IMG/VR virus record: IMGVR_UViG_3300028024_000105
Span: 1-64,000 of that record
DNA length: 64,000 nt
From: a virus
Reading direction: 5' to 3' (one strand)
The notes beneath the pieces were generated by a model. That model was not told the origin of the DNA. It made no database searches and saw nothing but the letters and a program-made list of their open reading frames with translations. Made by a program: the position numbers and the translations under genes. Each line of letters starts with the position of its first letter. The stretch's first letter is position 1. Below, piece after piece: positions 1 to 64,000 of this stretch.

Positions 1-2
1 CC

Positions 3-350
3 GACGAGATGTTGGCCCGCCACTCCTTCGAGCACCTGTCGATCACAGAGGCGCGCTCGGCGCTCGTCAACCTGAACACGGTCATGAAGCTGGGCGGCGA
101 GCTGGTGCTCGACGTTCCGGATCACGAGGAGACGCTGCGGCTCTACCGTGAGACCGGCGACGAGTTTTACGTCCGCCACCTGCTCGGCCCGCGCCGCAAC
201 GACTACGGCTACCACTGCATGTCGTTCACCCCGGAACGGCTCACGACCCTGGTTCAGGAGTACGGCTTCGAGTTCAAGCAGTCGGAGCCCAACATCCACA
301 TCTACCCGGCCATCTGCCTGCGCTTCGTGAAGCTCGGAAATTCGAAATAG
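3..350 (+). CDS. SAM-dependent methyltransferase, C-terminal part
   Basis: The reading frame is open from the first base, so the gene starts outside the window and only about 116 residues are seen. The visible part has features of the second half of a class I SAM-dependent methyltransferase: an ARHSFEHLS segment like the ASHVLEHL region of type 11 methylases, a GGELVLDVPD strand, and a CMSFTPERL stretch. The cofactor-binding motif I would lie upstream. It sits at the head of a glycosyltransferase block, so a sugar or glycan substrate is likely, but this is inference. Confidence 0.7.
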   Translation, partial: DEMLARHSFEHLSITEARSALVNLNTVMKLGGELVLDVPDHEETLRLYRETGDEFYVRHLLGPRRNDYGYHCMSFTPERLTTLVQEYGFEFKQSEPNIHIYPAICLRFVKLGNSK

Positions 351-369
351 TTTCGGCCGGGCGTCCTAC
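341..369 (+). promoter_or_regulatory. Phage promoter candidate, GCGTCCTAC class
   Basis: TTCGA at 341-345, exactly 15 bases, then GCGTCCTAC at 361-369; the ATG of the next gene follows at 376. This is one of the best matches to an element that recurs through the window. Confidence 0.6.
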
Positions 370-375
370 GAATCA

Positions 376-1074
376 ATGAGTGCGCCACTTCTAAGCATTG
401 TGGTCGGAACGCTGGACCGCCCCGATCAGATCAAAGCGTGCATCCAGTCGGTGATCGCCCACACCGACATCCCCTACGAGCTGATCATCACGGACGCAGG
501 GCGGCGACCCATCGCTCTCGAGCCCCACCCTGACGAGATCAAGCTGATTCGGGAGTGGCCGCGCGAGGGGCACGCGAAGGGCTACAACAAGGCGTTCCGG
601 TCGGCCAAGGGCAAGTACGTCTGCTGGCTGAACGACGACGCCCGCTGCACCCCGGGCTGGGCGCGCACGGCCGCCGCGTTCATGGAAGACAACGCCTGGT
701 GCGGGCTCGGCGCTTTCTATTACTCCGAGCACGGCTGCTGCTACCACGTGAACTTCTACAAGGACCTGATCTACGCGAACTTCGGGATGATCTCGCGTGC
801 GTTCGGGGACGAGATCGAGTGGTTCGACGAGTGCGTGCGCATGTACGGCGCCGACAACTCGCTGACCTTCAAGACGATCCTAGCCGGACGCGGCGTCTGC
901 GGCATACCCGGCGCCAAGCTCCAGCACCTGCCGGTCATGGATCAGCAGCGCATGGAGAACGTCGCGGGCCAGAAGGCCGACGAGCGGAACCTGCTCGTCA
1001 AGTACGGCCCCTACATCCAGAAGATGCAGGACATGATGGCCCGGTACCCCACGACACCACTTCGAACCCACTAA
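376..1074 (+). CDS. Family 2-like glycosyltransferase
   Basis: 232 residues with a GT-A fold. The start LLSIVVGTLDRPDQIKACI is the usual nucleotide-sugar-binding beginning of GT2 enzymes, and WLNDDA near residue 88 is the DXD-like metal and sugar-nucleotide site. No membrane segment is seen, so it should act in the cytoplasm on a soluble or membrane-attached acceptor. The ATG is chosen because it follows the GCGTCCTAC box at the usual short distance. Donor and acceptor cannot be told from sequence. Confidence 0.85.
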   Translation: MSAPLLSIVVGTLDRPDQIKACIQSVIAHTDIPYELIITDAGRRPIALEPHPDEIKLIREWPREGHAKGYNKAFRSAKGKYVCWLNDDARCTPGWARTAAAFMEDNAWCGLGAFYYSEHGCCYHVNFYKDLIYANFGMISRAFGDEIEWFDECVRMYGADNSLTFKTILAGRGVCGIPGAKLQHLPVMDQQRMENVAGQKADERNLLVKYGPYIQKMQDMMARYPTTPLRTH

Positions 1075-1085
1075 CCCGAGGAAGT

Positions 1086-1490
1086 ATGAACATTTCCAAG
1101 CTGCCCGTCACGACCCACGCCACCCCCGCACGCGGAGACCTGTCGGTGGTGAACGCCAACGAGATCCCGTTCGATGTCAAGCGGGTCTTCTGGATCTCTC
1201 GGATGCCCGTGCTCGCGCGCCGGGGTGGCCACGCGCATCGAGAGGGGCACCAGTTCCTGATCGTACCGCACGGCTCCATCCAGATCGTCGCCTGCGGGCC
1301 GGGCATGGTGAAGACCAAGTTCAACCTGGCGCGGCCGGAAGAGGCTCTCTACGTGCCCCCGCTCCACTGGCTGGAGATCACGAACACGAACGCCAAGACC
1401 GCGCTGGTGGTCCTGGCTTCCAACGAGTACAGCGAGAAGGACTACATCCGTGACTTCGCCCAGTTCCAAGAAATGGCTCGTTCCGTATAA
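1086..1490 (+). CDS. FdtA/QdtA-like sugar 3,4-ketoisomerase (cupin)
   Basis: 134 residues matching the WxcM-like cupin family. RGDLSVV, PFDVKRVFWI and RGGHAHREGHQFL are the family signature, with the histidines of HAHREGH in the usual place for the active site. Family members convert dTDP-4-keto-6-deoxyglucose to the 3-keto isomer, the step before 3-amination. The next gene is a matching aminotransferase that overlaps it by 41 bp in another frame, so the pair can make a dTDP-3-amino-3,6-dideoxyhexose if dTDP-4-keto-6-deoxyglucose is supplied from elsewhere or by the host. The exact product (Fuc3N or Qui3N type) is not decided by sequence alone. Confidence 0.82.
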   Translation: MNISKLPVTTHATPARGDLSVVNANEIPFDVKRVFWISRMPVLARRGGHAHREGHQFLIVPHGSIQIVACGPGMVKTKFNLARPEEALYVPPLHWLEITNTNAKTALVVLASNEYSEKDYIRDFAQFQEMARSV

Positions 1491-2562
1491 CGATCTCCGG
1501 CCGCAGCTCCTTCACGAGCGCCGCGAGATCCTGAGCGCGGTCGAACGCGTCCTGCTCTCTGGGTCCCTGGTCATGGGGCAGGAGTGCGAGGCGTTCGAGC
1601 AGGAGTTGGCAAAGAAGTACGGCTACAAGCGCGCCGTCGGCGTCGCCAGCGGGACGGACGCTCTCGAGCTGGCGCTGCGATGCTTCGCTCGCGGCGGGGA
1701 CGTCCTGACCGTCGCCAACAGCGCCCCGGCCACGGTCGCAGCCATCATCCGGGCCGGATGCAAGCCGGTCTTCTGCGAAGTGGACGTGCGCGGCCTGATG
1801 AATCCGAAGCTGCTGGGCCACTTCCTCACCAAGGACACGAAGGCCATCGTTCCGGTCGATCTGTACGGACAGTGGTGCGACCGCCGGGCAATCGTCGAAT
1901 TCGCGAAGCAGCACAAGCTCAGGGTGATCGAGGACGCTGCGCAGGCGTACGGATCGGGGCACTTTCCGGCTGATCTGCCGGATGCCATGTGCTTCAGCTT
2001 CTATCCCACCAAGGCACTGGGCGCCCTGGGCGACGGTGGCGCCGTGCTCACGAACGACCCGGACGCCGAGACCAACATGCGCGAGCTGCGGTTCTACGGG
2101 ATCGCCGACCGCAAGTCCCTCTTCCAGATCCAGATGGGATTCAATTCCCGCCTGGACGAAGTGCAGGCCGCCATCCTTCGTGGCCGAGCGATGCACGTGC
2201 TCGAGGCTCGTGCACAGCGCTGCGGCATCGCGCAGAGATACGACGAGGACCTGCCCCAAGCGTTCCTGTCGCACGGCTACGACTGCAACCTGAACTACCA
2301 CATCTTCGACATCCACGTGCCAAACCGGGACTGGTTCCAGATGAAGCTGCGCGAGCTGGGGGTCGACACCACCGTCCACTATCCGGTCCCGGCGCATCGG
2401 CAGGTCCCGACGGAGGTCAAGGAACGCGTGTTGCCGATGACCGAACGGTTCTGCGCCACCACGCTGTCTCTGCCGTGCTGGTCCGGCATGACCGACGAAC
2501 AAGTCCAGCTCGTGATCGACAGCGTCTGCGAAGTGGCCGAAGTCAAGGAGCCCAAGTCGTGA
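1450..2562 (+). CDS. DegT/DnrJ/EryC1 sugar aminotransferase
   Basis: 370 residues, full length for the PLP-dependent sugar aminotransferase family. Visible features are VGVASGTDALELAL (cofactor phosphate region), VIEDAAQAYG (Asp that contacts the pyridine nitrogen) and SFYPTKALGALGDGGA with the Schiff-base lysine. Together with the ketoisomerase just upstream it should transfer an amino group to C3 of a dTDP-3-keto sugar. GTG at 1450 is the only good start upstream of the conserved VPYNDL segment and gives a 41-bp overlap. Substrate is inferred from the neighbour. Confidence 0.88.
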   Translation: MTSPSSKKWLVPYNDLRPQLLHERREILSAVERVLLSGSLVMGQECEAFEQELAKKYGYKRAVGVASGTDALELALRCFARGGDVLTVANSAPATVAAIIRAGCKPVFCEVDVRGLMNPKLLGHFLTKDTKAIVPVDLYGQWCDRRAIVEFAKQHKLRVIEDAAQAYGSGHFPADLPDAMCFSFYPTKALGALGDGGAVLTNDPDAETNMRELRFYGIADRKSLFQIQMGFNSRLDEVQAAILRGRAMHVLEARAQRCGIAQRYDEDLPQAFLSHGYDCNLNYHIFDIHVPNRDWFQMKLRELGVDTTVHYPVPAHRQVPTEVKERVLPMTERFCATTLSLPCWSGMTDEQVQLVIDSVCEVAEVKEPKS

Positions 2563-3611
2563 AGATCGCCTTCATCGACACCTACTACCCGCCGGTTCTG
2601 GCCAAGGCCGTGAACGACAGCTATCGCGCGCGGCTCTGGGATCTGCTCGGCAGGTACTTCGGGACGTCCTTCTTCTACTCCGAGGCGTTTCGCGTCTTCG
2701 GCTGGGATGTCCTGGACATCATCGCCAACGACGACGTCGGCCGCCAGTTGTGGTGCAAGGAGATGGGGATCGACTACAACACCAACGAAGTGTCGGTCGT
2801 CGACCAGCTCGTGATCTTCGAGCCCGACATCGTCTACTGCCAAGACCTGAACTTCTTCCCGGCCGCCATGATCCGAGAGCTGAAGCGGAAGTACGGGTGG
2901 AGGTTCGTGGCACAGCATTCCTGTCCGTGGGCCGGGGACGCTCAGGTGAGGGCGTTCGACCTAGTCTTCACGTCGTTCCCGCATTATGTCGGTCGGATCG
3001 CCGCGCTCGGCGTGCACGCTGGCTTCCTGCCCATCGCGTTCGGCCATCAGGTGCTGGATCACGTCGAGCCGATCCGCCGGGACATTAAGGTCTCATTCGT
3101 GGGCGGCCTGAACGGCGACCGTGGGCACTGGAGCGCGGGCACCGAGATGATGGAGCGCATCGCCGAAGAAGTCCCGGGCTTCAAGTGGTGGGGCTACTTC
3201 ATCGGTGACAGCTCGAAGCATCCCGCGCTCGTCAAGACGTATCAGGGCGAGGCGTGGGGGCTCGACATGTACAAGGTGTACGCCCGCAGCGAGATGGTCG
3301 TGAACCGTCACGGTGAAGTGGCCGAAGGCTACTCGAACAACATGCGGATGTTCGAGACGACCGGCTGCGGTGCGCTGCTCCTGACCGAGGCATCCAAGAA
3401 CCTGGACACCTACTTCCGACCCGGGGTCGAGTGCCTGGCCTACCGCGAGCCCGGCGAACTGATCGACGTCATCAACAAGGCTCTCCTCTGGAGTCCCGAC
3501 CTGGTCGCCCAGATCGCGGAGGCGGGGCAGGCCCGCACCATGTCCGAGCACACCTACGAGCGCCGTCTGCACGCCATCGAGCCGATTCTCCGCTCGATGC
3601 GCGGAGATTAG
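2559..3611 (+). CDS. GT-B glycosyltransferase (CgeB / Glyco_trans_1_2 type)
   Basis: 350 residues starting at a GTG that overlaps the previous stop in a GTGA. The C-terminal third has the PF13524-like signature: MRMFETTGCGALLLTE, then FRPGVECLAYREPGEL and a HTYERR segment near the end. This domain is common in phage and bacterial genes that glycosylate spores, flagella or surface proteins. Cytoplasmic, no membrane segment. The coupling to the two amino-sugar genes suggests it may use their product. Confidence 0.78.
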   Translation: MKIAFIDTYYPPVLAKAVNDSYRARLWDLLGRYFGTSFFYSEAFRVFGWDVLDIIANDDVGRQLWCKEMGIDYNTNEVSVVDQLVIFEPDIVYCQDLNFFPAAMIRELKRKYGWRFVAQHSCPWAGDAQVRAFDLVFTSFPHYVGRIAALGVHAGFLPIAFGHQVLDHVEPIRRDIKVSFVGGLNGDRGHWSAGTEMMERIAEEVPGFKWWGYFIGDSSKHPALVKTYQGEAWGLDMYKVYARSEMVVNRHGEVAEGYSNNMRMFETTGCGALLLTEASKNLDTYFRPGVECLAYREPGELIDVINKALLWSPDLVAQIAEAGQARTMSEHTYERRLHAIEPILRSMRGD

Positions 3612-3631
3612 GTCCACTATTCTCCGCAGCG

Positions 3632-3660
3632 TCGATCATTCCTTTGTACCCGCGTCCTAC
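3632..3660 (+). promoter_or_regulatory. Phage promoter candidate, GCGTCCTAC class
   Basis: TCGAT at 3632-3636, 15 bases, GCGTCCTAC at 3652-3660, then five bases and the GTG start at 3666. Confidence 0.55.
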
Positions 3661-3665
3661 AGAAC

Positions 3666-4571
3666 GTGAGGCATTACTGCACGCTCTTCAACATGGCGTA
3701 TGCGGCCAAGGGGCTCGCGCTCTACCAGAGCCTCGACCGCCACTCCGTCGATCCCTGGACGCTCCATGTCCTGCCGATGGATCGGAAGACCTACGACTTC
3801 CTCTGCTTCATGAAGCTGTCCGGGTACGGGAACATGGTTCTGCTGGACCCGGACGAGGTCATGAACGGCCAGTTCTCGAACTCGGTGCGCGGGCGAGACA
3901 TCGCCTACACCTGCTTCTCGGCGACCCCGTGGTTGATGCGGGTCGTGGCAGGCTGGAATCTATTGGAAGAGATCACGTATCTGGACTCCGATCTCTACTT
4001 CTTCTCGGACCCGATGAAAATCCATCGGCAGATCAACTTCGACAAGGACGTCGCCATCGTCCCGCATCGGTTCCTGAAGCACGACGTCGAACGTCTCCGA
4101 CCGAGCGGACAATTCAACGTCTCGTGGGTCACGATCAGAACTGACGGCGGCACGGGCAGGCGCATCCTGAACCAGTGGACGGAGCAGGTTCTCGCCAAGT
4201 GCGACCGCGAATCTTGCGGCGACCAGAAGTACCTCGACACCTGGCCCGACCAGCTCCACAAGAGGCTGCACATCCTCGAGGACCACGGCATCGGTGTGGC
4301 GCCGTGGAACGCGGACCGCTACAAGTTCGTGCCGGGTCCCGGGATCTTCAACACGGACCTGCCCTCGCAAGACCGCCCCGAGCCCGTCGTGTTCTACCAC
4401 TTCCACGAGCTGAAGCGGCGCGGACCCAACGACTACTACCTGACCGGCTACAAGCTGCCGGACGCCTGTGTCGACCTGATCTACAAACCCTACCTCGAGC
4501 AGCTCGAAGGCTTCGAGAAGATCATCGAGGAGTATCAGAGGAGCAGACCATGCTTAAAGTTTACTACCTGA
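3666..4571 (+). CDS. GT-A glycosyltransferase (GT8-like)
   Basis: 301 residues. ITYLDSDLYFFSDP near residue 105 is the classical DXD motif region of GT8-type retaining glycosyltransferases, preceded by an N-terminal half typical of that fold (CTLFNMAYAAKGLALYQSL). HFHELKRR near residue 245 fits the second metal-binding region of the family. The start is a GTG placed five bases after the promoter box. The 3' end overlaps the next gene by 22 bp. Confidence 0.78.
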   Translation: MRHYCTLFNMAYAAKGLALYQSLDRHSVDPWTLHVLPMDRKTYDFLCFMKLSGYGNMVLLDPDEVMNGQFSNSVRGRDIAYTCFSATPWLMRVVAGWNLLEEITYLDSDLYFFSDPMKIHRQINFDKDVAIVPHRFLKHDVERLRPSGQFNVSWVTIRTDGGTGRRILNQWTEQVLAKCDRESCGDQKYLDTWPDQLHKRLHILEDHGIGVAPWNADRYKFVPGPGIFNTDLPSQDRPEPVVFYHFHELKRRGPNDYYLTGYKLPDACVDLIYKPYLEQLEGFEKIIEEYQRSRPCLKFTT

Positions 4572-5494
4572 CCGCCGAGCAGCTCGCGACCGTGGGCTAT
4601 CACAAGATCGACCCGATGCGCTTCAACAACGTGCAGGAAGTCGCGAGCGCCGAAGAGGCCGACCTGGTCGTCATCCCTCTGCCGCTCCGCGACATCATCG
4701 ACGGCAACGGAACCGGCGTGTTCCTCGACAACGAGGGGCTGGCCCGGATCATCAAGGCGTTCAACCTGGACGAGCGGCGCGTCACTGCCTACGACTGCAG
4801 CGACTGGTACGAGGACTACGAGCTGCACCCGAACTGCCTCTTCATCCGCTGCAACACCAAGAAGTGGTACCTACAGAAGATGCCGCGCACGATCTCGTGG
4901 CCGTGGCCGGTCGAGAACTGGGCCGAGGTTGTGCCGTTGCCGCCGGGCGGCTTCAAGTACGACGTCAGCGGCCACATGTGGATGTCCAGCCACGTCCGGC
5001 AGTCCGCCTGCGACAGCGTCAAGGCGACGTTCGGCGACCGCGCCGACATCGTCACCCGGAAGGAGTTCTGGGGCTACCTCGAGTACCAGAAGCCCGAGGA
5101 AGCCATGGCGATGAAGGCGGCCATGAAGCGGTCGATGCAGGAGAGCCGGATCGCGCTCTGCCCGTCGTCGATCCACGGCGTGTTCCCGTATCGCTTCTTC
5201 GAGGCACTGTCGTCGGGCCGGGTCCCGGCCCTGTTCTGCACGGACCACGTGTTCCCCTGGGAGAACAAGATCGACTACAGCTCCTGCTGCGCGCTCTTCC
5301 GCGAAGAGGACGCCCCAAACGCCGGTCGACTGATCAAGGAGTGGCTGTCGAAGCACTCCGACGAGGAGATCATCGAGATGGGCAAGCGGGGCCGGGCCTA
5401 CTGGGAGCAGTGGCTCGACCGGTCGAAGTTCGAGGATCTGAAGACCGTCGCCGTCGAGGAAGCTCTCGGGCGCGACGGCCTGTTGAGGTCGTAG
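4550..5494 (+). CDS. Exostosin-like glycosyltransferase (GT47-like)
   Basis: 314 residues. The central part RIALCPSSIHGVFPYRFFEA followed by a GRVPALFCTDHVFPW segment matches the nucleotide-sugar-binding region of exostosin-family enzymes. The ATG at 4550 has AGGAGCAG just upstream and overlaps the previous gene. It closes a co-oriented block of glycosyltransferases. Confidence 0.72.
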   Translation: MLKVYYLTAEQLATVGYHKIDPMRFNNVQEVASAEEADLVVIPLPLRDIIDGNGTGVFLDNEGLARIIKAFNLDERRVTAYDCSDWYEDYELHPNCLFIRCNTKKWYLQKMPRTISWPWPVENWAEVVPLPPGGFKYDVSGHMWMSSHVRQSACDSVKATFGDRADIVTRKEFWGYLEYQKPEEAMAMKAAMKRSMQESRIALCPSSIHGVFPYRFFEALSSGRVPALFCTDHVFPWENKIDYSSCCALFREEDAPNAGRLIKEWLSKHSDEEIIEMGKRGRAYWEQWLDRSKFEDLKTVAVEEALGRDGLLRS

Positions 5495-5495
5495 C

Positions 5496-5684
5496 ATGCC
5501 CGCGCTTCCGCACACCGGCAGGCGCGACTGCTGGTGCGAGCCGAAGGTCGCCCAGAACTGTCCCATCTGCAAGGGCAGCACGGCGAACCCGGCATGCTCG
5601 CGGTGTGATGGCAAGGGCATCGTCCCGCCCTACGACGACGGCTCCGTTCTCGTGATTCACCGGAAGAATCGAATCCGGAGATAG
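5496..5684 (+). CDS. Small zinc-finger protein, DnaJ-type CXXC pairs
   Basis: 62 residues with CWC, CPIC, and CSRCDGKG. The last is the CxxCxGxG-like repeat of DnaJ zinc fingers. It begins two bases after the glycosyltransferase stop, so it is translated in the same operon. Function unknown; a small metal-binding adaptor is the most one can say. Confidence 0.55.
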   Translation: MPALPHTGRRDCWCEPKVAQNCPICKGSTANPACSRCDGKGIVPPYDDGSVLVIHRKNRIRR

Positions 5685-5686
5685 GG

Positions 5687-5693
5687 GTCCAAG
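5687..5693 (+). promoter_or_regulatory. GTCCAAG element before a start codon
   Basis: GTCCAAG, five bases, GTG at 5699. The same spacing recurs before seven other genes in the window (see findings). Confidence 0.4.
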
Positions 5694-5698
5694 TGAAC

Positions 5699-6421
5699 GT
5701 GCACATCATCGTTCCCTCGTGCGCGGCCTACTCCGACGCATGGATTCCCTTCTTCACATTCCTCTACCGGTTCTGGCCTGGATGTCCGTATCCCGTCACG
5801 CTCGTGACGGACACCGTGCCACCCGAGCTGCGCGATTACGAACCGGCCAAGCCGACCGGCCTGCACGTCGTGGGCGCCGACAAGGGCTGGTGCAAGAACT
5901 TCCTATACGCCATCCAAGCCATCAAGCAGCAGCCCGAGTTCGTCCTCATGCTTCAAGAGGACTTCTGGTTGTCGGCGCCGCCGGACACGACCTACATCGA
6001 GCGCGCGCTGATGATCATGCGCGGAGATCCAACAGTCGCGTGCTTCCGGATCTACCCGTGCCCCGGCGCGGACAAGTACATCGGCTGGGCCGATCACGGC
6101 GAGATCAGCCTGGACGCGGCGTACCGCGTGAGCTGTCAAGCCGGGATCTGGAGGACCAGCGAGCTGGTGAAGATCCTGGAGCGCCTCGACACTCCGGCCG
6201 ACTTCGAGATCAAGGGTACGGAGTTCTTCAGGACCGAGCGCCCGGCTGCGCGATTCCTCTCGGTCAACCGCACGGAAGACCCCAACGCGTGGCCCTTCCA
6301 GTACATCTGCACGGCCATCGTACGAGGCCAATGGCTACCCGGTGCCCTCGAGTTCGCGCACTCCCAAGGGGTGCCCGTGGACATGTCGAGACGTTCCGTC
6401 ATGCGCGGTCCAAGTGTGTAG
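5699..6421 (+). CDS. Glycosyltransferase-like protein
   Basis: About 240 residues. It opens with a Rossmann-like HIIVPSCAAYSDAWIPFF strand and carries FVLMLQEDFWL near residue 85, which looks like the acidic donor site of GT-A enzymes that act on LPS or teichoic glycans. GTG 5699 is preferred over the in-frame GTG at 5693 because it keeps the five-base distance to GTCCAAG. Acceptor unknown. Confidence 0.6.
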   Translation: MHIIVPSCAAYSDAWIPFFTFLYRFWPGCPYPVTLVTDTVPPELRDYEPAKPTGLHVVGADKGWCKNFLYAIQAIKQQPEFVLMLQEDFWLSAPPDTTYIERALMIMRGDPTVACFRIYPCPGADKYIGWADHGEISLDAAYRVSCQAGIWRTSELVKILERLDTPADFEIKGTEFFRTERPAARFLSVNRTEDPNAWPFQYICTAIVRGQWLPGALEFAHSQGVPVDMSRRSVMRGPSV

Positions 6422-6439
6422 TTGGAAGGCAGTTACCCG

Positions 6440-6691
6440 ATGACCGACAGCGAAAAACTCGACAAGCTGAGAGCCGAGGTCGCAGAGATCAAGGGCAGTA
6501 TCAACACCCTCGCGGCCATGCACGGCAACACAGCCGCGCAGGTCTCCAAGCTCGAAGGCCGGGTATGGGGTCTGCTTGTGGCAGTTCTGGGCGCCTTCGG
6601 CACCGCCATCCTCTCCCTAGTCATGGCCAAGTCCAACCTCTCACACGTAGCATCCGCCGCGCGCGAAGTGCTCGCGGCCTTGATTCAGTAA
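6440..6691 (+). CDS. XhlA/holin-like small membrane protein
   Basis: 83 residues: an N-terminal amphipathic coiled coil (SEKLDKLRAEVAEIKGSI) followed by one transmembrane segment (VWGLLVAVLGAFGTAILSLV) and a short tail. This layout is that of XhlA-type hemolysin/holin accessory proteins that work with a holin in host lysis. ATG 6440 is chosen because GGAAGG lies about ten bases upstream; an in-frame TTG at 6422 is possible. It is followed by a lipoprotein gene, which also occurs in lysis cassettes, but no endolysin is seen nearby. Confidence 0.5.
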   Translation: MTDSEKLDKLRAEVAEIKGSINTLAAMHGNTAAQVSKLEGRVWGLLVAVLGAFGTAILSLVMAKSNLSHVASAAREVLAALIQ

Positions 6692-6703
6692 CCGGAGTAT
6701 CCC

Positions 6704-7189
6704 ATGAAGAAGTTCAATTGGCTCGTCGCGCTCGTCCTGTGTCTCGGCCTTTCCGTCCTGGGCGGCTGCGCCTTCGCACGACAGGTCGGGGATTTCCTGA
6801 CCGGGCATACGCCCGCCGTCGTCGACGACCCGAACACTCCCGAGGACGAGTCGCATCCGTCGGAAGACGTCCCTCCCGGGACGGCGCCGCTGGATCTGGT
6901 CTTCAAGGTGCTGGGCACCATCTTTCCCTTCCTCGCGGGCGGCGGCGGCCTGAGCGCCACGATTCGCTGGGTCTGGGTTGAGGCCCGGAAGCGCAACCTC
7001 GAAGGTATGTTCAAGTCCGTGGTCGTCGGCATCAAGGACGCCGTCGACGAGGCCAAGAACGGCAAGCTGGACAAGGCCGCCCTCTACGAATCCATTCAGG
7101 GCGCCCGAGACCTGTTCGCCAACCGCGACCTGTTCGACAAGATGGTCGACGAGATCAAGACGCTGCGGGACAAAGAGAATGGCGTCTAA
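6704..7189 (+). CDS. Lipoprotein, possible lysis or envelope protein
   Basis: 161 residues with a bacterial lipoprotein signal peptide: MKKFNW, a hydrophobic stretch and the lipobox LGGC ending at residue 23, so the mature protein would be a lipid-anchored envelope protein. A second weakly hydrophobic patch (IFPFLAGGGGLSATI) lies around residue 70, followed by a charged helical tail. GGAG precedes the ATG. Its place after an XhlA-like gene fits a spanin- or lysis-related role, but no spanin signature is seen. Confidence 0.55.
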   Translation: MKKFNWLVALVLCLGLSVLGGCAFARQVGDFLTGHTPAVVDDPNTPEDESHPSEDVPPGTAPLDLVFKVLGTIFPFLAGGGGLSATIRWVWVEARKRNLEGMFKSVVVGIKDAVDEAKNGKLDKAALYESIQGARDLFANRDLFDKMVDEIKTLRDKENGV

Positions 7190-7628
7190 GGTCAACGGGA
7201 CCTGGCGCGACTCTCTCGGCGAGAACGCCGAGTTCTGGCGCTGCTCTCGCGGAACCATCTTCTGCGGAGGCCAGTACCGGCCGAAGCTCGGGCTGTGCAC
7301 GAATTGCCGCACAGCCCGATACCACCAGCGGAAGGGAAAAGCGCTTCGCCGCCACGTGTTCAGCATCGTTCATCATCGAAGCGGCCGGACGAGACGATTC
7401 AATGGCGGTGGAGTGGTGAAGATCATCTACCTGCCTTCGCTCTTTCAAAGCAGGAGACGTATAGAAATGTCGTACGCGCGCGTCCTACATGAAAGAGTGA
7501 CGCGTACGACATTGCCTGCTTCCCAATCCGTAGTGGTTCTGAGCAACAAGCCACTGCCCGAGTTCTACGATCTCCTGGTAGTCCCCACCGGCTGCGCATC
7601 CGAGCGCAGCCCGAGCAACATCCTGTAG
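7179..7628 (+). CDS. Small cysteine-containing ORF, doubtful 3' half
   Basis: Open for 149 codons, overlapping the lipoprotein gene by 11 bp. The first 60 residues look protein-like, with FWRCSRGTIFCGGQY and GLCTNCRTARYH as a possible zinc ribbon. The second half is basic and low in protein character, and its DNA holds four perfect hairpins, so it may be non-coding. An inner ATG at 7467 with AGGAG upstream is an alternative start for a 53-residue peptide. Confidence 0.4.
   Translation: MASKVNGTWRDSLGENAEFWRCSRGTIFCGGQYRPKLGLCTNCRTARYHQRKGKALRRHVFSIVHHRSGRTRRFNGGGVVKIIYLPSLFQSRRRIEMSYARVLHERVTRTTLPASQSVVVLSNKPLPEFYDLLVVPTGCASERSPSNIL
7466..7513 (+). repeat. 13-bp perfect inverted repeat with promoter box in its loop
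   Basis: AATGTCGTACGCG at 7466-7478 and its exact reverse complement at 7501-7513. The 22-base loop contains GCGTCCTAC at 7480-7488. It can form a long hairpin or act as a dyad operator. Confidence 0.7.
7590..7611 (+). terminator. Perfect 8-bp hairpin, possible terminator
   Basis: GGCTGCGC, loop ATCCGA, GCGCAGCC. No uridine run follows, so it may instead be a structural element. It lies 46 bases before the metallophosphatase gene. Confidence 0.35.
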
Positions 7629-7657
7629 TTCGCCCACCTACCCGAAGGGAGCCCACC

Positions 7658-8560
7658 TTGAAGTGTCTTGAGCTTTTCATCGAGCCCAGCAAGAAGGATT
7701 CCGAGATCACCATCGACATCGGGTCCTGCCTGCATTTCGGCCACACCTGTCACGAGCGCGAGATGACGCTGGCGCTCTTCGACGAAGTCCAGAACACGGC
7801 CGACAGGTACTTCTGGTCGCTCGGCGACAATCAGGACAACGGGACGAAGAACTCGCCCGGCGCGTCGGTGTACGAGCAGACGCACAACCCCAAGGAACAA
7901 CTGATCCTGTCGACCGCCATGTACCGGCCGCTGGTCAAGGCGAACAAGGTCCTGATGTTCCAGAACTCGAACCACTCCGGCCGCATCTTCAAGGACACGG
8001 GCTTCATCTCCTCCGAGGAAGCCATGTACCGGTTGCTGACCGGCGAATCAGTCACCAAGAAGGACTGGAAGATCATCGAGCGCTACGCGGTAGGCGGCTT
8101 CCAAGGAGCCGAAGCCATGACGGCGGCGAAGTACATCGCCGACCTGGCCGGGGAGATCCCCGAGCCCCGCTCCACGCGTCCCCTCTGGGGCGGTTGGCAG
8201 GCGATGACCAAGGTCCATGTCGGCAAGCAGGTCTACGTGATCCACTCGATGCACGGCGAGGGCGCGGGCGTGGCCCACTCCAGCGCGCTCCAGTCCGTCA
8301 TCAAGCAGCAGGAGATCGCGGGCGCCGACATCTACATCCGGGGCCATCACCACAAGCGCGTCCTGGCGGATGCCAACGTCGGCGAGTTCACGTCGCACGG
8401 CAAGGACGCCAACTTCAAGCGGGTCGGCTACCTGACCACGGGCTGTATGCTCGGCTACCACAACTCGTACGGCGAGGCCAAGGGCTATCGGCCGACCTGT
8501 CCCGGCATGTCCCGCCTGCACCTGTCCTCCACGGAGAAGAAGTTCCGCCTGTCGATGTAA
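7658..8560 (+). CDS. Calcineurin-like metallophosphoesterase
   Basis: 300 residues. FWSLGDNQDN near residue 54, FQNSNH near residue 103 and IRGHHHKR near residue 228 correspond to the GD, GNH and GHTH metal-binding motifs of the calcineurin-like phosphoesterase fold. The first motif (D-x-H) appears as CLHFGHTCH, so the metal set may differ from the standard one. Start is TTG 7658 with GAAGGGA seven bases upstream. Likely a cytoplasmic phosphatase or nuclease; substrate unknown. Confidence 0.72.
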   Translation: MKCLELFIEPSKKDSEITIDIGSCLHFGHTCHEREMTLALFDEVQNTADRYFWSLGDNQDNGTKNSPGASVYEQTHNPKEQLILSTAMYRPLVKANKVLMFQNSNHSGRIFKDTGFISSEEAMYRLLTGESVTKKDWKIIERYAVGGFQGAEAMTAAKYIADLAGEIPEPRSTRPLWGGWQAMTKVHVGKQVYVIHSMHGEGAGVAHSSALQSVIKQQEIAGADIYIRGHHHKRVLADANVGEFTSHGKDANFKRVGYLTTGCMLGYHNSYGEAKGYRPTCPGMSRLHLSSTEKKFRLSM

Positions 8561-8671
8561 TCCTGCGCCGGGCGGGGATCTGATTCGCCGACCAGAGCGT
8601 TCAGCGTGGCGCGCGTGCGATGACGGTCACCAAGCCAAGATCCCAACCCGGCGCCTTTGAGAAGTGAGACC

Positions 8672-9211
8672 ATGGGAAGCAAAACCATCCGCCAGTGCAA
8701 CGTCTGCAACATGGCCTGCGACGGCGCGGTCAGCGAGTTCTGCAGCGAAACCTGCCGCATGAGCGCCATGGCCGCCGATTCCTTCGGCGACGCCATCAAG
8801 AAGCAGAAGCCGACGTCCGACAACCGGATCTACTTCTACGACTTCGCCTTCGGGGACCTGTGCGACCTGTTCTCCACGTACCTGATCCGGCGCATCCGGA
8901 CCAAGGACATCGTGAAGCAGCGCATCGTCGACCGAGCGTTGGAGAAGCTGGAGCGGGCGGTCCTGACCAAGCTGAACCGATACTCTCCAATCCCGCCGAT
9001 CCGCGTGAACATCTCGAACTCCCTGAAGCGCCTGGTCTCGCTCAACACCCGGATCTGGCTCTGGCGCGACGAGTTCTACTCGGCCGAGAGCGTCCCGGCC
9101 GAGGCGTGGAAGTCGTACAAGGCGCTCTATCGCGCGCGCGATGCCGCGCGGCAGGAGCTGGACATGCTGGTCGAAGGCCACACCATGACCGAGAAGGGCT
9201 ATGACAAGTAA
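8672..9211 (+). CDS. Unknown protein with N-terminal CxxC zinc motif
   Basis: 179 residues, not recognised. CNVCNMACDG and FCSETCR near the start suggest one zinc-binding site, followed by a mostly helical basic region. ATG 8672 is preferred to the in-frame TTG at 8657. Its end overlaps the start of the GDP-fucose synthase gene by 11 bp, so the two are co-translated. Confidence 0.6.
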   Translation: MGSKTIRQCNVCNMACDGAVSEFCSETCRMSAMAADSFGDAIKKQKPTSDNRIYFYDFAFGDLCDLFSTYLIRRIRTKDIVKQRIVDRALEKLERAVLTKLNRYSPIPPIRVNISNSLKRLVSLNTRIWLWRDEFYSAESVPAEAWKSYKALYRARDAARQELDMLVEGHTMTEKGYDK

Positions 9212-10154
9212 GATCCCCACCGTTCTCATTACCGGCGGGCACGGCTTCGTCGGCAACAACCTCCGGACCTACCTGACCCAGCACTTCAAGGATCAGTTGA
9301 AGGCCGTCCGGTTCAGCCACGACAAGTTCGACCTGACCCGGGAAGCCGACACGAAGATCCTGTTCAAGGCGGCCGAGCCCGACATCGTGGTCCACCTGGC
9401 GGCGCTCTGCGGCGGGATCTTCGCCAACCAGATGAACCCGGCGTCGTTCTGGGAACAGAACCTGCGCATGGGCATGAACGTGCTGGCCGCCTGCGTCGAC
9501 TACAACGTCAAGAAGCTGGTCACGCTGGGCACGGTCTGCAGCTACCCCAAGATCGCGCCCATCCCCTTCACCGAAGCCTCGCTCTGCACCGGCTGGCCCG
9601 AGATCACCAACCGGCCGTACGGCATCGCCAAGCTGGCGCTCTATGAGGGCTGCCGGGCCTTCGGCCTGCAGCACGGCCTGAACTTCTCCTACCTAGTCCC
9701 GACGAACATGTACGGGCCGCACGACAACTTCGACCTGGACTCGGGCCACGTGATCCCGGCTATCCTCCGGAAGTTCCACACCGCCGTTCACAAGGACCAG
9801 AGCGTCGTGGAGCTGTGGGGCGACGGCACCCCGACCCGGGACTTCCTGTACGCCGAGGACTGCGCGCGGGCCATCGCCATGGCCATCAACACGGACACCG
9901 GCTCGGAGCCCATCAACTTGGGGTCCGGCGAGGAAGTCAGCATGTCCGCCCTGGCCGAGATGGTCCGGGCGGTCACCGGCTACGAAGGCGAGATCATCTG
10001 GGACACGACCAAGCCCAACGGCCAGCCCCGGCGGGCGGTCGACGCCACACGGGCCCGGAACGTCCTAGGCTGGCATTCCACGGTCCCGGTCTTCGAGGGC
10101 CTGAAGCGGACCTACGGCTGGTTCCTGAACAGCCCGTTCGCCGAGGTCAAATAG
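9201..10154 (+). CDS. fcl: GDP-L-fucose synthase
   Basis: 317 residues, normal length. TGGHGFVGNN is the NADP-binding glycine motif, AALCGGIFAN and LGTVCSYPK are family-specific, PYGIAKLA holds the catalytic YxxxK, and NMYGPHDNFD and WGDGTPTRDFLY are conserved substrate-site segments. The enzyme epimerises and reduces GDP-4-keto-6-deoxymannose to GDP-fucose. GDP-mannose dehydratase is not in the window and may be encoded elsewhere or by the host. It adds a second nucleotide-sugar route to the glycan genes at 1-6.4 kb. Confidence 0.92.
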   Translation: MTSKIPTVLITGGHGFVGNNLRTYLTQHFKDQLKAVRFSHDKFDLTREADTKILFKAAEPDIVVHLAALCGGIFANQMNPASFWEQNLRMGMNVLAACVDYNVKKLVTLGTVCSYPKIAPIPFTEASLCTGWPEITNRPYGIAKLALYEGCRAFGLQHGLNFSYLVPTNMYGPHDNFDLDSGHVIPAILRKFHTAVHKDQSVVELWGDGTPTRDFLYAEDCARAIAMAINTDTGSEPINLGSGEEVSMSALAEMVRAVTGYEGEIIWDTTKPNGQPRRAVDATRARNVLGWHSTVPVFEGLKRTYGWFLNSPFAEVK

Positions 10155-10165
10155 CCAGAAACGCC

Positions 10166-10186
10166 GTTAAACGCATCGCAGATAGC
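10166..10186 (+). promoter_or_regulatory. GTTAAAC plus GCAGATAGC regulatory site
   Basis: GTTAAAC at 10166-10172 and CGCAGATAGC at 10177-10186, in the 95-base gap before the helicase gene. An almost identical pair (GTTAGAC, TTGCAGATAGC) occurs near 41510. The GCAGATAG word recurs in many gaps. Confidence 0.45.
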
Positions 10187-10249
10187 AAATAGGTACCGGG
10201 AGACGTCCAAGCCCGGGAAAATCGCTCCTACCCCCCTTTCCGGACTCCT

Positions 10250-11761
10250 ATGAAGGCATTAGTCAGCACGGTCTGGACGGTTTTGGAGGGTGTTCCGATC
10301 CTGGAACGCCAGAAGCTGGACAAGGCGTTCGCCGTCCCCGTGAAGGACGCCATGCGTGTCCCCCACCTGCGGCGCCTGATCAAGATGAAGCGCTGGGACG
10401 GCTGCGAGCACTTCCTGAAGCTGGACGACAAGACGGACCAGATCCGGCTGCCCACGGGCCTGCTGCGCAAGCTGACGGCCATGTACCCCGGCCTGCAGGT
10501 CGAGGACCGGAGCCTTAACGGCTTCTCGGATACCTGGGCCACCGCCAAACTGGCAGCCCAGACTGTCGAGTTGAACGGGATCGAGTTCTCGGCCCACCAG
10601 CGCGCAGCCATCATCTCGGCGGTCACCAACCGGCGCGGCATCATGAAGCTGGCGACGAACGCGGGCAAGACCGAGGTCGGGGGCGGCGTCGTGAAGGCGC
10701 TCGGCATGCGGGCGCTCTGGGTCATCCACCTGAAAGGTCTTCTGCATCAAACGGCCGAGCGCCTGGAGCTGCGTCTAGGGATGCCGGTCGGCCGGATCGG
10801 CGACGGACTCGATAAACCATGCGGCATGGTCGACGTCGCCACGATGCAGTCGATCAAGCCCACCAAGAAGGGCATGAGGAAGCGGCTCGCCGACTACAAC
10901 GTCCTGATCTTCGACGAGGCGCACCACCTGTCCTCGACCACCCAGCAGAGCATCGCGAAGGCATGCGTCAACGCTCCCTTCCGCTACGCGTTCGGCGGCT
11001 CGTTCCCCGACGACGAGATCAAGCGGCTGAAGATCGCGTCCGCCACCGACGCGACGCTGCTCTACGACCTGACGAACCGGGAGCTGATCGAGACGGGCTG
11101 GTCCGCGAGCCCGACCGTCCACATCAACCGGATCGACCACCCCGGCTTCGACGACTCGAAGTACGTCGTGGAGCACACGGAGATTCCGGAGGACTTCGAC
11201 GAGGATGAAGACGAGAAGCCCGACACGGTCCGCCGGGTGCTCTTCCACAAGATCGACGAGGACCTGATCTCGAACAACCCCAAGGTGGACGAGATCGTGC
11301 TGGGCGAGATCGAGAAGTTCTTCATGAAGGGCATGACGGTCCTGGTCCTCGTCGACCGGATCGCGCACGGCGCCGCGCTCGGCCGGAAGCTGGGCGGCAA
11401 GGGCATCAGATACGAGTTCCTGAACGGCTCGCACAATAGCGCCTTTCGAGAGGAGCGCCTGCGAGAGTTCAAATCCGGAACACTGCCGGTGATCATCGCC
11501 ACCAGCATCCTGGACGAGGGCATCGACGTGCCCCGCGTGCAGGCCGTCGTGCTGGCGGGCGGCGGGAAGTCAACGGTCAAGCTGTTGCAACGAGTGGGCC
11601 GCGCTCTGCGTCGAAAGCAGGGGATCGGCGAGAACGTGGCCCACATCGTTGACTTCCTGCACACCGGCTCCCGGTACACCGCAAAGCATGGGCGCGCGCG
11701 TCTTACGGTCTACAACTCCGAGCAGTTCGAAGTCATCGAAGAAGGCAAATTCACCGTATGA
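10250..11761 (+). CDS. uvsW: UvsW-like SF2 DNA helicase
   Basis: 503 residues. ATNAGKTE is Walker A, LIFDEAHH is motif II, and QRVGRALRR is motif VI; FSAHQRAAI upstream fits the Q-type motif of UvsW and other DEAD/DEAH phage helicases. An acidic stretch (EDFDEDEDEK) sits between the two RecA-like lobes. T4 UvsW remodels branched DNA and unwinds R-loops to switch origin firing to recombination-dependent replication. It is the first of four tightly coupled genes. Confidence 0.85.
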   Translation: MKALVSTVWTVLEGVPILERQKLDKAFAVPVKDAMRVPHLRRLIKMKRWDGCEHFLKLDDKTDQIRLPTGLLRKLTAMYPGLQVEDRSLNGFSDTWATAKLAAQTVELNGIEFSAHQRAAIISAVTNRRGIMKLATNAGKTEVGGGVVKALGMRALWVIHLKGLLHQTAERLELRLGMPVGRIGDGLDKPCGMVDVATMQSIKPTKKGMRKRLADYNVLIFDEAHHLSSTTQQSIAKACVNAPFRYAFGGSFPDDEIKRLKIASATDATLLYDLTNRELIETGWSASPTVHINRIDHPGFDDSKYVVEHTEIPEDFDEDEDEKPDTVRRVLFHKIDEDLISNNPKVDEIVLGEIEKFFMKGMTVLVLVDRIAHGAALGRKLGGKGIRYEFLNGSHNSAFREERLREFKSGTLPVIIATSILDEGIDVPRVQAVVLAGGGKSTVKLLQRVGRALRRKQGIGENVAHIVDFLHTGSRYTAKHGRARLTVYNSEQFEVIEEGKFTV

Positions 11762-13086
11762 CGAAGCCCGGGTTCCTCCCTGAGTTTGAGCAGGCGGTCC
11801 TCGCGTGTCTGGTGCAAGACCAGAAGTTCATGCGCGAGGCGCTCTCCGTTCTTCGGCCGGACTACTTCATCGACGCCCAGTGCGCCAGCGCCTGCAAGGT
11901 CATCACCGCGAACTACATCAAGACGAAGCAGCCGCCCAGCAAGCCCGGCCTGCTGTCGGGTCTCGTCGAAGAAGAGCGTCGCCGGGCCAAGGGGATCAAG
12001 GCGAAGGACGAAGGCGCCCTGCTGCTCGACCCCTGCCGCGCTCTGGTCGAGAAGTGCTTCGAGCAGATGGGCGAGATGGCCGACGTCAAGGAGCGGTTCC
12101 TCGACTTCTGCCGCCAGCGTGAGATGGAGAACACGCTGCTGGAGCAGTACAACAAGATCGAGAAGGGCGAGATCAACGTCGCGCAGGCGGCCGAAGTCAT
12201 CCGCCGGGTCCATCAGCGGCTCTCGTCCCAGTCGCAGGGCGGCAGCAGCTTCTTCGGCGACCTGATGAACTTCCCGTCCGAGATCCTGGAGATGCAGGGG
12301 AAGGTCTTCACGACCGGATTCCCGAAGCTCGACATCAAGATGGGCGGCGGCGTTTCTCCGGGCACGCTCACCACCTGGATCGCGGGGCCCAAGGGCGGCA
12401 AGTCCACGGTCATGCTGAACACCGGCTTCTACAACCTGTGCAGGGGCAAGACCGTCGTCCACTTCACCTGCGAGATCAGCGAGCGCAAGACCAAGAAGCG
12501 CTACGCCGCGCGCATGACCGGCATCGACTACAACAAGATCCACCTGCAACCCAACGTGATGCTGGAGAAGTGCGCCGAGTTCTGGAACACCCACGGCGAC
12601 CCGAAGCTGATCGTCAAGGGCTACCCGGCCAGCACCGCGAGCTGCGACAACTTCCGGAGCTACCTCTACTGGCTCGAGATGGAACAGAACGTCAAGCCGG
12701 ACATCGTCATCGTCGACTACGGCGACGAGGTCGTGCCCATCGAGCGCAAGGGCGAGGTCCGCCACGACCTGGGGCAGGTCTACAAGGAGATGCGCGTGCT
12801 GGCCGAGGAGTTCGGCGTCCCGGTCATCACGGCTTCGCAGGGCAACCGCGAGTCCCTCTCCAAGCTCGTGATCCGGATGCAGGACATCGCCGAGTCGATC
12901 CAGAAGTGCGCCGTCAGCGACCACATCCTCTCGGTGTGCATGTCCGACGAAGAGAAGCTGAAGGGCGAGGCCCGGATCTTCTTCGCCGGATCGCGCGAGG
13001 CCGAGACCGGCGACCAGATCAACATCCGGCACGACTTCAAGACGTTCATGATGGCCGAGACCACCGCGTTCGTGGGCGTGAGGTAG
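11758..13086 (+). CDS. DnaB-family replicative helicase (gp41-like)
   Basis: 442 residues, starting at an ATGA overlap with the uvsW-like gene. IAGPKGGKST near residue 215 is Walker A, IVIVDYGDE is Walker B, and VITASQGNRE corresponds to the sensor-like H3 region of DnaB helicases. The N-terminal 150 residues match the length of a primase-interacting domain. It should ride at the fork on the lagging strand together with the primase encoded next. Confidence 0.87.
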   Translation: MTKPGFLPEFEQAVLACLVQDQKFMREALSVLRPDYFIDAQCASACKVITANYIKTKQPPSKPGLLSGLVEEERRRAKGIKAKDEGALLLDPCRALVEKCFEQMGEMADVKERFLDFCRQREMENTLLEQYNKIEKGEINVAQAAEVIRRVHQRLSSQSQGGSSFFGDLMNFPSEILEMQGKVFTTGFPKLDIKMGGGVSPGTLTTWIAGPKGGKSTVMLNTGFYNLCRGKTVVHFTCEISERKTKKRYAARMTGIDYNKIHLQPNVMLEKCAEFWNTHGDPKLIVKGYPASTASCDNFRSYLYWLEMEQNVKPDIVIVDYGDEVVPIERKGEVRHDLGQVYKEMRVLAEEFGVPVITASQGNRESLSKLVIRMQDIAESIQKCAVSDHILSVCMSDEEKLKGEARIFFAGSREAETGDQINIRHDFKTFMMAETTAFVGVR

Positions 13087-13087
13087 C

Positions 13088-14038
13088 ATGTCGACGGTCC
13101 TCGACGTCCTGAAGGAGCACGGCGTCGATCTCCACCCGACCGGCAATCCGGACGAGTGGATTCTGACGTGCCCCGAGACGCACTGCGGCAAGCGCAAGCT
13201 CTACCTGAACATCGAGAAGCGGCTCTTCACCTGCTTCGTGTGCTCGCAGTCCGGCGGCGTCAGGAAGCTCTTCAAGCTGCTCGGGATCAACAGCAAGTCC
13301 GAGCTGTCGCCGTCGTTCGAGACGCTGCGGCAGAAGGCCGCCGAGCAGATTGCAAAGCGCTCGCGGGTCGACCTAGTGCCCGAGTCGGACGGCACGTGTC
13401 CGCTCCCTCCCGAGTTCAAGGTCATCGACCCCTTTGCATCGCCCACGGCGACGTCTGAGGCAACCCGCGCGTACCTGAACGGGCGCGGGGTGACGGACGA
13501 CCAGATCCGCTACTGGTCCATCGGATGCTGCGAGACCGGGAAGTACGCCGGGTTCTGCGTGATCCCGATCACGGACCATCTGGGCTCGGTCGTGTCGTTT
13601 CAGGCGCGCCGCGTCGCGGGCATGGGGCAGAAGAGCCTGAACCCGCCCGGTGGCGACAAGTTCCTGTTCAACATCGACCATGCGAAGGCGTCCCCCGGGC
13701 TGGTCCTGGTCGAAGGCCCCTTCGACGCGATGGCGGTGCATTTCCGCATGCTGGAAGGCGGACTGCCTATCTCGTCCGTGGCGCTGCTCGGTCACTCCTG
13801 CTCGTCCGAGCAGGCGATGATGATCTCGCGAATCCTGCGGCCCGAGCTGGTGTGGATCGCACTGGACCCCGATATCACGAACATCGACATGCACAAGGTG
13901 GGCGCCGTTCTCCGGATGAATGGCTGCCGAGACGTCCGCGTGGCACTGTTGCCGCGCGACCCCGACGAAATGGAGTTCGTAGAGCTGGCCGACTGCCTGG
14001 ACACGGCAGAGCCCGCCCTGATTCTGAGGAAGTCATGA
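13088..14038 (+). CDS. DnaG-type primase
   Basis: 316 residues. CPETHCGK and FTCFVCSQSGG form the CHC2 zinc-binding domain at residues 28-60. FCVIPITDHLGSVVSFQAR is the RNA-polymerase-domain basic region, and LVEGPFDAMAV plus WIALDPD are the TOPRIM motifs. The helicase-binding C-terminal domain of cellular DnaG is missing, as in T4-type small primases. It lies one base after the helicase gene. Confidence 0.87.
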   Translation: MSTVLDVLKEHGVDLHPTGNPDEWILTCPETHCGKRKLYLNIEKRLFTCFVCSQSGGVRKLFKLLGINSKSELSPSFETLRQKAAEQIAKRSRVDLVPESDGTCPLPPEFKVIDPFASPTATSEATRAYLNGRGVTDDQIRYWSIGCCETGKYAGFCVIPITDHLGSVVSFQARRVAGMGQKSLNPPGGDKFLFNIDHAKASPGLVLVEGPFDAMAVHFRMLEGGLPISSVALLGHSCSSEQAMMISRILRPELVWIALDPDITNIDMHKVGAVLRMNGCRDVRVALLPRDPDEMEFVELADCLDTAEPALILRKS

Positions 14039-14826
14039 AGAAGAAAATCTGCGTCATCGGCCTGGGCGAAATCGGTTCGTCCGTCTTCTCGGAGCTGATG
14101 AACCACCTGGACAAGTTCGACCTAGTCGGGGTCGACATCGACTCCAACAAGTTCGACTACAACGTCGCGGTCGTCGAGTACAGCCTCGAGCCGGTCCCTG
14201 CGGACGTCTACATCATCACCGTCTGGACGATGGACCAGATCAAGAAGGTGTTGCGCACCATCTCCCCGTACGTGATCAGCCGGAACGCGCTGGTCAGCAT
14301 CGAAAGCACCATCGACACGGCGCACATCAAGGACCTGATGCAGTTCATTCAGAGCATGGACTTGGCGCACGACACCATCCACGTCCCGCACCGCTGGAAC
14401 CCCTGCGACCCCGAGCACGGCGTGTTCAACCAGCCGCGCGTGATCGGCGCCATGTCGACTTTCGGGATGATTCGGGGAGAGGAGTTCTACGAGCAGTTCA
14501 TGGGCAAGGGCATGCTCTACCGGACCACGTTCGAGACGGCCGCCGTGGCGAAGGTGTCCGAGAACGCCTACCGAGCCATGGAGATCATCCTGGCACAGGA
14601 GCTGAAGCGCTCGTGCGAGGCCCACGGCTACAACTTCGAGGATCTGCGCGAGGCGATGAACAGCAAGTGGAACATCGACGTGCGCGAGGCCCGGGACGGC
14701 GTGAAGGGAAAGTGTCTGCCCAAGGACCTGGGCATCTTCACCCGGACGTTCCCCGAGAACGTCCCGGCCCGCATTCTCTGCCTTCTCAACGAGGAATTCA
14801 AGAAGTCGTGTAACACTTCCTCGTGA
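14035..14826 (+). CDS. Short UDP-glucose/GDP-mannose dehydrogenase-like protein
   Basis: 263 residues with an ATGA overlap to the primase. KICVIGLGEIGSSVF is the NAD-binding motif, SENAYRAMEIILAQEL is the central helix of the family and KGKCLPKD keeps the catalytic cysteine. Normal family members are about 400-450 residues; the whole C-terminal UDP-binding domain is absent. It may be a compact NAD-dependent enzyme or a non-catalytic remnant. Its place inside the replisome operon is odd. Confidence 0.72.
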   Translation: MKKKICVIGLGEIGSSVFSELMNHLDKFDLVGVDIDSNKFDYNVAVVEYSLEPVPADVYIITVWTMDQIKKVLRTISPYVISRNALVSIESTIDTAHIKDLMQFIQSMDLAHDTIHVPHRWNPCDPEHGVFNQPRVIGAMSTFGMIRGEEFYEQFMGKGMLYRTTFETAAVAKVSENAYRAMEIILAQELKRSCEAHGYNFEDLREAMNSKWNIDVREARDGVKGKCLPKDLGIFTRTFPENVPARILCLLNEEFKKSCNTSS

Positions 14827-14839
14827 TCGCGCGTCTTAC
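14810..14839 (+). promoter_or_regulatory. Phage promoter candidate, GTAAC class
   Basis: GTAAC at 14810-14814, 16 bases, GCGTCTTAC at 14831-14839, five bases, ATG 14845. It lies over the end of the dehydrogenase-like gene. Confidence 0.55.
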
Positions 14840-14844
14840 TGGGC

Positions 14845-15027
14845 ATGACGCTAACAGCATTGCTGATAACGCGAGAGGACGAGTCCTCAGACGCGTTTGA
14901 CCTTCAGGGCATGATCGAGCTGGAGAAGAACCACCGCACCAATGTTCTCCTGCTGGATATGATGCTCGACGGCAAGCCCCGGCGATGGCTCGACGACGAT
15001 CTCACAAGGAACTGGGAATCTCTGTAA
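14845..15027 (+). CDS. Small acidic protein, unknown
   Basis: 60 residues starting five bases after a GCGTCTTAC box, with no Shine-Dalgarno sequence, so it would be read from a leaderless mRNA. Not recognised. An inner ATG near 14910 is possible. A CTAAC/GCTGATAAC regulatory-like pair overlaps its first codons, which lowers confidence that it is coding. Confidence 0.4.
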   Translation: MTLTALLITREDESSDAFDLQGMIELEKNHRTNVLLLDMMLDGKPRRWLDDDLTRNWESL

Positions 15028-15052
15028 CGGGAGTGCAGATAGCACGTCTCAC
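15024..15052 (+). promoter_or_regulatory. Phage promoter, GTAAC class, with GCAGATAG in spacer
   Basis: GTAAC 15024-15028, 15 bases containing TGCAGATAG (15034-15042), then ACGTCTCAC 15044-15052. It precedes the DUF932-like gene by about 45 bases that include AAAGGAG, so that mRNA has a leader. Confidence 0.65.
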
Positions 15053-15097
15053 CTACAGAGTTTACTGGAACGGATCGAGAACGGAAAGGAGCGAAAC

Positions 15098-16273
15098 ATG
15101 CGGTGCAAGGAAAACATCGTGGACCTGCCGGAGCTGACCCAGCGCCTGAAGACGGAGTCGGCGCGGACCCGGGACCTGCTCGCGCGCGCGGACGTGTGCG
15201 ACGTGCTCACCGACGGCAAGGAGACCCTCTTCAAGGTGAACGGCCGGGCCTACCGGATCGAGGAGCAGACCCACGGCCAGCTCGCGGGCAAGACGGGCGT
15301 GCCCAAGGCGTACTACGACAAGATGAAGCTCGATGCGCCCGAGCTGCTCGCCGAGAACCTGAACCACTGGCTGCACCAGAGCAAGAAGACCCATCTCGTC
15401 CGGCTGATGGACGACGCCGTCCGTGCCTTCCTGTCCGACCGCTACCGCCCGATCAACCACCTGGATCTGGTCACCGTCGCGATGCAGGTCCTCTGCGGGA
15501 TGGACGGGCAGGCCGGGGAAGCCAAGCCCCACGCGCGCGGCGCCCGCTGCATGTCGTGGGACCTGACGCCCACGATGCTCGACGTCCGCTTCGTCAACCC
15601 GGCCATCTGGGTCGACCTGGAGAAGCTCGACGAGGGCCTGCACATCGACACCGACCTGACCGACGACGAGATCGAGAAGCGCATCATGCGGCGCGGGCTC
15701 GCGGTCGACCGCACGGACTGGAGCGACACGACGGTCTACCCGTCGGCGCTGCTCTACAACAGCGAGACCGGCCACGGCGGACTCGGCATCGAACCCGGCC
15801 TGATGGAGGGGCTCTGCATCAACTTCAACTGGTACGGCAAGTCCCTCGAGCAGCGGCATCTCGGCAAGACGCTCGAGATGGACGACATGTTCTCGAGCGA
15901 GACCTACAAGAAGATGAACGCCGTCGTCTTCTCGAAGGCCGCCGACACCTTCCGGTCGGTGTTCGAGCCCGAGCAGTTCCTCGTGTCCTGCAGGCGCTTC
16001 GCGGGCCTGAAGGAAGTCGAGATCGACGTCAAGGACGCGGTCGACAACATCGTCGAGCTGCCCGGCATGACCGAGGGCCTGCGTGACGACATCATGCAGA
16101 CCTACCTGCTCTACAAGTCCCACGGCAAGCGCAAGCACGACAACCTGTTCGACCTGAACCGCGCGGTCACGGAAGTGGCCCAGAAGGTCGAGAACCCCGA
16201 GCAGGCGCTGGCCCTGGAACAGCTCGGCGGCGAGCTGATCCTGACGGGCGGGGATTCGAAACTGATTTCCTGA
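15098..16273 (+). CDS. DUF932-like protein
   Basis: 391 residues. LMDDAVRAFLSDRYRPINHL is the family hallmark of DUF932 phage/plasmid proteins, and the N-terminal part (RIEEQTHGQLAGKTGVPKAY) fits too. Biochemical role is unknown; in phages these genes are abundant early accessory genes. AAAGGAG sits at a good distance from the ATG. It has its own strong GTAAC-class promoter and is followed by the RNA island. Confidence 0.75.
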   Translation: MRCKENIVDLPELTQRLKTESARTRDLLARADVCDVLTDGKETLFKVNGRAYRIEEQTHGQLAGKTGVPKAYYDKMKLDAPELLAENLNHWLHQSKKTHLVRLMDDAVRAFLSDRYRPINHLDLVTVAMQVLCGMDGQAGEAKPHARGARCMSWDLTPTMLDVRFVNPAIWVDLEKLDEGLHIDTDLTDDEIEKRIMRRGLAVDRTDWSDTTVYPSALLYNSETGHGGLGIEPGLMEGLCINFNWYGKSLEQRHLGKTLEMDDMFSSETYKKMNAVVFSKAADTFRSVFEPEQFLVSCRRFAGLKEVEIDVKDAVDNIVELPGMTEGLRDDIMQTYLLYKSHGKRKHDNLFDLNRAVTEVAQKVENPEQALALEQLGGELILTGGDSKLIS

Positions 16274-16283
16274 AGCGTCTTAC
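16255..16283 (+). promoter_or_regulatory. Phage promoter for the RNA island, GCGTCTTAC class
   Basis: TTCGA 16255-16259, exactly 15 bases, GCGTCTTAC 16275-16283. No start codon follows; instead the tRNA and structured RNA region begins. This supports the element being a promoter rather than a translation signal. Confidence 0.6.
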
Positions 16284-16336
16284 GAGACGAGGGACGACGG
16301 TAGTACAGTCGTCCGTGCGACCGGTAGTTGCAGTAC

Positions 16337-16368
16337 GGGGCCGAGGGGTTCGAAACCTCTCGGCCCCA
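16337..16368 (+). ncRNA. tRNA-acceptor/T-arm-like minihelix
   Basis: GGGGCCG, AGGGG, loop TTCGAAA, CCTCT, CGGCCCC, A: a continuous helix with the sequence of an acceptor stem stacked on a T arm, but without D or anticodon arms between them. Its 3' acceptor strand CGGCCCC-A is identical to that of the tRNA-like RNA at 20023. It could be a tRNA-mimic, a processing signal or just a stable hairpin. Confidence 0.45.
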
Positions 16369-16396
16369 CGATCATCGGTCCAAGAGATTGAAGATT

Positions 16397-16466
16397 TCCG
16401 GAAGTGCCTGTTCGAATCGGGCGGCGAGGATTAGTCCTCGCTTGGTGTAATTGGCAGCACACCGGA
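16397..16466 (+). tRNA. Circularly permuted tRNA gene (candidate)
   Basis: The 3' half comes first: anticodon-stem strand TCCGG (16397-16401), variable AAGT, T arm GCCTG-TTCGAAT-CGGGC (16406-16422), acceptor strand GGCGAGG and A (16423-16430). After a 5-base linker the 5' half follows: acceptor CCTCGCT (16436-16442), TG, D arm GTGT-AATTGGCA-GCAC (16445-16460), A, anticodon-stem strand CCGGA (16462-16466). All four stems pair (7, 4, 5 and 5 bp), with canonical spacing. The bases flanking the two cut ends also pair: 16384-16394 with 16476-16486, 10 of 11. Anticodon not assignable; the base expected at T33 would be C if the loop begins with the bases after CCGGA. No CCA is encoded. Confidence 0.6.
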
Positions 16467-25100: not shown

Positions 25101-25798
25101 TCCTGGGAGGCACGCTCGACCTGGACGCCGAGGAGCCCTTCATCCAGCGTGGCGAACTGAAATGGCCGGTCTCCGATGCTACTCTTGGATTGCTGCCCGG
25201 CGCCAACGGCGTGCTCGGCGAACGTCCGGCGGACGTCCGGCAGATCCGCAAGGACACCAAGGACTGCCAGCTCTGCGACCTGCGTGGCTCCTGCAAGGCA
25301 CCCGTGCCCGTCGACCCGGGCCAGCTCGACATCATGGTGGTGGCCGAGGCGCCCGGGAAGAACGAGGACAAGGTCGGCAAGCCGCTGATCGGAGACTCCG
25401 GAAACGTGCTCTGGCCTGAGCTGGAGCGTCTCGGTGTCTCTCGCGAGATGGTCTACGTCTCGAACTCCGTCAAATGCCTGCCCCCGGCGAAGACCAAGCC
25501 CACGCCCGAGCAGATCGACGGTTGCCCGTGGCTCGAGAAGGAGATCAAGGCCATCAAGCCGAAGACCATCCTGGCGCTGGGCAACTCCGCGCTCTACTAC
25601 TTCACGGGGAAGGAGAAGGGCATCATGGAGATGAACGGCAAGACGGAGTGGAACACCAAGGCGAACGCGTGGGTGACCTTCTGCATCCACCCGGCCAATC
25701 TGCTGTACGCGCGCGAGGCCGAGGAACTGGCGTCCCGGGAGCTGATGTTCCGCGAGGCGTTGACCGAATTCGCGCGGGTCATTTTTCAATTTGCATGA
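22172..25798 (+). CDS. DNA polymerase III alpha fused to uracil-DNA glycosylase
   Basis: 1208 residues. Residues 1-280: PHP domain (DLHVHSSFSLLDGA, VTDHGNVDGW). Residues 350-500: catalytic palm with ARGSVGGSLV and PDIDIDIED, the aspartates that bind Mg2+. Fingers include LWRPGPI; a helix-hairpin-helix-like segment (NKKVIKALFYCGAFD) follows near 890. The beta-binding and OB domains of cellular DnaE appear reduced. From about residue 1030 a family 4-type uracil-DNA glycosylase begins: CQLCDLRGSC, VVAEAPGKNEDKVGKPLIG, YVSNSVKCLPP and IHPANLL, with cysteines for an iron-sulfur cluster. The replicase of this phage can thus excise uracil itself. Confidence 0.9.
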   Translation: MLTDADFTDLHVHSSFSLLDGAANPEQLLEASQRLGRKHMAVTDHGNVDGWLRFQKAAKKMDVKPIFGIELFMLENFEERHTGKPKNLHLTAIAKTEQGLGKLVQACGFANMEGMGKSGYAARPFLPMDYPIVNKWPGDVIIMTGCASSPFWNAADGIELLGYYADAFKGDLYAEIMPNEEFELQKTINASAMQAASYFGIKPVVTTDIHYISPEDSEFHEVVIGLSQKYMTWSNPKRWKFESHNNYVHNITQLVESLMRMGLTEEQVRQMVFSTSEIAEKTIHKIHQPTIKLPPVIGDISEEEERERFLQLVLDGLRTRGVANTPGYLERVAAEYDIIAPKGFVRYMLMVWDVVRWAKSHGILIGPARGSVGGSLVAFALGITDIDPIKYRLWFERFIDPERIDMPDIDIDIEDRNRHLVEQYLKEKYGQWNVAHVSTFASMLGKMALKDVGRLFEVPLAEVQKMCNCIIHAHESDVRAHLTIQDTIASGDATAVEFQKKYPHVVHFAQKLEGQVRGCGIHAAGFVISDEDLRTSARAYLVTRRDKVTINWDKNDAESMGFVKLDLLGLQTLSAVAEASRLIEARHGRKIDFTQLPLDDPKTYEMIQRGDTVTCFQINTPSMQRYCAKLKPENFEHLAAITALWRPGPIQSGAADMYAKCKNGLEPVHYASDAFKSITEISYGQMIYQEQVAQMLMKLAGYTYAQADKVRKIVSKKGGVQAWDDEEPKFVAGCEKIGLLNPDQAHELWQSSKMFALYAFNRAHSVGYGMLAYWTAYLKANYPAEWLCSFLNYGNADREDLKTGEINRDVALREALRSGIEILVPDINESDVIWTVATTKHNKPALRVGLQDIKFVGETAVEEIQKLKSRTRQIETLEKFVLEGVDRRCCNKKVIKALFYCGAFDQIISPDIYDRWVKQYDQMYDTMEKPKKRAELLATAVPEGEKQEIIARERNIFLRFDPLAIDGANAAERMAKILGGTLDLDAEEPFIQRGELKWPVSDATLGLLPGANGVLGERPADVRQIRKDTKDCQLCDLRGSCKAPVPVDPGQLDIMVVAEAPGKNEDKVGKPLIGDSGNVLWPELERLGVSREMVYVSNSVKCLPPAKTKPTPEQIDGCPWLEKEIKAIKPKTILALGNSALYYFTGKEKGIMEMNGKTEWNTKANAWVTFCIHPANLLYAREAEELASRELMFREALTEFARVIFQFA

Positions 25799-25813
25799 GT
25801 CCGAGCGTCCTAC
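25785..25813 (+). promoter_or_regulatory. Phage promoter candidate, GCGTCCTAC class
   Basis: TTCAA 25785-25789, 15 bases, GCGTCCTAC 25805-25813, five bases, ATG 25819. It overlaps the polymerase stop codon. Confidence 0.55.
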
Positions 25814-25818
25814 AGAAC

Positions 25819-26265
25819 ATGACCGCGAAGCTGAAAGTCGTCCTGAAACTCGACGGAGTCGAGCACAAGCTGACGATCCCTGATGACCTTCAGGTGTCCG
25901 TCCAGAGTCTGAACAAGGACCTGGGCGAGCAGCCCGGCTGGTATGCCCACTACGGGCTGATCGCAGCGCGACTCTCGGGAATCCGAGAGCAGAAGGCACA
26001 GGCCCTGAAGGACATTTCAGCCGCCGTCGAGATCGACATCCGCGCCGAGGTCCTGAAGTCCGGAGAGAAGTCGACCGAGGACAAGATCCGGGCCAAGGTC
26101 CAGCTTCACGAGACCGTCATCGGCGCCCGGCAGGATCTGATGGACGCCGAGCGCTCCGCATCCGAAGCATCCGTGATCAAGGAGTCCTTCTACCATCGCA
26201 AGGACGCCCTGATCGCGCTCGCAGCAAACTACCGCGCAGAACTGACACAGCCCAATTCCCACTAG
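25819..26265 (+). CDS. UvsY-like recombination mediator
   Basis: 148 residues, helical and charged. The order YAHYGLIAARLSGIREQKAQ, a middle basic region, and a final SFYHRKDALIALAANYRAEL segment follow the layout of UvsY-type mediators that load UvsX on ssDNA coated by gp32. Direct similarity to T4 UvsY is weak. The location between polymerase and SSB, near RecA, supports the call. ATG 25795, overlapping the polymerase stop, is an alternative start. Confidence 0.5.
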   Translation: MTAKLKVVLKLDGVEHKLTIPDDLQVSVQSLNKDLGEQPGWYAHYGLIAARLSGIREQKAQALKDISAAVEIDIRAEVLKSGEKSTEDKIRAKVQLHETVIGARQDLMDAERSASEASVIKESFYHRKDALIALAANYRAELTQPNSH

Positions 26266-26280
26266 TTGTTCGGAGATCGT

Positions 26281-27276
26281 ATGCCCATCCACAAGACCAA
26301 CATGGCCGGAGTCCGCGAACGCCGCAACGTGCTGCTTCGCATGAAGGAAGAGCGCGAGGCCAATTCCGTCATCGCGGACATCGAGTCCGGCGAGAACTAC
26401 TACCGCTTCCTGCCGCCGTGGTCGGCGGCCGGAGAGTGGCGCAAGGAAGCCTGGTTCCACAACCTCTTCAAGGCCGAGATGAAAGTCTCGGGCAAGAAGG
26501 TCGTCGTGTGCCTGAAGCGCACCTACGATCAGGCGTGCGCGCTCTGTGAGCAGGTCGATCAGATGTTCAAGATGAAGGACCCCGAGGCCGAAGAGCTGGC
26601 CAAGGAGATCCGCGCGAAGCAGCGATTCTTCTCGAACGTCCTGGACCTGACGAAGAAGGACGGCAAGGTGTACGTCCTCCCCTTCGGCCAGAAGCTCGAG
26701 GAGCGGATCGTCGGCATCATGGAGGGCGGCAAGGGCCCCGACGGCATGGAGTCCTTCGGCGTCGGCGACATCACGGACGTCCAGACCGGACGCAACATGA
26801 TGATCACCAAGAAGGTCAACCCGAAGAACACCAAGGAGACCGACTACGCGGCGCAGGCGTCGCCCCAGCCGTCCGTCCTGCCGAACGCCGAGGCGTTCTG
26901 CAGCGCGCTCAACAACCTGGACGAGTTCGTGATGCGCGACTGCGTCACCTACGACCAGATGAAGGCCGCGCTCAACGGGACGGAACAGGCCCCGTCTCCG
27001 GCACCCGCGCCCAGTTCCGCACCTGCAGCAGCCGGTTTCCCCCTCCCGGCGTCCCCGGCGCCTTCGCCCCTGACCGCCGAGTTCATGCCGGTCCCCGGCG
27101 CAGGAGCGCCCCCGGCCGCAGCCCCCGCGCCCAGTCCCGCACCGGCCCCGGCGCCGGTCGCATCGGAGTTCGGACCGCCGCCCGGCACCGCCCCCGCATC
27201 GCAGCCCCCCGGCGGCAAGCCCGCAGGAGCCCTCGCGCGCCTTCAGGCCATGAACGCCCAGAAGGCGGCCAAGTAG
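26281..27276 (+). CDS. gp32-like single-strand DNA-binding protein
   Basis: 331 residues. NYYRFLPPWS and WFHNLFK, then CLKRTYDQACALCEQ, give the OB-fold with the His/Cys zinc site of T4-type gp32. The last 110 residues are a proline- and alanine-rich linker ending in a basic ALARLQAMNAQKAAK, in place of the usual acidic tail, so protein partners may be bound differently. ATG 26281 has GGAG upstream. Confidence 0.8.
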   Translation: MPIHKTNMAGVRERRNVLLRMKEEREANSVIADIESGENYYRFLPPWSAAGEWRKEAWFHNLFKAEMKVSGKKVVVCLKRTYDQACALCEQVDQMFKMKDPEAEELAKEIRAKQRFFSNVLDLTKKDGKVYVLPFGQKLEERIVGIMEGGKGPDGMESFGVGDITDVQTGRNMMITKKVNPKNTKETDYAAQASPQPSVLPNAEAFCSALNNLDEFVMRDCVTYDQMKAALNGTEQAPSPAPAPSSAPAAAGFPLPASPAPSPLTAEFMPVPGAGAPPAAAPAPSPAPAPAPVASEFGPPPGTAPASQPPGGKPAGALARLQAMNAQKAAK

Positions 27277-27295
27277 ACCCCCTTTCCTGCCATAG

Positions 27296-27328
27296 CCCCA
27301 GTCTCGGGACCTACCACCGAGACTGGGG
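27296..27328 (+). terminator. 12-bp hairpin terminator
   Basis: CCCCAGTCTCGG, 9-base loop, CCGAGACTGGGG, perfect 12-bp stem. Followed by TCAATATT rather than a long T run, so efficiency is uncertain. It is preceded by CCTTTC, like the terminators near 49.4 and 53.0 kb. Confidence 0.7.
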
Positions 27329-27346
27329 TCAATATTCGAGGTCGCC

Positions 27347-27784
27347 ATGCACGAGTCGAACAAGGAATCCACCGTCGACATCCGGCCCATGATCAAGATT
27401 GAGGCAATTCATGCGCGTCGTGACGAGCTGCTGAAAGCCGAGAAGATCGCCGAATCCGTCTGCGCCGAGGCGGATCGCATCGTCTCGAGCGACCGTGGTA
27501 ACGACTACGGTCGTCCCATCGACGATTTCTCCAAGACCGCCGTCTTGTGGGGCGTGATTCTCGGGATCGAGATCACCCCCGAGCAGGTCGCGATGTGCAT
27601 GGCGCAGGTCAAGGTCTCGCGAGAGCTGAACAAGCACAAGCGCGACAACCTGGTCGACCTGATCGGCTACACGAAGTGCCTGGACATGGTGGTCGAGGAT
27701 CGTGTCAAGCGCACCGCCGAGGGCTGGGAGTACAACCGGATCGTCGGTGTGTGGATCAAGCCCGGACAGGAAGAACCGTCGTAA
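27347..27784 (+). CDS. DUF6378-like phage protein
   Basis: 145 residues. DRGNDYGRPIDDFSKTAVLW, the MCMAQVKVSRE helix and DNLVDLIGYTKCL are the hallmark segments of a widespread phage family of unknown function that often sits by nucleotide metabolism genes. Cytoplasmic. Confidence 0.65.
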   Translation: MHESNKESTVDIRPMIKIEAIHARRDELLKAEKIAESVCAEADRIVSSDRGNDYGRPIDDFSKTAVLWGVILGIEITPEQVAMCMAQVKVSRELNKHKRDNLVDLIGYTKCLDMVVEDRVKRTAEGWEYNRIVGVWIKPGQEEPS

Positions 27785-27794
27785 GGCATCAGTC

Positions 27795-28754
27795 ATGCCC
27801 AAGAAGATCAAGGCGCTCCCGGGCGCCGCAAAGCTCAAGTCCCTCTCGTCGTCCTTCAACCGGGTCGAGCCCACAGTGTGGTTGCCGACCGGCATCCATG
27901 CGCTGGACCTGTCCATCGGGCACGGCATTCCGCGAGGCCGAATCATCGAAATCTTCGGCGGCGAGTCGGCGGGCAAGAGCCTGCTCGGGTGGGAGATCCT
28001 GAAGCAGTTCCAGAATGTGGGCGGCGAGACCATGCTGCTCGGCAACGAGGCGACCGAGTCCGAGCGCTTCATGCGCCTAGTGGGCATCGACGTCGACAAG
28101 CTGGCGTACGAGCGGCCGGAGACCGTAGAGGAACACCGCGACCTGATCGTCACGTTCGTGACCGGCGTTCGGAAAATCAGCAAGGCACCCATCGGCATCA
28201 TGTGGGACTCCATCGCCAACACGAGCGCCGAGAAGGAGTGGGAGAAGGACGAAGAGGTCGGAGAGAAGCCGCGCGACAACGACATGGCCAGCCGCGCCGC
28301 GTCGCTTTCCAACTTCTTCAAGCAACACAGCACCTGGATGGTCAAGAACGACGTGACGCTGCTGCTGATCAATCAGATCCGCGAGAAGATCGGGGTCATG
28401 TTCGGCAAGAAGACCGACAGCCCCGGCGGCCGGGCGCTCAAGTTCGCCGCTTCGGTCCGGATCGAGCTGACGCGCGGCAAGCGCTTCGAGAAGGAAGGAA
28501 TCATCGCCGGGACCGACTGCTACATGACCGTGGAGAAGAACAAGTGCGCCCGTCCGTTTCGCAAGGCGTGCCTGCGCATCAACTGGAATCAGGGATACGA
28601 CCGCTACGCCGGATTGGGCGACACGCTCGTCGCGGCGGGTCGCGTGAAGGACCTGAAAGGCAACACGTTCGCCATCGGTGACGAGAAGTTCACCACGAAC
28701 GATTGGCCCGCCGTTCTCGAAAAGCATCCCGAGTTGATGGCGCCCTGGATCTGA
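27795..28754 (+). CDS. uvsX: RecA/UvsX-like recombinase
   Basis: 319 residues. IFGGESAGKSLLGWEI is Walker A, GIMWDSIANTS Walker B, and LLLINQIREKIGVMFG holds loop L1; SPGGRALKFAASVRI is the conserved region after it. Length fits short phage RecA proteins without the full C-terminal domain. It promotes strand exchange in recombination-dependent replication, with the UvsY-like and gp32-like proteins upstream and the gp46/47 pair downstream. Confidence 0.9.
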   Translation: MPKKIKALPGAAKLKSLSSSFNRVEPTVWLPTGIHALDLSIGHGIPRGRIIEIFGGESAGKSLLGWEILKQFQNVGGETMLLGNEATESERFMRLVGIDVDKLAYERPETVEEHRDLIVTFVTGVRKISKAPIGIMWDSIANTSAEKEWEKDEEVGEKPRDNDMASRAASLSNFFKQHSTWMVKNDVTLLLINQIREKIGVMFGKKTDSPGGRALKFAASVRIELTRGKRFEKEGIIAGTDCYMTVEKNKCARPFRKACLRINWNQGYDRYAGLGDTLVAAGRVKDLKGNTFAIGDEKFTTNDWPAVLEKHPELMAPWI

Positions 28755-28761
28755 GGGACCG

Positions 28762-28953
28762 ATGAACATCTACGCGCTGAGTCTTTGCGTCCTGGCGTTC
28801 ATGTTCGTGTCGATCCGGGCGGGCCTGCCGGACTTTCTGGCGGGTGAGTTCTATCGCTGGTCCTTGATTTGGGACTGGCCCTACGGCCTGTTCCGCCGCG
28901 CCGAGAAGTCGCTGCGCGAACGGGGTCGAAAGCCCAAAAGGTGCTGCCGGTGA
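28762..28953 (+). CDS. Small membrane protein
   Basis: 63 residues, one N-terminal hydrophobic segment (YALSLCVLAFMFVSI), an aromatic middle and a basic end. Its stop overlaps the start of the nuclease gene (GTGA). Role unknown. Confidence 0.5.
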   Translation: MNIYALSLCVLAFMFVSIRAGLPDFLAGEFYRWSLIWDWPYGLFRRAEKSLRERGRKPKRCCR

Positions 28954-30047
28954 AGATCGCAGTTTTCAGCGACATCCACTTCCATCCGTTCCCGGCCTTC
29001 GCCAAGGTCGAATCAGACGGTCTGAATTCGCGTCTGAAGATGACCGCAGCGCGAGCCAAGGACATCGTCCGCATCGCCAAGGCCGAGGGTTGCGCAGCCA
29101 TTCTCTTCGCGGGCGACCTGTTTCATACCAAGTCTATTGGGGCCGAGACCATCGACGAGGCCGTGCGCGCCTTCTCCGGTGCCGACATCCCCATCATCGG
29201 GGTCCCCGGCAACCACGACATGGCCACCGACGGAGGGAACACGCGGCACTCGGCCCGAGCCCTGGGCGGGAAGATCCGCTGGCTGGACAACTTCGAGGGC
29301 CGCACGGCCGAGATCACGCAGGGGAACGAGGACCTGATCGTGTACGGCATCCCCTACGTGGCCAAGCAGGAAGAGCTGCGCAAGGAGATGCAGGCCGCGC
29401 CCAAGTGCGACATCCTGTTGATGCACGCAGGCTTCTCCGGGTCCTTCATGGGAAGCGACTACATCGCCGATATGGGCGACTGCATCGACTACGCGTCGAT
29501 CCTGGAGACGAAGGCCAAGCTGGTGGTCTCGGGACACTTCCACCAGCCGCAACTGATCACCATCGACGAGAACCTGGACATCGACAATAAGCGCCCCAGC
29601 GGAGATGCACAGCGCGGGCCCTACGTCCCCGGCCGGTCGATCCTGGTGCCCGGCTCCCCAGAGCAGCACAACTGGGGCGATGCCGGAAGCCACCATGGCT
29701 TCTGGATCGTGGACACGCTCCAGAAGATGGCCGAGTTCCACAAGCTCGGATCGCCCGAGTTCGTGAAGATCGTAGACGGGCCGAACACGGTTGTGCCGAA
29801 ATCCGGAGACTACGTTCAGGTTTCCGGCAAGCCGGATGCTGAGTTCATTGAATCGCTGAAGCAGACGACTCCGCACGTGATCGTCGAGCACACTCTCGCA
29901 CCTGCCGCACGGCCCGTGCGCGCATTCGACGCCGGAATCGCCGATGCACCCAAGACCCTCGTCCAGAAGTTCGTCGAGACGTCCGAGACGCCGCTCGACA
30001 AGAAACGGCTGGTCGAGGCGGGCCTGAAGTATCTGGGCTGCGACTGA
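28950..30047 (+). CDS. SbcD/Mre11-like nuclease (gp47-like)
   Basis: 365 residues. FSDIHFH, AGDLFHT, GVPGNHDM, LLMHAGFSG and SGHFHQPQ are the five phosphoesterase motifs of Mre11/SbcD/gp47. Forms the end-resection complex with the next gene. GTG start overlaps the previous stop. The C-terminal tail of about 90 residues would bind the ATPase subunit. Confidence 0.9.
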   Translation: MKIAVFSDIHFHPFPAFAKVESDGLNSRLKMTAARAKDIVRIAKAEGCAAILFAGDLFHTKSIGAETIDEAVRAFSGADIPIIGVPGNHDMATDGGNTRHSARALGGKIRWLDNFEGRTAEITQGNEDLIVYGIPYVAKQEELRKEMQAAPKCDILLMHAGFSGSFMGSDYIADMGDCIDYASILETKAKLVVSGHFHQPQLITIDENLDIDNKRPSGDAQRGPYVPGRSILVPGSPEQHNWGDAGSHHGFWIVDTLQKMAEFHKLGSPEFVKIVDGPNTVVPKSGDYVQVSGKPDAEFIESLKQTTPHVIVEHTLAPAARPVRAFDAGIADAPKTLVQKFVETSETPLDKKRLVEAGLKYLGCD

Positions 30048-30048
30048 C

Positions 30049-32064
30049 ATGAAACTGAAGACCATCGTCCTGTCGGACTTCCTGTCGTTCCAAGACGAGG
30101 AGATCCAGTTCCCCGAGGGCCTGGTCGCCATCTCCGGCCGGAACGCCGACAGCCCCGGCGCCGGGTCCAACGGCAGCGGCAAGTCTGCACTCTTCGACGC
30201 CGTGTCCTGGGCGCTCTATGGCCGGACGCTGCGCGAGATCGGGTCCGACGATGTCATCCGCATGGCGTGCAAGTCGTGCGAAGTCGCGCTGTCCTTCACG
30301 GCCGACGGCAAGGACTACTTCATCAATCGCCAGCGCGGCGGCAAGAACCTGCTGCACTTCTTCTGCGGCCAGAATGACCTGACGCAGTCCACCATGGCGC
30401 TGACGCAGGAGAAGATCGACCAGACGCTCGGGATGGACTACAAGATTTTCCGGGCAGTGGCGACCTTCTCCGGCGACGCGCTACGCTTCGCGCATGCGAC
30501 GGACAAGGAGCAGAAGGAGATCCTCGAGAAGCTGCTCGGCCTGGACGCCTACGGCTTGGCCCTGGAGAGAGTTCGGAAGGACCTGAACGCGTTGGTCCCC
30601 GGCATCAAGTACAAGGAGCAGCAGGTCGAGCGGGAGAAGGGTCTGCTGCAGACGCGCCGCGACGAGATCGTACGCCTAGGCGGCGAGAAGGACAAAGCCT
30701 CGAGCGACATGGCGCTCGCGGTCGAGAGCGCGAAGGTCCAGTGCGAGGCGCGGCAGAAGCAGATCGCGACCAACGAGTCGGGCATCACCGGCTACAAGGA
30801 GCATCGGACCAAGTTCGAATCACAGCTCGCCGACGTCTCGACCGGGACCAGCGCCGCTTACGGCCACCTGGCCACCGCTCGTGCAGAATACGCCGCAGCC
30901 ATGACCAAGATGCGGGCGGCGAAGGAGTCCATCGACAAGGGCAACGGCGAGCTGGCCAACATCCAGAAGCGGATCGGGACCCCGTGTCCCTCGTGCGCCC
31001 GGCCGCTCGGGCAGGAGCACATCGACCCCCTGTGCGAATCCATCGCCCAGCGCATCCTGGATGCGAACGACGAGTGGGAGAAAGCCGACGGCGCCCTCAA
31101 GGCGGCCGAGCAGCGGGTCAACGGGCTCGCGGCTGAAGTCGAAGCCCTGCAGCGCGCGGACTCCGAACGTGCCGCCGCTCGCGGTGCCTTGCTTCAGAAC
31201 ATCAAGACCTGCAACGCAAAGATCGAGGAGCTGAATCGCTCTACCACCAGCCTGCGCGCGGAGATCGAGCAATTCCGTCGCTCGGGTGACCAGTTCAAGG
31301 CGACCATCTCGACCTACGAAGCGCGCATCAAGGATGCGCAGGCCCGGCTCGACGAGGCCGAATCGCAGATCCAGAAGTCGACCGAGGACTTGGTCTCCGA
31401 CAGGGATCGAGTCAAGTACCTCGAGTTCTGGGAGAAGGGCTTCGGCTACTCGGGCATTCGATCCATGTTGCTCGACGGCGTCGCGCAGAAGCTGACGGAG
31501 CAGACCAACAAGTACCTGAAGATCCTCTCCGGCGGCACGCAGTGGGCAGAGTTCGCGACGCAGTCGACGACCGGCGCGGGAGAACTGCGGGAAAAGTTCA
31601 TCGTCCACGTCTTCAACGCCTACGGCGCCGGAGCTTACGAGGGCAATTCGGCCGGGGAGAAGAAGCGGGTCGATATCGCAATCTGTCTCGCCCTCCACAG
31701 CCTGGCCAGCCAGCGGGCATCGCGCCCTCTGGGCTTCGCCATCCTCGACGAGATTTTCGAGAACCTCGACGAGATCGGCTGCGACAACGTCATCAACCTG
31801 ATCCGGCAGGAGAAGGACCAGCTCGGCACCATCTTCGTGGTGTCCCACAACCCCGCGCTGTCCGCCCGGTTCCCGAGCACCATGGAGATCATCAAGAAGG
31901 ACGGAGTCTCCCGACTCGTCCGACACGAGAAAGCAGCACCCGAATGCGCAACAACAAAGCCGACGTCTACTACGACGCCAAAGGCAAAATCATCCTCGCG
32001 TACCCGAAAGGCCAAGTCGCCGAAGTCGACGGAGCCGAGCGAAAGGGCTTCGGCTACATCGTAA
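30049..32064 (+). CDS. SbcC/Rad50-like ATPase (gp46-like)
   Basis: 671 residues. GAGSNGSGKSALFDA is Walker A (residues 37-51), two long coiled coils flank the zinc hook PCPSCARPLG near residue 317, NSAGEKKRVDIAI is the ABC signature and FAILDEIFENLD Walker B. It opens DNA ends for the nuclease. The last 40 residues are basic and Ser/Thr/Pro-rich and overlap the next gene by 121 bp in another frame, so this tail may be an evolutionary extension. Confidence 0.9.
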   Translation: MKLKTIVLSDFLSFQDEEIQFPEGLVAISGRNADSPGAGSNGSGKSALFDAVSWALYGRTLREIGSDDVIRMACKSCEVALSFTADGKDYFINRQRGGKNLLHFFCGQNDLTQSTMALTQEKIDQTLGMDYKIFRAVATFSGDALRFAHATDKEQKEILEKLLGLDAYGLALERVRKDLNALVPGIKYKEQQVEREKGLLQTRRDEIVRLGGEKDKASSDMALAVESAKVQCEARQKQIATNESGITGYKEHRTKFESQLADVSTGTSAAYGHLATARAEYAAAMTKMRAAKESIDKGNGELANIQKRIGTPCPSCARPLGQEHIDPLCESIAQRILDANDEWEKADGALKAAEQRVNGLAAEVEALQRADSERAAARGALLQNIKTCNAKIEELNRSTTSLRAEIEQFRRSGDQFKATISTYEARIKDAQARLDEAESQIQKSTEDLVSDRDRVKYLEFWEKGFGYSGIRSMLLDGVAQKLTEQTNKYLKILSGGTQWAEFATQSTTGAGELREKFIVHVFNAYGAGAYEGNSAGEKKRVDIAICLALHSLASQRASRPLGFAILDEIFENLDEIGCDNVINLIRQEKDQLGTIFVVSHNPALSARFPSTMEIIKKDGVSRLVRHEKAAPECATTKPTSTTTPKAKSSSRTRKAKSPKSTEPSERASATS

Positions 32065-32567
32065 CCCCGCTCAAGAAGGGGACCGCGCGGGCCAAGGGCA
32101 ACAACTTCGAGATCCAAGTCGCGAAGACGTTCTCCACCTGGCTCTACGGCGACGACCGGGTCATGCGCCGTACGCCGCTGTCCGGCGGCTGGGGCTCCGG
32201 CAAGCTGGGTGACATCACGATGGACCCGGCTCTGGCGCAGGACCTGAAATTGGTCCCGCCCAAGGTGTACGTAGAGTGCAAGAACTACGCGGACCTGCTC
32301 GGGCACTCGTTCTTCCGCTGGCAGTGCTCCGGCGACGCTGGGCTGATCGGCGGCTGGTTGTCGGACACCGCAATGAAGGCCAAGGGCATGCCTTGGTTCC
32401 TAGTCCTGAAGGGCAACGGCACCGACCCCTGGCTGATGACGCCGCTTTGTCCGACGAGTCCGTTTGAGCCCATCGAGGTCGCTCACAAAGGGGTCAACTA
32501 CTTCATGGCTCCTTTGGTTTCGCTGAAGGCCGCCTTCGATTTTCATCGGAAGTCCATTCTCGGTTAA
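31944..32567 (+). CDS. PD-(D/E)XK nuclease, resolvase-like
   Basis: 207 residues. NNFEIQVAKTF, RRTPLSGGWGSGKLGDIT and VYVECKNY give the E...GD...ExK active site of restriction-endonuclease-fold enzymes; the arrangement is that of phage Holliday-junction-resolvase-like or RecB-like nucleases. The start overlaps the gp46-like gene by 121 bp. Its context makes a recombination nuclease likely. Confidence 0.7.
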   Translation: MRNNKADVYYDAKGKIILAYPKGQVAEVDGAERKGFGYIVTPLKKGTARAKGNNFEIQVAKTFSTWLYGDDRVMRRTPLSGGWGSGKLGDITMDPALAQDLKLVPPKVYVECKNYADLLGHSFFRWQCSGDAGLIGGWLSDTAMKAKGMPWFLVLKGNGTDPWLMTPLCPTSPFEPIEVAHKGVNYFMAPLVSLKAAFDFHRKSILG

Positions 32568-32571
32568 CCCC

Positions 32572-33195
32572 ATGTCGCACAGCATCGACGCCAAACGTCT
32601 CGAGCAAGTCCTGTCCGCCGTCCGGGCCGACTCCGCGAGCAACGAGAGCCTGGTCGCCTTCCTCGACCTGATGAAGCCGATCATCGCACTCACGCTCGAC
32701 CGTTTCCCCGATCACATGTCCGACGATCTGGCACAGGAGATCCGGATGTCTCTGATGCGCAAGGCCAAGAGCATCGCGGATTCCTACTTCGCCGGGCGGA
32801 TCAAGAACCCGACGAACTACTTCTTCACCGCCTGCAAGAACTGGGGCATCAACTACCTGAACAAGGAGCTGAAGACCATCGACCGGATGATGCCCATCGA
32901 CGACCTGAAGCTGGAGCCGGTCTACGAGGCGCGGTCGCACAAGGAGCAGCTCATTCAGGAGATCCGCGAGGAGTGCCTGGAGTTCATCCGCAGGCGCTTC
33001 ACGAAGAAGCACGCCCAGCACGTGGCCGAGCGGTTCATGGAGGCCATTCTGCGCGGCGAGCGCCCCAGTTTCAACACGGGCAAGGTCGAGCGGTTCGCGC
33101 GCAGCCAGCGACAGCCAGCGAAAGACACTTACAGCATCGTCTTAATCAAGCTCCGCGAGCTGGTCTCCGAGCACATAGAAGAATTGACCGACTAG
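32572..33195 (+). CDS. Sigma-70-family-like factor (phage sigma B)
   Basis: 207 residues. MSDDLAQEIRMSLMRKAKSI and NPTNYFFTACKNWGINYLNK match sigma region 2 helices (core binding, then promoter melting). The C-terminal part carries KLRELVSEHIEEL where region 4 would be. A second sigma-like protein in the same window suggests two promoter classes, as seen in the upstream boxes. Confidence 0.55.
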   Translation: MSHSIDAKRLEQVLSAVRADSASNESLVAFLDLMKPIIALTLDRFPDHMSDDLAQEIRMSLMRKAKSIADSYFAGRIKNPTNYFFTACKNWGINYLNKELKTIDRMMPIDDLKLEPVYEARSHKEQLIQEIREECLEFIRRRFTKKHAQHVAERFMEAILRGERPSFNTGKVERFARSQRQPAKDTYSIVLIKLRELVSEHIEELTD

Positions 33196-33696
33196 ATGTC
33201 TCGTACGACACACGGCCTGACCAAAGATCCGCTTGTACAGCAGCTTTATAGAGTGATTTACCGGGAAGCCAAACGCGACCTGATCAATGCCGCTGCACGC
33301 AAAAACTACCATCGTCGCCGACCTAAGTTTCTGCGCAAGAACAAACTGTACCGACAAAAGCACCCCGTCGAAGTGTTCAATAGACACCGCACACCACGTA
33401 ATAGATACGTCCGATTTCTGCGAAACGCCGGTCTCAGAGGTCACGTTGTCTCGATATCCTTCGAACACTTCAGAATTCTGATTCAAGAGCCTTGCTTCTA
33501 TTGTGGTGGCGACCTTCCTCCAACTGGCTGTGGCCTTGATCGCACAAACAGTAATTTGGGCTATACAAAATCCAACGTCGTGCCATGTTGCACAACCTGC
33601 AATATCGCGAAACATACCATGAGCCCCGCCCAATACGTTGTGCACTGTCGTCGCGTCGTTTCCAAGAATGTTTCGCTTCAGCGTCTTACGAAGTAA
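33196..33696 (+). CDS. HNH homing endonuclease
   Basis: 166 residues. PCFYCGG, GLDRTNSNLGYTKSN and VPCCTTCNIAKHTMS form the zinc-bound HNH site of phage free-standing homing endonucleases. Base composition is clearly lower in GC, and codon choice differs from both neighbours, so it was acquired recently. It sits between a sigma-like gene and a gene of unknown function without disrupting either. Confidence 0.85.
   Translation: MSRTTHGLTKDPLVQQLYRVIYREAKRDLINAAARKNYHRRRPKFLRKNKLYRQKHPVEVFNRHRTPRNRYVRFLRNAGLRGHVVSISFEHFRILIQEPCFYCGGDLPPTGCGLDRTNSNLGYTKSNVVPCCTTCNIAKHTMSPAQYVVHCRRVVSKNVSLQRLTK
33661..33689 (+). promoter_or_regulatory. Phage promoter candidate, GCGTCTTAC class
   Basis: TCCAA 33661-33665, 15 bases, GCGTCTTAC 33681-33689, six bases, ATG 33696. 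It lies inside the end of the HNH gene, which shows that the element belongs to the downstream gene. Confidence 0.55.
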
Positions 33697-34124
33697 TGGA
33701 TAGCATCTTCAGTCAGTATGCACGCCAGCACATCGAGCCCGCCGACTTCCTCGACCTGGTGTCGTATCGGAATCAACAACACAATATTACGAACCTTCGC
33801 GCCGTCGTCGGCGACGAGAAGTACATCCTGCTGCTGGACAAATTCAGTGGTTCATATACCCGCTTTCCTACCCCTCGCAATTCAATGCAGGCCGTGGACG
33901 ACATCATGCTTGCCCAGCTCTGGGCAGACCTGAAGGACAAGGCCGGTCAGAAGGGCCTGGTCGAGTGGAACGAAGCGGAGACACGCTTCATCCGGCAGGC
34001 CGCCAAGATGGGCATGGAGTACCAGCAGGCCCATCGCCGCGCCGCGACCGTTCTGAAGGAGCTGATCAAGGCCCGCCAGTGGGCCAACATGCATGACGTC
34101 AACCGGGGCGGCACGCGCCCGTGA
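33696..34124 (+). CDS. Unknown protein, weak Mor-like middle
   Basis: 142 residues, start set by the promoter box. GDEKYILLLDKFSGSYTRFP faintly resembles the dimerisation part of Mor/C-type activators; the rest is helical. Not recognised with confidence. Confidence 0.5.
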   Translation: MDSIFSQYARQHIEPADFLDLVSYRNQQHNITNLRAVVGDEKYILLLDKFSGSYTRFPTPRNSMQAVDDIMLAQLWADLKDKAGQKGLVEWNEAETRFIRQAAKMGMEYQQAHRRAATVLKELIKARQWANMHDVNRGGTRP

Positions 34125-34678
34125 AGACCCCGCTCCGATCCTTTCTCCGTCCGGACGCCTACGCGCCGTTCTTCAGCTTCGGACGCCGGATAGCATCGCC
34201 CGAAGCCTTCTTCCATGGTCTCAAGTTCCGGCACGGATCGCCATTGCAGAGCGCGGTCATGATGGAGCGCGAGTTGGCGCAGTACCGTGGCCGCCCGTTC
34301 GCTCGCCGGACCTATATCTTCGCGGGCTTCCACTTCGGCGTCGACACCCTAGAGCACTATCTCCTGCTCAAGACCGTGATGCGCAGCAAGTTGACCCAGC
34401 ACAAGCAAGAGCTGCTGTGGTTGATGGACGACACGGTCCTGGAGGACTACGGCCGCCTAGGCGGCTGGCACGGAGACGGCTTCGGAGGTCCCGAGTACGC
34501 TCGGATCATCCGCGAGCTGCGACAGGAGTTCCAGTGCCGTCTCGAGGAGACCGGCTCCATCAACTTCACATCCGCCAGCGAATTCAGCGCCATGACGAAC
34601 AGGCAGTTCTTGTTCGGCGACACCCACGGCGTGCGTCCGCACCACAAGAGGCGAGCCCATGAGTCAGTTCAAGGTTGA
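34121..34678 (+). CDS. NADAR-like N-glycosidase candidate
   Basis: 185 residues. SPEAFFHGLKF, a VMRSKLTQHKQELLWLM helix, then TVLEDYGRLGGWHGDGFGGP and IIRELRQEF follow the order of conserved segments in the NADAR/YbiA family (WxSxExxxQxxKF ... DxxWGxGxxxxGxNxxGxxLMxxR). Family members hydrolyse N-glycosidic bonds, including ADP-ribose adducts on guanine, and help phages against ADP-ribosylating defence. Similarity is partial, so the call is tentative. It overlaps the RNA ligase gene by 20 bp. Confidence 0.45.
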   Translation: MKTPLRSFLRPDAYAPFFSFGRRIASPEAFFHGLKFRHGSPLQSAVMMERELAQYRGRPFARRTYIFAGFHFGVDTLEHYLLLKTVMRSKLTQHKQELLWLMDDTVLEDYGRLGGWHGDGFGGPEYARIIRELRQEFQCRLEETGSINFTSASEFSAMTNRQFLFGDTHGVRPHHKRRAHESVQG

Positions 34679-35672
34679 GATCGTCCGCGTCGGCAAGATC
34701 GGCAAGCACCCCAACGCCGACACTCTGTCGGTCACGCACGTGTTCGATTTCCCCGTGGTGTTCCGGACCGGAGACTTCATCGAAGGCCAGAAGGCTGTCT
34801 ACGTGCCCGTGGACTCGCTCGTGCCCACTGATCGGCCGGAGTTCGAATTCCTGAAGGAAGAAGGCAAGACGCACGCGCGGATCAAGGCCAAGAAGCTGCG
34901 CGGCATCTTCTCGATGGGCATGATCGTCCCGATCTGCGTTGCGACGTTCGGCGAGCGTTGCGCGGAGCTGGGTGACAACGTCGCCGAGCTGCTGGGCGTC
35001 ACCAAGTACGAACCCGAAGTCCCGATGCACTGGGGCGGCCAGAACGAGCGCGACCCCGGCTTCATCCCGGTCTACACCGACATCGACCATTACCGCCGGT
35101 ATCCCGACATCCTGCAACCCGGAGAAAACGTCATCGTGACGGAGAAGCTGCACGGCGCCAACGCCCGCTTCACCTTCCACGAGGGACGGCTGTGGGTCGG
35201 CTCGCACAACTGCATCAAGCGAGACGCGCCCGAAAGCATGTGGTGGAACATGGCCCGGAAGTACCAGCTCGCCGAGCGACTGGCCAAGTTCCCCGGCCAT
35301 GTCTTCTACGGCGAGGTCTACGGCCACGTGCAGGACCTGAAGTACGGCTCGAAGGGGCCTGTCGACACCTGGTTGCGGTTCTTCGACGTCTTCAAGTGGA
35401 GCACCGGCAGCTACGCCGACCAAGACGAGACGGCCAACATCATCCTGGGGCTGGGCCTGAACATGGTGCCGCTGCTCTACGTCGGCGGCTGGCAGCCCGA
35501 GTTCATCCTCCCTCTGGCCGACGGATCGACGACGCTCGGAGGCCAGTGCATTCGTGAAGGCATCGTGATCAAGCCCGCCAAAGAGCGGCGAGACGACCGG
35601 CTCGGCCGCGTCATCCTGAAGCACGTCAGCGAAGGATACCTCACGCGGAAATCCGGAACCGAATACCACTAG
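34659..35672 (+). CDS. RNA ligase (Rnl-type, OB domain N-terminal)
   Basis: 337 residues. Residues 1-110 form an OB-like domain with HPNADTLSV as in the TIGR02306 RNA ligase group. TEKLHGANARF near residue 160 is motif I with the nucleotidyl lysine; VFYGEVYG, FFDVFK, REGIVIKP and VILKHVS are motifs III, IIIa, IV and V. It seals RNA nicks using ATP. With the Thg1-like enzyme and the odd tRNA genes, tRNA repair or splicing is the most natural role. Confidence 0.85.
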   Translation: MSQFKVEIVRVGKIGKHPNADTLSVTHVFDFPVVFRTGDFIEGQKAVYVPVDSLVPTDRPEFEFLKEEGKTHARIKAKKLRGIFSMGMIVPICVATFGERCAELGDNVAELLGVTKYEPEVPMHWGGQNERDPGFIPVYTDIDHYRRYPDILQPGENVIVTEKLHGANARFTFHEGRLWVGSHNCIKRDAPESMWWNMARKYQLAERLAKFPGHVFYGEVYGHVQDLKYGSKGPVDTWLRFFDVFKWSTGSYADQDETANIILGLGLNMVPLLYVGGWQPEFILPLADGSTTLGGQCIREGIVIKPAKERRDDRLGRVILKHVSEGYLTRKSGTEYH

Positions 35673-35687
35673 ACGCGAGCGTCCTAC
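35659..35687 (+). promoter_or_regulatory. Phage promoter candidate, GCGTCCTAC class
   Basis: GCGTCCTAC 35679-35687 with a weak CCGAA box 15 bases upstream. ATG 35697 follows after nine bases that include GGAGAAGAG. Confidence 0.5.
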
Positions 35688-35696
35688 GGAGAAGAG

Positions 35697-35924
35697 ATGA
35701 AGTTGCTGGCCGTTCTTCTTGCTGTTTTGTTCTGCTTCACGTGCTGGGCCGTCCTCTCGTTCGTGATGGCTGTGCCTTTCATGCTGATCTGGAACTACGC
35801 CATCACGCACGCGTTTCATGCGCCGGAGCTGGGGTACTGGCACGCCTACTGGCTCTTGATCTTCGGCTCTCTGTTCGTCATCAGGCCCAACACGGAACTC
35901 AATCGAGATGTACGCAAGACTTAA
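35697..35924 (+). CDS. Two-pass small membrane protein
   Basis: 75 residues with two hydrophobic segments (LLAVLLAVLFCFTCWAVL and a second ending LLIFGSLFVI). No family recognised. Confidence 0.5.
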   Translation: MKLLAVLLAVLFCFTCWAVLSFVMAVPFMLIWNYAITHAFHAPELGYWHAYWLLIFGSLFVIRPNTELNRDVRKT

Positions 35925-36171
35925 GACCTGGGACGGCTTCGAGAAGATCGAGCCGCTCAGTGGAGCACCGCCCCTCACCATTCGGATCAGCAGAAGTCAT
36001 CGGGAATGCGGACGTCACCCGAAGTGGACGGTCAAGACCTACACCGAGGAGATCGCGGAGCAGAAGGCGTGCTGCTTCAACGACACGTTCGGTCGCCTGC
36101 CCGACCGGGTCTTCAAGCTGAAGAAGGTCGAGGGCCTGCTCGCCGAATACGAGGAAGAGACCAGAATATGA
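35908..36171 (+). CDS. Unknown 87-residue protein
   Basis: Overlaps the previous gene by 17 bp and the next by 4 bp. Beta-rich start, helical end (KKVEGLLAEYEEE). Not recognised. Confidence 0.5.
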   Translation: MYARLKTWDGFEKIEPLSGAPPLTIRISRSHRECGRHPKWTVKTYTEEIAEQKACCFNDTFGRLPDRVFKLKKVEGLLAEYEEETRI

Positions 36172-36425
36172 GACCCCTGATCGAGCTGCCGTCCACGAGC
36201 ACCATCGCCGGGCCGAAGATTTACATCAACCCCGATCACATCAGCGCGGTCGAGATCAACGAGCCCAACGTGATCATCCGGCTGTTCGGATACAGCTACG
36301 ACTACTACGACCAGAACAAAGCCAAAGCGCTGGCGGCCCTGATCGAGGCGCGAGTGATCCCCGGCAAGCCCGATGATCTGCCGGAGCCCACCGAGAAACC
36401 CATCACCCTGGAGCTGCGGAAATGA
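36168..36425 (+). CDS. Unknown 85-residue protein
   Basis: ATG in an ATGA overlap with the previous stop. PKIYINPDHISAVEI then VIIRLFGYSYDYY suggests a small beta domain of the LytTR-interface or DUF-like type, but no family is certain. Ends in a 4-bp overlap with the methylase-like gene. Confidence 0.5.
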   Translation: MRPLIELPSTSTIAGPKIYINPDHISAVEINEPNVIIRLFGYSYDYYDQNKAKALAALIEARVIPGKPDDLPEPTEKPITLELRK

Positions 36426-37210
36426 AGAAGCTCGACGACGATGTGGTTGGCGTCCTTTCGCGCCTGAGCTACGACGAGAACGACGGAGCGACCGTCGCCT
36501 TCATCACGGACGGCCAGCTCGACCCCAAGCTCTACAAGAAGCTCAACGAGGTCCTAGTCTCCTTCGGCGGGAAGTGGAACCGGAAGGTCAAGGGCCACAT
36601 CTTCGCCGAGAACCCGCACGACAAGATCGACGGTGTCATCCTGTCGGGCGAGTTCGTCGACTCCCACGCGTTCGACTTCTTCGAGACGCCGTTCTCCCTC
36701 GCCCAGCGCATGGTCGGAGAGGCGGGCATCGCGAACCTGAAGGACGGCGGCCGAGTCCTGGAGCCGTCGGCCGGTCGCGGCTCCATCGCCGACGCCATCA
36801 TGGCGGTCATCCCGGTCCTGAACTCGTGGACGTTCACGATGTGCGAGCTGCGAGAGGACAACCGGAAGGTGCTCGAGGAGAAGGGCTACAAGGTCGGCCC
36901 CTACGACTTCATGGGGGTATCAGGTCCCGACGACCTGGACAGAGGCGGCTACGACGCCATCGTGATGAATCCCCCGTTCTCGAAGCAGCAGGACATCGAG
37001 CACGTGCTGCACGCCTACCAGATGCTCCGGCCCGGCGGCAAGCTCGTCGCCATCATGTCGGCCGGAGTCAAGTGGCGCGAGAACAAGCGGGCGCAGGCGT
37101 TCCGCGACCGGCTCAACGAGTGCGGGTACTTCAGCGACCTGCCCCAAGGCACCTTCAAATCGAGCGGCACCATGGTCAACGCGGTCATGGTGACCATGAA
37201 CAAGGAGTAG
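36422..37210 (+). CDS. N6-adenine DNA methyltransferase-like protein
   Basis: 262 residues. VLEPSAGRGSIADAI is the SAM-binding motif I and IVMNPPFSKQ is the NPPF catalytic motif of amino-methyltransferases. The first 80 residues (KLYKKLNEVLVSFGGKWNR) are a domain often found before phage methylases. It likely modifies adenine in phage DNA or acts as a stand-alone rRNA/DNA methylase. Confidence 0.75.
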   Translation: MKKLDDDVVGVLSRLSYDENDGATVAFITDGQLDPKLYKKLNEVLVSFGGKWNRKVKGHIFAENPHDKIDGVILSGEFVDSHAFDFFETPFSLAQRMVGEAGIANLKDGGRVLEPSAGRGSIADAIMAVIPVLNSWTFTMCELREDNRKVLEEKGYKVGPYDFMGVSGPDDLDRGGYDAIVMNPPFSKQQDIEHVLHAYQMLRPGGKLVAIMSAGVKWRENKRAQAFRDRLNECGYFSDLPQGTFKSSGTMVNAVMVTMNKE

Positions 37211-37213
37211 ACG

Positions 37214-37498
37214 ATGTCCGCAGTGAATCATCCCTCCCACTACGGCGGCGACACCACCTACGAAGTCATCAAGGTCATCCGGGCCTGGGGCCTGATGAAC
37301 AACGCCTGCCGCTTCAACGCCATCAAGTACATGGCGCGCGCCGGAAAGAAGAACGACGACGTGCTGCAGGAGCTGGAGAAGGCGCGCTTCTACCTGGACT
37401 ACGAGATCAAGATGCTCAAGGAAGCACGCGACGCGCAGGCCAAGAAGATCGAGGTCGCGGTCGAGCAGTCGCTGCCCGCGAGCAACGACAATGCGTAG
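37214..37498 (+). CDS. DUF3310 protein
   Basis: 94 residues. NHPSHYGGDTTYEVIKVI and RFNAIKYMARAGKK are the family signature. DUF3310 proteins are common in phages, sometimes fused to nucleotide kinases; role unknown. Eight-base overlap with the MazG-like gene suggests a shared nucleotide-pool role. Confidence 0.75.
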   Translation: MSAVNHPSHYGGDTTYEVIKVIRAWGLMNNACRFNAIKYMARAGKKNDDVLQELEKARFYLDYEIKMLKEARDAQAKKIEVAVEQSLPASNDNA

Positions 37499-37940
37499 GC
37501 CCAGCGTCTTCCCGGCCGACATCGGCTGGCGAGTCTGGAAGCCCCATGAGAAGACCCTGCGCTGCTTCCAACTGGAGCACGCACTCTGGTCCCATCGCAA
37601 CTTCCCGGGCAGCCGGAAGAATCCGATGCACGGCTTCATGGGGATGGTCGAGGAGCTGGGCGAACTCTCGCACGCCCTACTTAAGAGCGCGCAGGGAATC
37701 CGAGGCAGCAAGGCCGAGCACGAAGCGGCAGCCAAGGACGCGGTCGGCGACATCCTGATCTACATGATGGACTTCTGCACCAAGAAGGGCTGGAGTCTGC
37801 AGGACATCCTCACGGAGACCTGGGCCGAGGTCGGCCAGCGCGACTGGACCAAGCACAAGAAGACCGGCAAAAAGGTCGGCAGGAAAACACCAGCCAAGCG
37901 CGCAAAGCGCCAGTACCCACGGACAAGCATCTGTAGGTGA
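37491..37940 (+). CDS. MazG-like NTP pyrophosphohydrolase
   Basis: 149 residues. GMVEELGELSHALLK and KDAVGDILIYMMDF are the EExxE and ExxD metal-binding helices of all-alpha NTP pyrophosphatases. Phage MazG proteins hydrolyse (d)NTPs or lower ppGpp to keep host metabolism active. A lysine-rich tail follows from residue 118. Confidence 0.75.
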   Translation: MRRPSVFPADIGWRVWKPHEKTLRCFQLEHALWSHRNFPGSRKNPMHGFMGMVEELGELSHALLKSAQGIRGSKAEHEAAAKDAVGDILIYMMDFCTKKGWSLQDILTETWAEVGQRDWTKHKKTGKKVGRKTPAKRAKRQYPRTSICR

Positions 37941-37947
37941 TCGGCAA

Positions 37948-37976
37948 TCCAACATACCTGCGCCCCAGCGTCCTAC
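37948..37976 (+). promoter_or_regulatory. Phage promoter candidate, GCGTCCTAC class
   Basis: TCCAA 37948-37952, 15 bases, GCGTCCTAC 37968-37976. The ATG five bases on opens only a three-codon frame, so downstream genes must use their own starts. Confidence 0.55.
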
Positions 37977-37993
37977 TGGGCATGCACTTCTGA

Positions 37994-38095
37994 GTGGACG
38001 AACTCCGGCAGGCGGCGCCTGTCGTGGTTGCGATGATCGCGGCGGCCCGCGTGTGCTACTGCTGGCTCCGCGACAAGATCAAGGGGAAGCCGTGA
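37994..38095 (+). CDS. Possible 33-residue membrane peptide
   Basis: GTG start, hydrophobic APVVVAMIAAARVCYCWL core and a basic end. Its stop overlaps the next start in a GTGA and GGGGAAG inside it serves the next gene, so it may mainly act for translational coupling. Confidence 0.3.
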   Translation: MDELRQAAPVVVAMIAAARVCYCWLRDKIKGKP

Positions 38096-38307
38096 CCGAT
38101 CTGTGCTGGCGCGATGACCTGCAGCTCCTAGAGCTGGCTGCGAAGGCGGTCTGCCTTCCCTGCAGGCAGTTGATGCCACTCAAGAATCAGAACGTCCACG
38201 AGGTCGCGCCCAACGGCATCAGCGTCTTTTGCTCGGCCGCACCGATCAACGAGCTGATGGAGATCCGTATGATCACGGGAGTTCCCGGGGCCTGGTGGTC
38301 GTGCTGA
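38092..38307 (+). CDS. Unknown 71-residue protein with CxxC
   Basis: GTG start with AAGGGGAAG upstream. VCLPCRQL may bind metal. No family recognised. Confidence 0.45.
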   Translation: MTDLCWRDDLQLLELAAKAVCLPCRQLMPLKNQNVHEVAPNGISVFCSAAPINELMEIRMITGVPGAWWSC

Positions 38308-38609
38308 ACAGAATTCGCGCCAGCCAATCCATCCGACAGCCTGCCCTGATCGTGCTGGAGGCTCTGTTGATGGGCATGCCCATCAAGATCGGCAAGGACG
38401 AGTACCATCTCAACGACGGCGTCTTCGGAGTCCGTCGAACCCGCCACACCATCGGCAGGCCCGAGCTGGACGAGGAAGTCTTGCTCCGCGTCGATGTCAC
38501 CATCCCCGGATTCATCCACATGTGTGAGAAGCTCTCGCCGCAGGAGCTGCTCGAGATCGCCGCGAACATCGGCCTGAATCGGGTGAAATCGAATAGGCGC
38601 CGAATCTAG
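38301..38609 (+). CDS. Unknown 102-residue protein
   Basis: GTG start overlapping the previous gene by 7 bp; GTG 38295 in frame is possible. Contains KIGKDEYHLNDGVFGVRR and a helical end (SPQELLEIAANIGL). Not recognised. Confidence 0.5.
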   Translation: MLNRIRASQSIRQPALIVLEALLMGMPIKIGKDEYHLNDGVFGVRRTRHTIGRPELDEEVLLRVDVTIPGFIHMCEKLSPQELLEIAANIGLNRVKSNRRRI

Positions 38610-38635
38610 GAAACGGATAGGCGGCAGGGACGTCT

Positions 38636-38652
38636 TATCTGCACAGCAGATA
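38636..38652. promoter_or_regulatory. Palindromic TATCTGC/GCAGATA operator candidate
   Basis: TATCTGC, three bases, GCAGATA: a perfect 7-3-7 dyad of the recurring GCAGATA word, overlapping a CGTCTTAT box at 38631. It suggests that GCAGATAG is one half-site for a dimeric regulator. Confidence 0.5.
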
Positions 38653-38674
38653 CGATCAGAAAGGAAGGCCGCAG

Positions 38675-38851
38675 ATGAATCCGAATCAGAGCGAGAACCT
38701 GAAGCAGCAGCACGAGCGGAACGAGGCCGAGATCGCGCGTGGCGAAGCGGAGTATCGGCGTTCCATCGAGGCCCAGTACGAAGGCGGCGACGGCTTCGCC
38801 CCGGCGCATGATCCTGAGTGTTGCGACTGCGAAGAGTGCCGTTTTTCGTAA
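38675..38851 (+). CDS. Small acidic protein with CCxCxxC end
   Basis: 58 residues with AAAGGAAGG in front. Highly charged helix (QQHERNEAEIARGEAEYRR) and a terminal ECCDCEEC cysteine cluster. Unknown function. Confidence 0.5.
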   Translation: MNPNQSENLKQQHERNEAEIARGEAEYRRSIEAQYEGGDGFAPAHDPECCDCEECRFS

Positions 38852-38870
38852 GACGGCAAGAACCATGACT

Positions 38871-39079
38871 CCACTGAGTGGGGAGCCTCTGGTGCTGGGA
38901 TCGCATCCCACCTAGGCCACGGCCGGACTCTGGGTAGCCAATCCTGGGTCCAGATCGCGAGTGGACTGGGCGACAGAGAATAAGCGCCCCCGGGATTGCA
39001 CGAGTTCTAGACTCCCGTGCAAGAGCAAGGGTGACGAAACCCCGCCTGATGGCGGGCGAAAAGGCTCCCCACTCAGTGG
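38871..39079 (+). ncRNA. 209-nt structured RNA closed by a 17-bp stem
   Basis: CCACTGAGTGGGGAGCC at 38871-38887 pairs perfectly with 39063-39079. Inside, in order: TGGGAT-CGC-ATCCCA, AATCCTGGG pairing with CCCGGGATT (one G-U), enclosing GTCCA/TGGAC and GGGCG/CGCCC, then GCACG/CGTGC with an inner AGT/ACT, GGGT/ACCC and CCCGCC-TGAT-GGCGGG. No open frame of note. The class is not recognised; it is neither tRNA, tmRNA, RNase P nor a known riboswitch by visible motifs. Confidence 0.65.
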
Positions 39080-39111
39080 ATTCGACAAGGTAAAGAGAAG
39101 GAATACGATCT

Positions 39112-39288
39112 ATGCCGAAACGCGATGGATTGGTCGATGCCGCCAAAGCTGCGATTGACGAGGTCTTCGGCGACACCAGCGTCAGCAAGGAGCAGACCCT
39201 GGATCGGATGAACGAACTCAGCAACCACATCGAGTCGTCGATTAGCTGCCTGGAGGAAGACATCAAGCGCGAGGCCCGGGACGAGTAG
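39112..39288 (+). CDS. Small acidic helical protein
   Basis: 58 residues starting 32 bases after the structured RNA, with GAGAAGGA upstream. Helical and charged, not recognised. The adjacent structured RNA could regulate it in cis. Confidence 0.5.
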   Translation: MPKRDGLVDAAKAAIDEVFGDTSVSKEQTLDRMNELSNHIESSISCLEEDIKREARDE

Positions 39289-39307
39289 ACGTGCGAAGGA
39301 GGAGTCG

Positions 39308-39604
39308 ATGAAGAAGCCCATTATCCGGACCGTCCAAGGCATGCGGATCATCACGTGGCCGCAGACCGACGGCGGCACGCACATCGAGGTCTGCCCGTTC
39401 AAGGACGAGGACCTGCATTCGGTCACGATCTACCAGCACGCGAGCGTCACGCTGTGGGGCCGCAAGAAGGTCGACAAGGCCGAGGTCAACTGGGGCACCT
39501 GGGGCCCGGAAACGCCCCGGCGCGCTCGGCAGTTCGCGCGGGCCGTGCGGCTGGCCAGCACCATGGCAGACGAGATCAACGCCAAGATGGTGGTGACGAC
39601 GTGA
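39308..39604 (+). CDS. Unknown 98-residue protein
   Basis: Strong GAAGGAGGAG ribosome-binding site. Beta-rich (GMRIITWPQTDGGTHIEV) then a helix; no family recognised. Four-base GTGA overlap with the KTSC gene. Confidence 0.55.
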   Translation: MKKPIIRTVQGMRIITWPQTDGGTHIEVCPFKDEDLHSVTIYQHASVTLWGRKKVDKAEVNWGTWGPETPRRARQFARAVRLASTMADEINAKMVVTT

Positions 39605-39810
39605 ACCGCGAGCCGGTCCAGTCGTCGAACGTCGTCTCCGTGGGCTACGACGCCCTGGGCGAGATCCTCGAGATCGAGTTCAAAGGCGGCGCCGTCTACC
39701 AGTACAAGCAGGTTCCGCTGCACATGTACGAGCAGCTCAAGGCGTCCGAGTCGGTCGGCTCGTTCATCGCCGGGCAGATCAAGCCGAACTACAACTGCGT
39801 GCGGATGTGA
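39601..39810 (+). CDS. KTSC domain protein
   Basis: 69 residues. SSNVVSVGYDALGEILEIEF and AVYQYKQVPLHMYEQLKASE match the KTSC domain, found alone or fused to lysyl-tRNA synthetase and phage proteins. Role unknown. Start and stop overlap both neighbours by 4 bp. Confidence 0.75.
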   Translation: MNREPVQSSNVVSVGYDALGEILEIEFKGGAVYQYKQVPLHMYEQLKASESVGSFIAGQIKPNYNCVRM

Positions 39811-40043
39811 GGAAGCGCCACATCACCGTCACTGTCAGCGGCCCGCCGAGATCGGGCAAGAGCACGGTGGCGGTCACCATCGCGGCCTACCTCAACGCCG
39901 TGCCCGGCTGTCGCGTGAAGTTGGAGGACTCCGACTCGACCGCCGCGCTGGCCACGAAGTACGAGCACGCCCGGCAGATCCTGCGCAACAGCAGCGTGAC
40001 GATCAAGACCAAGAACTGGGAGCCCATGCCGGGAGAACGATGA
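39807..40043 (+). CDS. Short P-loop protein
   Basis: 78 residues. VSGPPRSGKSTVAVTIA is a good Walker A motif but the protein is far too short for a full NTPase; it lacks Walker B. It may be a remnant of a kinase or a small NTP-binding regulator. Confidence 0.55.
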   Translation: MRKRHITVTVSGPPRSGKSTVAVTIAAYLNAVPGCRVKLEDSDSTAALATKYEHARQILRNSSVTIKTKNWEPMPGER

Positions 40044-40396
40044 AGACCTGCGTCGAGATGCTCTGCGAGAACTACGGCACCTACATGCCGTACACGCACG
40101 AGCACGAGCTGCGCCTGGACCGGCCCAAGCGGATGGAATTCACGGGCCTGTTCGACAGCCAAGGCGCGCCGCTCTATGAGGGCGACATCCTGCTGGAGTA
40201 CATCAACGATTACTTCGGGAACGCTCCGGCCGTGGTACACTGGGCCCCGGACAAGGGAGCCTGGATCAGCTTCGGCGCCTACGACGGGGGCGGCGCCCAT
40301 TCCAGCCTGAATGGAGAGCACTTCAGGCGGCACGAGAAGATCGGGAGCATCGAGACCACCCCGCACTGGTACTTCCCGGCCAAGAAGCGCGCCTAG
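40040..40396 (+). CDS. YopX-like phage protein
   Basis: 118 residues. FTGLFDSQGAPLYEGDILLE is the YopX (PF09643) signature. YopX proteins are frequent in phages, function unknown. Translationally coupled to the P-loop protein by an ATGA overlap. Confidence 0.75.
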   Translation: MKTCVEMLCENYGTYMPYTHEHELRLDRPKRMEFTGLFDSQGAPLYEGDILLEYINDYFGNAPAVVHWAPDKGAWISFGAYDGGGAHSSLNGEHFRRHEKIGSIETTPHWYFPAKKRA

Positions 40397-40409
40397 GCAT
40401 CGGATTCCT

Positions 40410-40438
40410 GTAACGGGAGAGCAGATAGGCCGTCTCAT
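40410..40438 (+). promoter_or_regulatory. Phage promoter, GTAAC class, GCAGATAG in spacer
   Basis: GTAAC 40410-40414, 15 bases with GCAGATAG 40421-40428, CCGTCTCAT 40430-40438. Gene start at 40464 with AAAGGGA in the leader. Confidence 0.6.
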
Positions 40439-40463
40439 GAGTATGAACGGAAAGGGATTGACG

Positions 40464-40601
40464 ATGAAGACGACCTTCAAGACCCTGCGGCAGTGGATCG
40501 AGTCGAAGTACGGCCGGGGCGTGGTGACCGACATCCGGAAGCTGCCGCGCCAGACCCAGCGCTACCTTCGCTCGCAGTGGCAGGAAGAGGGCAACGCATG
40601 A
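40464..40601 (+). CDS. 45-residue basic protein
   Basis: Helical and basic (TLRQWIESKYGRGVVTDIRK), possible nucleic-acid binder. Stop overlaps the next start (ATGA). Confidence 0.45.
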   Translation: MKTTFKTLRQWIESKYGRGVVTDIRKLPRQTQRYLRSQWQEEGNA

Positions 40602-40945
40602 GCCACACCCCCGGCCCCTGGAAGGTCATCAACACGAACGGCTGCAAGGGCATCGGCTACAAGCCGGGCCGGAACCCCAATCCACAGACGCAGTACCGGG
40701 AACTCTTCACCACGGTGGGGCTCTGCGCGACCGACGAGGCAGAGGCCGAAGACCTGGCCAACGCCCGCCTCTGCGCCGCCGCCCCCGAGCTGCTGCAGTA
40801 CCTCAAGGGCATGATCGAGCGCTTCGAGGAGAAGGCCGGGGAACGCCCGCACAAGTTCTGCGGCTGCACCTACTGCTTCGCCATCGCGGCGGTCGTCAAG
40901 GCCGAGAAAGGCACCCCCATGCCGAAGGTCGAGCGGCCCACATGA
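40598..40945 (+). CDS. HTPGPW-family phage protein
   Basis: 115 residues. Begins SHTPGPWKV and has NARLCAAAPELLQYLKGMIE, a pair of segments seen in a large family of small phage proteins of unknown function. CGCTYC may bind metal. Confidence 0.6.
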   Translation: MSHTPGPWKVINTNGCKGIGYKPGRNPNPQTQYRELFTTVGLCATDEAEAEDLANARLCAAAPELLQYLKGMIERFEEKAGERPHKFCGCTYCFAIAAVVKAEKGTPMPKVERPT

Positions 40946-41289
40946 AGCGCACCGAGACGGACAAGGGACTCTGCAGCCATTACCGGTTCACCGTCGGCGC
41001 CTACAAGAAGTGGTGCACCCGCAAGTCCGTCGTGACCGAGGACGGCCGGGAATGGTGCCGCCAACACGCCCCCAGCAGCTACAAGAAGCGCCGGGACGCC
41101 AGCAGTGCGGAGATCAAGCGGAGGATCATCGGGTACGGACGGGTCGACGAGATCCACCGCGCGCAGGACGCTGTCGTCGAGGCCGCCAAGGCATGGAGGA
41201 AGGCGGGAGAGGAGACCCTAGCCGACGCCGTGGCCAACCTAGTGGAGGCTGTCGAGGTCCTGGAGAAGCTCGAGGACCCGAAGCCGTGA
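40942..41289 (+). CDS. Unknown 115-residue protein
   Basis: CSHYRF, WCTRK and WCRQHAPSS look like a zinc site in the first half; the second half is a long helix. Overlaps both neighbours by 4 bp. Confidence 0.5.
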   Translation: MKRTETDKGLCSHYRFTVGAYKKWCTRKSVVTEDGREWCRQHAPSSYKKRRDASSAEIKRRIIGYGRVDEIHRAQDAVVEAAKAWRKAGEETLADAVANLVEAVEVLEKLEDPKP

Positions 41290-41471
41290 ACCGCCGCCGC
41301 TTCCTGACCCTCGCCGCCGGGGCAGCAGCTCTCCCGCTAGTGCCCCTGCCCGCCATCCTACCCACCCCCAACATCTGGATCTGGTCTGGCCTGCAGATCC
41401 TCGCACAGCGGGAACGCGCGATGCGGGAGAACAGAGTGATCATCACGGCCAACCAGCAGCCGAGAGGATAA
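41286..41471 (+). CDS. Small protein with twin-arginine-like signal
   Basis: 61 residues, GTG start. NRRRFLTLAAGAAALPLVPL resembles a Tat signal peptide (RRxFL plus a weakly hydrophobic run). The remaining 35 residues have no recognised domain. Export through Tat would be unusual for a phage protein. Confidence 0.45.
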   Translation: MNRRRFLTLAAGAAALPLVPLPAILPTPNIWIWSGLQILAQRERAMRENRVIITANQQPRG

Positions 41472-41507
41472 CCCCTGCCAGCCGGTAAACCCGCAATCCC
41501 GAAAACG

Positions 41508-41574
41508 CCGTTAGACGCATTGCAGATAGCGGGTATGACCCGGAAGTCATCCCACTAGAATGCGCGCGTCCTAG
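41508..41574 (+). promoter_or_regulatory. GTTAGAC/GCAGATAG site and a degenerate GCGTCCTAG box
   Basis: GTTAGAC near 41510, TGCAGATAG 41521-41529 and GCGTCCTAG 41566-41574 in the 183-base gap before the gene at 41655. Same first pair as at 10166. Confidence 0.45.
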
Positions 41575-41654
41575 ACCCCTTTGCGGCCTTCCTGGTGCAG
41601 ATTACGGGGCGGGGTGCTGGTCGTGCCAAGCCGTTCCGCCCTGTCCAAGAGTGC

Positions 41655-42377
41655 ATGGAAGACGAGAAGGCCGACCAGACGCCCACCGATCCACGGAAGC
41701 CCGTCAAGGCGAAAGACCTTGATTTCGAGGCGCTTGCAGACGAATTGACCCGCACGCCGGAGAAGGTGACCAAGCGCAAGCCCCTAGCGCAGCCCCTTGA
41801 AGGTCAGACAGTTGCAAAGGCCGACACTGGAGAAAAGAAGGGGGAAAAGGAGAGCTTGCCCACAGAGGGGACGCCGGGACGCGGGCAGGCGCCACCTAGG
41901 GCGCCCGGCGCGGACGTTCCCGCCCCCGCCGACCCCCCGCGAGCCCCGATCTTTCACAGCCTGGAGCCGATCCCCGACCATCCCGGGCAGATGCTCGCTG
42001 CCTCCGACCGGCTCACCGAGAAGATCGTCTTCCGGCTCAAGCAGCGCATGATGCAGCTCCTCGACCGCCTGGACGAGCTGTCCCCCTACGACCAGATCAA
42101 GCTGGCCCCCGAGATCCTCGAGATGCTGGCGCAGGCGCAGGACATGGCCCTCACGGCCCACTGGACCAAGAAGCTCGAGAAGGCCATCGCCGAGAAGGCT
42201 GCCCTGCTGAACCAAGGCAGGGGCGGCCCCATGCTCAAGAAGCTGGGCGCCGTAGCAGCGCAGGTGCAGAAGGCCCAGCACGTGGATGGGCGTACGGTGC
42301 AGGGGCGCAACAAAGCCCGTGCCCTGGGGCGCCTGGCCCCCGACGACCTACCCGCAGCAGAGGCGTCAGAGGGGTAG
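41655..42377 (+). CDS. Unknown acidic protein with Pro-rich middle
   Basis: 240 residues. Charged N-terminal half, a proline/alanine linker around residues 85-105, then helices (DRLTEKIVFRLKQRMMQLLD). It could be a DNA-binding or packaging accessory protein, but no family is clear. GTCCAAG at 41643-41649 lies five bases before the ATG; GTG 41595 is an alternative start. Confidence 0.55.
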   Translation: MEDEKADQTPTDPRKPVKAKDLDFEALADELTRTPEKVTKRKPLAQPLEGQTVAKADTGEKKGEKESLPTEGTPGRGQAPPRAPGADVPAPADPPRAPIFHSLEPIPDHPGQMLAASDRLTEKIVFRLKQRMMQLLDRLDELSPYDQIKLAPEILEMLAQAQDMALTAHWTKKLEKAIAEKAALLNQGRGGPMLKKLGAVAAQVQKAQHVDGRTVQGRNKARALGRLAPDDLPAAEASEG

Positions 42378-42409
42378 GCCCAACTGTCCCTATTCCCCTA
42401 GAATGCGGG

Positions 42410-42485
42410 ACAGTTCAGCTATCTGCAGAGCTGAAAAGCGCAGGGAAGCAGGACAGTTCACTACCTGCATTGTGCGACGTCCTAC
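42410..42485 (+). promoter_or_regulatory. Direct repeats with CTATCTGCA and ACGTCCTAC
   Basis: GACAGTTCAGCTATCTGCA near 42410 and GACAGTTCACTACCTGCA near 42453 are near-identical direct repeats; ACGTCCTAC follows at 42477-42485. It is a compact control region for the zinc-ribbon gene at 42508. Confidence 0.45.
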
Positions 42486-42507
42486 CTGCTTCGTCGTATA
42501 GCAGGAC

Positions 42508-42627
42508 ATGAAGCAGGCCACGTGCCCACGATGCGGCAGCACACACACCACGGAGCAGCAGGGCGGGATCATGCACTGCCTCGATTGCGGGGCGCATTGG
42601 ATTCCGTCCTGGTCACTGTCCTGGTGA
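42508..42627 (+). CDS. 39-residue zinc-ribbon protein
   Basis: ATCPRCGS and HCLDCGAHW make a complete four-cysteine zinc ribbon. Comparable ribbons occur in transcription factors and topoisomerases; here the whole protein is the ribbon. Confidence 0.55.
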   Translation: MKQATCPRCGSTHTTEQQGGIMHCLDCGAHWIPSWSLSW

Positions 42628-42805
42628 CCGGCGCCGTGGCACGGGAATTGCCCTAAAGCAAACGGCGTGCCAATCGAATCTCGAATCGCGCGAGGGGACG
42701 TGGGGGTGGCTCCGAAACAGCGCGCGGACCCCGGCCGCCACTAGGTGGCGCCCCCAAAAATCGGCCACAACATTCGAGGGGCCCTCTCCGCCCCCCGCCT
42801 GCCCG
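42628..42805. other. Intergenic stretch, no gene seen
   Basis: About 180 bases, GC-rich, no usable frame. It precedes the doubled CTATCTGCA control region. Confidence 0.4.
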
Positions 42806-42870
42806 CTATCTGCATTTCTGACTGTCTATCTGCATTACCGGTAACGAATGGCTCTATGCCCCCGTCTTAC
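42806..42870 (+). promoter_or_regulatory. GTAAC-class promoter with two CTATCTGCA sites
   Basis: CTATCTGCA at 42806-42814 and 42826-42834, GTAAC 42841-42845, then CCGTCTTAC 42862-42870, ATG 42875. Two operator-like words directly upstream suggest regulated initiation. Confidence 0.55.
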
Positions 42871-42874
42871 AGGC

Positions 42875-43078
42875 ATGATGAACACCAAGCCGCCGGTCGG
42901 ATCGCCCGAGTGGGACCAGCAGTACACCTTGGGCTGGTCCGCCGGGCTCGATATCCTGCGCCTGGACCGCCGCGCCGCCTTCAACTGGGAGTTCGAGGTC
43001 TACCGCGCCAACCGGGACCCGTCGGCCTTCGACATGGGCAAAGCTGACGTGATCTCGGAACATCGGGTTGGATTCTAG
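42875..43078 (+). CDS. Unknown 67-residue protein
   Basis: Start follows the promoter box after four bases with no ribosome-binding site; a second ATG is adjacent. SPEWDQQYTLGWSAGLDI and an aromatic middle, no family recognised. Confidence 0.5.
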   Translation: MMNTKPPVGSPEWDQQYTLGWSAGLDILRLDRRAAFNWEFEVYRANRDPSAFDMGKADVISEHRVGF

Positions 43079-43096
43079 GACAGAAAGGACACGACG

Positions 43097-43519
43097 ATGA
43101 CGACCGAACAGGAAGTGACCGACATGATCGCGCGGCAGGTGATCGGCCTGCTGGACTCCACGATGGCGAACCTGCAGACCGCCCGGGAGAGGATCGCGGG
43201 CCTGGGCCCAGTGCTCGCGGTGCATGCACCCGGTGGAGGTCCCGGCCGCCCGTGCTTCTGCAACACCTTCGTCCGGCCGGAGCGCCAAGTCACCAAGCTG
43301 GCGGGCATCGTCGCCGCCAATTACGCGCGCACGGCCGTGCCCCTGGAAGGCACCCTGGAAAGCCTGCACCTGCAGCACCCGGTATATGTTCGCGAGGCCA
43401 TCCGCAAGGCGTTCTTCGACGGCGTCCGGGCCGCTTCGGATCTGAGCGCCGCGCGCCAGAAGTGGCCGGACGATCCGCGCCATGGCAAGGGCGGCTATCA
43501 CGACAACCGGAGGAAATGA
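43097..43519 (+). CDS. Unknown 140-residue protein
   Basis: AAAGGA ribosome-binding site. Helical, with a Gly-rich loop (APGGGPGRPCFCNTF) holding two cysteines. Not recognised. Confidence 0.5.
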   Translation: MTTEQEVTDMIARQVIGLLDSTMANLQTARERIAGLGPVLAVHAPGGGPGRPCFCNTFVRPERQVTKLAGIVAANYARTAVPLEGTLESLHLQHPVYVREAIRKAFFDGVRAASDLSAARQKWPDDPRHGKGGYHDNRRK

Positions 43520-43567
43520 TGTTCGAGAGATCGCGGGTCACGTCACGTACGAAGATGGGAGGATGAA

Positions 43568-43822
43568 GTGAGCGCAGGCTGCATTCCGAACAAGGCCGAC
43601 CGCAAGGCGGTGATCTCGCGGGCCGTCGAGCACCTGGAGAAGGCTCTGAAGATCCTCCGCAAGTGTACGGAACCCGACAAGGCCAAGCGCGACGTCGAGG
43701 AAGCGTCCGGGCATGTCTCGCGCGCCCTGGGCGACTTCTACGACGACGGCACGGTCCATGACGACCCGGAGGCGCCCAAGCAGCCGGGCCTGCGCCGTCT
43801 CACCGAGCACTACTTCAGCTAG
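43568..43822 (+). CDS. Unknown 84-residue protein
   Basis: GTG start with GGGAGG upstream, itself inside a 15-codon frame that begins at the previous stop. Helical, acidic end. It shares its CTAG stop palindrome with the convergent gene at 43819. Confidence 0.5.
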   Translation: MSAGCIPNKADRKAVISRAVEHLEKALKILRKCTEPDKAKRDVEEASGHVSRALGDFYDDGTVHDDPEAPKQPGLRRLTEHYFS

Positions 43823-44055
43823 ACGAGCGCGTAGTGCCCGCCCCCGAGCGCCCGCACGTGCGCGCGAGCGACGAGGAAGACCTTGGGGTTCCGGGGCTTC
43901 TCCGGCGTGTACTCGGTCTGGCACGGCACGCGGATCTCGACCGAGCGGGCCGGGATGCACGCCTGGGCGGTGTGGATGGTCCACGGCATGCCCGCCGCAC
44001 CCTTGGAGATTTCCCGCTTGTTCACATGAAGCCTGATCTTGCGTCTACGTTCCAT
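43819..44055 (-). CDS. Unknown basic 78-residue protein
   Basis: Start ATG lies five bases after a GCGTCCTAC box on the same (minus) strand. Beta-rich (SVEIRVPCQTEYTPEK); MERRRKIRLHVNKREI start. Not recognised. Confidence 0.55.
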   Translation of the reverse strand: MERRRKIRLHVNKREISKGAAGMPWTIHTAQACIPARSVEIRVPCQTEYTPEKPRNPKVFLVARAHVRALGGGHYALV

Positions 44056-44060
44056 GTCCC

Positions 44061-44069
44061 GTAGGACGC
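44061..44069 (-). promoter_or_regulatory. GCGTCCTAC box on minus strand
   Basis: Reads GCGTCCTAC-GGGAC-ATG on the minus strand. It is 20 bases from a divergent plus-strand promoter at 44089. Confidence 0.55.
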
Positions 44070-44088
44070 TCGAGAAAATCGCAATTCT

Positions 44089-44117
44089 GTAACAATCATG
44101 CAGGTAGAGCGTCTTAC
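44089..44117 (+). promoter_or_regulatory. Phage promoter, GTAAC class
   Basis: GTAAC 44089-44093, 15 bases with TGCAGGTAG 44099-44107, GCGTCTTAC 44109-44117. The leader then reads ACATGAACAGAATGGAG, very like the leader at 51525. Confidence 0.65.
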
Positions 44118-44142
44118 CTACATGAACAGAATGGAGACCAAG

Positions 44143-44340
44143 ATGACGGAGGCCCAAGCCCTCAAGGAAGCCCAGCGGCAGGTCCACGGAGTGCTTGCGA
44201 TCAAGAAGTATTTCCGCCTGCGCTACGACGGCCGGAGCGCCGACCGCCTGAACCCCACGCACCACGTCCGGGTGTTGTCCACCCGCAGCGGGTTCCGACC
44301 CTTCACCCTGTTCATCACGGACACGAAGGTGGCCCGGTGA
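44143..44340 (+). CDS. Unknown 65-residue basic protein
   Basis: ATG chosen because ATGGAG lies upstream and the frame before it is the transcript leader. Basic, helix then strands (RVLSTRSGFRPFTLFITD). Not recognised. Confidence 0.5.
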   Translation: MTEAQALKEAQRQVHGVLAIKKYFRLRYDGRSADRLNPTHHVRVLSTRSGFRPFTLFITDTKVAR

Positions 44341-44516
44341 TGGCCCGCGAGGACCGCCGGAAGCTGGCGTTCGCCATCCTGTACACGCTGGTTCCCGTCA
44401 TGCGCCGAGACCCGGCCAACTGGGTGAACGCGGCCTACCGCGCACTGCACGAGATCAACTACACGATGGCCGAGACGGAGATCATGGTCCGCGAGTGGAA
44501 GAAGTCCTGGAGGTAG
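44340..44516 (+). CDS. Unknown 58-residue helical protein
   Basis: ATG overlaps the previous stop by one base. Helices ILYTLVPVMRRDP and AAYRALHEINYTMAE. Not recognised. Confidence 0.5.
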   Translation: MAREDRRKLAFAILYTLVPVMRRDPANWVNAAYRALHEINYTMAETEIMVREWKKSWR

Positions 44517-44519
44517 CCA

Positions 44520-44714
44520 ATGACCGACGCCGCCTACACGCGCACTGCCATCGAGGCGATGGCCAACAGCCTGGGCGTGACGCTGACTCCTCCGCAGCAC
44601 CGCTCGGCCGCCAAGAAGCTGGGCATCTGGCTGCGGATGCGGCAGGAGCACACGACGGCCGACGTGTTGATCAAGTCCGAGGAGCTGGTCCGTGATCTGC
44701 AGGTGAAGTTGTGA
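44520..44714 (+). CDS. Unknown 64-residue protein
   Basis: Three bases after the previous stop. Helical (RTAIEAMANSLGVTL), no family recognised. Stop overlaps next start. Confidence 0.5.
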   Translation: MTDAAYTRTAIEAMANSLGVTLTPPQHRSAAKKLGIWLRMRQEHTTADVLIKSEELVRDLQVKL

Positions 44715-44827
44715 GCGATTGCAAGCACGAGTACGAGCGCTCGGTCTCGCTGGCGTGGGCCGGTGGGATGATCTGCGTCGTCTACCGATGCATCCACCGC
44801 TGCGGCTGGTGGATTTACGCGCGCTAG
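44711..44827 (+). CDS. 38-residue cysteine/histidine protein
   Basis: GTG start in a GTGA overlap. CKHEYER, YRCIHRCGWW: a likely small zinc-binding fold common among phage micro-proteins. Shares a CTAG stop with the convergent gene. Confidence 0.5.
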   Translation: MSDCKHEYERSVSLAWAGGMICVVYRCIHRCGWWIYAR

Positions 44828-45039
44828 AGCGCGGATCGGCGATGCTTCGGCACGTACTCCCAGCCACGAAAGAAGCCGTGGGTGCAGGGTCCACCGAACA
44901 TGGCCTGGAAAATCTCGCACATCACCGCCTGGGCGACGCGCTTGCGGGCCTCGTCGGTGATCAGCTCGTCGGCCAGCCCGCCCTCGAGAATCGGCACGCC
45001 GTGCAGCTTGGTGAGGCCGTGTCGCCTAGGTAGCTTCAC
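44824..45039 (-). CDS. Unknown 71-residue protein
   Basis: GTG start in a GTGA overlap with the methylase stop, so it belongs to the minus-strand Dcm operon. ITDEARKRVAQAVMCEIFQA helix and a CTHGFFRGWEY end. Not recognised. Confidence 0.55.
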   Translation of the reverse strand: MKLPRRHGLTKLHGVPILEGGLADELITDEARKRVAQAVMCEIFQAMFGGPCTHGFFRGWEYVPKHRRSAL

Positions 45040-45947
45040 GCCGGAGTCCTCATTCGCCGAGCAAGGCTGACAAACGCGTACGCTGACTGGAGAGGTACGA
45101 CTCCGTTTCCGGCGCATCGAATCCGGTCCAGCCAATCGGCCATCCCATCATCCACTCCCAGAACAACGGGTTCTGTCCCAACTGGGAATAGAGAGAGGTC
45201 GGAATCGGGTCGAGGGGGGAATAGGGGTCCGTAGTCTCCCACTCCTCTATCGGAGGGCACGGACAGTCCGCCACATGATCCCCCCGATGGAGCGTGCACA
45301 GGAAATCCTCGCACATCTCGCAGCGCGTCCAAGGCGCGAAGCGCTTGCGGAACGCCCACGCGGCCCTGTCGAGCTGATCGAATTGCGGAACCCCCTCGCG
45401 CATGATCGTCGCCGGGGAGCCCTTCCAGTCGCGTGCGGCCGGAGTCGGCCAGAATGAACAGCCTTTCTCTTCGGTGCGGCGCGCCGACTTCGCGCGCGCT
45501 GAAGATTCCCGCTTCAACTCGGTAACCCAGCTCTCGAAGGTCTCGCCAGACGACGTCGAGCCCGAGGTTGACGTGTCCTGGGACGTTCTCGAAGAAGCAC
45601 CGGGGGGGGCGAATCTCCGCGATGATGCGCTTGATGAAGGGCCAGAGATGTCGCTCGTCGTCGGTTCCTTTTCGGTCGCCGATGAGGCTGAACGGCTGGC
45701 AGGGGTAGCCGCCAGAGAGGAGATCCACTCGGTCGCGGTACGGGCGGCCGTCGAAGGTTGAGACATCGTCCCAAACAGGAGCATGATCCAAGACCTGGTC
45801 TGCCATCCGGGCCACGAGAGTGGCTGCAGCGTAGGCTTCCCGCTCAACGTAACCCACGCACCGGTATCGCTCTCCAAGAGCGACTTTGAGTCCGAGTTCG
45901 AGGCCACCAACCCCGGCACATAGAGCCAGCCCATTCAACATCTCCAC
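45036..45947 (-). CDS. dcm: C5-cytosine DNA methyltransferase
   Basis: 303 residues. LALCAGVGGLELGL (motif I), GGYPCQPFS with the catalytic Cys (IV), FFENVPG (VI), APHRRERLF (VIII) and AGNGVVPLQSAY (X) are all present in one frame. It would protect phage DNA from restriction or alter gene control. The target-recognition part is short. A second frame over its 3' half also encodes a methylase-like C-terminus (see findings). Confidence 0.88.
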   Translation of the reverse strand: MEMLNGLALCAGVGGLELGLKVALGERYRCVGYVEREAYAAATLVARMADQVLDHAPVWDDVSTFDGRPYRDRVDLLSGGYPCQPFSLIGDRKGTDDERHLWPFIKRIIAEIRPPRCFFENVPGHVNLGLDVVWRDLRELGYRVEAGIFSAREVGAPHRRERLFILADSGRTRLEGLPGDDHARGGSAIRSARQGRVGVPQALRALDALRDVRGFPVHAPSGGSCGGLSVPSDRGVGDYGPLFPPRPDSDLSLFPVGTEPVVLGVDDGMADWLDRIRCAGNGVVPLQSAYAFVSLARRMRTPA

Positions 45948-45959
45948 GGCAGCGCCGCT

Positions 45960-46478
45960 CTAGGTCTCGAGGTCGAAGGCGTTGCCGGAGAAGAAGCCCT
46001 GGATCTTGCCGATCAGCGGGCCTTCGTAGGTTCGCAGGTCGACGCCGGACTCCATGAACATCACACGGACTCGCTTCGCCTGCTCGGCCCACTTCGTGTC
46101 GGCGCCGACGTAGCGCTCGTCCCAGCGCTTGTCGACGACCACTTCGTAGATTCCGGCTTGGATGATGGCGCGAGCGCAGTCGGCGCACGGCGTGCCGATG
46201 GTGTACATCGTGCGTCCGCGCGTCTTGATGCCGTTCCGCGCGGCCTGATAGATCGCGTTCCGCTCGGCGTGCTCGTACCAGAGGTACTTCTCCGGCCGCT
46301 CGTTCCGCTCGGGGACGTCGTCGTTGACGTGGACCGGCATGCCGTTGTAGCCGGTCGAGATGATCTCGTGCTCGTAACCGATCAGCACTGCGCCGATGTG
46401 CGTGCTCGGGTCCTTGCTCTTCTGAGCAACGAAGTACGCCAGCGACATCAGGTAGGAGTCCCAGTCGATCTTGTTCAT
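45960..46478 (-). CDS. Deoxycytidylate deaminase
   Basis: 172 residues. HAERNAI and PCADCARAI are the zinc-binding HAE and PCxxC motifs of dCMP deaminases, and the N-terminal DWDSYLMSLAYFVAQKSKDP is typical of the T4 Cd family. It turns dCMP into dUMP for thymidylate synthesis, which raises the uracil risk that the polymerase-linked glycosylase could handle. Start follows the GCGTCCTAC box by five bases. Confidence 0.88.
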   Translation of the reverse strand: MNKIDWDSYLMSLAYFVAQKSKDPSTHIGAVLIGYEHEIISTGYNGMPVHVNDDVPERNERPEKYLWYEHAERNAIYQAARNGIKTRGRTMYTIGTPCADCARAIIQAGIYEVVVDKRWDERYVGADTKWAEQAKRVRVMFMESGVDLRTYEGPLIGKIQGFFSGNAFDLET

Positions 46479-46483
46479 GTTCC

Positions 46484-46512
46484 GTAGGACGCCTGGTCGC
46501 GGGAATGTCGAA
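46484..46512 (-). promoter_or_regulatory. Phage promoter on minus strand, GCGTCCTAC class
   Basis: On the minus strand: TTCGA, 15 bases, GCGTCCTAC (plus 46484-46492), five bases, ATG 46478. The full bipartite element in reverse orientation shows that it is strand-specific. Confidence 0.65.
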
Positions 46513-46527
46513 TCGGTCCAAGCCGGT

Positions 46528-46761
46528 GTGAAGAAGTTCATCGACGTCGATCAGCAGGCCATCGCGCGGCGGGACCCGTGCCCGATCAACGTGCGCGTGG
46601 GCGCGCTACACCTGCGCGCGTCGTTCGTGGACGTCCTGGGCGCAGTGCAGGCCCGGTGCGACTACGAGCGGCCCTGCTCGTTCGGCGCTCGCGTGTGGGT
46701 GGAGACCGAAGGGCCGGTTGTGTTCTGGGATTCGTCAGGAGAGCCGACGCTTCTTTCCTGA
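46528..46761 (+). CDS. Unknown 77-residue protein
   Basis: GTG lies five bases after GTCCAAG (46516-46522). Beta-rich, PINVRVGALHLRASFVDVL then GARVWVETEGPVVFW. Not recognised. Confidence 0.5.
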   Translation: MKKFIDVDQQAIARRDPCPINVRVGALHLRASFVDVLGAVQARCDYERPCSFGARVWVETEGPVVFWDSSGEPTLLS

Positions 46762-46776
46762 AATGCTCGGGACGGC

Positions 46777-47050
46777 GCGTCCTACGAAACGAGCGAGAAG
46801 CCGACGTAACCCGGGGCTGCACCTGTACGTAGCTGCGCACCGTACAGCAGGGCCTGCCAATACCGGGGTACATCGCTCAAAGACAGCTCGTCGGGCGCGA
46901 ACGCGGGCGAAAACGGCCGTAGCGTGACAGCCGGAGAGACGGCAAAAATTCGCCCTGGTGGTGGCTTTCTGCTGCTTCACCACCTTCGCCGCGTTGGAAG
47001 CCGAGCAGCGTCACGACGCGGACAGGGTTGGAATCGTGGAAACGGAGTAG
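46777..47050 (+). other. 294-base gap, possible leader RNA
   Basis: Starts with GCGTCCTAC at 46777-46785 that is not followed by a start codon. Hairpins CTGTACG/CGTACAG (46823/46841) and GGTGGTG/CACCACC (46957/46978). No credible protein gene until 47056, so a structured leader or small RNA is possible. Confidence 0.4.
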
Positions 47051-47055
47051 TGGTC

Positions 47056-47250
47056 ATGGGCGTCCCATCAACCGATGCCAAACCACCGTGCAGCGAATGC
47101 GGGAAGCCCTCCATTTCGATGTGTCCGTACTGCAAGCTCTACGTCCATCAGGGTTTCGGCCTACACAACGGCAACTGCAGCGGAAAGCACGAGGCCAAGT
47201 GCTCCGGGGCTCGATGGTCCCGCGATTCCGACCAGTCCAAGCAGGTGTGA
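47056..47250 (+). CDS. Small zinc-finger protein (B-box/HIT-like Cys-His set)
   Basis: 64 residues. PCSECGKPSISMCPYCKLYV, then H, NCSGKH and KC give a regular C2..C2..H..C series. GGAG upstream of the ATG. Its last codons contain the GTCCAAG element of the next gene. Confidence 0.55.
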   Translation: MGVPSTDAKPPCSECGKPSISMCPYCKLYVHQGFGLHNGNCSGKHEAKCSGARWSRDSDQSKQV

Positions 47251-48173
47251 TCCATCTCCAGCGTCCGGACGACTTTCTGAAGGACTACGACGAGTCCAAG
47301 CACCCGCGCGACGAGCGCGGACGTTGGGCATCGGGCGGCAGCGGAGGGGCATCGAGTCCGGACATCTCGCCTGGCTCGCGCACCCTCCCTTCCGTCATGC
47401 GGGAGGCGAGCGGACACCCCAACAAGGTGGACATCGAGCGCCTGGGCGACGAGACCACGAGCGTCGGCACGGTCTACAAGGCCACCTTCAAGGACGGCAG
47501 CAAGGCCGTCTACAAACCCGAGAAGGGGAACGGCTACACGACCACGGGCTTGGACGAGCAGGACAACGAAGTTCAGGTCAAGCTCCGGCGCGACATGGAC
47601 ACCAGCGTGCCCCAGTACAAGAAGGAGCTGGCCACGATGGAGATTGACCGGGAACTCGGATTCAACCGAGTGCCGCACGTTGAGGTCGTGGATTACGGCC
47701 ACGGGCTCGGGCATGCGCAGGCGTTCATCGAGGGCGAGGTCGCGGCCAATGTCGACTACAACACGGTGTCCAACGACGTGTTGACGGGCGCGAGCATGCA
47801 GCAGGTCGCAGCCCTAGACATGATCACCGGGAACACGGACCGGCACTTCGGAAACTTCATGCTGGGCCGGGACGACGATCAGTGGTACGCCATCGACAAC
47901 GGTCTGACGTTCCCCGACAAGAACGGCCAGTTCAACAGCGTGCCGGTCCGGACGTTGGGCAAGGGCGGTGTCTCGATCCACGAGAGCGTGAAGGCGTCGC
48001 TCGCGAAGTTCACGCCGGAGAAGCTCGACGTCATCATGTCGCGCAACGGTATCGGCAAAGCCGCGCGCGAGCAGGCGAAGGCTCGCCTGAACATATTGAA
48101 GACCAAGAGTACCTGGACGGGCGTGGCGCATGAGATGATCGCCTACAACCCCTCAAATGGAATTGAGTTCTGA
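47247..48173 (+). CDS. PI3/4- or HipA-like kinase with N-terminal leader peptide
   Basis: 308 residues. Start is GTG five bases after GTCCAAG. Residues 18-36 hold KHPRDERGRWASGGSGGAS, a leader type known at the ends of phage head-associated and toxin-like proteins. The kinase part has SKAVYKPEKGNGY (nucleotide-binding Lys), MEIDRELGFNRVP, MITGNTDRHFGNF (catalytic loop D..N) and WYAIDNGLTF (metal-binding Asp). Substrate unknown. The metalloprotease two genes on carries the same leader type, so both may be packaged or exported together. Confidence 0.7.
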   Translation: MIHLQRPDDFLKDYDESKHPRDERGRWASGGSGGASSPDISPGSRTLPSVMREASGHPNKVDIERLGDETTSVGTVYKATFKDGSKAVYKPEKGNGYTTTGLDEQDNEVQVKLRRDMDTSVPQYKKELATMEIDRELGFNRVPHVEVVDYGHGLGHAQAFIEGEVAANVDYNTVSNDVLTGASMQQVAALDMITGNTDRHFGNFMLGRDDDQWYAIDNGLTFPDKNGQFNSVPVRTLGKGGVSIHESVKASLAKFTPEKLDVIMSRNGIGKAAREQAKARLNILKTKSTWTGVAHEMIAYNPSNGIEF

Positions 48174-48180
48174 GGGCACA

Positions 48181-48435
48181 ATGCTTCGAGGCGTTCGAGT
48201 CAAGGTCCTGGAGTCACGGGGGCAGCGCACCCTCTCCGAGTACATGCTCGCGGGAGACCGCGCAGTCCTGACGTCCGGCAAGCCCATCCCGACCCTTTCG
48301 ATCTCCGCTGCCGATGCCGCCCTAGCCCCCGGCCTGGTCGCCCGCGTCTACACGCCCGACGACGGCAAGTGGTTCCTCCGTGCGCTGCTCGTCACCTTCA
48401 AATCCGGCTCTCGGATGCTGGCCGAGCGCTTCTAG
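48181..48435 (+). CDS. Unknown 84-residue protein
   Basis: GAGG upstream of the ATG. Mostly beta (GVRVKVLESRGQRTLSEYML), no family recognised. Lies between the two candidate effectors. Confidence 0.5.
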   Translation: MLRGVRVKVLESRGQRTLSEYMLAGDRAVLTSGKPIPTLSISAADAALAPGLVARVYTPDDGKWFLRALLVTFKSGSRMLAERF

Positions 48436-48455
48436 CCCGACCGGTCCAAGGGTAC

Positions 48456-49271
48456 GTGATCCATTTCACGTATCCGGACGGCTACTTCGAGAAGCGGCGC
48501 GACCTGACCATCGGAAAGGTCGGTTACTGGGACGAACAGCAGCATCCGCGCGCCGAGGACGGCAAGTTCACGGACGGATCTGGCGGCGCCACGTCGAGCG
48601 ACGGTCCGGGTATCCCGAGTTCGGCCGCAGGTGCGGCGCTCGTGAGTCGGGCCGGACAGATGCCCAACTACGAGAGCGTCGCCGACTTTGCGGCGGCTCG
48701 AGAGTACATGGGCAAGCTGGGCACGAACCTGCTGGTGCTGAACGGTGCGAATCCCTCAGACGTTCGTGTCGCGATGCAGTCGACACGTGACTTCATTGAG
48801 AAGACCGGCCTGTCGCCCGAGCGTCTGTACGTGACAACCGACCAATTTATGGTCGACCGCTTCGGCGCACCCACGGCAGACTTGGCTCAGGCTCTGTACG
48901 ATCCGCAGACCCGTGCTGTCATGTCGTCGAAGCTGACCGCACTTTCGGCGAAGCCTACTCAGCCCGGCGGATTCACCATCGGCGAGGACGGATTCAACGA
49001 GGCGCAGACGGCTCTGTGGCACGAGTTCGGTCACTCCGTGCACTTCACGGCCCACGTGGGTTCGCCTGGTCGAGTCCCGCCCAATTTCCGAGGGGCGGTA
49101 GAATCGCATTTGGTTGGAACGTTCAAGGCTCAGGGCATGTCAGACTACGGAGTGACCATGCGAGCCGAGTTCGTGGCCGAGTACGTGTCCGGCCGCATGA
49201 TGGGCCGCAAGTTCGGACCGGCGGTCCACGAGGCGTATATCCGATACGGTGGCCCGAAGTTGGGAGACTAA
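48456..49271 (+). CDS. Zincin-type metallopeptidase with N-terminal leader peptide
   Basis: 271 residues. Start is GTG five bases after GTCCAAG (48444-48450), reading GTG-ATC-CAT exactly as in the kinase gene. Residues near 27-46 carry QHPRAEDGKFTDGSGGATSS, the same leader type. LWHEFGHSVHF near residue 187 is the HExxH zinc site; a downstream Glu in MRAEFVAEYVSG may be the third ligand. Likely an effector protease acting on a host or virion protein. Confidence 0.7.
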   Translation: MIHFTYPDGYFEKRRDLTIGKVGYWDEQQHPRAEDGKFTDGSGGATSSDGPGIPSSAAGAALVSRAGQMPNYESVADFAAAREYMGKLGTNLLVLNGANPSDVRVAMQSTRDFIEKTGLSPERLYVTTDQFMVDRFGAPTADLAQALYDPQTRAVMSSKLTALSAKPTQPGGFTIGEDGFNEAQTALWHEFGHSVHFTAHVGSPGRVPPNFRGAVESHLVGTFKAQGMSDYGVTMRAEFVAEYVSGRMMGRKFGPAVHEAYIRYGGPKLGD

Positions 49272-49272
49272 G

Positions 49273-49392
49273 ATGACGCCGAACAAGCCGTTGACCCCCG
49301 AGCAGGTCCAGCAGGTCTGGGACAAGATCGAGCAGGCCAAGCCCGATCTGCCCGAGAACTCCAAGGACAAGCCGGACCAGCCCAAGCCATAG
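49273..49392 (+). CDS. 39-residue charged protein
   Basis: One base after the protease stop. Proline/lysine-rich with a helix LTPEQVQQVWDKIEQ. Could be a chaperone or immunity peptide for its neighbour, but this is speculation. Confidence 0.45.
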   Translation: MTPNKPLTPEQVQQVWDKIEQAKPDLPENSKDKPDQPKP

Positions 49393-49414
49393 TCAGCAGA
49401 CCTTTCTGTTCTAA

Positions 49415-49455
49415 CCCCGCCGGGAACTTATCGAGACCCGGCGGGGTTTTTTATT
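49415..49455 (+). terminator. Rho-independent terminator
   Basis: CCCCGCCGGG, 12-base loop, CCCGGCGGGG, then TTTTTT. Preceded by CCTTTCTGTTCTAA. Loop and flank are shared with the terminator at 53018. Confidence 0.9.
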
Positions 49456-49472
49456 TTCTATATTCCGAATCA

Positions 49473-49501
49473 TTCAAGATCCCTTCGACCGCGCGTCCTA
49501 C
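49473..49501 (+). promoter_or_regulatory. Phage promoter candidate, GCGTCCTAC class
   Basis: TTCAA 15 bases before GCGTCCTAC 49493-49501, then five bases and ATG 49507. That ATG opens an 8-codon frame that overlaps the next gene start in an ATGA. Confidence 0.55.
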
Positions 49502-49529
49502 GGGACATGACGGTAGAAAGGAAAGAGGA

Positions 49530-50381
49530 ATGACCATCGAAGTTCGAACCAAGGCACAATTCGAGGCCGCGCTCAAGATTCCCAACTCCATCATCGACAT
49601 CCTGGAGGGCATCTACGAGCTGGTGACGTACGGAAGCGAGGCTCCGTTCATCCGGCTGTTCGGCAAGGCCGAACTGACCGTCGAGGCGCGGGGATCGTCC
49701 CAGCCGCGCGTCGAGGCGTGGGGATCGTCCCAGCCGCGCGTCGAGGCGTGGGGATCGTCCCAGCCGCGCGTCGTGGCGTGGGAATCGTCCCAGCCGCGCG
49801 TCGAGGCGTGGGGATCGTCCCAGCCGCGCGTCGAGGCGTGGGAATCGTCCCAGCCGCGCGTCGTGGCGTGGGAATCGTCCCAGCCGCGCGTCGAGGCGTC
49901 CGGTTTCGTGCAGCTTTCGCTTCTCGGCAAGATCGTCGCGAAAGCTGCAGCGAAGGTCGCCGTGCTGATCGAGGGTGACGGCCCGAAGGTCACGGGCGGG
50001 AAGCAGATCCGCCGCCAGCTCTTCAAGAACGGGAAGGGATGGTGCGAGTATTACGGAGTCCCGGTCAAGGCAGGGAAGGCCATCGTGTTCAAGGCCCTCG
50101 ACAAGGACCTTCGGAGCAGTCACGGTCTCGTCTATCCGGTCGGCGCGACCGTCAAGAGCGACGGCTGGAACAAGAACGAGTGCGATCAGGGACTCCACTT
50201 CATCCCTACGCCCAAGATGGGATACGAGTTCGCGCCGGAGGCCGAGCGGTTCGTCGCGTGTGAAGTCGCCGTGAAGGACATGCTCGTCTTCTCCACCGGC
50301 TCGTACCCGAACAAGGCGAAGGCTCCGGAGTGCAAGGTCCTCTACGAGTGCAACGACGACGGCGAGGAGATCAAGAAGTAG
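49530..50381 (+). CDS. Repeat protein with DUF7666-like C-terminus
   Basis: 283 residues. After 50 residues come seven copies of a 10-residue repeat (consensus VEAWGSSQPR) that should form a short beta-solenoid. The C-terminal half (WCEYYGVPVKAGKAIVFKAL and ECDQGLHFIPTPKMGYEF) matches a domain seen in actinophage and other phage proteins with such repeats. Function unknown; repeat number is likely to vary between strains. It is a single-gene transcription unit between two terminators. Confidence 0.65.
   Translation: MTIEVRTKAQFEAALKIPNSIIDILEGIYELVTYGSEAPFIRLFGKAELTVEARGSSQPRVEAWGSSQPRVEAWGSSQPRVVAWESSQPRVEAWGSSQPRVEAWESSQPRVVAWESSQPRVEASGFVQLSLLGKIVAKAAAKVAVLIEGDGPKVTGGKQIRRQLFKNGKGWCEYYGVPVKAGKAIVFKALDKDLRSSHGLVYPVGATVKSDGWNKNECDQGLHFIPTPKMGYEFAPEAERFVACEVAVKDMLVFSTGSYPNKAKAPECKVLYECNDDGEEIKK
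49681..49899 (+). repeat. 30-bp tandem repeats, seven units plus a partial
   Basis: Units start at 49681, 49711, 49741, 49771, 49801, 49831 and 49861, nearly identical at DNA level; GAGG/GTGG and GGGG/GGAA are the main variants, giving Glu/Val and Gly/Glu changes. Confidence 0.95.
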
Positions 50382-50402
50382 ATCAACGCCCTTTTCTTTC
50401 AA

Positions 50403-50440
50403 CCCCGGCGATGCATCCAAGTGTCGCCGGGGTTTTTCTT
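50403..50440 (+). terminator. Rho-independent terminator
   Basis: CCCCGGCGA, 12-base loop, TCGCCGGGG, TTTTT. Confidence 0.88.
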
Positions 50441-50449
50441 TTCCCACCG

Positions 50450-50479
50450 TTCGAATTGTGTTTCGTCACCGCGTCTGAC
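50450..50479 (+). promoter_or_regulatory. Phage promoter candidate, GCGTCTGAC variant
   Basis: TTCGA near 50450, 16 bases, GCGTCTGAC 50471-50479, five bases, ATG 50485. Confidence 0.5.
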
Positions 50480-50484
50480 GGAGC

Positions 50485-50970
50485 ATGCAAGCGACCCTGG
50501 ACGCGCGGCGCATCCGGCTGACGGCGCCGCCGAGCCATTCGTCCGAGGGTACACCGCCGGTTCTCCTAGACGGCGTCGTGATTGGTCGAGCCCGGCGAAG
50601 CACCAGCCGACTGGTGTTCGGGTACGGCCGGTACATCGTGAAGGTCGGCCACCAGAGCAGGAACGAAGTCGAAGTCTGGGATGGGCTTCCCGATGTAGAC
50701 CGGCCGTACTTCGCGGCCCCAGTGGCGTGGGGGACCGTTGAAGGCGACGTCGAGCGCCGTTGGTGGGTCGCCCAGCGCGTGCTCCCGATCAAGCGTGCCC
50801 TTCAGTGCTACAGCCTGGCCGAGTGGCAGACCGCCTGGGAGGAACTCTATCCCGTGCTTCTGCGCAACGACATCCGCGACGTGCTGTTCGACGAGGTCAT
50901 CGGCATGCCGCGTCCGCACAACTGGACCATCGTCGATGACGCTCCTGTCGTGTTCGATTACGCTTCGTAG
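50485..50970 (+). CDS. Protein-kinase-fold-like protein, likely degenerate
   Basis: 161 residues. YIVKVGHQSRNEVEVWDGL resembles the VAxK...E core of kinase folds and NWTIVDDAPVVFDY the DFG-like Asp; no HxD catalytic loop is seen. It may be a pseudokinase. Start from the promoter box, without a ribosome-binding site. Confidence 0.45.
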   Translation: MQATLDARRIRLTAPPSHSSEGTPPVLLDGVVIGRARRSTSRLVFGYGRYIVKVGHQSRNEVEVWDGLPDVDRPYFAAPVAWGTVEGDVERRWWVAQRVLPIKRALQCYSLAEWQTAWEELYPVLLRNDIRDVLFDEVIGMPRPHNWTIVDDAPVVFDYAS

Positions 50971-50982
50971 CCGGAGACCGAA

Positions 50983-51195
50983 ATGATCCACAGCGTGCAG
51001 ATGCGTCCGTTGCTGAAAGGCGAAGCCTATCCGCCGGAAACCCGGGACATGAACCGGACGCCGCCGAAGCCCGCGCGATGCGAGGGATGCAAGGCGGTCC
51101 ACACGCCGCGCGACCCGCTCTTCAAGGCGACGCCGATGATGGCGCCAGAGTTCATCACGTGCTGGTACTGCTTCCAGATGGGGAAGTCGGGCTAG
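50983..51195 (+). CDS. Small CxxC protein
   Basis: 70 residues. RCEGCKAVHTP and TCWYCFQM form one zinc site. GGAG upstream. Shares a CTAG stop with the convergent gene. Confidence 0.5.
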   Translation: MIHSVQMRPLLKGEAYPPETRDMNRTPPKPARCEGCKAVHTPRDPLFKATPMMAPEFITCWYCFQMGKSG

Positions 51196-51416
51196 CTGTA
51201 CTGCTCCGCGTAGGGCTGCAGAGCCTGGATCACGGTAGGTGGGATGTCGATCTCTTCGGTACCGCTGGTCGTGCCCACTTCGAGGGCGAAGGCGAGGGAC
51301 GCCGACTCTCGTCCGCCCGGTGCGAAGACGAACCCCTGGTACTCGCCGGGCTCGCGAGTCGATCCGTCCAGTTCCATCCACCACCCCAAGGGCAGCCTGA
51401 TCTTCTTGTTGGCCAT
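51192..51416 (-). CDS. Unknown 74-residue protein
   Basis: Start has AAAGGA upstream in a leader that begins after the minus-strand GCGTCTTAC box. Beta-rich (LGWWMELDGS, GYQGFVFAPGG-like region). Not recognised. Confidence 0.55.
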   Translation of the reverse strand: MANKKIRLPLGWWMELDGSTREPGEYQGFVFAPGGRESASLAFALEVGTTSGTEEIDIPPTVIQALQPYAEQYS

Positions 51417-51441
51417 CGTCGTGTCCTTTCTGTTCATGTAG

Positions 51442-51470
51442 GTAAGACGCCGAGGGCTCTCGTTCGTTAC
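51442..51470 (-). promoter_or_regulatory. GTAAC-class promoter, minus strand
   Basis: On the minus strand GTAAC (plus 51466-51470), 15 bases, GCGTCTTAC (plus 51442-51450). Divergent partner of the next entry. Confidence 0.65.
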
Positions 51471-51496
51471 CGGGAATGCAGATAATCGCATTCCGT

Positions 51497-51525
51497 GTAA
51501 CAGTCATGCAGGTTTGGCGTCTCAC
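51497..51525 (+). promoter_or_regulatory. GTAAC-class promoter, plus strand
   Basis: GTAAC 51497-51501, 15 bases including a GCAGGT word, GCGTCTCAC 51517-51525. A TGCAGATA word (51477-51484) lies between the two divergent promoters. Confidence 0.65.
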
Positions 51526-51549
51526 TCATGTGAACAGAAAGGAGATCGG

Positions 51550-52998
51550 ATGAACTGGTTCGAGGTCGACAAGAAGGGCCTAGCCAATCTGCTGGGACGC
51601 CGGGGCAAGGCGTTCCTCGTGCACGAGCTGGTCCAGAACGCCTGGGACACGAACGCGACGCGCGTCGACGTGAACCTCGTGTCGCTGCCCGGCCGCAAGC
51701 TGGCCCGGCTGACCGTGGAAGACGACGACCCGGAGGGCTTCAAGGACATCTCGCACGCCTTCACGCTCTTCGCGGAGTCCGCCAAGAAAGGCGACGCCGA
51801 GAAGCGTGGGCGCTTCAACCTTGGCGAGAAGCTCGTCCTCGCGCTCTGCAAAGAGGCGAAGATCACGACGACGACCGGAGGGGTCAAGTTCAGCGACAAG
51901 GGGCGCCAAGTGATCGGCGCCACGACCATGTCCGGTTCCATCTTCGAAGCCCTGATCCCGCTGACCGACGCCGAGTTGGGCGAGATGACCAAGTCGGTCG
52001 CGTGTCTGATCCCGCCCGCCGGGATCGCCACGTTCTACAACGGCGACGCGCTCCTGGAGCGCATGCCGCTCCACGAGTTCGAGATCACGCTCCCGACGGA
52101 GATCGCCAACGCCGAGGGCCAGCTCCGGCGGACCGAGCGCAAGACCAAGGTGCAGGTCTTCGATCCGCAGGATGGAGAGCAGGCCAGCATCTACGAGATG
52201 GGCATCCCCATCGTCGAGACCGAGGACAAGTGGCACTACAACGTGCTGCAGAAGGTCCCGCTCAACATGGATCGGGACAACGTGACGCCGCACTACCTCA
52301 AGACGGTGCGCGCGGCCGTGCTGAACGCCATGCACGAGAAGCTCACGCCCGAGGACGCCAGCACCCCGTGGGTGCGCGAGGGCGCGGCCGACGAGAACGC
52401 CACCAAGGAAGCCACCGAGAAGGTGATGGACCTTCGCTTCGGGAAGAAGCGCGTCATCTTCGACCCCTCCGACCTGGAGGGCAACAAGCTCGCCGTGTCC
52501 GAAGGCTACACCGTGATTCCGCCCCGGTCCCTGAACAAGGACGAGTGGGACAACGTCCGCAAGCACGACCTAGCAAAGCCCGCCGGGCAGGTCACGCCGT
52601 CGCCCAAGCCCTACTCGCCCGAGGGCGACCCGCTCAAGATCCTGCCCGAGCTGGAGTGGACCGACCCCATGAAGCGGGTGGCCGAGTACGCGCGCTGGCT
52701 CGCGCAGGAGCTGCTGGGGAACAACCGCCTGCACGTGATCATCGCGCGCGAGGCAACGTGGCCTTACGGCGCGACCTACGGCATGGATCAGTTGACCCTC
52801 AACCTGGGCCGACTGGGGCACGACTGGTTCAAGTCGGTCGGCCAGCACACGGATCGCTTGCTGATCCATGAGTTCGGGCACCACTACGCGGCGGACCACC
52901 TGTCGAAGGAATACTACGATGCCCTGTGCAAGCTCGGCGCGAAGATGACGGCCTTGGCCCTGCAGTACCCGGAGGTCTTCAAGGGTTTCCGGATCTGA
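51550..52998 (+). CDS. GHKL ATPase fused to a zincin domain (rIIA-like)
   Basis: 482 residues. HELVQNAWDTNATRVDV (N box), TVEDDDPEGF (G1-like) and GRFNLGEKLVLA (G2) mark an Hsp90/MutL-type ATPase at residues 20-110, as in T4 rIIA. The last 100 residues contain LLIHEFGHHYAADHL, an HExxH zinc protease site. The combination in one chain is unusual. It has its own GTAAC promoter and a strong terminator. Confidence 0.72.
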   Translation: MNWFEVDKKGLANLLGRRGKAFLVHELVQNAWDTNATRVDVNLVSLPGRKLARLTVEDDDPEGFKDISHAFTLFAESAKKGDAEKRGRFNLGEKLVLALCKEAKITTTTGGVKFSDKGRQVIGATTMSGSIFEALIPLTDAELGEMTKSVACLIPPAGIATFYNGDALLERMPLHEFEITLPTEIANAEGQLRRTERKTKVQVFDPQDGEQASIYEMGIPIVETEDKWHYNVLQKVPLNMDRDNVTPHYLKTVRAAVLNAMHEKLTPEDASTPWVREGAADENATKEATEKVMDLRFGKKRVIFDPSDLEGNKLAVSEGYTVIPPRSLNKDEWDNVRKHDLAKPAGQVTPSPKPYSPEGDPLKILPELEWTDPMKRVAEYARWLAQELLGNNRLHVIIAREATWPYGATYGMDQLTLNLGRLGHDWFKSVGQHTDRLLIHEFGHHYAADHLSKEYYDALCKLGAKMTALALQYPEVFKGFRI

Positions 52999-53017
52999 AC
53001 TAGCCTTTCTGTTCTGA

Positions 53018-53060
53018 CCCCCGGCAGGAATTTATCGAGACCTGCCGGGGGTTCTTTTTT
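53018..53060 (+). terminator. Rho-independent terminator
   Basis: CCCCCGGCAGG, 12-base loop, CCTGCCGGGGG, then TTCTTTTTT. Confidence 0.9.
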
Positions 53061-53087
53061 CGACATTCCTGCATCGGCGCGTCCTAC
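53059..53087 (+). promoter_or_regulatory. Phage promoter candidate, GCGTCCTAC class
   Basis: TTCGA 53059-53063, 15 bases, GCGTCCTAC 53079-53087, five bases, ATG 53093. It begins in the T run of the preceding terminator. Confidence 0.62.
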
Positions 53088-53092
53088 GGAGC

Positions 53093-53761
53093 ATGAGGTA
53101 TCTGCTCGCGCTGCTGCCCCTGCTGATGCAGGACTGGGGCCATCAGGAACGCAGCGGCCTGGACACGGGGGACCTGGCGGCGGCTCTCGAGGAAGCCGAC
53201 AAGGAAGTGGTCGAGGTTCAAAAAGAGGCTCGAGAGCTTCGCATCGAGAACAGAGCGACGTTCGAGCAGCTCGAGATCCTCGTCGCCGAGAACGGCACCC
53301 TGAAATGGGAGCTGGAGCGCGCTGGTAGGCATCGGGTGATCAACGCCCTCGAGCGAGTGCTGCTTCAGAGGCTGATGGAGCCCGTGGATCGGTGGCTCGC
53401 GGCCCCCATGATCTCGAATGAGCCGCTACCCCTAGTCAAAGAGGGCCAGCGCTGGTACGTGCTGGTCATCCAACCACGGAACGCCCTTCGTTCCGGTCCT
53501 CTGTGGGTGAAGTTCTATCTCGACGCGGCGGAAACCGACGCCCGGTGGTACGCCGAACGTGAATCCCAGTTCATGGCGATGTCCATCCACGCGAAGAGCA
53601 AGCGTCGCGGGCTGATCGACGTCCTCGAGCGCCACCTGGTCCTGTCTCTCGGCGACCCAGAGGCCGTCGAGACCATGATCGACGGCACGCCGCATCTGTA
53701 TCGACTCGTGACCAAGGACAGCGACGTCGACAAGCTGCGGAAAGAAGACCTGATCTACTGA
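53093..53761 (+). CDS. Unknown coiled-coil protein
   Basis: 222 residues: short hydrophobic N-terminus (YLLALLPLLM), a coiled coil around residues 28-75 and a globular C-terminal part (RWYVLVIQPRNALRSGPLWV). Not recognised. Confidence 0.55.
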   Translation: MRYLLALLPLLMQDWGHQERSGLDTGDLAAALEEADKEVVEVQKEARELRIENRATFEQLEILVAENGTLKWELERAGRHRVINALERVLLQRLMEPVDRWLAAPMISNEPLPLVKEGQRWYVLVIQPRNALRSGPLWVKFYLDAAETDARWYAERESQFMAMSIHAKSKRRGLIDVLERHLVLSLGDPEAVETMIDGTPHLYRLVTKDSDVDKLRKEDLIY

Positions 53762-53889
53762 TGCCTCCACGCCGCCGCAAGACACCGCGCCGGAAGCGGC
53801 AGCACTGGGTGACCGGGTCCGCAATGAACATCGACCGACGGCAGCGCGCTCCGCGCCGCCTGAATGAAATCGACGGAAGACAGAGGTAG
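53761..53889 (+). CDS. 42-residue arginine-rich protein
   Basis: Starts on the last base of the previous stop. RRRKTPRRKRQ start, pI very high; possible nucleic-acid or ribosome binder. Confidence 0.45.
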   Translation: MPPRRRKTPRRKRQHWVTGSAMNIDRRQRAPRRLNEIDGRQR

Positions 53890-53891
53890 TT

Positions 53892-54512
53892 ATGAGTCAC
53901 GCCTGGTTCGTCGGCGCCCACGGTGTCGAAGGTGTCTTCGAGGCCATGGACATCATGAAGTGCGATCCCGCCGAGTGCGACGACGAGGGCAAGGATCGCT
54001 GGGTTGAGTTCCTCAAGAAGAATGGCCGCTGGGATGATGCCAAGTGCTCGGCGGAAAAGACGGACTCGGTGTTTCTCGACGGTGGCGGCATGGTCATGAT
54101 CAAAGAGGCCAAGGTCGCGTGGGAGGCCAACGGCTGCAAGTTCGAGACATACGCCCGGCAGATCCCGATCCTACTGGGCACGTTCAAGCGGATTCTCGGG
54201 CGCCCGGTGCCCGAGTTCCCGAGCTGCACAGGCTTCGGAGGGTTCTGCCGGAAATATTTCTTCTCCCTGAAGACCGTCACAGACTCCATCCCGATCCTGG
54301 AACGGCTCGCCGTCGAGACGGACGAAGATCGTCTGAAGACCGAGGGCGAGCTGCAGGACGCGCTGAACCGCACGCCGAACGCGACGAGCGTCCGGACATG
54401 CAGTTGCGATTCCGGACGCCAGTACGCCGACTGCTGCGGCAAGGGCACGGAGTCGCCGGAGCAGAACTCGCTTCGGCGCGGCATCACGATGAATCAGGTG
54501 GAGAAGAACTAG
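53892..54512 (+). CDS. Protein with C-terminal SEC-C-like zinc motif
   Basis: 206 residues. CSCDSGRQYADCCGKG near residue 172 matches the SEC-C zinc-binding motif (CxCxSGxxxxxCCG) of SecA and accessory proteins. The rest is helical and not recognised. GTGA-type overlap with the next gene. Confidence 0.6.
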   Translation: MSHAWFVGAHGVEGVFEAMDIMKCDPAECDDEGKDRWVEFLKKNGRWDDAKCSAEKTDSVFLDGGGMVMIKEAKVAWEANGCKFETYARQIPILLGTFKRILGRPVPEFPSCTGFGGFCRKYFFSLKTVTDSIPILERLAVETDEDRLKTEGELQDALNRTPNATSVRTCSCDSGRQYADCCGKGTESPEQNSLRRGITMNQVEKN

Positions 54513-54883
54513 TGAACGACGCGCAGCAGCTCCTCTCCGATCTCGCAGCCAGTCCGTGCGTGTGCTCGGGTCACGCGGCTCTATGCTTCCCGTGTCGAGC
54601 GCGCGCCGCAGGCATGCCGCTGCGGCCGAGCGTGACCGACATGTACCACAAGGTCGCCCAGCTTCGCGTCCAGCAGAAGCTGAAGGAGCGCCTGGAGAAG
54701 CGGGGCAAGCACGCGTTCATCTCCACGCATGAAATCTACGGCATCGTCGCCGAGGAGTTCAAGGAGCTGGGCGACGCGCTGCAGGCCAACGACCGGGAGG
54801 CGTTCGTGTCGGAACTGGTCGACATCTGTGTCGGCGCCCTGCACGGGATCGCCAGTCACTACTCGGGGGCCCTGGAGTGGTGA
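54512..54883 (+). CDS. MazG-like all-alpha NTP pyrophosphatase
   Basis: 123 residues, GTG start. HEIYGIVAEEFKELGDAL and AFVSELVDICVGAL fit the EExxE and ExxD helices of the MazG superfamily. A cysteine-rich start (CVCSGHAALCFPC) may bind zinc. Second such enzyme in the window. Confidence 0.55.
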   Translation: MNDAQQLLSDLAASPCVCSGHAALCFPCRARAAGMPLRPSVTDMYHKVAQLRVQQKLKERLEKRGKHAFISTHEIYGIVAEEFKELGDALQANDREAFVSELVDICVGALHGIASHYSGALEW

Positions 54884-55098
54884 GACGGATACCTCCGGCC
54901 GCCTTCGACATCATCCGGTGCCCGTCTTGCGGCTGCATGGTCGACTTCACGTTCGCCCTGCGCCCGTGCGCGGACTGCGACAAGAAGCTCTGCCACAACT
55001 GTGCGTATCGGACCAACGACATCGCGGATAAGTCCCGCTGCAAGAAATGCTTCCGTAAACGAATTGCGGTAACGAATCCCGTTAAGCGTCGTCCTTGA
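54880..55098 (+). CDS. Small multi-zinc protein
   Basis: 72 residues, GTG in a GTGA overlap. CPSCG, PCADC, CHNC and CKKC give two zinc sites in series, like a LIM or FYVE-type mini-domain. Role unknown. Confidence 0.55.
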   Translation: MRRIPPAAFDIIRCPSCGCMVDFTFALRPCADCDKKLCHNCAYRTNDIADKSRCKKCFRKRIAVTNPVKRRP

Positions 55099-55136
55099 CA
55101 CCATCTAAGGGAGGGGGCATTCTTAGGTAGTGTCAA
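55095..55136 (+). promoter_or_regulatory. Imperfect palindrome with a TTGACA -35-like word
   Basis: 15-bp arms at 55095-55109 and 55122-55136 match at 13 positions. The left arm begins TTGACA; CATTCT lies 17 bases on as a poor -10. It sits before the lipoprotein and integrase genes and could be a host-type promoter with an operator, or a terminator. Confidence 0.4.
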
Positions 55137-55150
55137 AGAGGGTCACAGCC

Positions 55151-55510
55151 ATGAAGCGTGCTCTGTTGATTCTGTGCCTGGCCGGATGCGTGCCCCAGCC
55201 CGCCGAGCTGCCGCAGGAAGCTCCCACGATCCGCGCGTCTCACCCCGAGTGGAGCGCGAAGGTCTGCGAGGCTGTCGAGCGCGGCCTGATGTGGGAGGGG
55301 ATGAACATCGACCAGTTCCAGTGCTCGGCCCTGTACGGACAGGGCAACGCTCTGGTCTATCCCGACGGCCCCCATCACCATCGGGCCGCCGACACCGCGA
55401 GCGAATCCAAGAACGGCTACATGCTTAGGTACGAGAAGTCGTACGTCTGGATCACCGGCTTCTTCGACAAGGGCGGCATGATGGTCGACTACCGGAAGAC
55501 GGCTCGCTGA
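55151..55510 (+). CDS. Lipoprotein before the integrase
   Basis: 119 residues. MKRALLILCLAGC is a compact signal peptide with lipobox LAGC. GAGGG precedes ATG 55151; GTG 55130 is an alternative. Unknown mature domain. A lipoprotein next to an integrase is a common place for superinfection-exclusion genes in prophages. Confidence 0.55.
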   Translation: MKRALLILCLAGCVPQPAELPQEAPTIRASHPEWSAKVCEAVERGLMWEGMNIDQFQCSALYGQGNALVYPDGPHHHRAADTASESKNGYMLRYEKSYVWITGFFDKGGMMVDYRKTAR

Positions 55511-56601
55511 TGGGCTACGTCTACCGGCGCGTCTGGCCGAGTGGCAAGGTCCGTTTCATCATCGCCTACACCGACGTCGACGGCCGCACCAAGCGCCGAG
55601 TGACGAAGGCCGAGTCGAAGCTGGTGGCCAAGCGTCTGCTGTCGGCCGCCGAGAACGACGTCGAGCGCGCGAAGCTGCAGGGCATGCAGTCCCGAGACAC
55701 CATCGTGACCCGGCCCGAGGTCGTGACGTTCCGCGCCGCAACGGCCGAGTACGTGAAGCACCACGCGTCTAAGCTGAAGGCGAGCACCAAGGACTCGTAC
55801 GAGCTGATCCTGGAGAAGCACCTTCTGCCCTCGTTCGGCTCCAGCGCGCTCCGCGACATCACCATCCGCGACGTCGAGAGGTACATGACGGCGCGCCTGG
55901 GCGCCGACAACGGGGACGGTGGGAAGATCCAGCCCGCCACCGTCCGCAACGAAGTCCACTGCCTGTCGAGCGTGTTCCGGTACGCCGTCCGCTCGGCCAT
56001 GGTCCAGCACAATCCCGTCCGAGATTCCCAGAAGCCGAGGACCGAGCAGAAGATCCTGCGCTTCCTGGACCCGGCCGAGGAGAAGGAGATCCTCTCGCGC
56101 GCGTACTCGCCCCTGCGCGAGGCCATCGTGACCGCCATCCACTCCGGCATGCGCGAGGGGGAACAGGCCGCGCTGCTCTGGTCTGACGTCCGCATGGACG
56201 AACGCAAGATCATCGTCCGGCACACCAAGAACGGCCGGGACCGGGCCATCGACATGAGCGACACGCTGTACGAGACGCTCAAGAGCCTGATCCGGTACAC
56301 CGACTGCCCGTACGTCTTCGTGAACCCGCGCGCGCACGAGCGGTACGAGCGGTTCAACAACACGGCCTGGAGGAAGGTCTTGCGGGACGCCGACGTGAAG
56401 AGCCTGCGCTGGCACGATCTTCGGCACACGTTCTGCTCGCGGCTCGCGCAGCGCGGCGTCCACCCCAAGACGATCATGGAGCTGTCCGGCCACAGCAGCC
56501 TGAGCCAAGTGGAGCGGTATGCCCACATGACGCCGGACCATCGGGCGGCGGCCGTCAAGGTCCTGGACCAGAAGCCCAAGAGGAAGGCCAAGGCGCAGTG
56601 A
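55510..56601 (+). CDS. int: Tyrosine site-specific integrase
   Basis: 363 residues. N-terminal arm-binding-like beta region, SAM-like core-binding domain (residues 75-170), then the catalytic domain: Arg in HSGMREGEQ, Lys in RHTKNGRD, HxxR in WHDLRHTF, His in LSGHSSL and Tyr in VERYAHMTP. A full-length phage integrase implies capacity for lysogeny or genome circularisation. tRNA-Arg lies 770 bases downstream and 12-bp repeats 2.3 kb downstream. Confidence 0.9.
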   Translation: MGYVYRRVWPSGKVRFIIAYTDVDGRTKRRVTKAESKLVAKRLLSAAENDVERAKLQGMQSRDTIVTRPEVVTFRAATAEYVKHHASKLKASTKDSYELILEKHLLPSFGSSALRDITIRDVERYMTARLGADNGDGGKIQPATVRNEVHCLSSVFRYAVRSAMVQHNPVRDSQKPRTEQKILRFLDPAEEKEILSRAYSPLREAIVTAIHSGMREGEQAALLWSDVRMDERKIIVRHTKNGRDRAIDMSDTLYETLKSLIRYTDCPYVFVNPRAHERYERFNNTAWRKVLRDADVKSLRWHDLRHTFCSRLAQRGVHPKTIMELSGHSSLSQVERYAHMTPDHRAAAVKVLDQKPKRKAKAQ

Positions 56602-56792
56602 TGGACCGAGTCGACACCTGGCTTGTGCTTCTCGTGGGCCTGCTGCTCTTCGAGATCCTAGCGGTCCCACCCAACGATCAATCATGGAACTCGGATCGCG
56701 TCATCATCGGGATTGTCATCCTGGGGATGACCATGCTCTGCGCGCTGATGCGGTGGTGGGCGTGGCGCGAAAGAAAGCGCAGGGTACCATGA
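56601..56792 (+). CDS. Two-pass small membrane protein
   Basis: 63 residues; WLVLLVGLLLFEIL and VIIGIVILGMTMLCALM segments with a basic C-terminus. Overlaps integrase stop by one base. Confidence 0.5.
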   Translation: MDRVDTWLVLLVGLLLFEILAVPPNDQSWNSDRVIIGIVILGMTMLCALMRWWAWRERKRRVP

Positions 56793-56935
56793 AGAGGCTG
56801 AAGAATCGGACCTGTCCCTACCACTGCAGGTTCTGCGGTGCCCGGCTACGCCGGGACACGAACGGCCACTATTGCCCATCCCGCAACTGCCAGTGGTCTC
56901 TGAACGGCTCCGGCTGTCCGTGCACGTGCACCTAA
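56789..56935 (+). CDS. 48-residue zinc-ribbon protein
   Basis: CPYHCRFCGARL, HYCPSRNC and CPCTC: eight cysteines, two likely zinc sites. ATGA overlap with the membrane protein. Confidence 0.5.
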   Translation: MKRLKNRTCPYHCRFCGARLRRDTNGHYCPSRNCQWSLNGSGCPCTCT

Positions 56936-56947
56936 GATCCCGTCTCG

Positions 56948-56954
56948 GTCCAAG
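56948..56954 (+). promoter_or_regulatory. GTCCAAG element
   Basis: GTCCAAG, AGGAC, ATG 56960: five-base spacing to the acyltransferase start. Confidence 0.45.
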
Positions 56955-56959
56955 AGGAC

Positions 56960-57376
56960 ATGAGCGGTCACATCCTTGGCGACATCTCTTCCCAGAAACT
57001 CCCCGAGCGATTCAGCGCGAGCTACTTCTTCGAGCGCGACTGTTGGATCGACTGCCGGGTTCCTGAGATGATCACCATCGACCCCACGGCCGAGATCGGC
57101 TGGGAGGTCAAGATGGTCTGCATGTCGCACGACATCAACCCCGGTATGTTCGGCCGCCTGGTCGGACGCCCCATCAAGATCGGCGCAAAAGCCTTCATCG
57201 CGGGGTTCGCGCTGTTGTACAATTGCGAGATCGGCGAAGGTGCCGTCGTCGCCGTGGGCTCGGTGGTGAGAAGCCAGAAGGTCGAGCCCTGGACGGTTGT
57301 GGCCGGGAATCCGGCCGTGCCCGTGAAGCGCTACGACTGGGGCCTGAAGAAGTGGGTCCCGATCCCGCCCCCGTAG
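56960..57376 (+). CDS. Hexapeptide-repeat acyltransferase
   Basis: 138 residues. Left-handed beta-helix signature: IGWEVKMVC, IGAKAFIAGFALL, IGEGAVVAVGSVV and the terminal VVAGNPAVPVKRYD typical of sugar O-acetyltransferases (WcaF/maltose acetyltransferase type). Likely acetylates a sugar in the phage glycan pathway. Its last 10 bases are also the first bases of tRNA-Arg. Confidence 0.8.
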   Translation: MSGHILGDISSQKLPERFSASYFFERDCWIDCRVPEMITIDPTAEIGWEVKMVCMSHDINPGMFGRLVGRPIKIGAKAFIAGFALLYNCEIGEGAVVAVGSVVRSQKVEPWTVVAGNPAVPVKRYDWGLKKWVPIPPP

Positions 57377-57443
57377 GTCAATTGGATAGACCATCCGGTT
57401 TCTACCCGGATAGTTGCAGGTTCGAGTCCTGCCGGGGGTACCA
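57367..57443 (+). tRNA. tRNA-Arg(TCT)
   Basis: Acceptor GCCCCCG/CGGGGGT, D arm GGTC-AATTGGATA-GACC, anticodon arm TCCGG-TTTCTAC-CCGGA with TCT, variable TAGTT, T arm GCAGG-TTCGAGT-CCTGC, A and encoded CCA. Fully canonical. It reads AGA codons, rare in GC-rich hosts. Confidence 0.95.
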
Positions 57444-57992
57444 TCAGCTCCTGGGCAGGACCTTCCAATGTGAGAACGGCGGCAGCTCCGCGTCGTCCGG
57501 CACGATCACACCGTAGGCCGCGACCGGCCGGGGCATCGAGTAGTCCGGCACGATCACTCGGCCGTAATGCTGCAGCTCGGCGGGCTTCGTGAGGTTCTGC
57601 CCCAGCGACCCGGGCATGTCGAGGTTGTTCACGAACACGATGGCTTCGGGCCAGCGCTGCTTGACGATCTCCATCTGCTGGTGGAGCAGACGATCCGCCA
57701 CCCACACGGTATCCATGTAGAACATCGAGGGGCGCGGAGGGTCGATCCTGCGCAGCCACTCCACGGCGTTGGCGGTCTCGAGATGGATGCGCGGGTACCT
57801 CTGCTGTCCGATCTTCACCGCCTGGTCGTTCAGATCGCAGCCCAAGCCGAAGCTGTCTGGCACGAACTGTGAGAAGTAGCCGACCGTCTCGCCTTCGAGG
57901 ACGCCGCACTCGACCCAGCTCTTGATGCCGAACCGGCCGATCAGCCAACCGGCGAGGCACATGCGATGGAAATTTTCTTGATGCGTGGCCAT
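57444..57992 (-). CDS. Class I methyltransferase-like (TylF/CmcI type)
   Basis: 182 residues. WVECGVLEGETVGYF is the SAM-binding motif I; SFGLGCDLND and MFYMDTVWVADRLL correspond to the acidic and metal-binding regions of macrocin O-methyltransferase/CmcI-like proteins. ATG 57992 is preferred to 58037, which would overlap the upstream gene. It ends directly at the tRNA. Next to a radical SAM gene in one operon. Confidence 0.65.
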   Translation of the reverse strand: MATHQENFHRMCLAGWLIGRFGIKSWVECGVLEGETVGYFSQFVPDSFGLGCDLNDQAVKIGQQRYPRIHLETANAVEWLRRIDPPRPSMFYMDTVWVADRLLHQQMEIVKQRWPEAIVFVNNLDMPGSLGQNLTKPAELQHYGRVIVPDYSMPRPVAAYGVIVPDDAELPPFSHWKVLPRS

Positions 57993-58000
57993 TTTTGCCT

Positions 58001-58891
58001 TCAACTGTAGGATGGGAGCTTGCACAGATCCTTGCACATCTGGTTCAGGTCACCGGCAAGGTGGCGCCGCCGAGCGGCCCGGTACTTCTCTCCGTTCCAG
58101 ACTTCGGCCAGCGTGTTCTCGTGGATGTTGCCCATGACCATCGCCGCGTTGTAGTCGTAGCAGCACGTGACGACGTCTCCGTTGGGGTTGACGTACACGG
58201 TCTCCCAGAACTCGCGACATCCCAGCTTGTCGGCCTTCAGGACCGGCGTGCCTTCCGCATCGAAAGAGTAGCGGTGGTAGCTCTTGTTCTTCGGCAGCAT
58301 CTCTCGCTGGGCCCGCTCGTCGACCAAGTACGGAGGCTTGAAGCCGATGCGGATGCCGAGGGAGTCGGCCATCGCCTGGGCAGCAGGCATCTGGTGTTCG
58401 TTGTGGGCGAAGACGATGAAGGTCCAGATCGTCTTCTTGGGCGCGAGCTTGGCCAGCAACCGCAGGCCGTTCATCGCCTTCTCGATGTCGCCGCGCACCC
58501 GGTACTTCTCGTAGGTGGCCTGATCCATGCCGTCGATGGAGACCGCGATGTCGTCGCAGAGCGCGATGTCCTGGGCCAGCTCTTCGGTCACGAACATGCC
58601 GTGCGTAGTGAACTGCACGGCCGAGAACTCCTTCACCTTCCGGATGATCTGCCCGATCTCCTTGTGGAGCGTCGGCTCGCCCCAGTTGTGGACGTAGGTG
58701 TAGCGCACCGAGTCCTTGGCTTCGCGGCAGACCTTGTCGACCAGATCCATCGGCATGAAGGGGACCTTGGTGGTCTTGGCGCGCGTGACCTGGCCCGCGC
58801 CCGTGCGGCACGAGGGGCAGCGCAGGTTGCAGACGGACACGGTCTCCAGCACGAGCTGGCGCGGGGCCGGGGCGACTTCCGAGTATTCCAT
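58001..58891 (-). CDS. Radical SAM/SPASM protein
   Basis: 296 residues. SVCNLRCPSC is the CX3CX2C cluster motif for the SAM-cleaving 4Fe-4S centre; WGEPTLHKEI and IAVSIDGMDQATYEKYR are later radical SAM motifs. The C-terminus (GCREFWETVYVNPNGDVVTC, CCYDY, CKDLC) is a SPASM domain with cysteines for auxiliary clusters. Such enzymes mature peptides or modify sugars. The GTCCAAG element lies five bases before the ATG (plus 58897-58903). Confidence 0.85.
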   Translation of the reverse strand: MEYSEVAPAPRQLVLETVSVCNLRCPSCRTGAGQVTRAKTTKVPFMPMDLVDKVCREAKDSVRYTYVHNWGEPTLHKEIGQIIRKVKEFSAVQFTTHGMFVTEELAQDIALCDDIAVSIDGMDQATYEKYRVRGDIEKAMNGLRLLAKLAPKKTIWTFIVFAHNEHQMPAAQAMADSLGIRIGFKPPYLVDERAQREMLPKNKSYHRYSFDAEGTPVLKADKLGCREFWETVYVNPNGDVVTCCYDYNAAMVMGNIHENTLAEVWNGEKYRAARRRHLAGDLNQMCKDLCKLPSYS

Positions 58892-58927
58892 ACCACCTTG
58901 GACCCTGCGCCGCTCGGCGGCGCGAAT

Positions 58928-59166
58928 CACTACACCCAGCACTACACCTGGAATCGCGGTTGATGGAGCCGCGCGAAACACTTAGGGAATCAGTGCATTG
59001 TGGGCGACAACGTCGTCAAGCACTCAATTTCTAATCTTGGCCGACGCCCAGTGTATCGCGTTTTGATCTGTCTTTTCCCAGTGGACGGATGGTACATGGT
59101 GGGTCGCTGTGGGTCCTGAAAGGACGCATTCACTACACCCAGCACTACACCCAGCACTACACCTGG
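58928..59166. repeat. 12-bp repeats CACTACACCCAG in two groups
   Basis: Two tandem units at 58928-58951 and three at 59131-59166; the last unit of each group ends CACCTGG. They lie in the 288-base gap upstream of the radical SAM gene, the only sizeable gap in the minus-strand operon. No gene is seen in this gap. Confidence 0.8.
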
Positions 59167-59179
59167 GCGTCTTTGTAGG

Positions 59180-59386
59180 TCACGGCCTTGCTCCGTATTC
59201 GATCTCCGCGCCGTCCTTCTTCAGCCGAGCCACGAGCGCGTCGGCATCTTTCTTCGACAGGTGCGAGTGGATCTCGTAGACCACGACGGTGATCTTCTTC
59301 GAGGACGCCTGATTCTCTTCTTCTGGAATGCTGATGCCGAGATTGTAGGTGCCGCGCCCGTCGTACAGGTAGGCAACGCTCTTCAT
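59180..59386 (-). CDS. Unknown 68-residue protein
   Basis: ATGA overlap with the upstream gene. SKKITVVVYEIHSHLSKKDA and RLKKDGAEIEYG suggest a ferredoxin-like alpha/beta fold. Not recognised. Confidence 0.5.
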   Translation of the reverse strand: MKSVAYLYDGRGTYNLGISIPEEENQASSKKITVVVYEIHSHLSKKDADALVARLKKDGAEIEYGARP

Positions 59387-59601
59387 TTGTGCACCTGCAT
59401 CATGAGGTTGTACCGCTCGATGTCCTTGGCTTTCTTGATACTCCAGTTCCGGCCGTACGCCAGAGCAAGGACCCGTTCGCGCTCCTTCAACGACATCCAG
59501 AACCAGACCGCGTTCGTGTTGACTTCGCGCTGCGCCGTCACAAGGATCTCGTCGAACTTCTTCCCGAAGTCGGTACGACGTTTGGAACCGTAAGTGCTCA
59601 C
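59383..59601 (-). CDS. Unknown 72-residue basic protein
   Basis: GTG start in a GTGA overlap. Helical (AVWFWMSLKERERVLALAYG). Not recognised. Confidence 0.5.
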   Translation of the reverse strand: MSTYGSKRRTDFGKKFDEILVTAQREVNTNAVWFWMSLKERERVLALAYGRNWSIKKAKDIERYNLMMQVHK

Positions 59602-59801
59602 GCTCCCACCGCCTTCTTCGTCTTCTTCCACCACACCTTCAGCCTGGTCTCGTGGCGCCTGCCGTCGCCGTGCTCCCAGCCCGGGATCTCGTCGCTGCAG
59701 AGCCCGGTGTGGCCCGTCTTGCGGCTGCACTGGAGCGAGTTGCCCGCTTCGCCTGGTAGGCCGCCGACCCTGATCTCGGCGTAGCTGCCGCAGCGGGTCA
59801 T
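59598..59801 (-). CDS. Small Cys/His protein
   Basis: 67 residues. CGSYAEI, LQCSRKTGHTGLCSDE and a HGDGRRHETR segment resemble a common phage micro-family with one zinc site. Coupled to neighbours by 4-bp overlaps. Confidence 0.5.
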   Translation of the reverse strand: MTRCGSYAEIRVGGLPGEAGNSLQCSRKTGHTGLCSDEIPGWEHGDGRRHETRLKVWWKKTKKAVGA

Positions 59802-60235
59802 TTCTCGTTCTCCTCGAGCGGCAGCAAGCCCGAAGACATCTGCTCGGGCGTGACTCCGTAGGCTGCGTCGGCGTTGAAGCCGCAGCCCTTCATGATCCCC
59901 GGGTTGGTTGGACGCTCGATCTCCGGCGTGGCGTAGAAGGGGTAGCCGCTGCACATCTTCGGCTTGTCGGCCTGGATCGTGCAGCCCTGCTTGCCGTCGG
60001 CCATCACTCCGAGCATCTTGCACGGGCCGTAGTAGAACCTCATGCCGTAGCCGACGTCGCGTTTGCCGAGGCATCGACCCTCGAGCATCGGGAACAGCAT
60101 CCAGATATCTTGCATGATCGTGATTCCCGGCGCTTGGTCGCGCCAAGCGCGGAAGTTGTCTCTCAGCTCGCGCGGACTCGGCGGGATGTGAAGGACCTTG
60201 CAGCACATTCCGCTGCGCTGGCATCCGATGCTCAC
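59798..60235 (-). CDS. YkgJ-family cysteine-cluster protein
   Basis: 145 residues. RSGMCCK near the start, GPCKML, GCTIQADKPKMCSGYPF and GCGF give the CxxxC...C...CxxC pattern of the zinc/iron-chelating YkgJ domain (UPF0153). Role unknown; family members are often near methyltransferases and radical enzymes. Confidence 0.75.
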   Translation of the reverse strand: MSIGCQRSGMCCKVLHIPPSPRELRDNFRAWRDQAPGITIMQDIWMLFPMLEGRCLGKRDVGYGMRFYYGPCKMLGVMADGKQGCTIQADKPKMCSGYPFYATPEIERPTNPGIMKGCGFNADAAYGVTPEQMSSGLLPLEENEK

Positions 60236-60238
60236 GAC

Positions 60239-60448
60239 CTACTCCTTCTTTGCCGGACTCTGCGCCCATCCGCAGCGCGGGCAATACTGGCGGCCGTTGT
60301 CCCAGTCCGCCCCTTCGACCTTGATGTCGGACTGGCGGATCGCGGACTTGTCGAGGCTGCGGCAGGTGTCGGACGCGTCGATGAAGACGTTGATCTTCAT
60401 CCGCAGCTTGCGCTCGCCGCACCTGGGACACCTGGGCTGCACGATCAT
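60239..60448 (-). CDS. Zinc-ribbon protein
   Basis: 69 residues with CPRCGERK and YCPRCGWAQ, a standard two-knuckle ribbon. Confidence 0.55.
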   Translation of the reverse strand: MIVQPRCPRCGERKLRMKINVFIDASDTCRSLDKSAIRQSDIKVEGADWDNGRQYCPRCGWAQSPAKKE

Positions 60449-61038
60449 GGATTGTCCAGCTTGTCGTACTTGTTCCACGCGACCCATCCGGTCTTCGCGT
60501 AGAAGCCCCAGATCCTCCGCACCGGCCCGCAGATGACGAGCGTCCAGACCGGGCTGCGGCTCACCCACTTGATGGTGTGGCTGTCCTCCGCGCGCTTCCA
60601 GTTGAACCAGCGCCTGCGCTCGGGCTCGGGATCGCCGATGAACGGGCAGGACTGGTGCCCGCAGTGATGCGGCACGTCCTCGACATAGTGGCCGCGCAGG
60701 ATGATCGACAGGAAGCTCCACGGGTGATCGTGGAGATCCCGCTGCTGGTCCGGCCGGAAGATCCGGTGGAACTTGACGGAGAACCACGGCGTCGTGATCA
60801 GCGACACCCGGTCGATGTAGACCGTCTTGCCGTCGCTGATCTTCGTCCGGTTCATGAGGCCCCAGCGGCGGCCCTGCCGCTCGGTCTCCAGAGTGAGTTC
60901 GTCGCCTTCGAGCGGACTGCGCGTCACGCTCGCTTTCTGGTATTGGGACAACAGTGTGATCAGAAACGCGATGAGGGTGCCGACGACGACGAATCCTACG
61001 CCGAACGCGCGGGGGTCAATGTCGTAGATACTGAACAT
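60445..61038 (-). CDS. Membrane-anchored cupin-like protein
   Basis: 197 residues. One N-terminal transmembrane segment (FGVGFVVVGTLIAFLITLL), then a cupin core with HRIFRP, LHDHPWSFLSIIL and a late WTLVICGPVRRIWGFY. His/Asp positions fit a metal site. Related soluble cupins of unknown function occur in phages. Overlaps the next gene by 4 bp. Confidence 0.6.
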   Translation of the reverse strand: MFSIYDIDPRAFGVGFVVVGTLIAFLITLLSQYQKASVTRSPLEGDELTLETERQGRRWGLMNRTKISDGKTVYIDRVSLITTPWFSVKFHRIFRPDQQRDLHDHPWSFLSIILRGHYVEDVPHHCGHQSCPFIGDPEPERRRWFNWKRAEDSHTIKWVSRSPVWTLVICGPVRRIWGFYAKTGWVAWNKYDKLDNP

Positions 61039-61041
61039 GCT

Positions 61042-61272
61042 CTACTCCTGTGTCCTCAACCACTCCAGCAGGTCGGGCTTGCGGAACATCACGCGGCGCC
61101 GACCGATGCGGACCTTGATCTCGAGAAGTGCGGCACCCAGCGGATCAGTGATTCCGCTCTTGGCGCGCTTCATGGTCTGGCGGACTGCGGCGGGAGAGCG
61201 GCCGACGTACCTGGCGACTTCGTCGACGGTGATCAGGGGTGCGTCAGCCGGGCTCGTACGCTCTTGTCCCAT
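61042..61272 (-). CDS. Excisionase/MerR-like HTH protein
   Basis: 76 residues. LITVDEVARYVGRSPAAVRQ is a helix-turn-helix of the helix_turn_helix_17 (excisionase-like) type and RRVMFRKPDLLEWL is the following wing. It could regulate the operon or act with the integrase. Start five bases after a GCGTCTGAC box. Confidence 0.65.
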   Translation of the reverse strand: MGQERTSPADAPLITVDEVARYVGRSPAAVRQTMKRAKSGITDPLGAALLEIKVRIGRRRVMFRKPDLLEWLRTQE

Positions 61273-61277
61273 GCTCC

Positions 61278-61306
61278 GTCAGACGCGCGGTCGCAGGAAT
61301 TATCGA
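61278..61306 (-). promoter_or_regulatory. Phage promoter candidate, minus strand, GCGTCTGAC variant
   Basis: On the minus strand: TCGAT, 15 bases, GCGTCTGAC (plus 61278-61286), five bases, ATG 61272. Confidence 0.55.
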
Positions 61307-61473
61307 CGCCTGGTGCGGATCAACGTCTTGGTTCGACCCTGCTTCTTGCAGTCGACGCAGGCGAAGCCCACGAGGACGTAGTCGAACGGCTTGGGCTGAT
61401 GTGTGGTGACGAGGAAGTGACAGCAGGAGAAAGGGTGATCGGGATTGCAGCGGTGACGTTCTGGGATCAGCAC
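61300..61473 (-). CDS. 57-residue Cys protein
   Basis: GTG start overlapping the upstream stop. CCHFLVT and FACVDCKKQ may bind zinc. Not recognised. Confidence 0.45.
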   Translation of the reverse strand: MLIPERHRCNPDHPFSCCHFLVTTHQPKPFDYVLVGFACVDCKKQGRTKTLIRTRRR

Positions 61474-61676
61474 GAGTAGCGCCACGCTCGCGCGGCACCC
61501 GTCCACTCGAAGCCCATCTTCTCCATCGTCATGCGGTCCGGCAGCGAGAGCCGGTCCGGCCGGATGTCCGTGCCGATGTAGACGCTGTCGTCGGCGACGA
61601 AGAGACCGAGATCCTGGGAGACGGGGATGTACTTCTGCAGGAGCTGCAGGGCCTGGAGGAAATGGCGGCCTTTCAT
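61467..61676 (-). CDS. Unknown 69-residue protein
   Basis: Helix then beta hairpin (VADDSVYIGTDIRPDRLSLP). Not recognised; overlaps both neighbours. Confidence 0.5.
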   Translation of the reverse strand: MKGRHFLQALQLLQKYIPVSQDLGLFVADDSVYIGTDIRPDRLSLPDRMTMEKMGFEWTGAARAWRYSC

Positions 61677-61837
61677 TCGTCGCTCGCTTTCTCTTTGCGC
61701 TTCTCGGTGTTGTGGGTCCGGTCGTCGCGACACCATCCGCAGGAGCCGCCGGTCCGACAGGCCCGGCAGAACCGCCCGGCCCGCCGGTACGGTTTCCGCT
61801 TGTCCTTCCGCTTGGGGTAATTCTTGTCGAAGCTCAC
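61673..61837 (-). CDS. 54-residue basic zinc protein
   Basis: GTG five bases after GTCCAAG (plus 61843-61849). FCRACRTGGSCGWCRDDR is a four-cysteine ribbon within a very basic protein. Confidence 0.45.
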   Translation of the reverse strand: MSFDKNYPKRKDKRKPYRRAGRFCRACRTGGSCGWCRDDRTHNTEKRKEKASDE

Positions 61838-62241
61838 GTCGTCTTGGACTCGGTGTCGATGCGCCAGATGGTCTGGATGCCGCCCGAGCCCGGCTTGGTG
61901 ATGTCCACCTGGCTGGACCGCACGTGCATGTGGGTCTGGACCGGGAAGTACATGCTCCCGATCTTGCCCTTGCGCGCGGCTGCGTAGAGCAGGCCCTGGG
62001 GGCTGTACTCCACGTGCAGCGCGACTTCCGGCGTGACGGCGGGCTCGGCTGCCCGCATGATGGTCTCGAGGCTGCTCGTCAGCTCGGCCGCGAAGGCGTC
62101 GAGCTGCCCCTCGGTCAGAAGCGGCTTGATCGCGCAGAACGATGCGCGGTAGTAGCTCCCCGCCGAATCCGAGATGTCCTGCTTCGCATTCTTGAGGACG
62201 TCTCGCCACCACGCAACGGCCGCGCTGATCGCATCGTTCAT
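61834..62241 (-). CDS. Unknown 135-residue protein
   Basis: Helical first half, beta-rich second half (VALHVEYSPQGLLYAAARKG, MYFPVQTHMHVRSSQV). Not recognised. Confidence 0.55.
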   Translation of the reverse strand: MNDAISAAVAWWRDVLKNAKQDISDSAGSYYRASFCAIKPLLTEGQLDAFAAELTSSLETIMRAAEPAVTPEVALHVEYSPQGLLYAAARKGKIGSMYFPVQTHMHVRSSQVDITKPGSGGIQTIWRIDTESKTT

Positions 62242-62363
62242 CGCTCTTTCCTCTCCAAAAGATGAATGATCAGGGCAGCGAGAGCGATGCCCGTTGCGAG
62301 CACTAGCCAGAGTTCAAAGCCCAAACGGGCCAATAGCTCCGGCAGGGGAACTGCCCTGACCAT
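62238..62363 (-). CDS. 41-residue membrane peptide
   Basis: MVRAVPLPEL, then GFELWLVLATGIALAALIIH and a charged end: one transmembrane segment. ATG is five bases after ACGTCCTAC and the stop overlaps the next start (ATGA). First gene of the minus operon. Confidence 0.6.
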   Translation of the reverse strand: MVRAVPLPELLARLGFELWLVLATGIALAALIIHLLERKER

Positions 62364-62368
62364 GTTCC

Positions 62369-62397
62369 GTAGGACGTGTTCACGAATGATTTCTGAA
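62369..62397 (-). promoter_or_regulatory. Phage promoter for the minus-strand operon
   Basis: On the minus strand TTCAG, 15 bases, ACGTCCTAC (plus 62369-62377), GGAAC, ATG 62363. Confidence 0.6.
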
Positions 62398-62494
62398 ACG
62401 ATTGCCCATTACCAACCGTCTATGCATTGGGAGCAGTGCGACCGGGAGAGCAGTTAGGAGTACCGAGCGGCTATCGAGCAAAGCCGTTATGAGG

Positions 62495-62522
62495 TTGCTT
62501 CCCGGGCGCGAGCTGCTATACT
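62495..62522 (+). promoter_or_regulatory. Host sigma-70-type promoter
   Basis: TTGCTT 62495-62500, 16 bases, TATACT 62517-62522. The clearest sigma-70 hexamers in the window, and without the phage boxes, so the gene at 62550 may be expressed immediately on infection or in a lysogen. Confidence 0.65.
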
Positions 62523-62549
62523 CTCGGAGGGGTAATAGGAGACCGTACC

Positions 62550-63218
62550 ATGGAGCAACGCCTGAAGCAGTGCGTCAAGGTCGAGAAGCCGCTGGTCGGA
62601 GGCAAGCTCCGAGCCAAGAAGGGGTACATCTACTTCTGGACCGAAGACGGGATGCGCTGGTTCCGCCACAACGAGCGGGCCTACCGTAGCATGCGCCAGA
62701 TCCGGTCTCTCGAGAACAAGCTGGCCAGACACTTCCCTGAAGTGAAGATCAAGAACCACGTCGACAAGCACGGGGAGCTGCCGGACGGTCTGGACAAGGG
62801 CGGCCTGCCGATCAAGACCTTCCCCCTGGTGTTCGGTGACGGGCGGCGCCGAGATCACCCCCGCCTGGAGCACCTGCAGAAGAAGATCGGCCAGCTAGAG
62901 CGTGAGAAGAAGGAGCTGCAGGCCATCGTCGCGCTGACCGGCGATGCCGATTTCGTGCCCACCGATTTCGTCACCAATCTAGGCTCCAACCTGGTGCAGG
63001 AGTACACTCGGCCGGACGGGACCAAGACGCTCGGCATGCAGATAGCGGGCGAGCCCGAGATCCGCCTGACCCGAGCACAGTGGCAGAACATGGTCGAGTT
63101 TCAAGAGGTCATCGTCGACGCGCTCCGGAAGTACGGAGAGCACGTCAAGCGCCGGACCTTGGGATACGACCGGAGCGCGCAGGACGCGCCGTCGGACGTC
63201 CACATGCCGAAGAACTGA
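62550..63218 (+). CDS. Unknown protein with central coiled coil
   Basis: 222 residues with TAGGAG upstream. Basic N-terminus (KKGYIYFWTEDGMRWFRHNE), coiled coil around residues 108-130, then a conserved-looking domain (ADFVPTDFVTNLGSNLVQEY). Not recognised. Its sigma-70-type promoter suggests an early or lysogenic role. Confidence 0.55.
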   Translation: MEQRLKQCVKVEKPLVGGKLRAKKGYIYFWTEDGMRWFRHNERAYRSMRQIRSLENKLARHFPEVKIKNHVDKHGELPDGLDKGGLPIKTFPLVFGDGRRRDHPRLEHLQKKIGQLEREKKELQAIVALTGDADFVPTDFVTNLGSNLVQEYTRPDGTKTLGMQIAGEPEIRLTRAQWQNMVEFQEVIVDALRKYGEHVKRRTLGYDRSAQDAPSDVHMPKN

Positions 63219-63221
63219 CCA

Positions 63222-63240
63222 CTATCTGCAGGGCAGTTAC
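63222..63240 (-). promoter_or_regulatory. CTATCTGCA and GTTAC words
   Basis: CTATCTGCA 63222-63230 and GTTAC 63236-63240, i.e. GTAAC and TGCAGATAG on the minus strand without a following GCGTC box. Probably an operator copy. Confidence 0.4.
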
Positions 63241-63303
63241 AGATTGCCTGTCACACCGATAGGCCACTGCCGTCCTATTCCCGTCACCGAAACGGAGGAT
63301 GGG

Positions 63304-64000: not shown

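Follow-up and report, generated by a model that had tools for sequence, protein, structure and literature searches.

The open reading frame at 51550-52998 on the plus strand of the window (the 64,000 nucleotides analysed, positions 1 to 64,000 of the IMG/VR viral record IMGVR_UViG_3300028024_000105) encodes a protein of 482 residues. The full record is 96.8 kb long and carries genes for a DnaB-like helicase, DNA polymerase III alpha, an RNA ligase and an integrase. The frame opens with an ATG preceded by AAAGGAG, in which the Shine-Dalgarno sequence AGGAG (51540..51544, plus strand) can be read from the sequence and the GGAG ends 5 nt upstream of the start codon. No promoter-like site was seen near the frame. 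Homologs and an AlphaFold2 model support the gene, and the product consists of two domains and a linker, namely a GHKL ATPase with an S5-like region and a C-terminal zincin. Some other genes of the window were noted as well. A PI3/PI4-kinase-like protein (47028-48170, Pfam E 9e-7) with HPRDERGRWASGG adjoins a second HEFGH protein (48369-49268, plus strand, HEFGHSVHF), which carries the tag HPRAEDGKFTDG. The tag common to the two suggests related, perhaps virion-linked, proteins. Farther along, the plus-strand frame 49530-50378 encodes several tandem 10-residue repeats of the SSQPRVEAWG type followed by a DUF7666 domain. The DNA polymerase III alpha gene (22172-25795, plus strand) encodes a C-terminus, CQLCDLRGSC...KPLIGDSGN, that resembles a family-4 uracil-DNA glycosylase by eye.

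The GHKL ATPase domain of the Bergerat fold covers residues 1-170 (51550..52059) and is recognized by Pfam HATPase_c_3 at residues 24-111 (E 1.1e-6, better than the curated cut-off) as well as by matches to Hsp90 and topoisomerases. The three sequence boxes of the GHKL superfamily are present. The N box (ExxxN) reads E26-L-V-Q-N30 (51625..51639) and holds the catalytic Glu and the Mg-binding Asn, the G1-like box (DxxxG) is D58-D-D-P-E-G63 (51721..51738), and the G2 box (GxxxxG(E)K) is G87-RFNLGE-K94 (51808..51831). Residues 171-265 (52060..52344) form an S5-like transducer region resembling the middle domain of Hsp90, as judged from structure alignments with TRAP1 and topoisomerases that extend through it to residues 269-351. 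This region contains the loop QKVPLNMDRDNV (52249..52284) with the motif QKVPLNxDRDNV, which sits before helix 247-264 much like DLPLNVSREL in HtpG. In yeast Hsp90, the arginine of that loop contacts the gamma-phosphate of ATP. By motif and position, R242 (nt 52273-52275) is thus a putative arginine finger. A helical segment, a small alpha/beta module and an extended linker follow at residues 266-370 (52345..52659) in the AlphaFold2 secondary structure. Among the remaining profile matches, the NCBIfam sacsin-like ATP-binding domain was weak and below its cut-off, and Pfam HSP90 (PF00183) was absent. A sequence search of the PDB also hit protein tyrosine phosphatases over residues 292-355 at E values of 0.09 or poorer; we regard these hits as fortuitous.

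The predicted structure of the N-terminal part is confident. Based on an alignment of 87 full-length sequences (mean column identity 37%), AlphaFold2 modelled the whole chain with a pLDDT of 93.9 and a pTM of 0.81. The top Foldseek matches of this model in the PDB were TRAP1/Hsp90 (E 2e-13). In VIA-align, TRAP1 (4ivg, Z 16.7, rmsd 6.3, 298 aligned residues) and the topoisomerase II ATPase-transducer (7zbg, Z 16.4, rmsd 3.9, 239 aligned) scored alike, and GyrB and topoisomerase VI-B were also level with Hsp90. Because Hsp90 and topoisomerases match about equally, the region is best described as a GHKL domain with an S5-like module, and the fold alone is no proof of an Hsp90. The middle domain alone gave no match in profile comparisons with HtpG, GyrB, MutL and rIIA (the MutL set being poor, with untrimmed starts), so that the relation to Hsp90 rests on structure and motif. 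The top Foldseek match could be taken to mean that the protein is a maturation or folding factor, i.e., an Hsp90-like chaperone-protease for phage proteins. We consider this very improbable, as the C-terminal dimerisation domain of Hsp90 is absent, with the zincin occupying the C-terminus, and the 104 immediate neighbours of the family show no virion-gene association beyond scattered tail and scaffold matches.

The zincin domain spans residues 371-482 (52660..52995). A Pfam search of the whole protein returned no match in the C-terminal half, yet AlphaFold2 on this part alone (residues 354-482, 129 residues) reached a pLDDT of 95.9 and a pTM of 0.88. The motif HEFGHH (residues 440-445, nt 52867-52884) lies within HEFGHHYAADH (residues 440-450, 52867..52899), where conservation and the Wss1-like spacing point to H440, H444 and H450 as zinc ligands and E441 as the catalytic residue. 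The pattern HExxHx5H arises in 0.1% of shuffles of the protein, and the motif is not due to chance. In the model, the domain is compact and HEFGH stands where helix 432-443 ends. The HExxH helix packs on a small sheet and a third ligand lies downstream, as is typical of the zincin superfamily. The structure prediction that the earlier note proposed as a check on both domains was confident, and the refuting outcome named there, a fold without a zincin helix, did not occur. The chain stops about 30 residues beyond the zinc site.

The best structural match of the zincin is Saccharomyces cerevisiae Wss1 (5xbv, Z 8.9, rmsd 3.2, 108 aligned; 5xbn, 8.7), followed by S. pombe Wss1 (7.9), selecase (7.4), BepA (6.8) and SPRTN (6.7), which puts Wss1 only moderately above other zincins such as selecase and BepA. 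Foldseek E-values were weak, with 0.04 as the best. Wss1 aligns as HELTHNLFGPH, with a 0/+4/+10 ligand spacing identical to that of HEFGHHYAADH. Weak Pfam matches among the 87 zincins were most commonly to WLM (30), then to YgjP (9, best 4e-6) and SprT (6). The zincin encoded at 51550-52998 has no WLM match itself, and the best family member (E 8e-4) stays short of the curated Pfam cut-off. With both the HExxHx5H signature and the Wss1 fold in evidence, the modelled zincin is complete and of the Wss1 type. A metzincin, considered via myroilysin (E 8e-4), was rejected for lack of a Met-turn and because Wss1 is the better structural match; relative to the metzincin pattern HExxHxxGxxH, the Gly position is variable and no Met is conserved after H450.

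The proximity to Wss1 and SPRTN raises the prospect of a protease that repairs DNA-protein crosslinks or removes roadblocks for phage replication, a viral analogue of these enzymes with its own ATP-driven clamp. Both proteases are among the closest solved folds, the ligand spacing is that of Wss1, and GHKL-S5 clamps commonly act on DNA. Additionally, the Methylibium RPME01 copy sits among helicase, dUTPase and methyltransferase genes. However, folds near the zincin also include those of YgjP, selecase and M48-type proteins, none of which are crosslink proteases, a search of the 482-residue protein for a DNA-binding element or tail identified none, and the genes around family members are mostly hypothetical. 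A dedicated repair role therefore seems rather unlikely.

Both active sites are strongly conserved. Invariant residues (87/87 in the alignment) comprise E26, L27, Q29, N30, D33, G63, G87, K94 and G129 in the ATPase domain, then E216, G218, P220, Q234, R242 and G298, and finally H440, E441 and H444 at the zinc site. D58 (85/87), G92 (86/87) and H450 (86/87) are nearly so, and E93 is kept in 80/87. Relatives were retrieved with two separate search patterns. One was the N box and the other IHEFGHH, replaced by HEFGHHY when genomes were scanned. Sequences recovered by one pattern were therefore unselected for the other site. About half of the relatives lack the HEFGHH wording and were thus not chosen for their HExxH, yet all of them keep it. 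Comparisons of close pairs mostly gave a dN/dS of about 0.1-0.2 in every domain, indicating purifying selection. Invariant active sites in 87 diverse members together with low dN/dS show that neither half is a relic. The earlier note had proposed that a single chain combines a GHKL ATPase with an HExxH zincin, and this is borne out by two sites that are intact and invariant across the aligned relatives. One set of close sequences stood out, with dS between L020 and L022/L023 being 1.76 for the ATPase part and 0.14 for the zincin, a difference that would fit an exchange of one half by recombination.

The family to which the protein belongs has well over 100 members, found in viruses and plasmids. 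A single-sequence scan of IMG/VR yielded 16 full-length relatives and an alignment-based scan 121 relatives, 80 of them retained. Scanning 84,980 prokaryotic genomes gave 29 loci, a few of them with more distant proteins at 24-28% identity (L109-L112, e.g., from a Rhodoblastus MAG, Picosynechococcus and Synechococcus). Full-length homologs are 39-55% identical and more distant members range down to 22%. At least 11 viral contigs carrying the family exceed 200 kb. Among 50,697 phage records, the sole match was LR745208.1, an uncultured phage of 485 kb (52%); no cultured phage in this set has a member, and querying with distant members or with the zincin alone added nothing. The gene was found on six plasmids, and full-length copies occurred in 1/290, 1/397 and 0/295 genomes in samples of three phyla with the centre genomes left out. 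Presence mostly on viral contigs, on few plasmids and rarely in bacterial genomes indicates a family that is chiefly viral and mobile. The two domains are indeed rare in one chain, as the earlier note held, if one looks at cellular genomes and cultured phages; overall, the size of the family and the two further phage types described below qualify this view. Apart from the generic ATPase match, the family is unnamed in Pfam, PHROGs, NCBIfam and PADLOC.

A few sequences depart from the full-length form. The family-profile search of bacterial genomes also returned 165-residue proteins with HELAHLKEKDH. A broken copy in a bacterial genome (L108) has IHELAH in another frame, a broken copy in Candidatus Desulfobacillus denitrificans (L098:8001-9329) is truncated before the zinc site, and the copy in L080 is also cut short. 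A zincin-free subfamily was considered on account of these three copies and rejected, as they look frameshifted or truncated. The Rhodovastum plasmid RHOApd (L116:5773-13452), which carries a phage tail gene, has a relative with a SIR2-HerA pair, annotated as anti-phage, at a distance of about 3 kb.

Another reading is a resident-element defence or superinfection exclusion system, in which the GHKL part would sense infection and activate a toxic protease. The integrase gene in the phage carrying the 51550-52998 frame, the weak PADLOC match between the GHKL part and TmtA and the relative close to the SIR2-HerA pair are consistent with such a role, and VcSduA provides a precedent with its GHKL part proposed as the switch of a nuclease (PMC12137116). 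Against this, the family is rare in bacterial genomes and resides mostly on phage contigs, several of them huge, which makes a resident defence unlikely.

The gene neighbourhood of the family is variable. Clustering of the reading frames around about 100 relatives found the largest shared neighbour in 14 loci, on either strand, which reads like a serine recombinase by eye. No Pfam or PHROG family recurred in more than three members among the 104 immediate neighbours, and most neighbours are hypothetical. The lack of a conserved neighbour suggests that the protein probably acts alone, as a single-gene system. An accessory, patchy distribution of this kind, with many carriers being large phages, would suit a counter-defence protease, as suggested in the earlier note, in which a host defence protein would be recognised or unfolded by the ATPase and cut by the zincin. 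Iyer et al. 2021 place rIIA (GHKL with a variable C-terminus) and patchy phage SprT/ArdC zincins in host conflict, treating rIIA-type GHKL proteins and zincins as separate proteins in the main text (PMC7824862). However, no link to a defence target and no anti-defence neighbours were found, the PADLOC match is confined to the GHKL part, and relatives occur on plasmids too. Counter-defence might be the function, even though we regard it as somewhat doubtful.

Two further types of phage GHKL proteins were found near family members. The first is a protein of about 480 residues near the gene in six loci (L006 at 4448-5950 on the plus strand, L020, L022, L023, L027 and L087). Its N box comes after a G2-like box, and the EExxH helix at its end can be aligned with the zincin (hhalign 43%, E 2.5e-4), so that it looks like a circularly reordered GHKL protein with an EExxH pseudo-zincin. 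Three neighbours match PHROG 6077 and most likely belong to this group. Homologs occur in 65 phage records, mainly Pseudomonas aeruginosa phages of the YuA/M6 kind, and the copy of phage AN14 is annotated as 'hydrolase, metallopeptidase'. The second, which we call type C, has 438-446 residues and occurs near L021 (4073-5386, plus strand) and in L088 (5020-6357, minus strand), in both cases with a canonical N box, a G2 box, a DRxxI/V loop and a C-terminal HEVAH or HEEAH. Its GHKL part is present in 110 phage records, sometimes annotated as RIIA and often without a zincin; of five isolates read, four lack HExxH and Moorella phage MTATph1 (L174:2986-4326) has HETLH. No type C copy was found in the 96.8 kb piece that carries the 51550-52998 frame, in a search run without a positive control. 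Taken together, the family, the type of about 480 residues and type C indicate at least three related types in which a GHKL module is paired with a zincin-like tail.

GHKL-S5 modules drive topoisomerases, mismatch repair, chromatin ATPases, chaperones and defence nucleases. They dimerise on ATP, as in Hsp90, MutL, MORC and topoisomerases, and most of the clamps act on DNA. Since nucleases attached to such modules are thought to be ATPase-controlled, an ATP-gated protease is the most economical reading for the fusion with a zincin, and we consider an ATP-regulated protease likely. Both active sites being kept in more than 100 relatives points the same way, to a probably ATP-controlled protease of a family not recognized before. 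Upon ATP binding, the N-terminal parts would dimerise into a clamp around the substrate. Through movement of the S5 region and ATP hydrolysis, the substrate would next be presented or released to the pair of zincin domains, which would cut it. Less certainly, the substrate might be a protein bound to DNA, given that DNA-protein-crosslink proteases have the nearest zincin folds and that most GHKL-S5 clamps work on DNA; we propose this part tentatively, at somewhat below an even chance. The phage could benefit by having host proteins (defence, nucleoid or crosslinked) cleared from DNA. We favour, at slightly less than an even chance, the combined reading of an ATP-gated, stand-alone zinc protease of phages and mobile elements that probably cuts DNA-bound proteins. 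More speculatively, and with clear doubt, a topoisomerase- or Hsp90-type clamp might encircle DNA or a client and pass bound proteins to a built-in Wss1-like protease, serving large phages as a one-protein weapon or repair machine. It would also belong to a wider phage superfamily in which a neighbouring partner can combine a degenerate zincin with an ATPase of reordered layout. With a protease driven by it, the GHKL-S5 engine would gain a new output. The favoured ATP-gated metalloprotease is directly testable and offers a candidate route for large phages to remove host proteins.

Known systems resemble the protein in parts. Hsp90, TRAP1 and HtpG have the GHKL site, the S5-like domain and the PLNxxR loop in common with it across their N-terminal and middle domains. 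Wss1/WLM proteases, as well as SPRTN and YgjP, likewise have a compact zincin with HExxHx5H followed by an F/Y-containing helix; the zincin described here differs from Wss1 in being fused to an ATPase and falling below the Pfam cut-off, with no further Wss1 regions found. The closest relatives by profile are other phage GHKL proteins, some annotated as RIIA. Type C proteins (e.g., of Escherichia phage 4MG_173 and Pseudomonas phage Ab18) share the GHKL, S5 and post-S5 modules, aligning over residues 19-324 with the DRDNV loop in register (hhalign 98%, E 6e-14), whereas most of the copies read lack a zincin at the end, and L021, L088 and MTATph1 carry a different HExxH tail. T4-type rIIA likewise combines GHKL with a C-terminal domain of its own in a phage protein, and its IAPSREAL motif resembles the arginine loop. 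T4 rIIA lacks HExxH, however, and its hhalign match is weak (41%) and restricted to the GHKL part (residues 19-166), with KVP40 RIIA ranking 7 among BFVD structure matches. Of the rIIA/Hsp90-like label initially given to the ATPase, the Hsp90 half is therefore upheld by structure, equally with topoisomerases, and a specific link to rIIA is weak. A fusion of GHKL with a zincin, metallopeptidase, WLM, SprT or Wss1 domain was undescribed in the open-access papers searched. The nearest parallels in architecture are paraMORC3, a GHKL-S5 protein with a C-terminal RecB-type nuclease thought to be controlled by the ATPase (PMC2292703), and VcSduA of type I-D Shedu, which joins GHKL-S5 to a PD-(D/E)xK nuclease and for which variants of both sites were tested (PMC12137116). 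Both share the order of an N-terminal GHKL-S5 module and a C-terminal effector, their effector being a nuclease of the RecB or PD-(D/E)xK type and the one predicted here a zincin. As judged from sequences and models, the proteins described here are a real, conserved and unnamed family of this GHKL-S5-effector type, with a protease as the effector.
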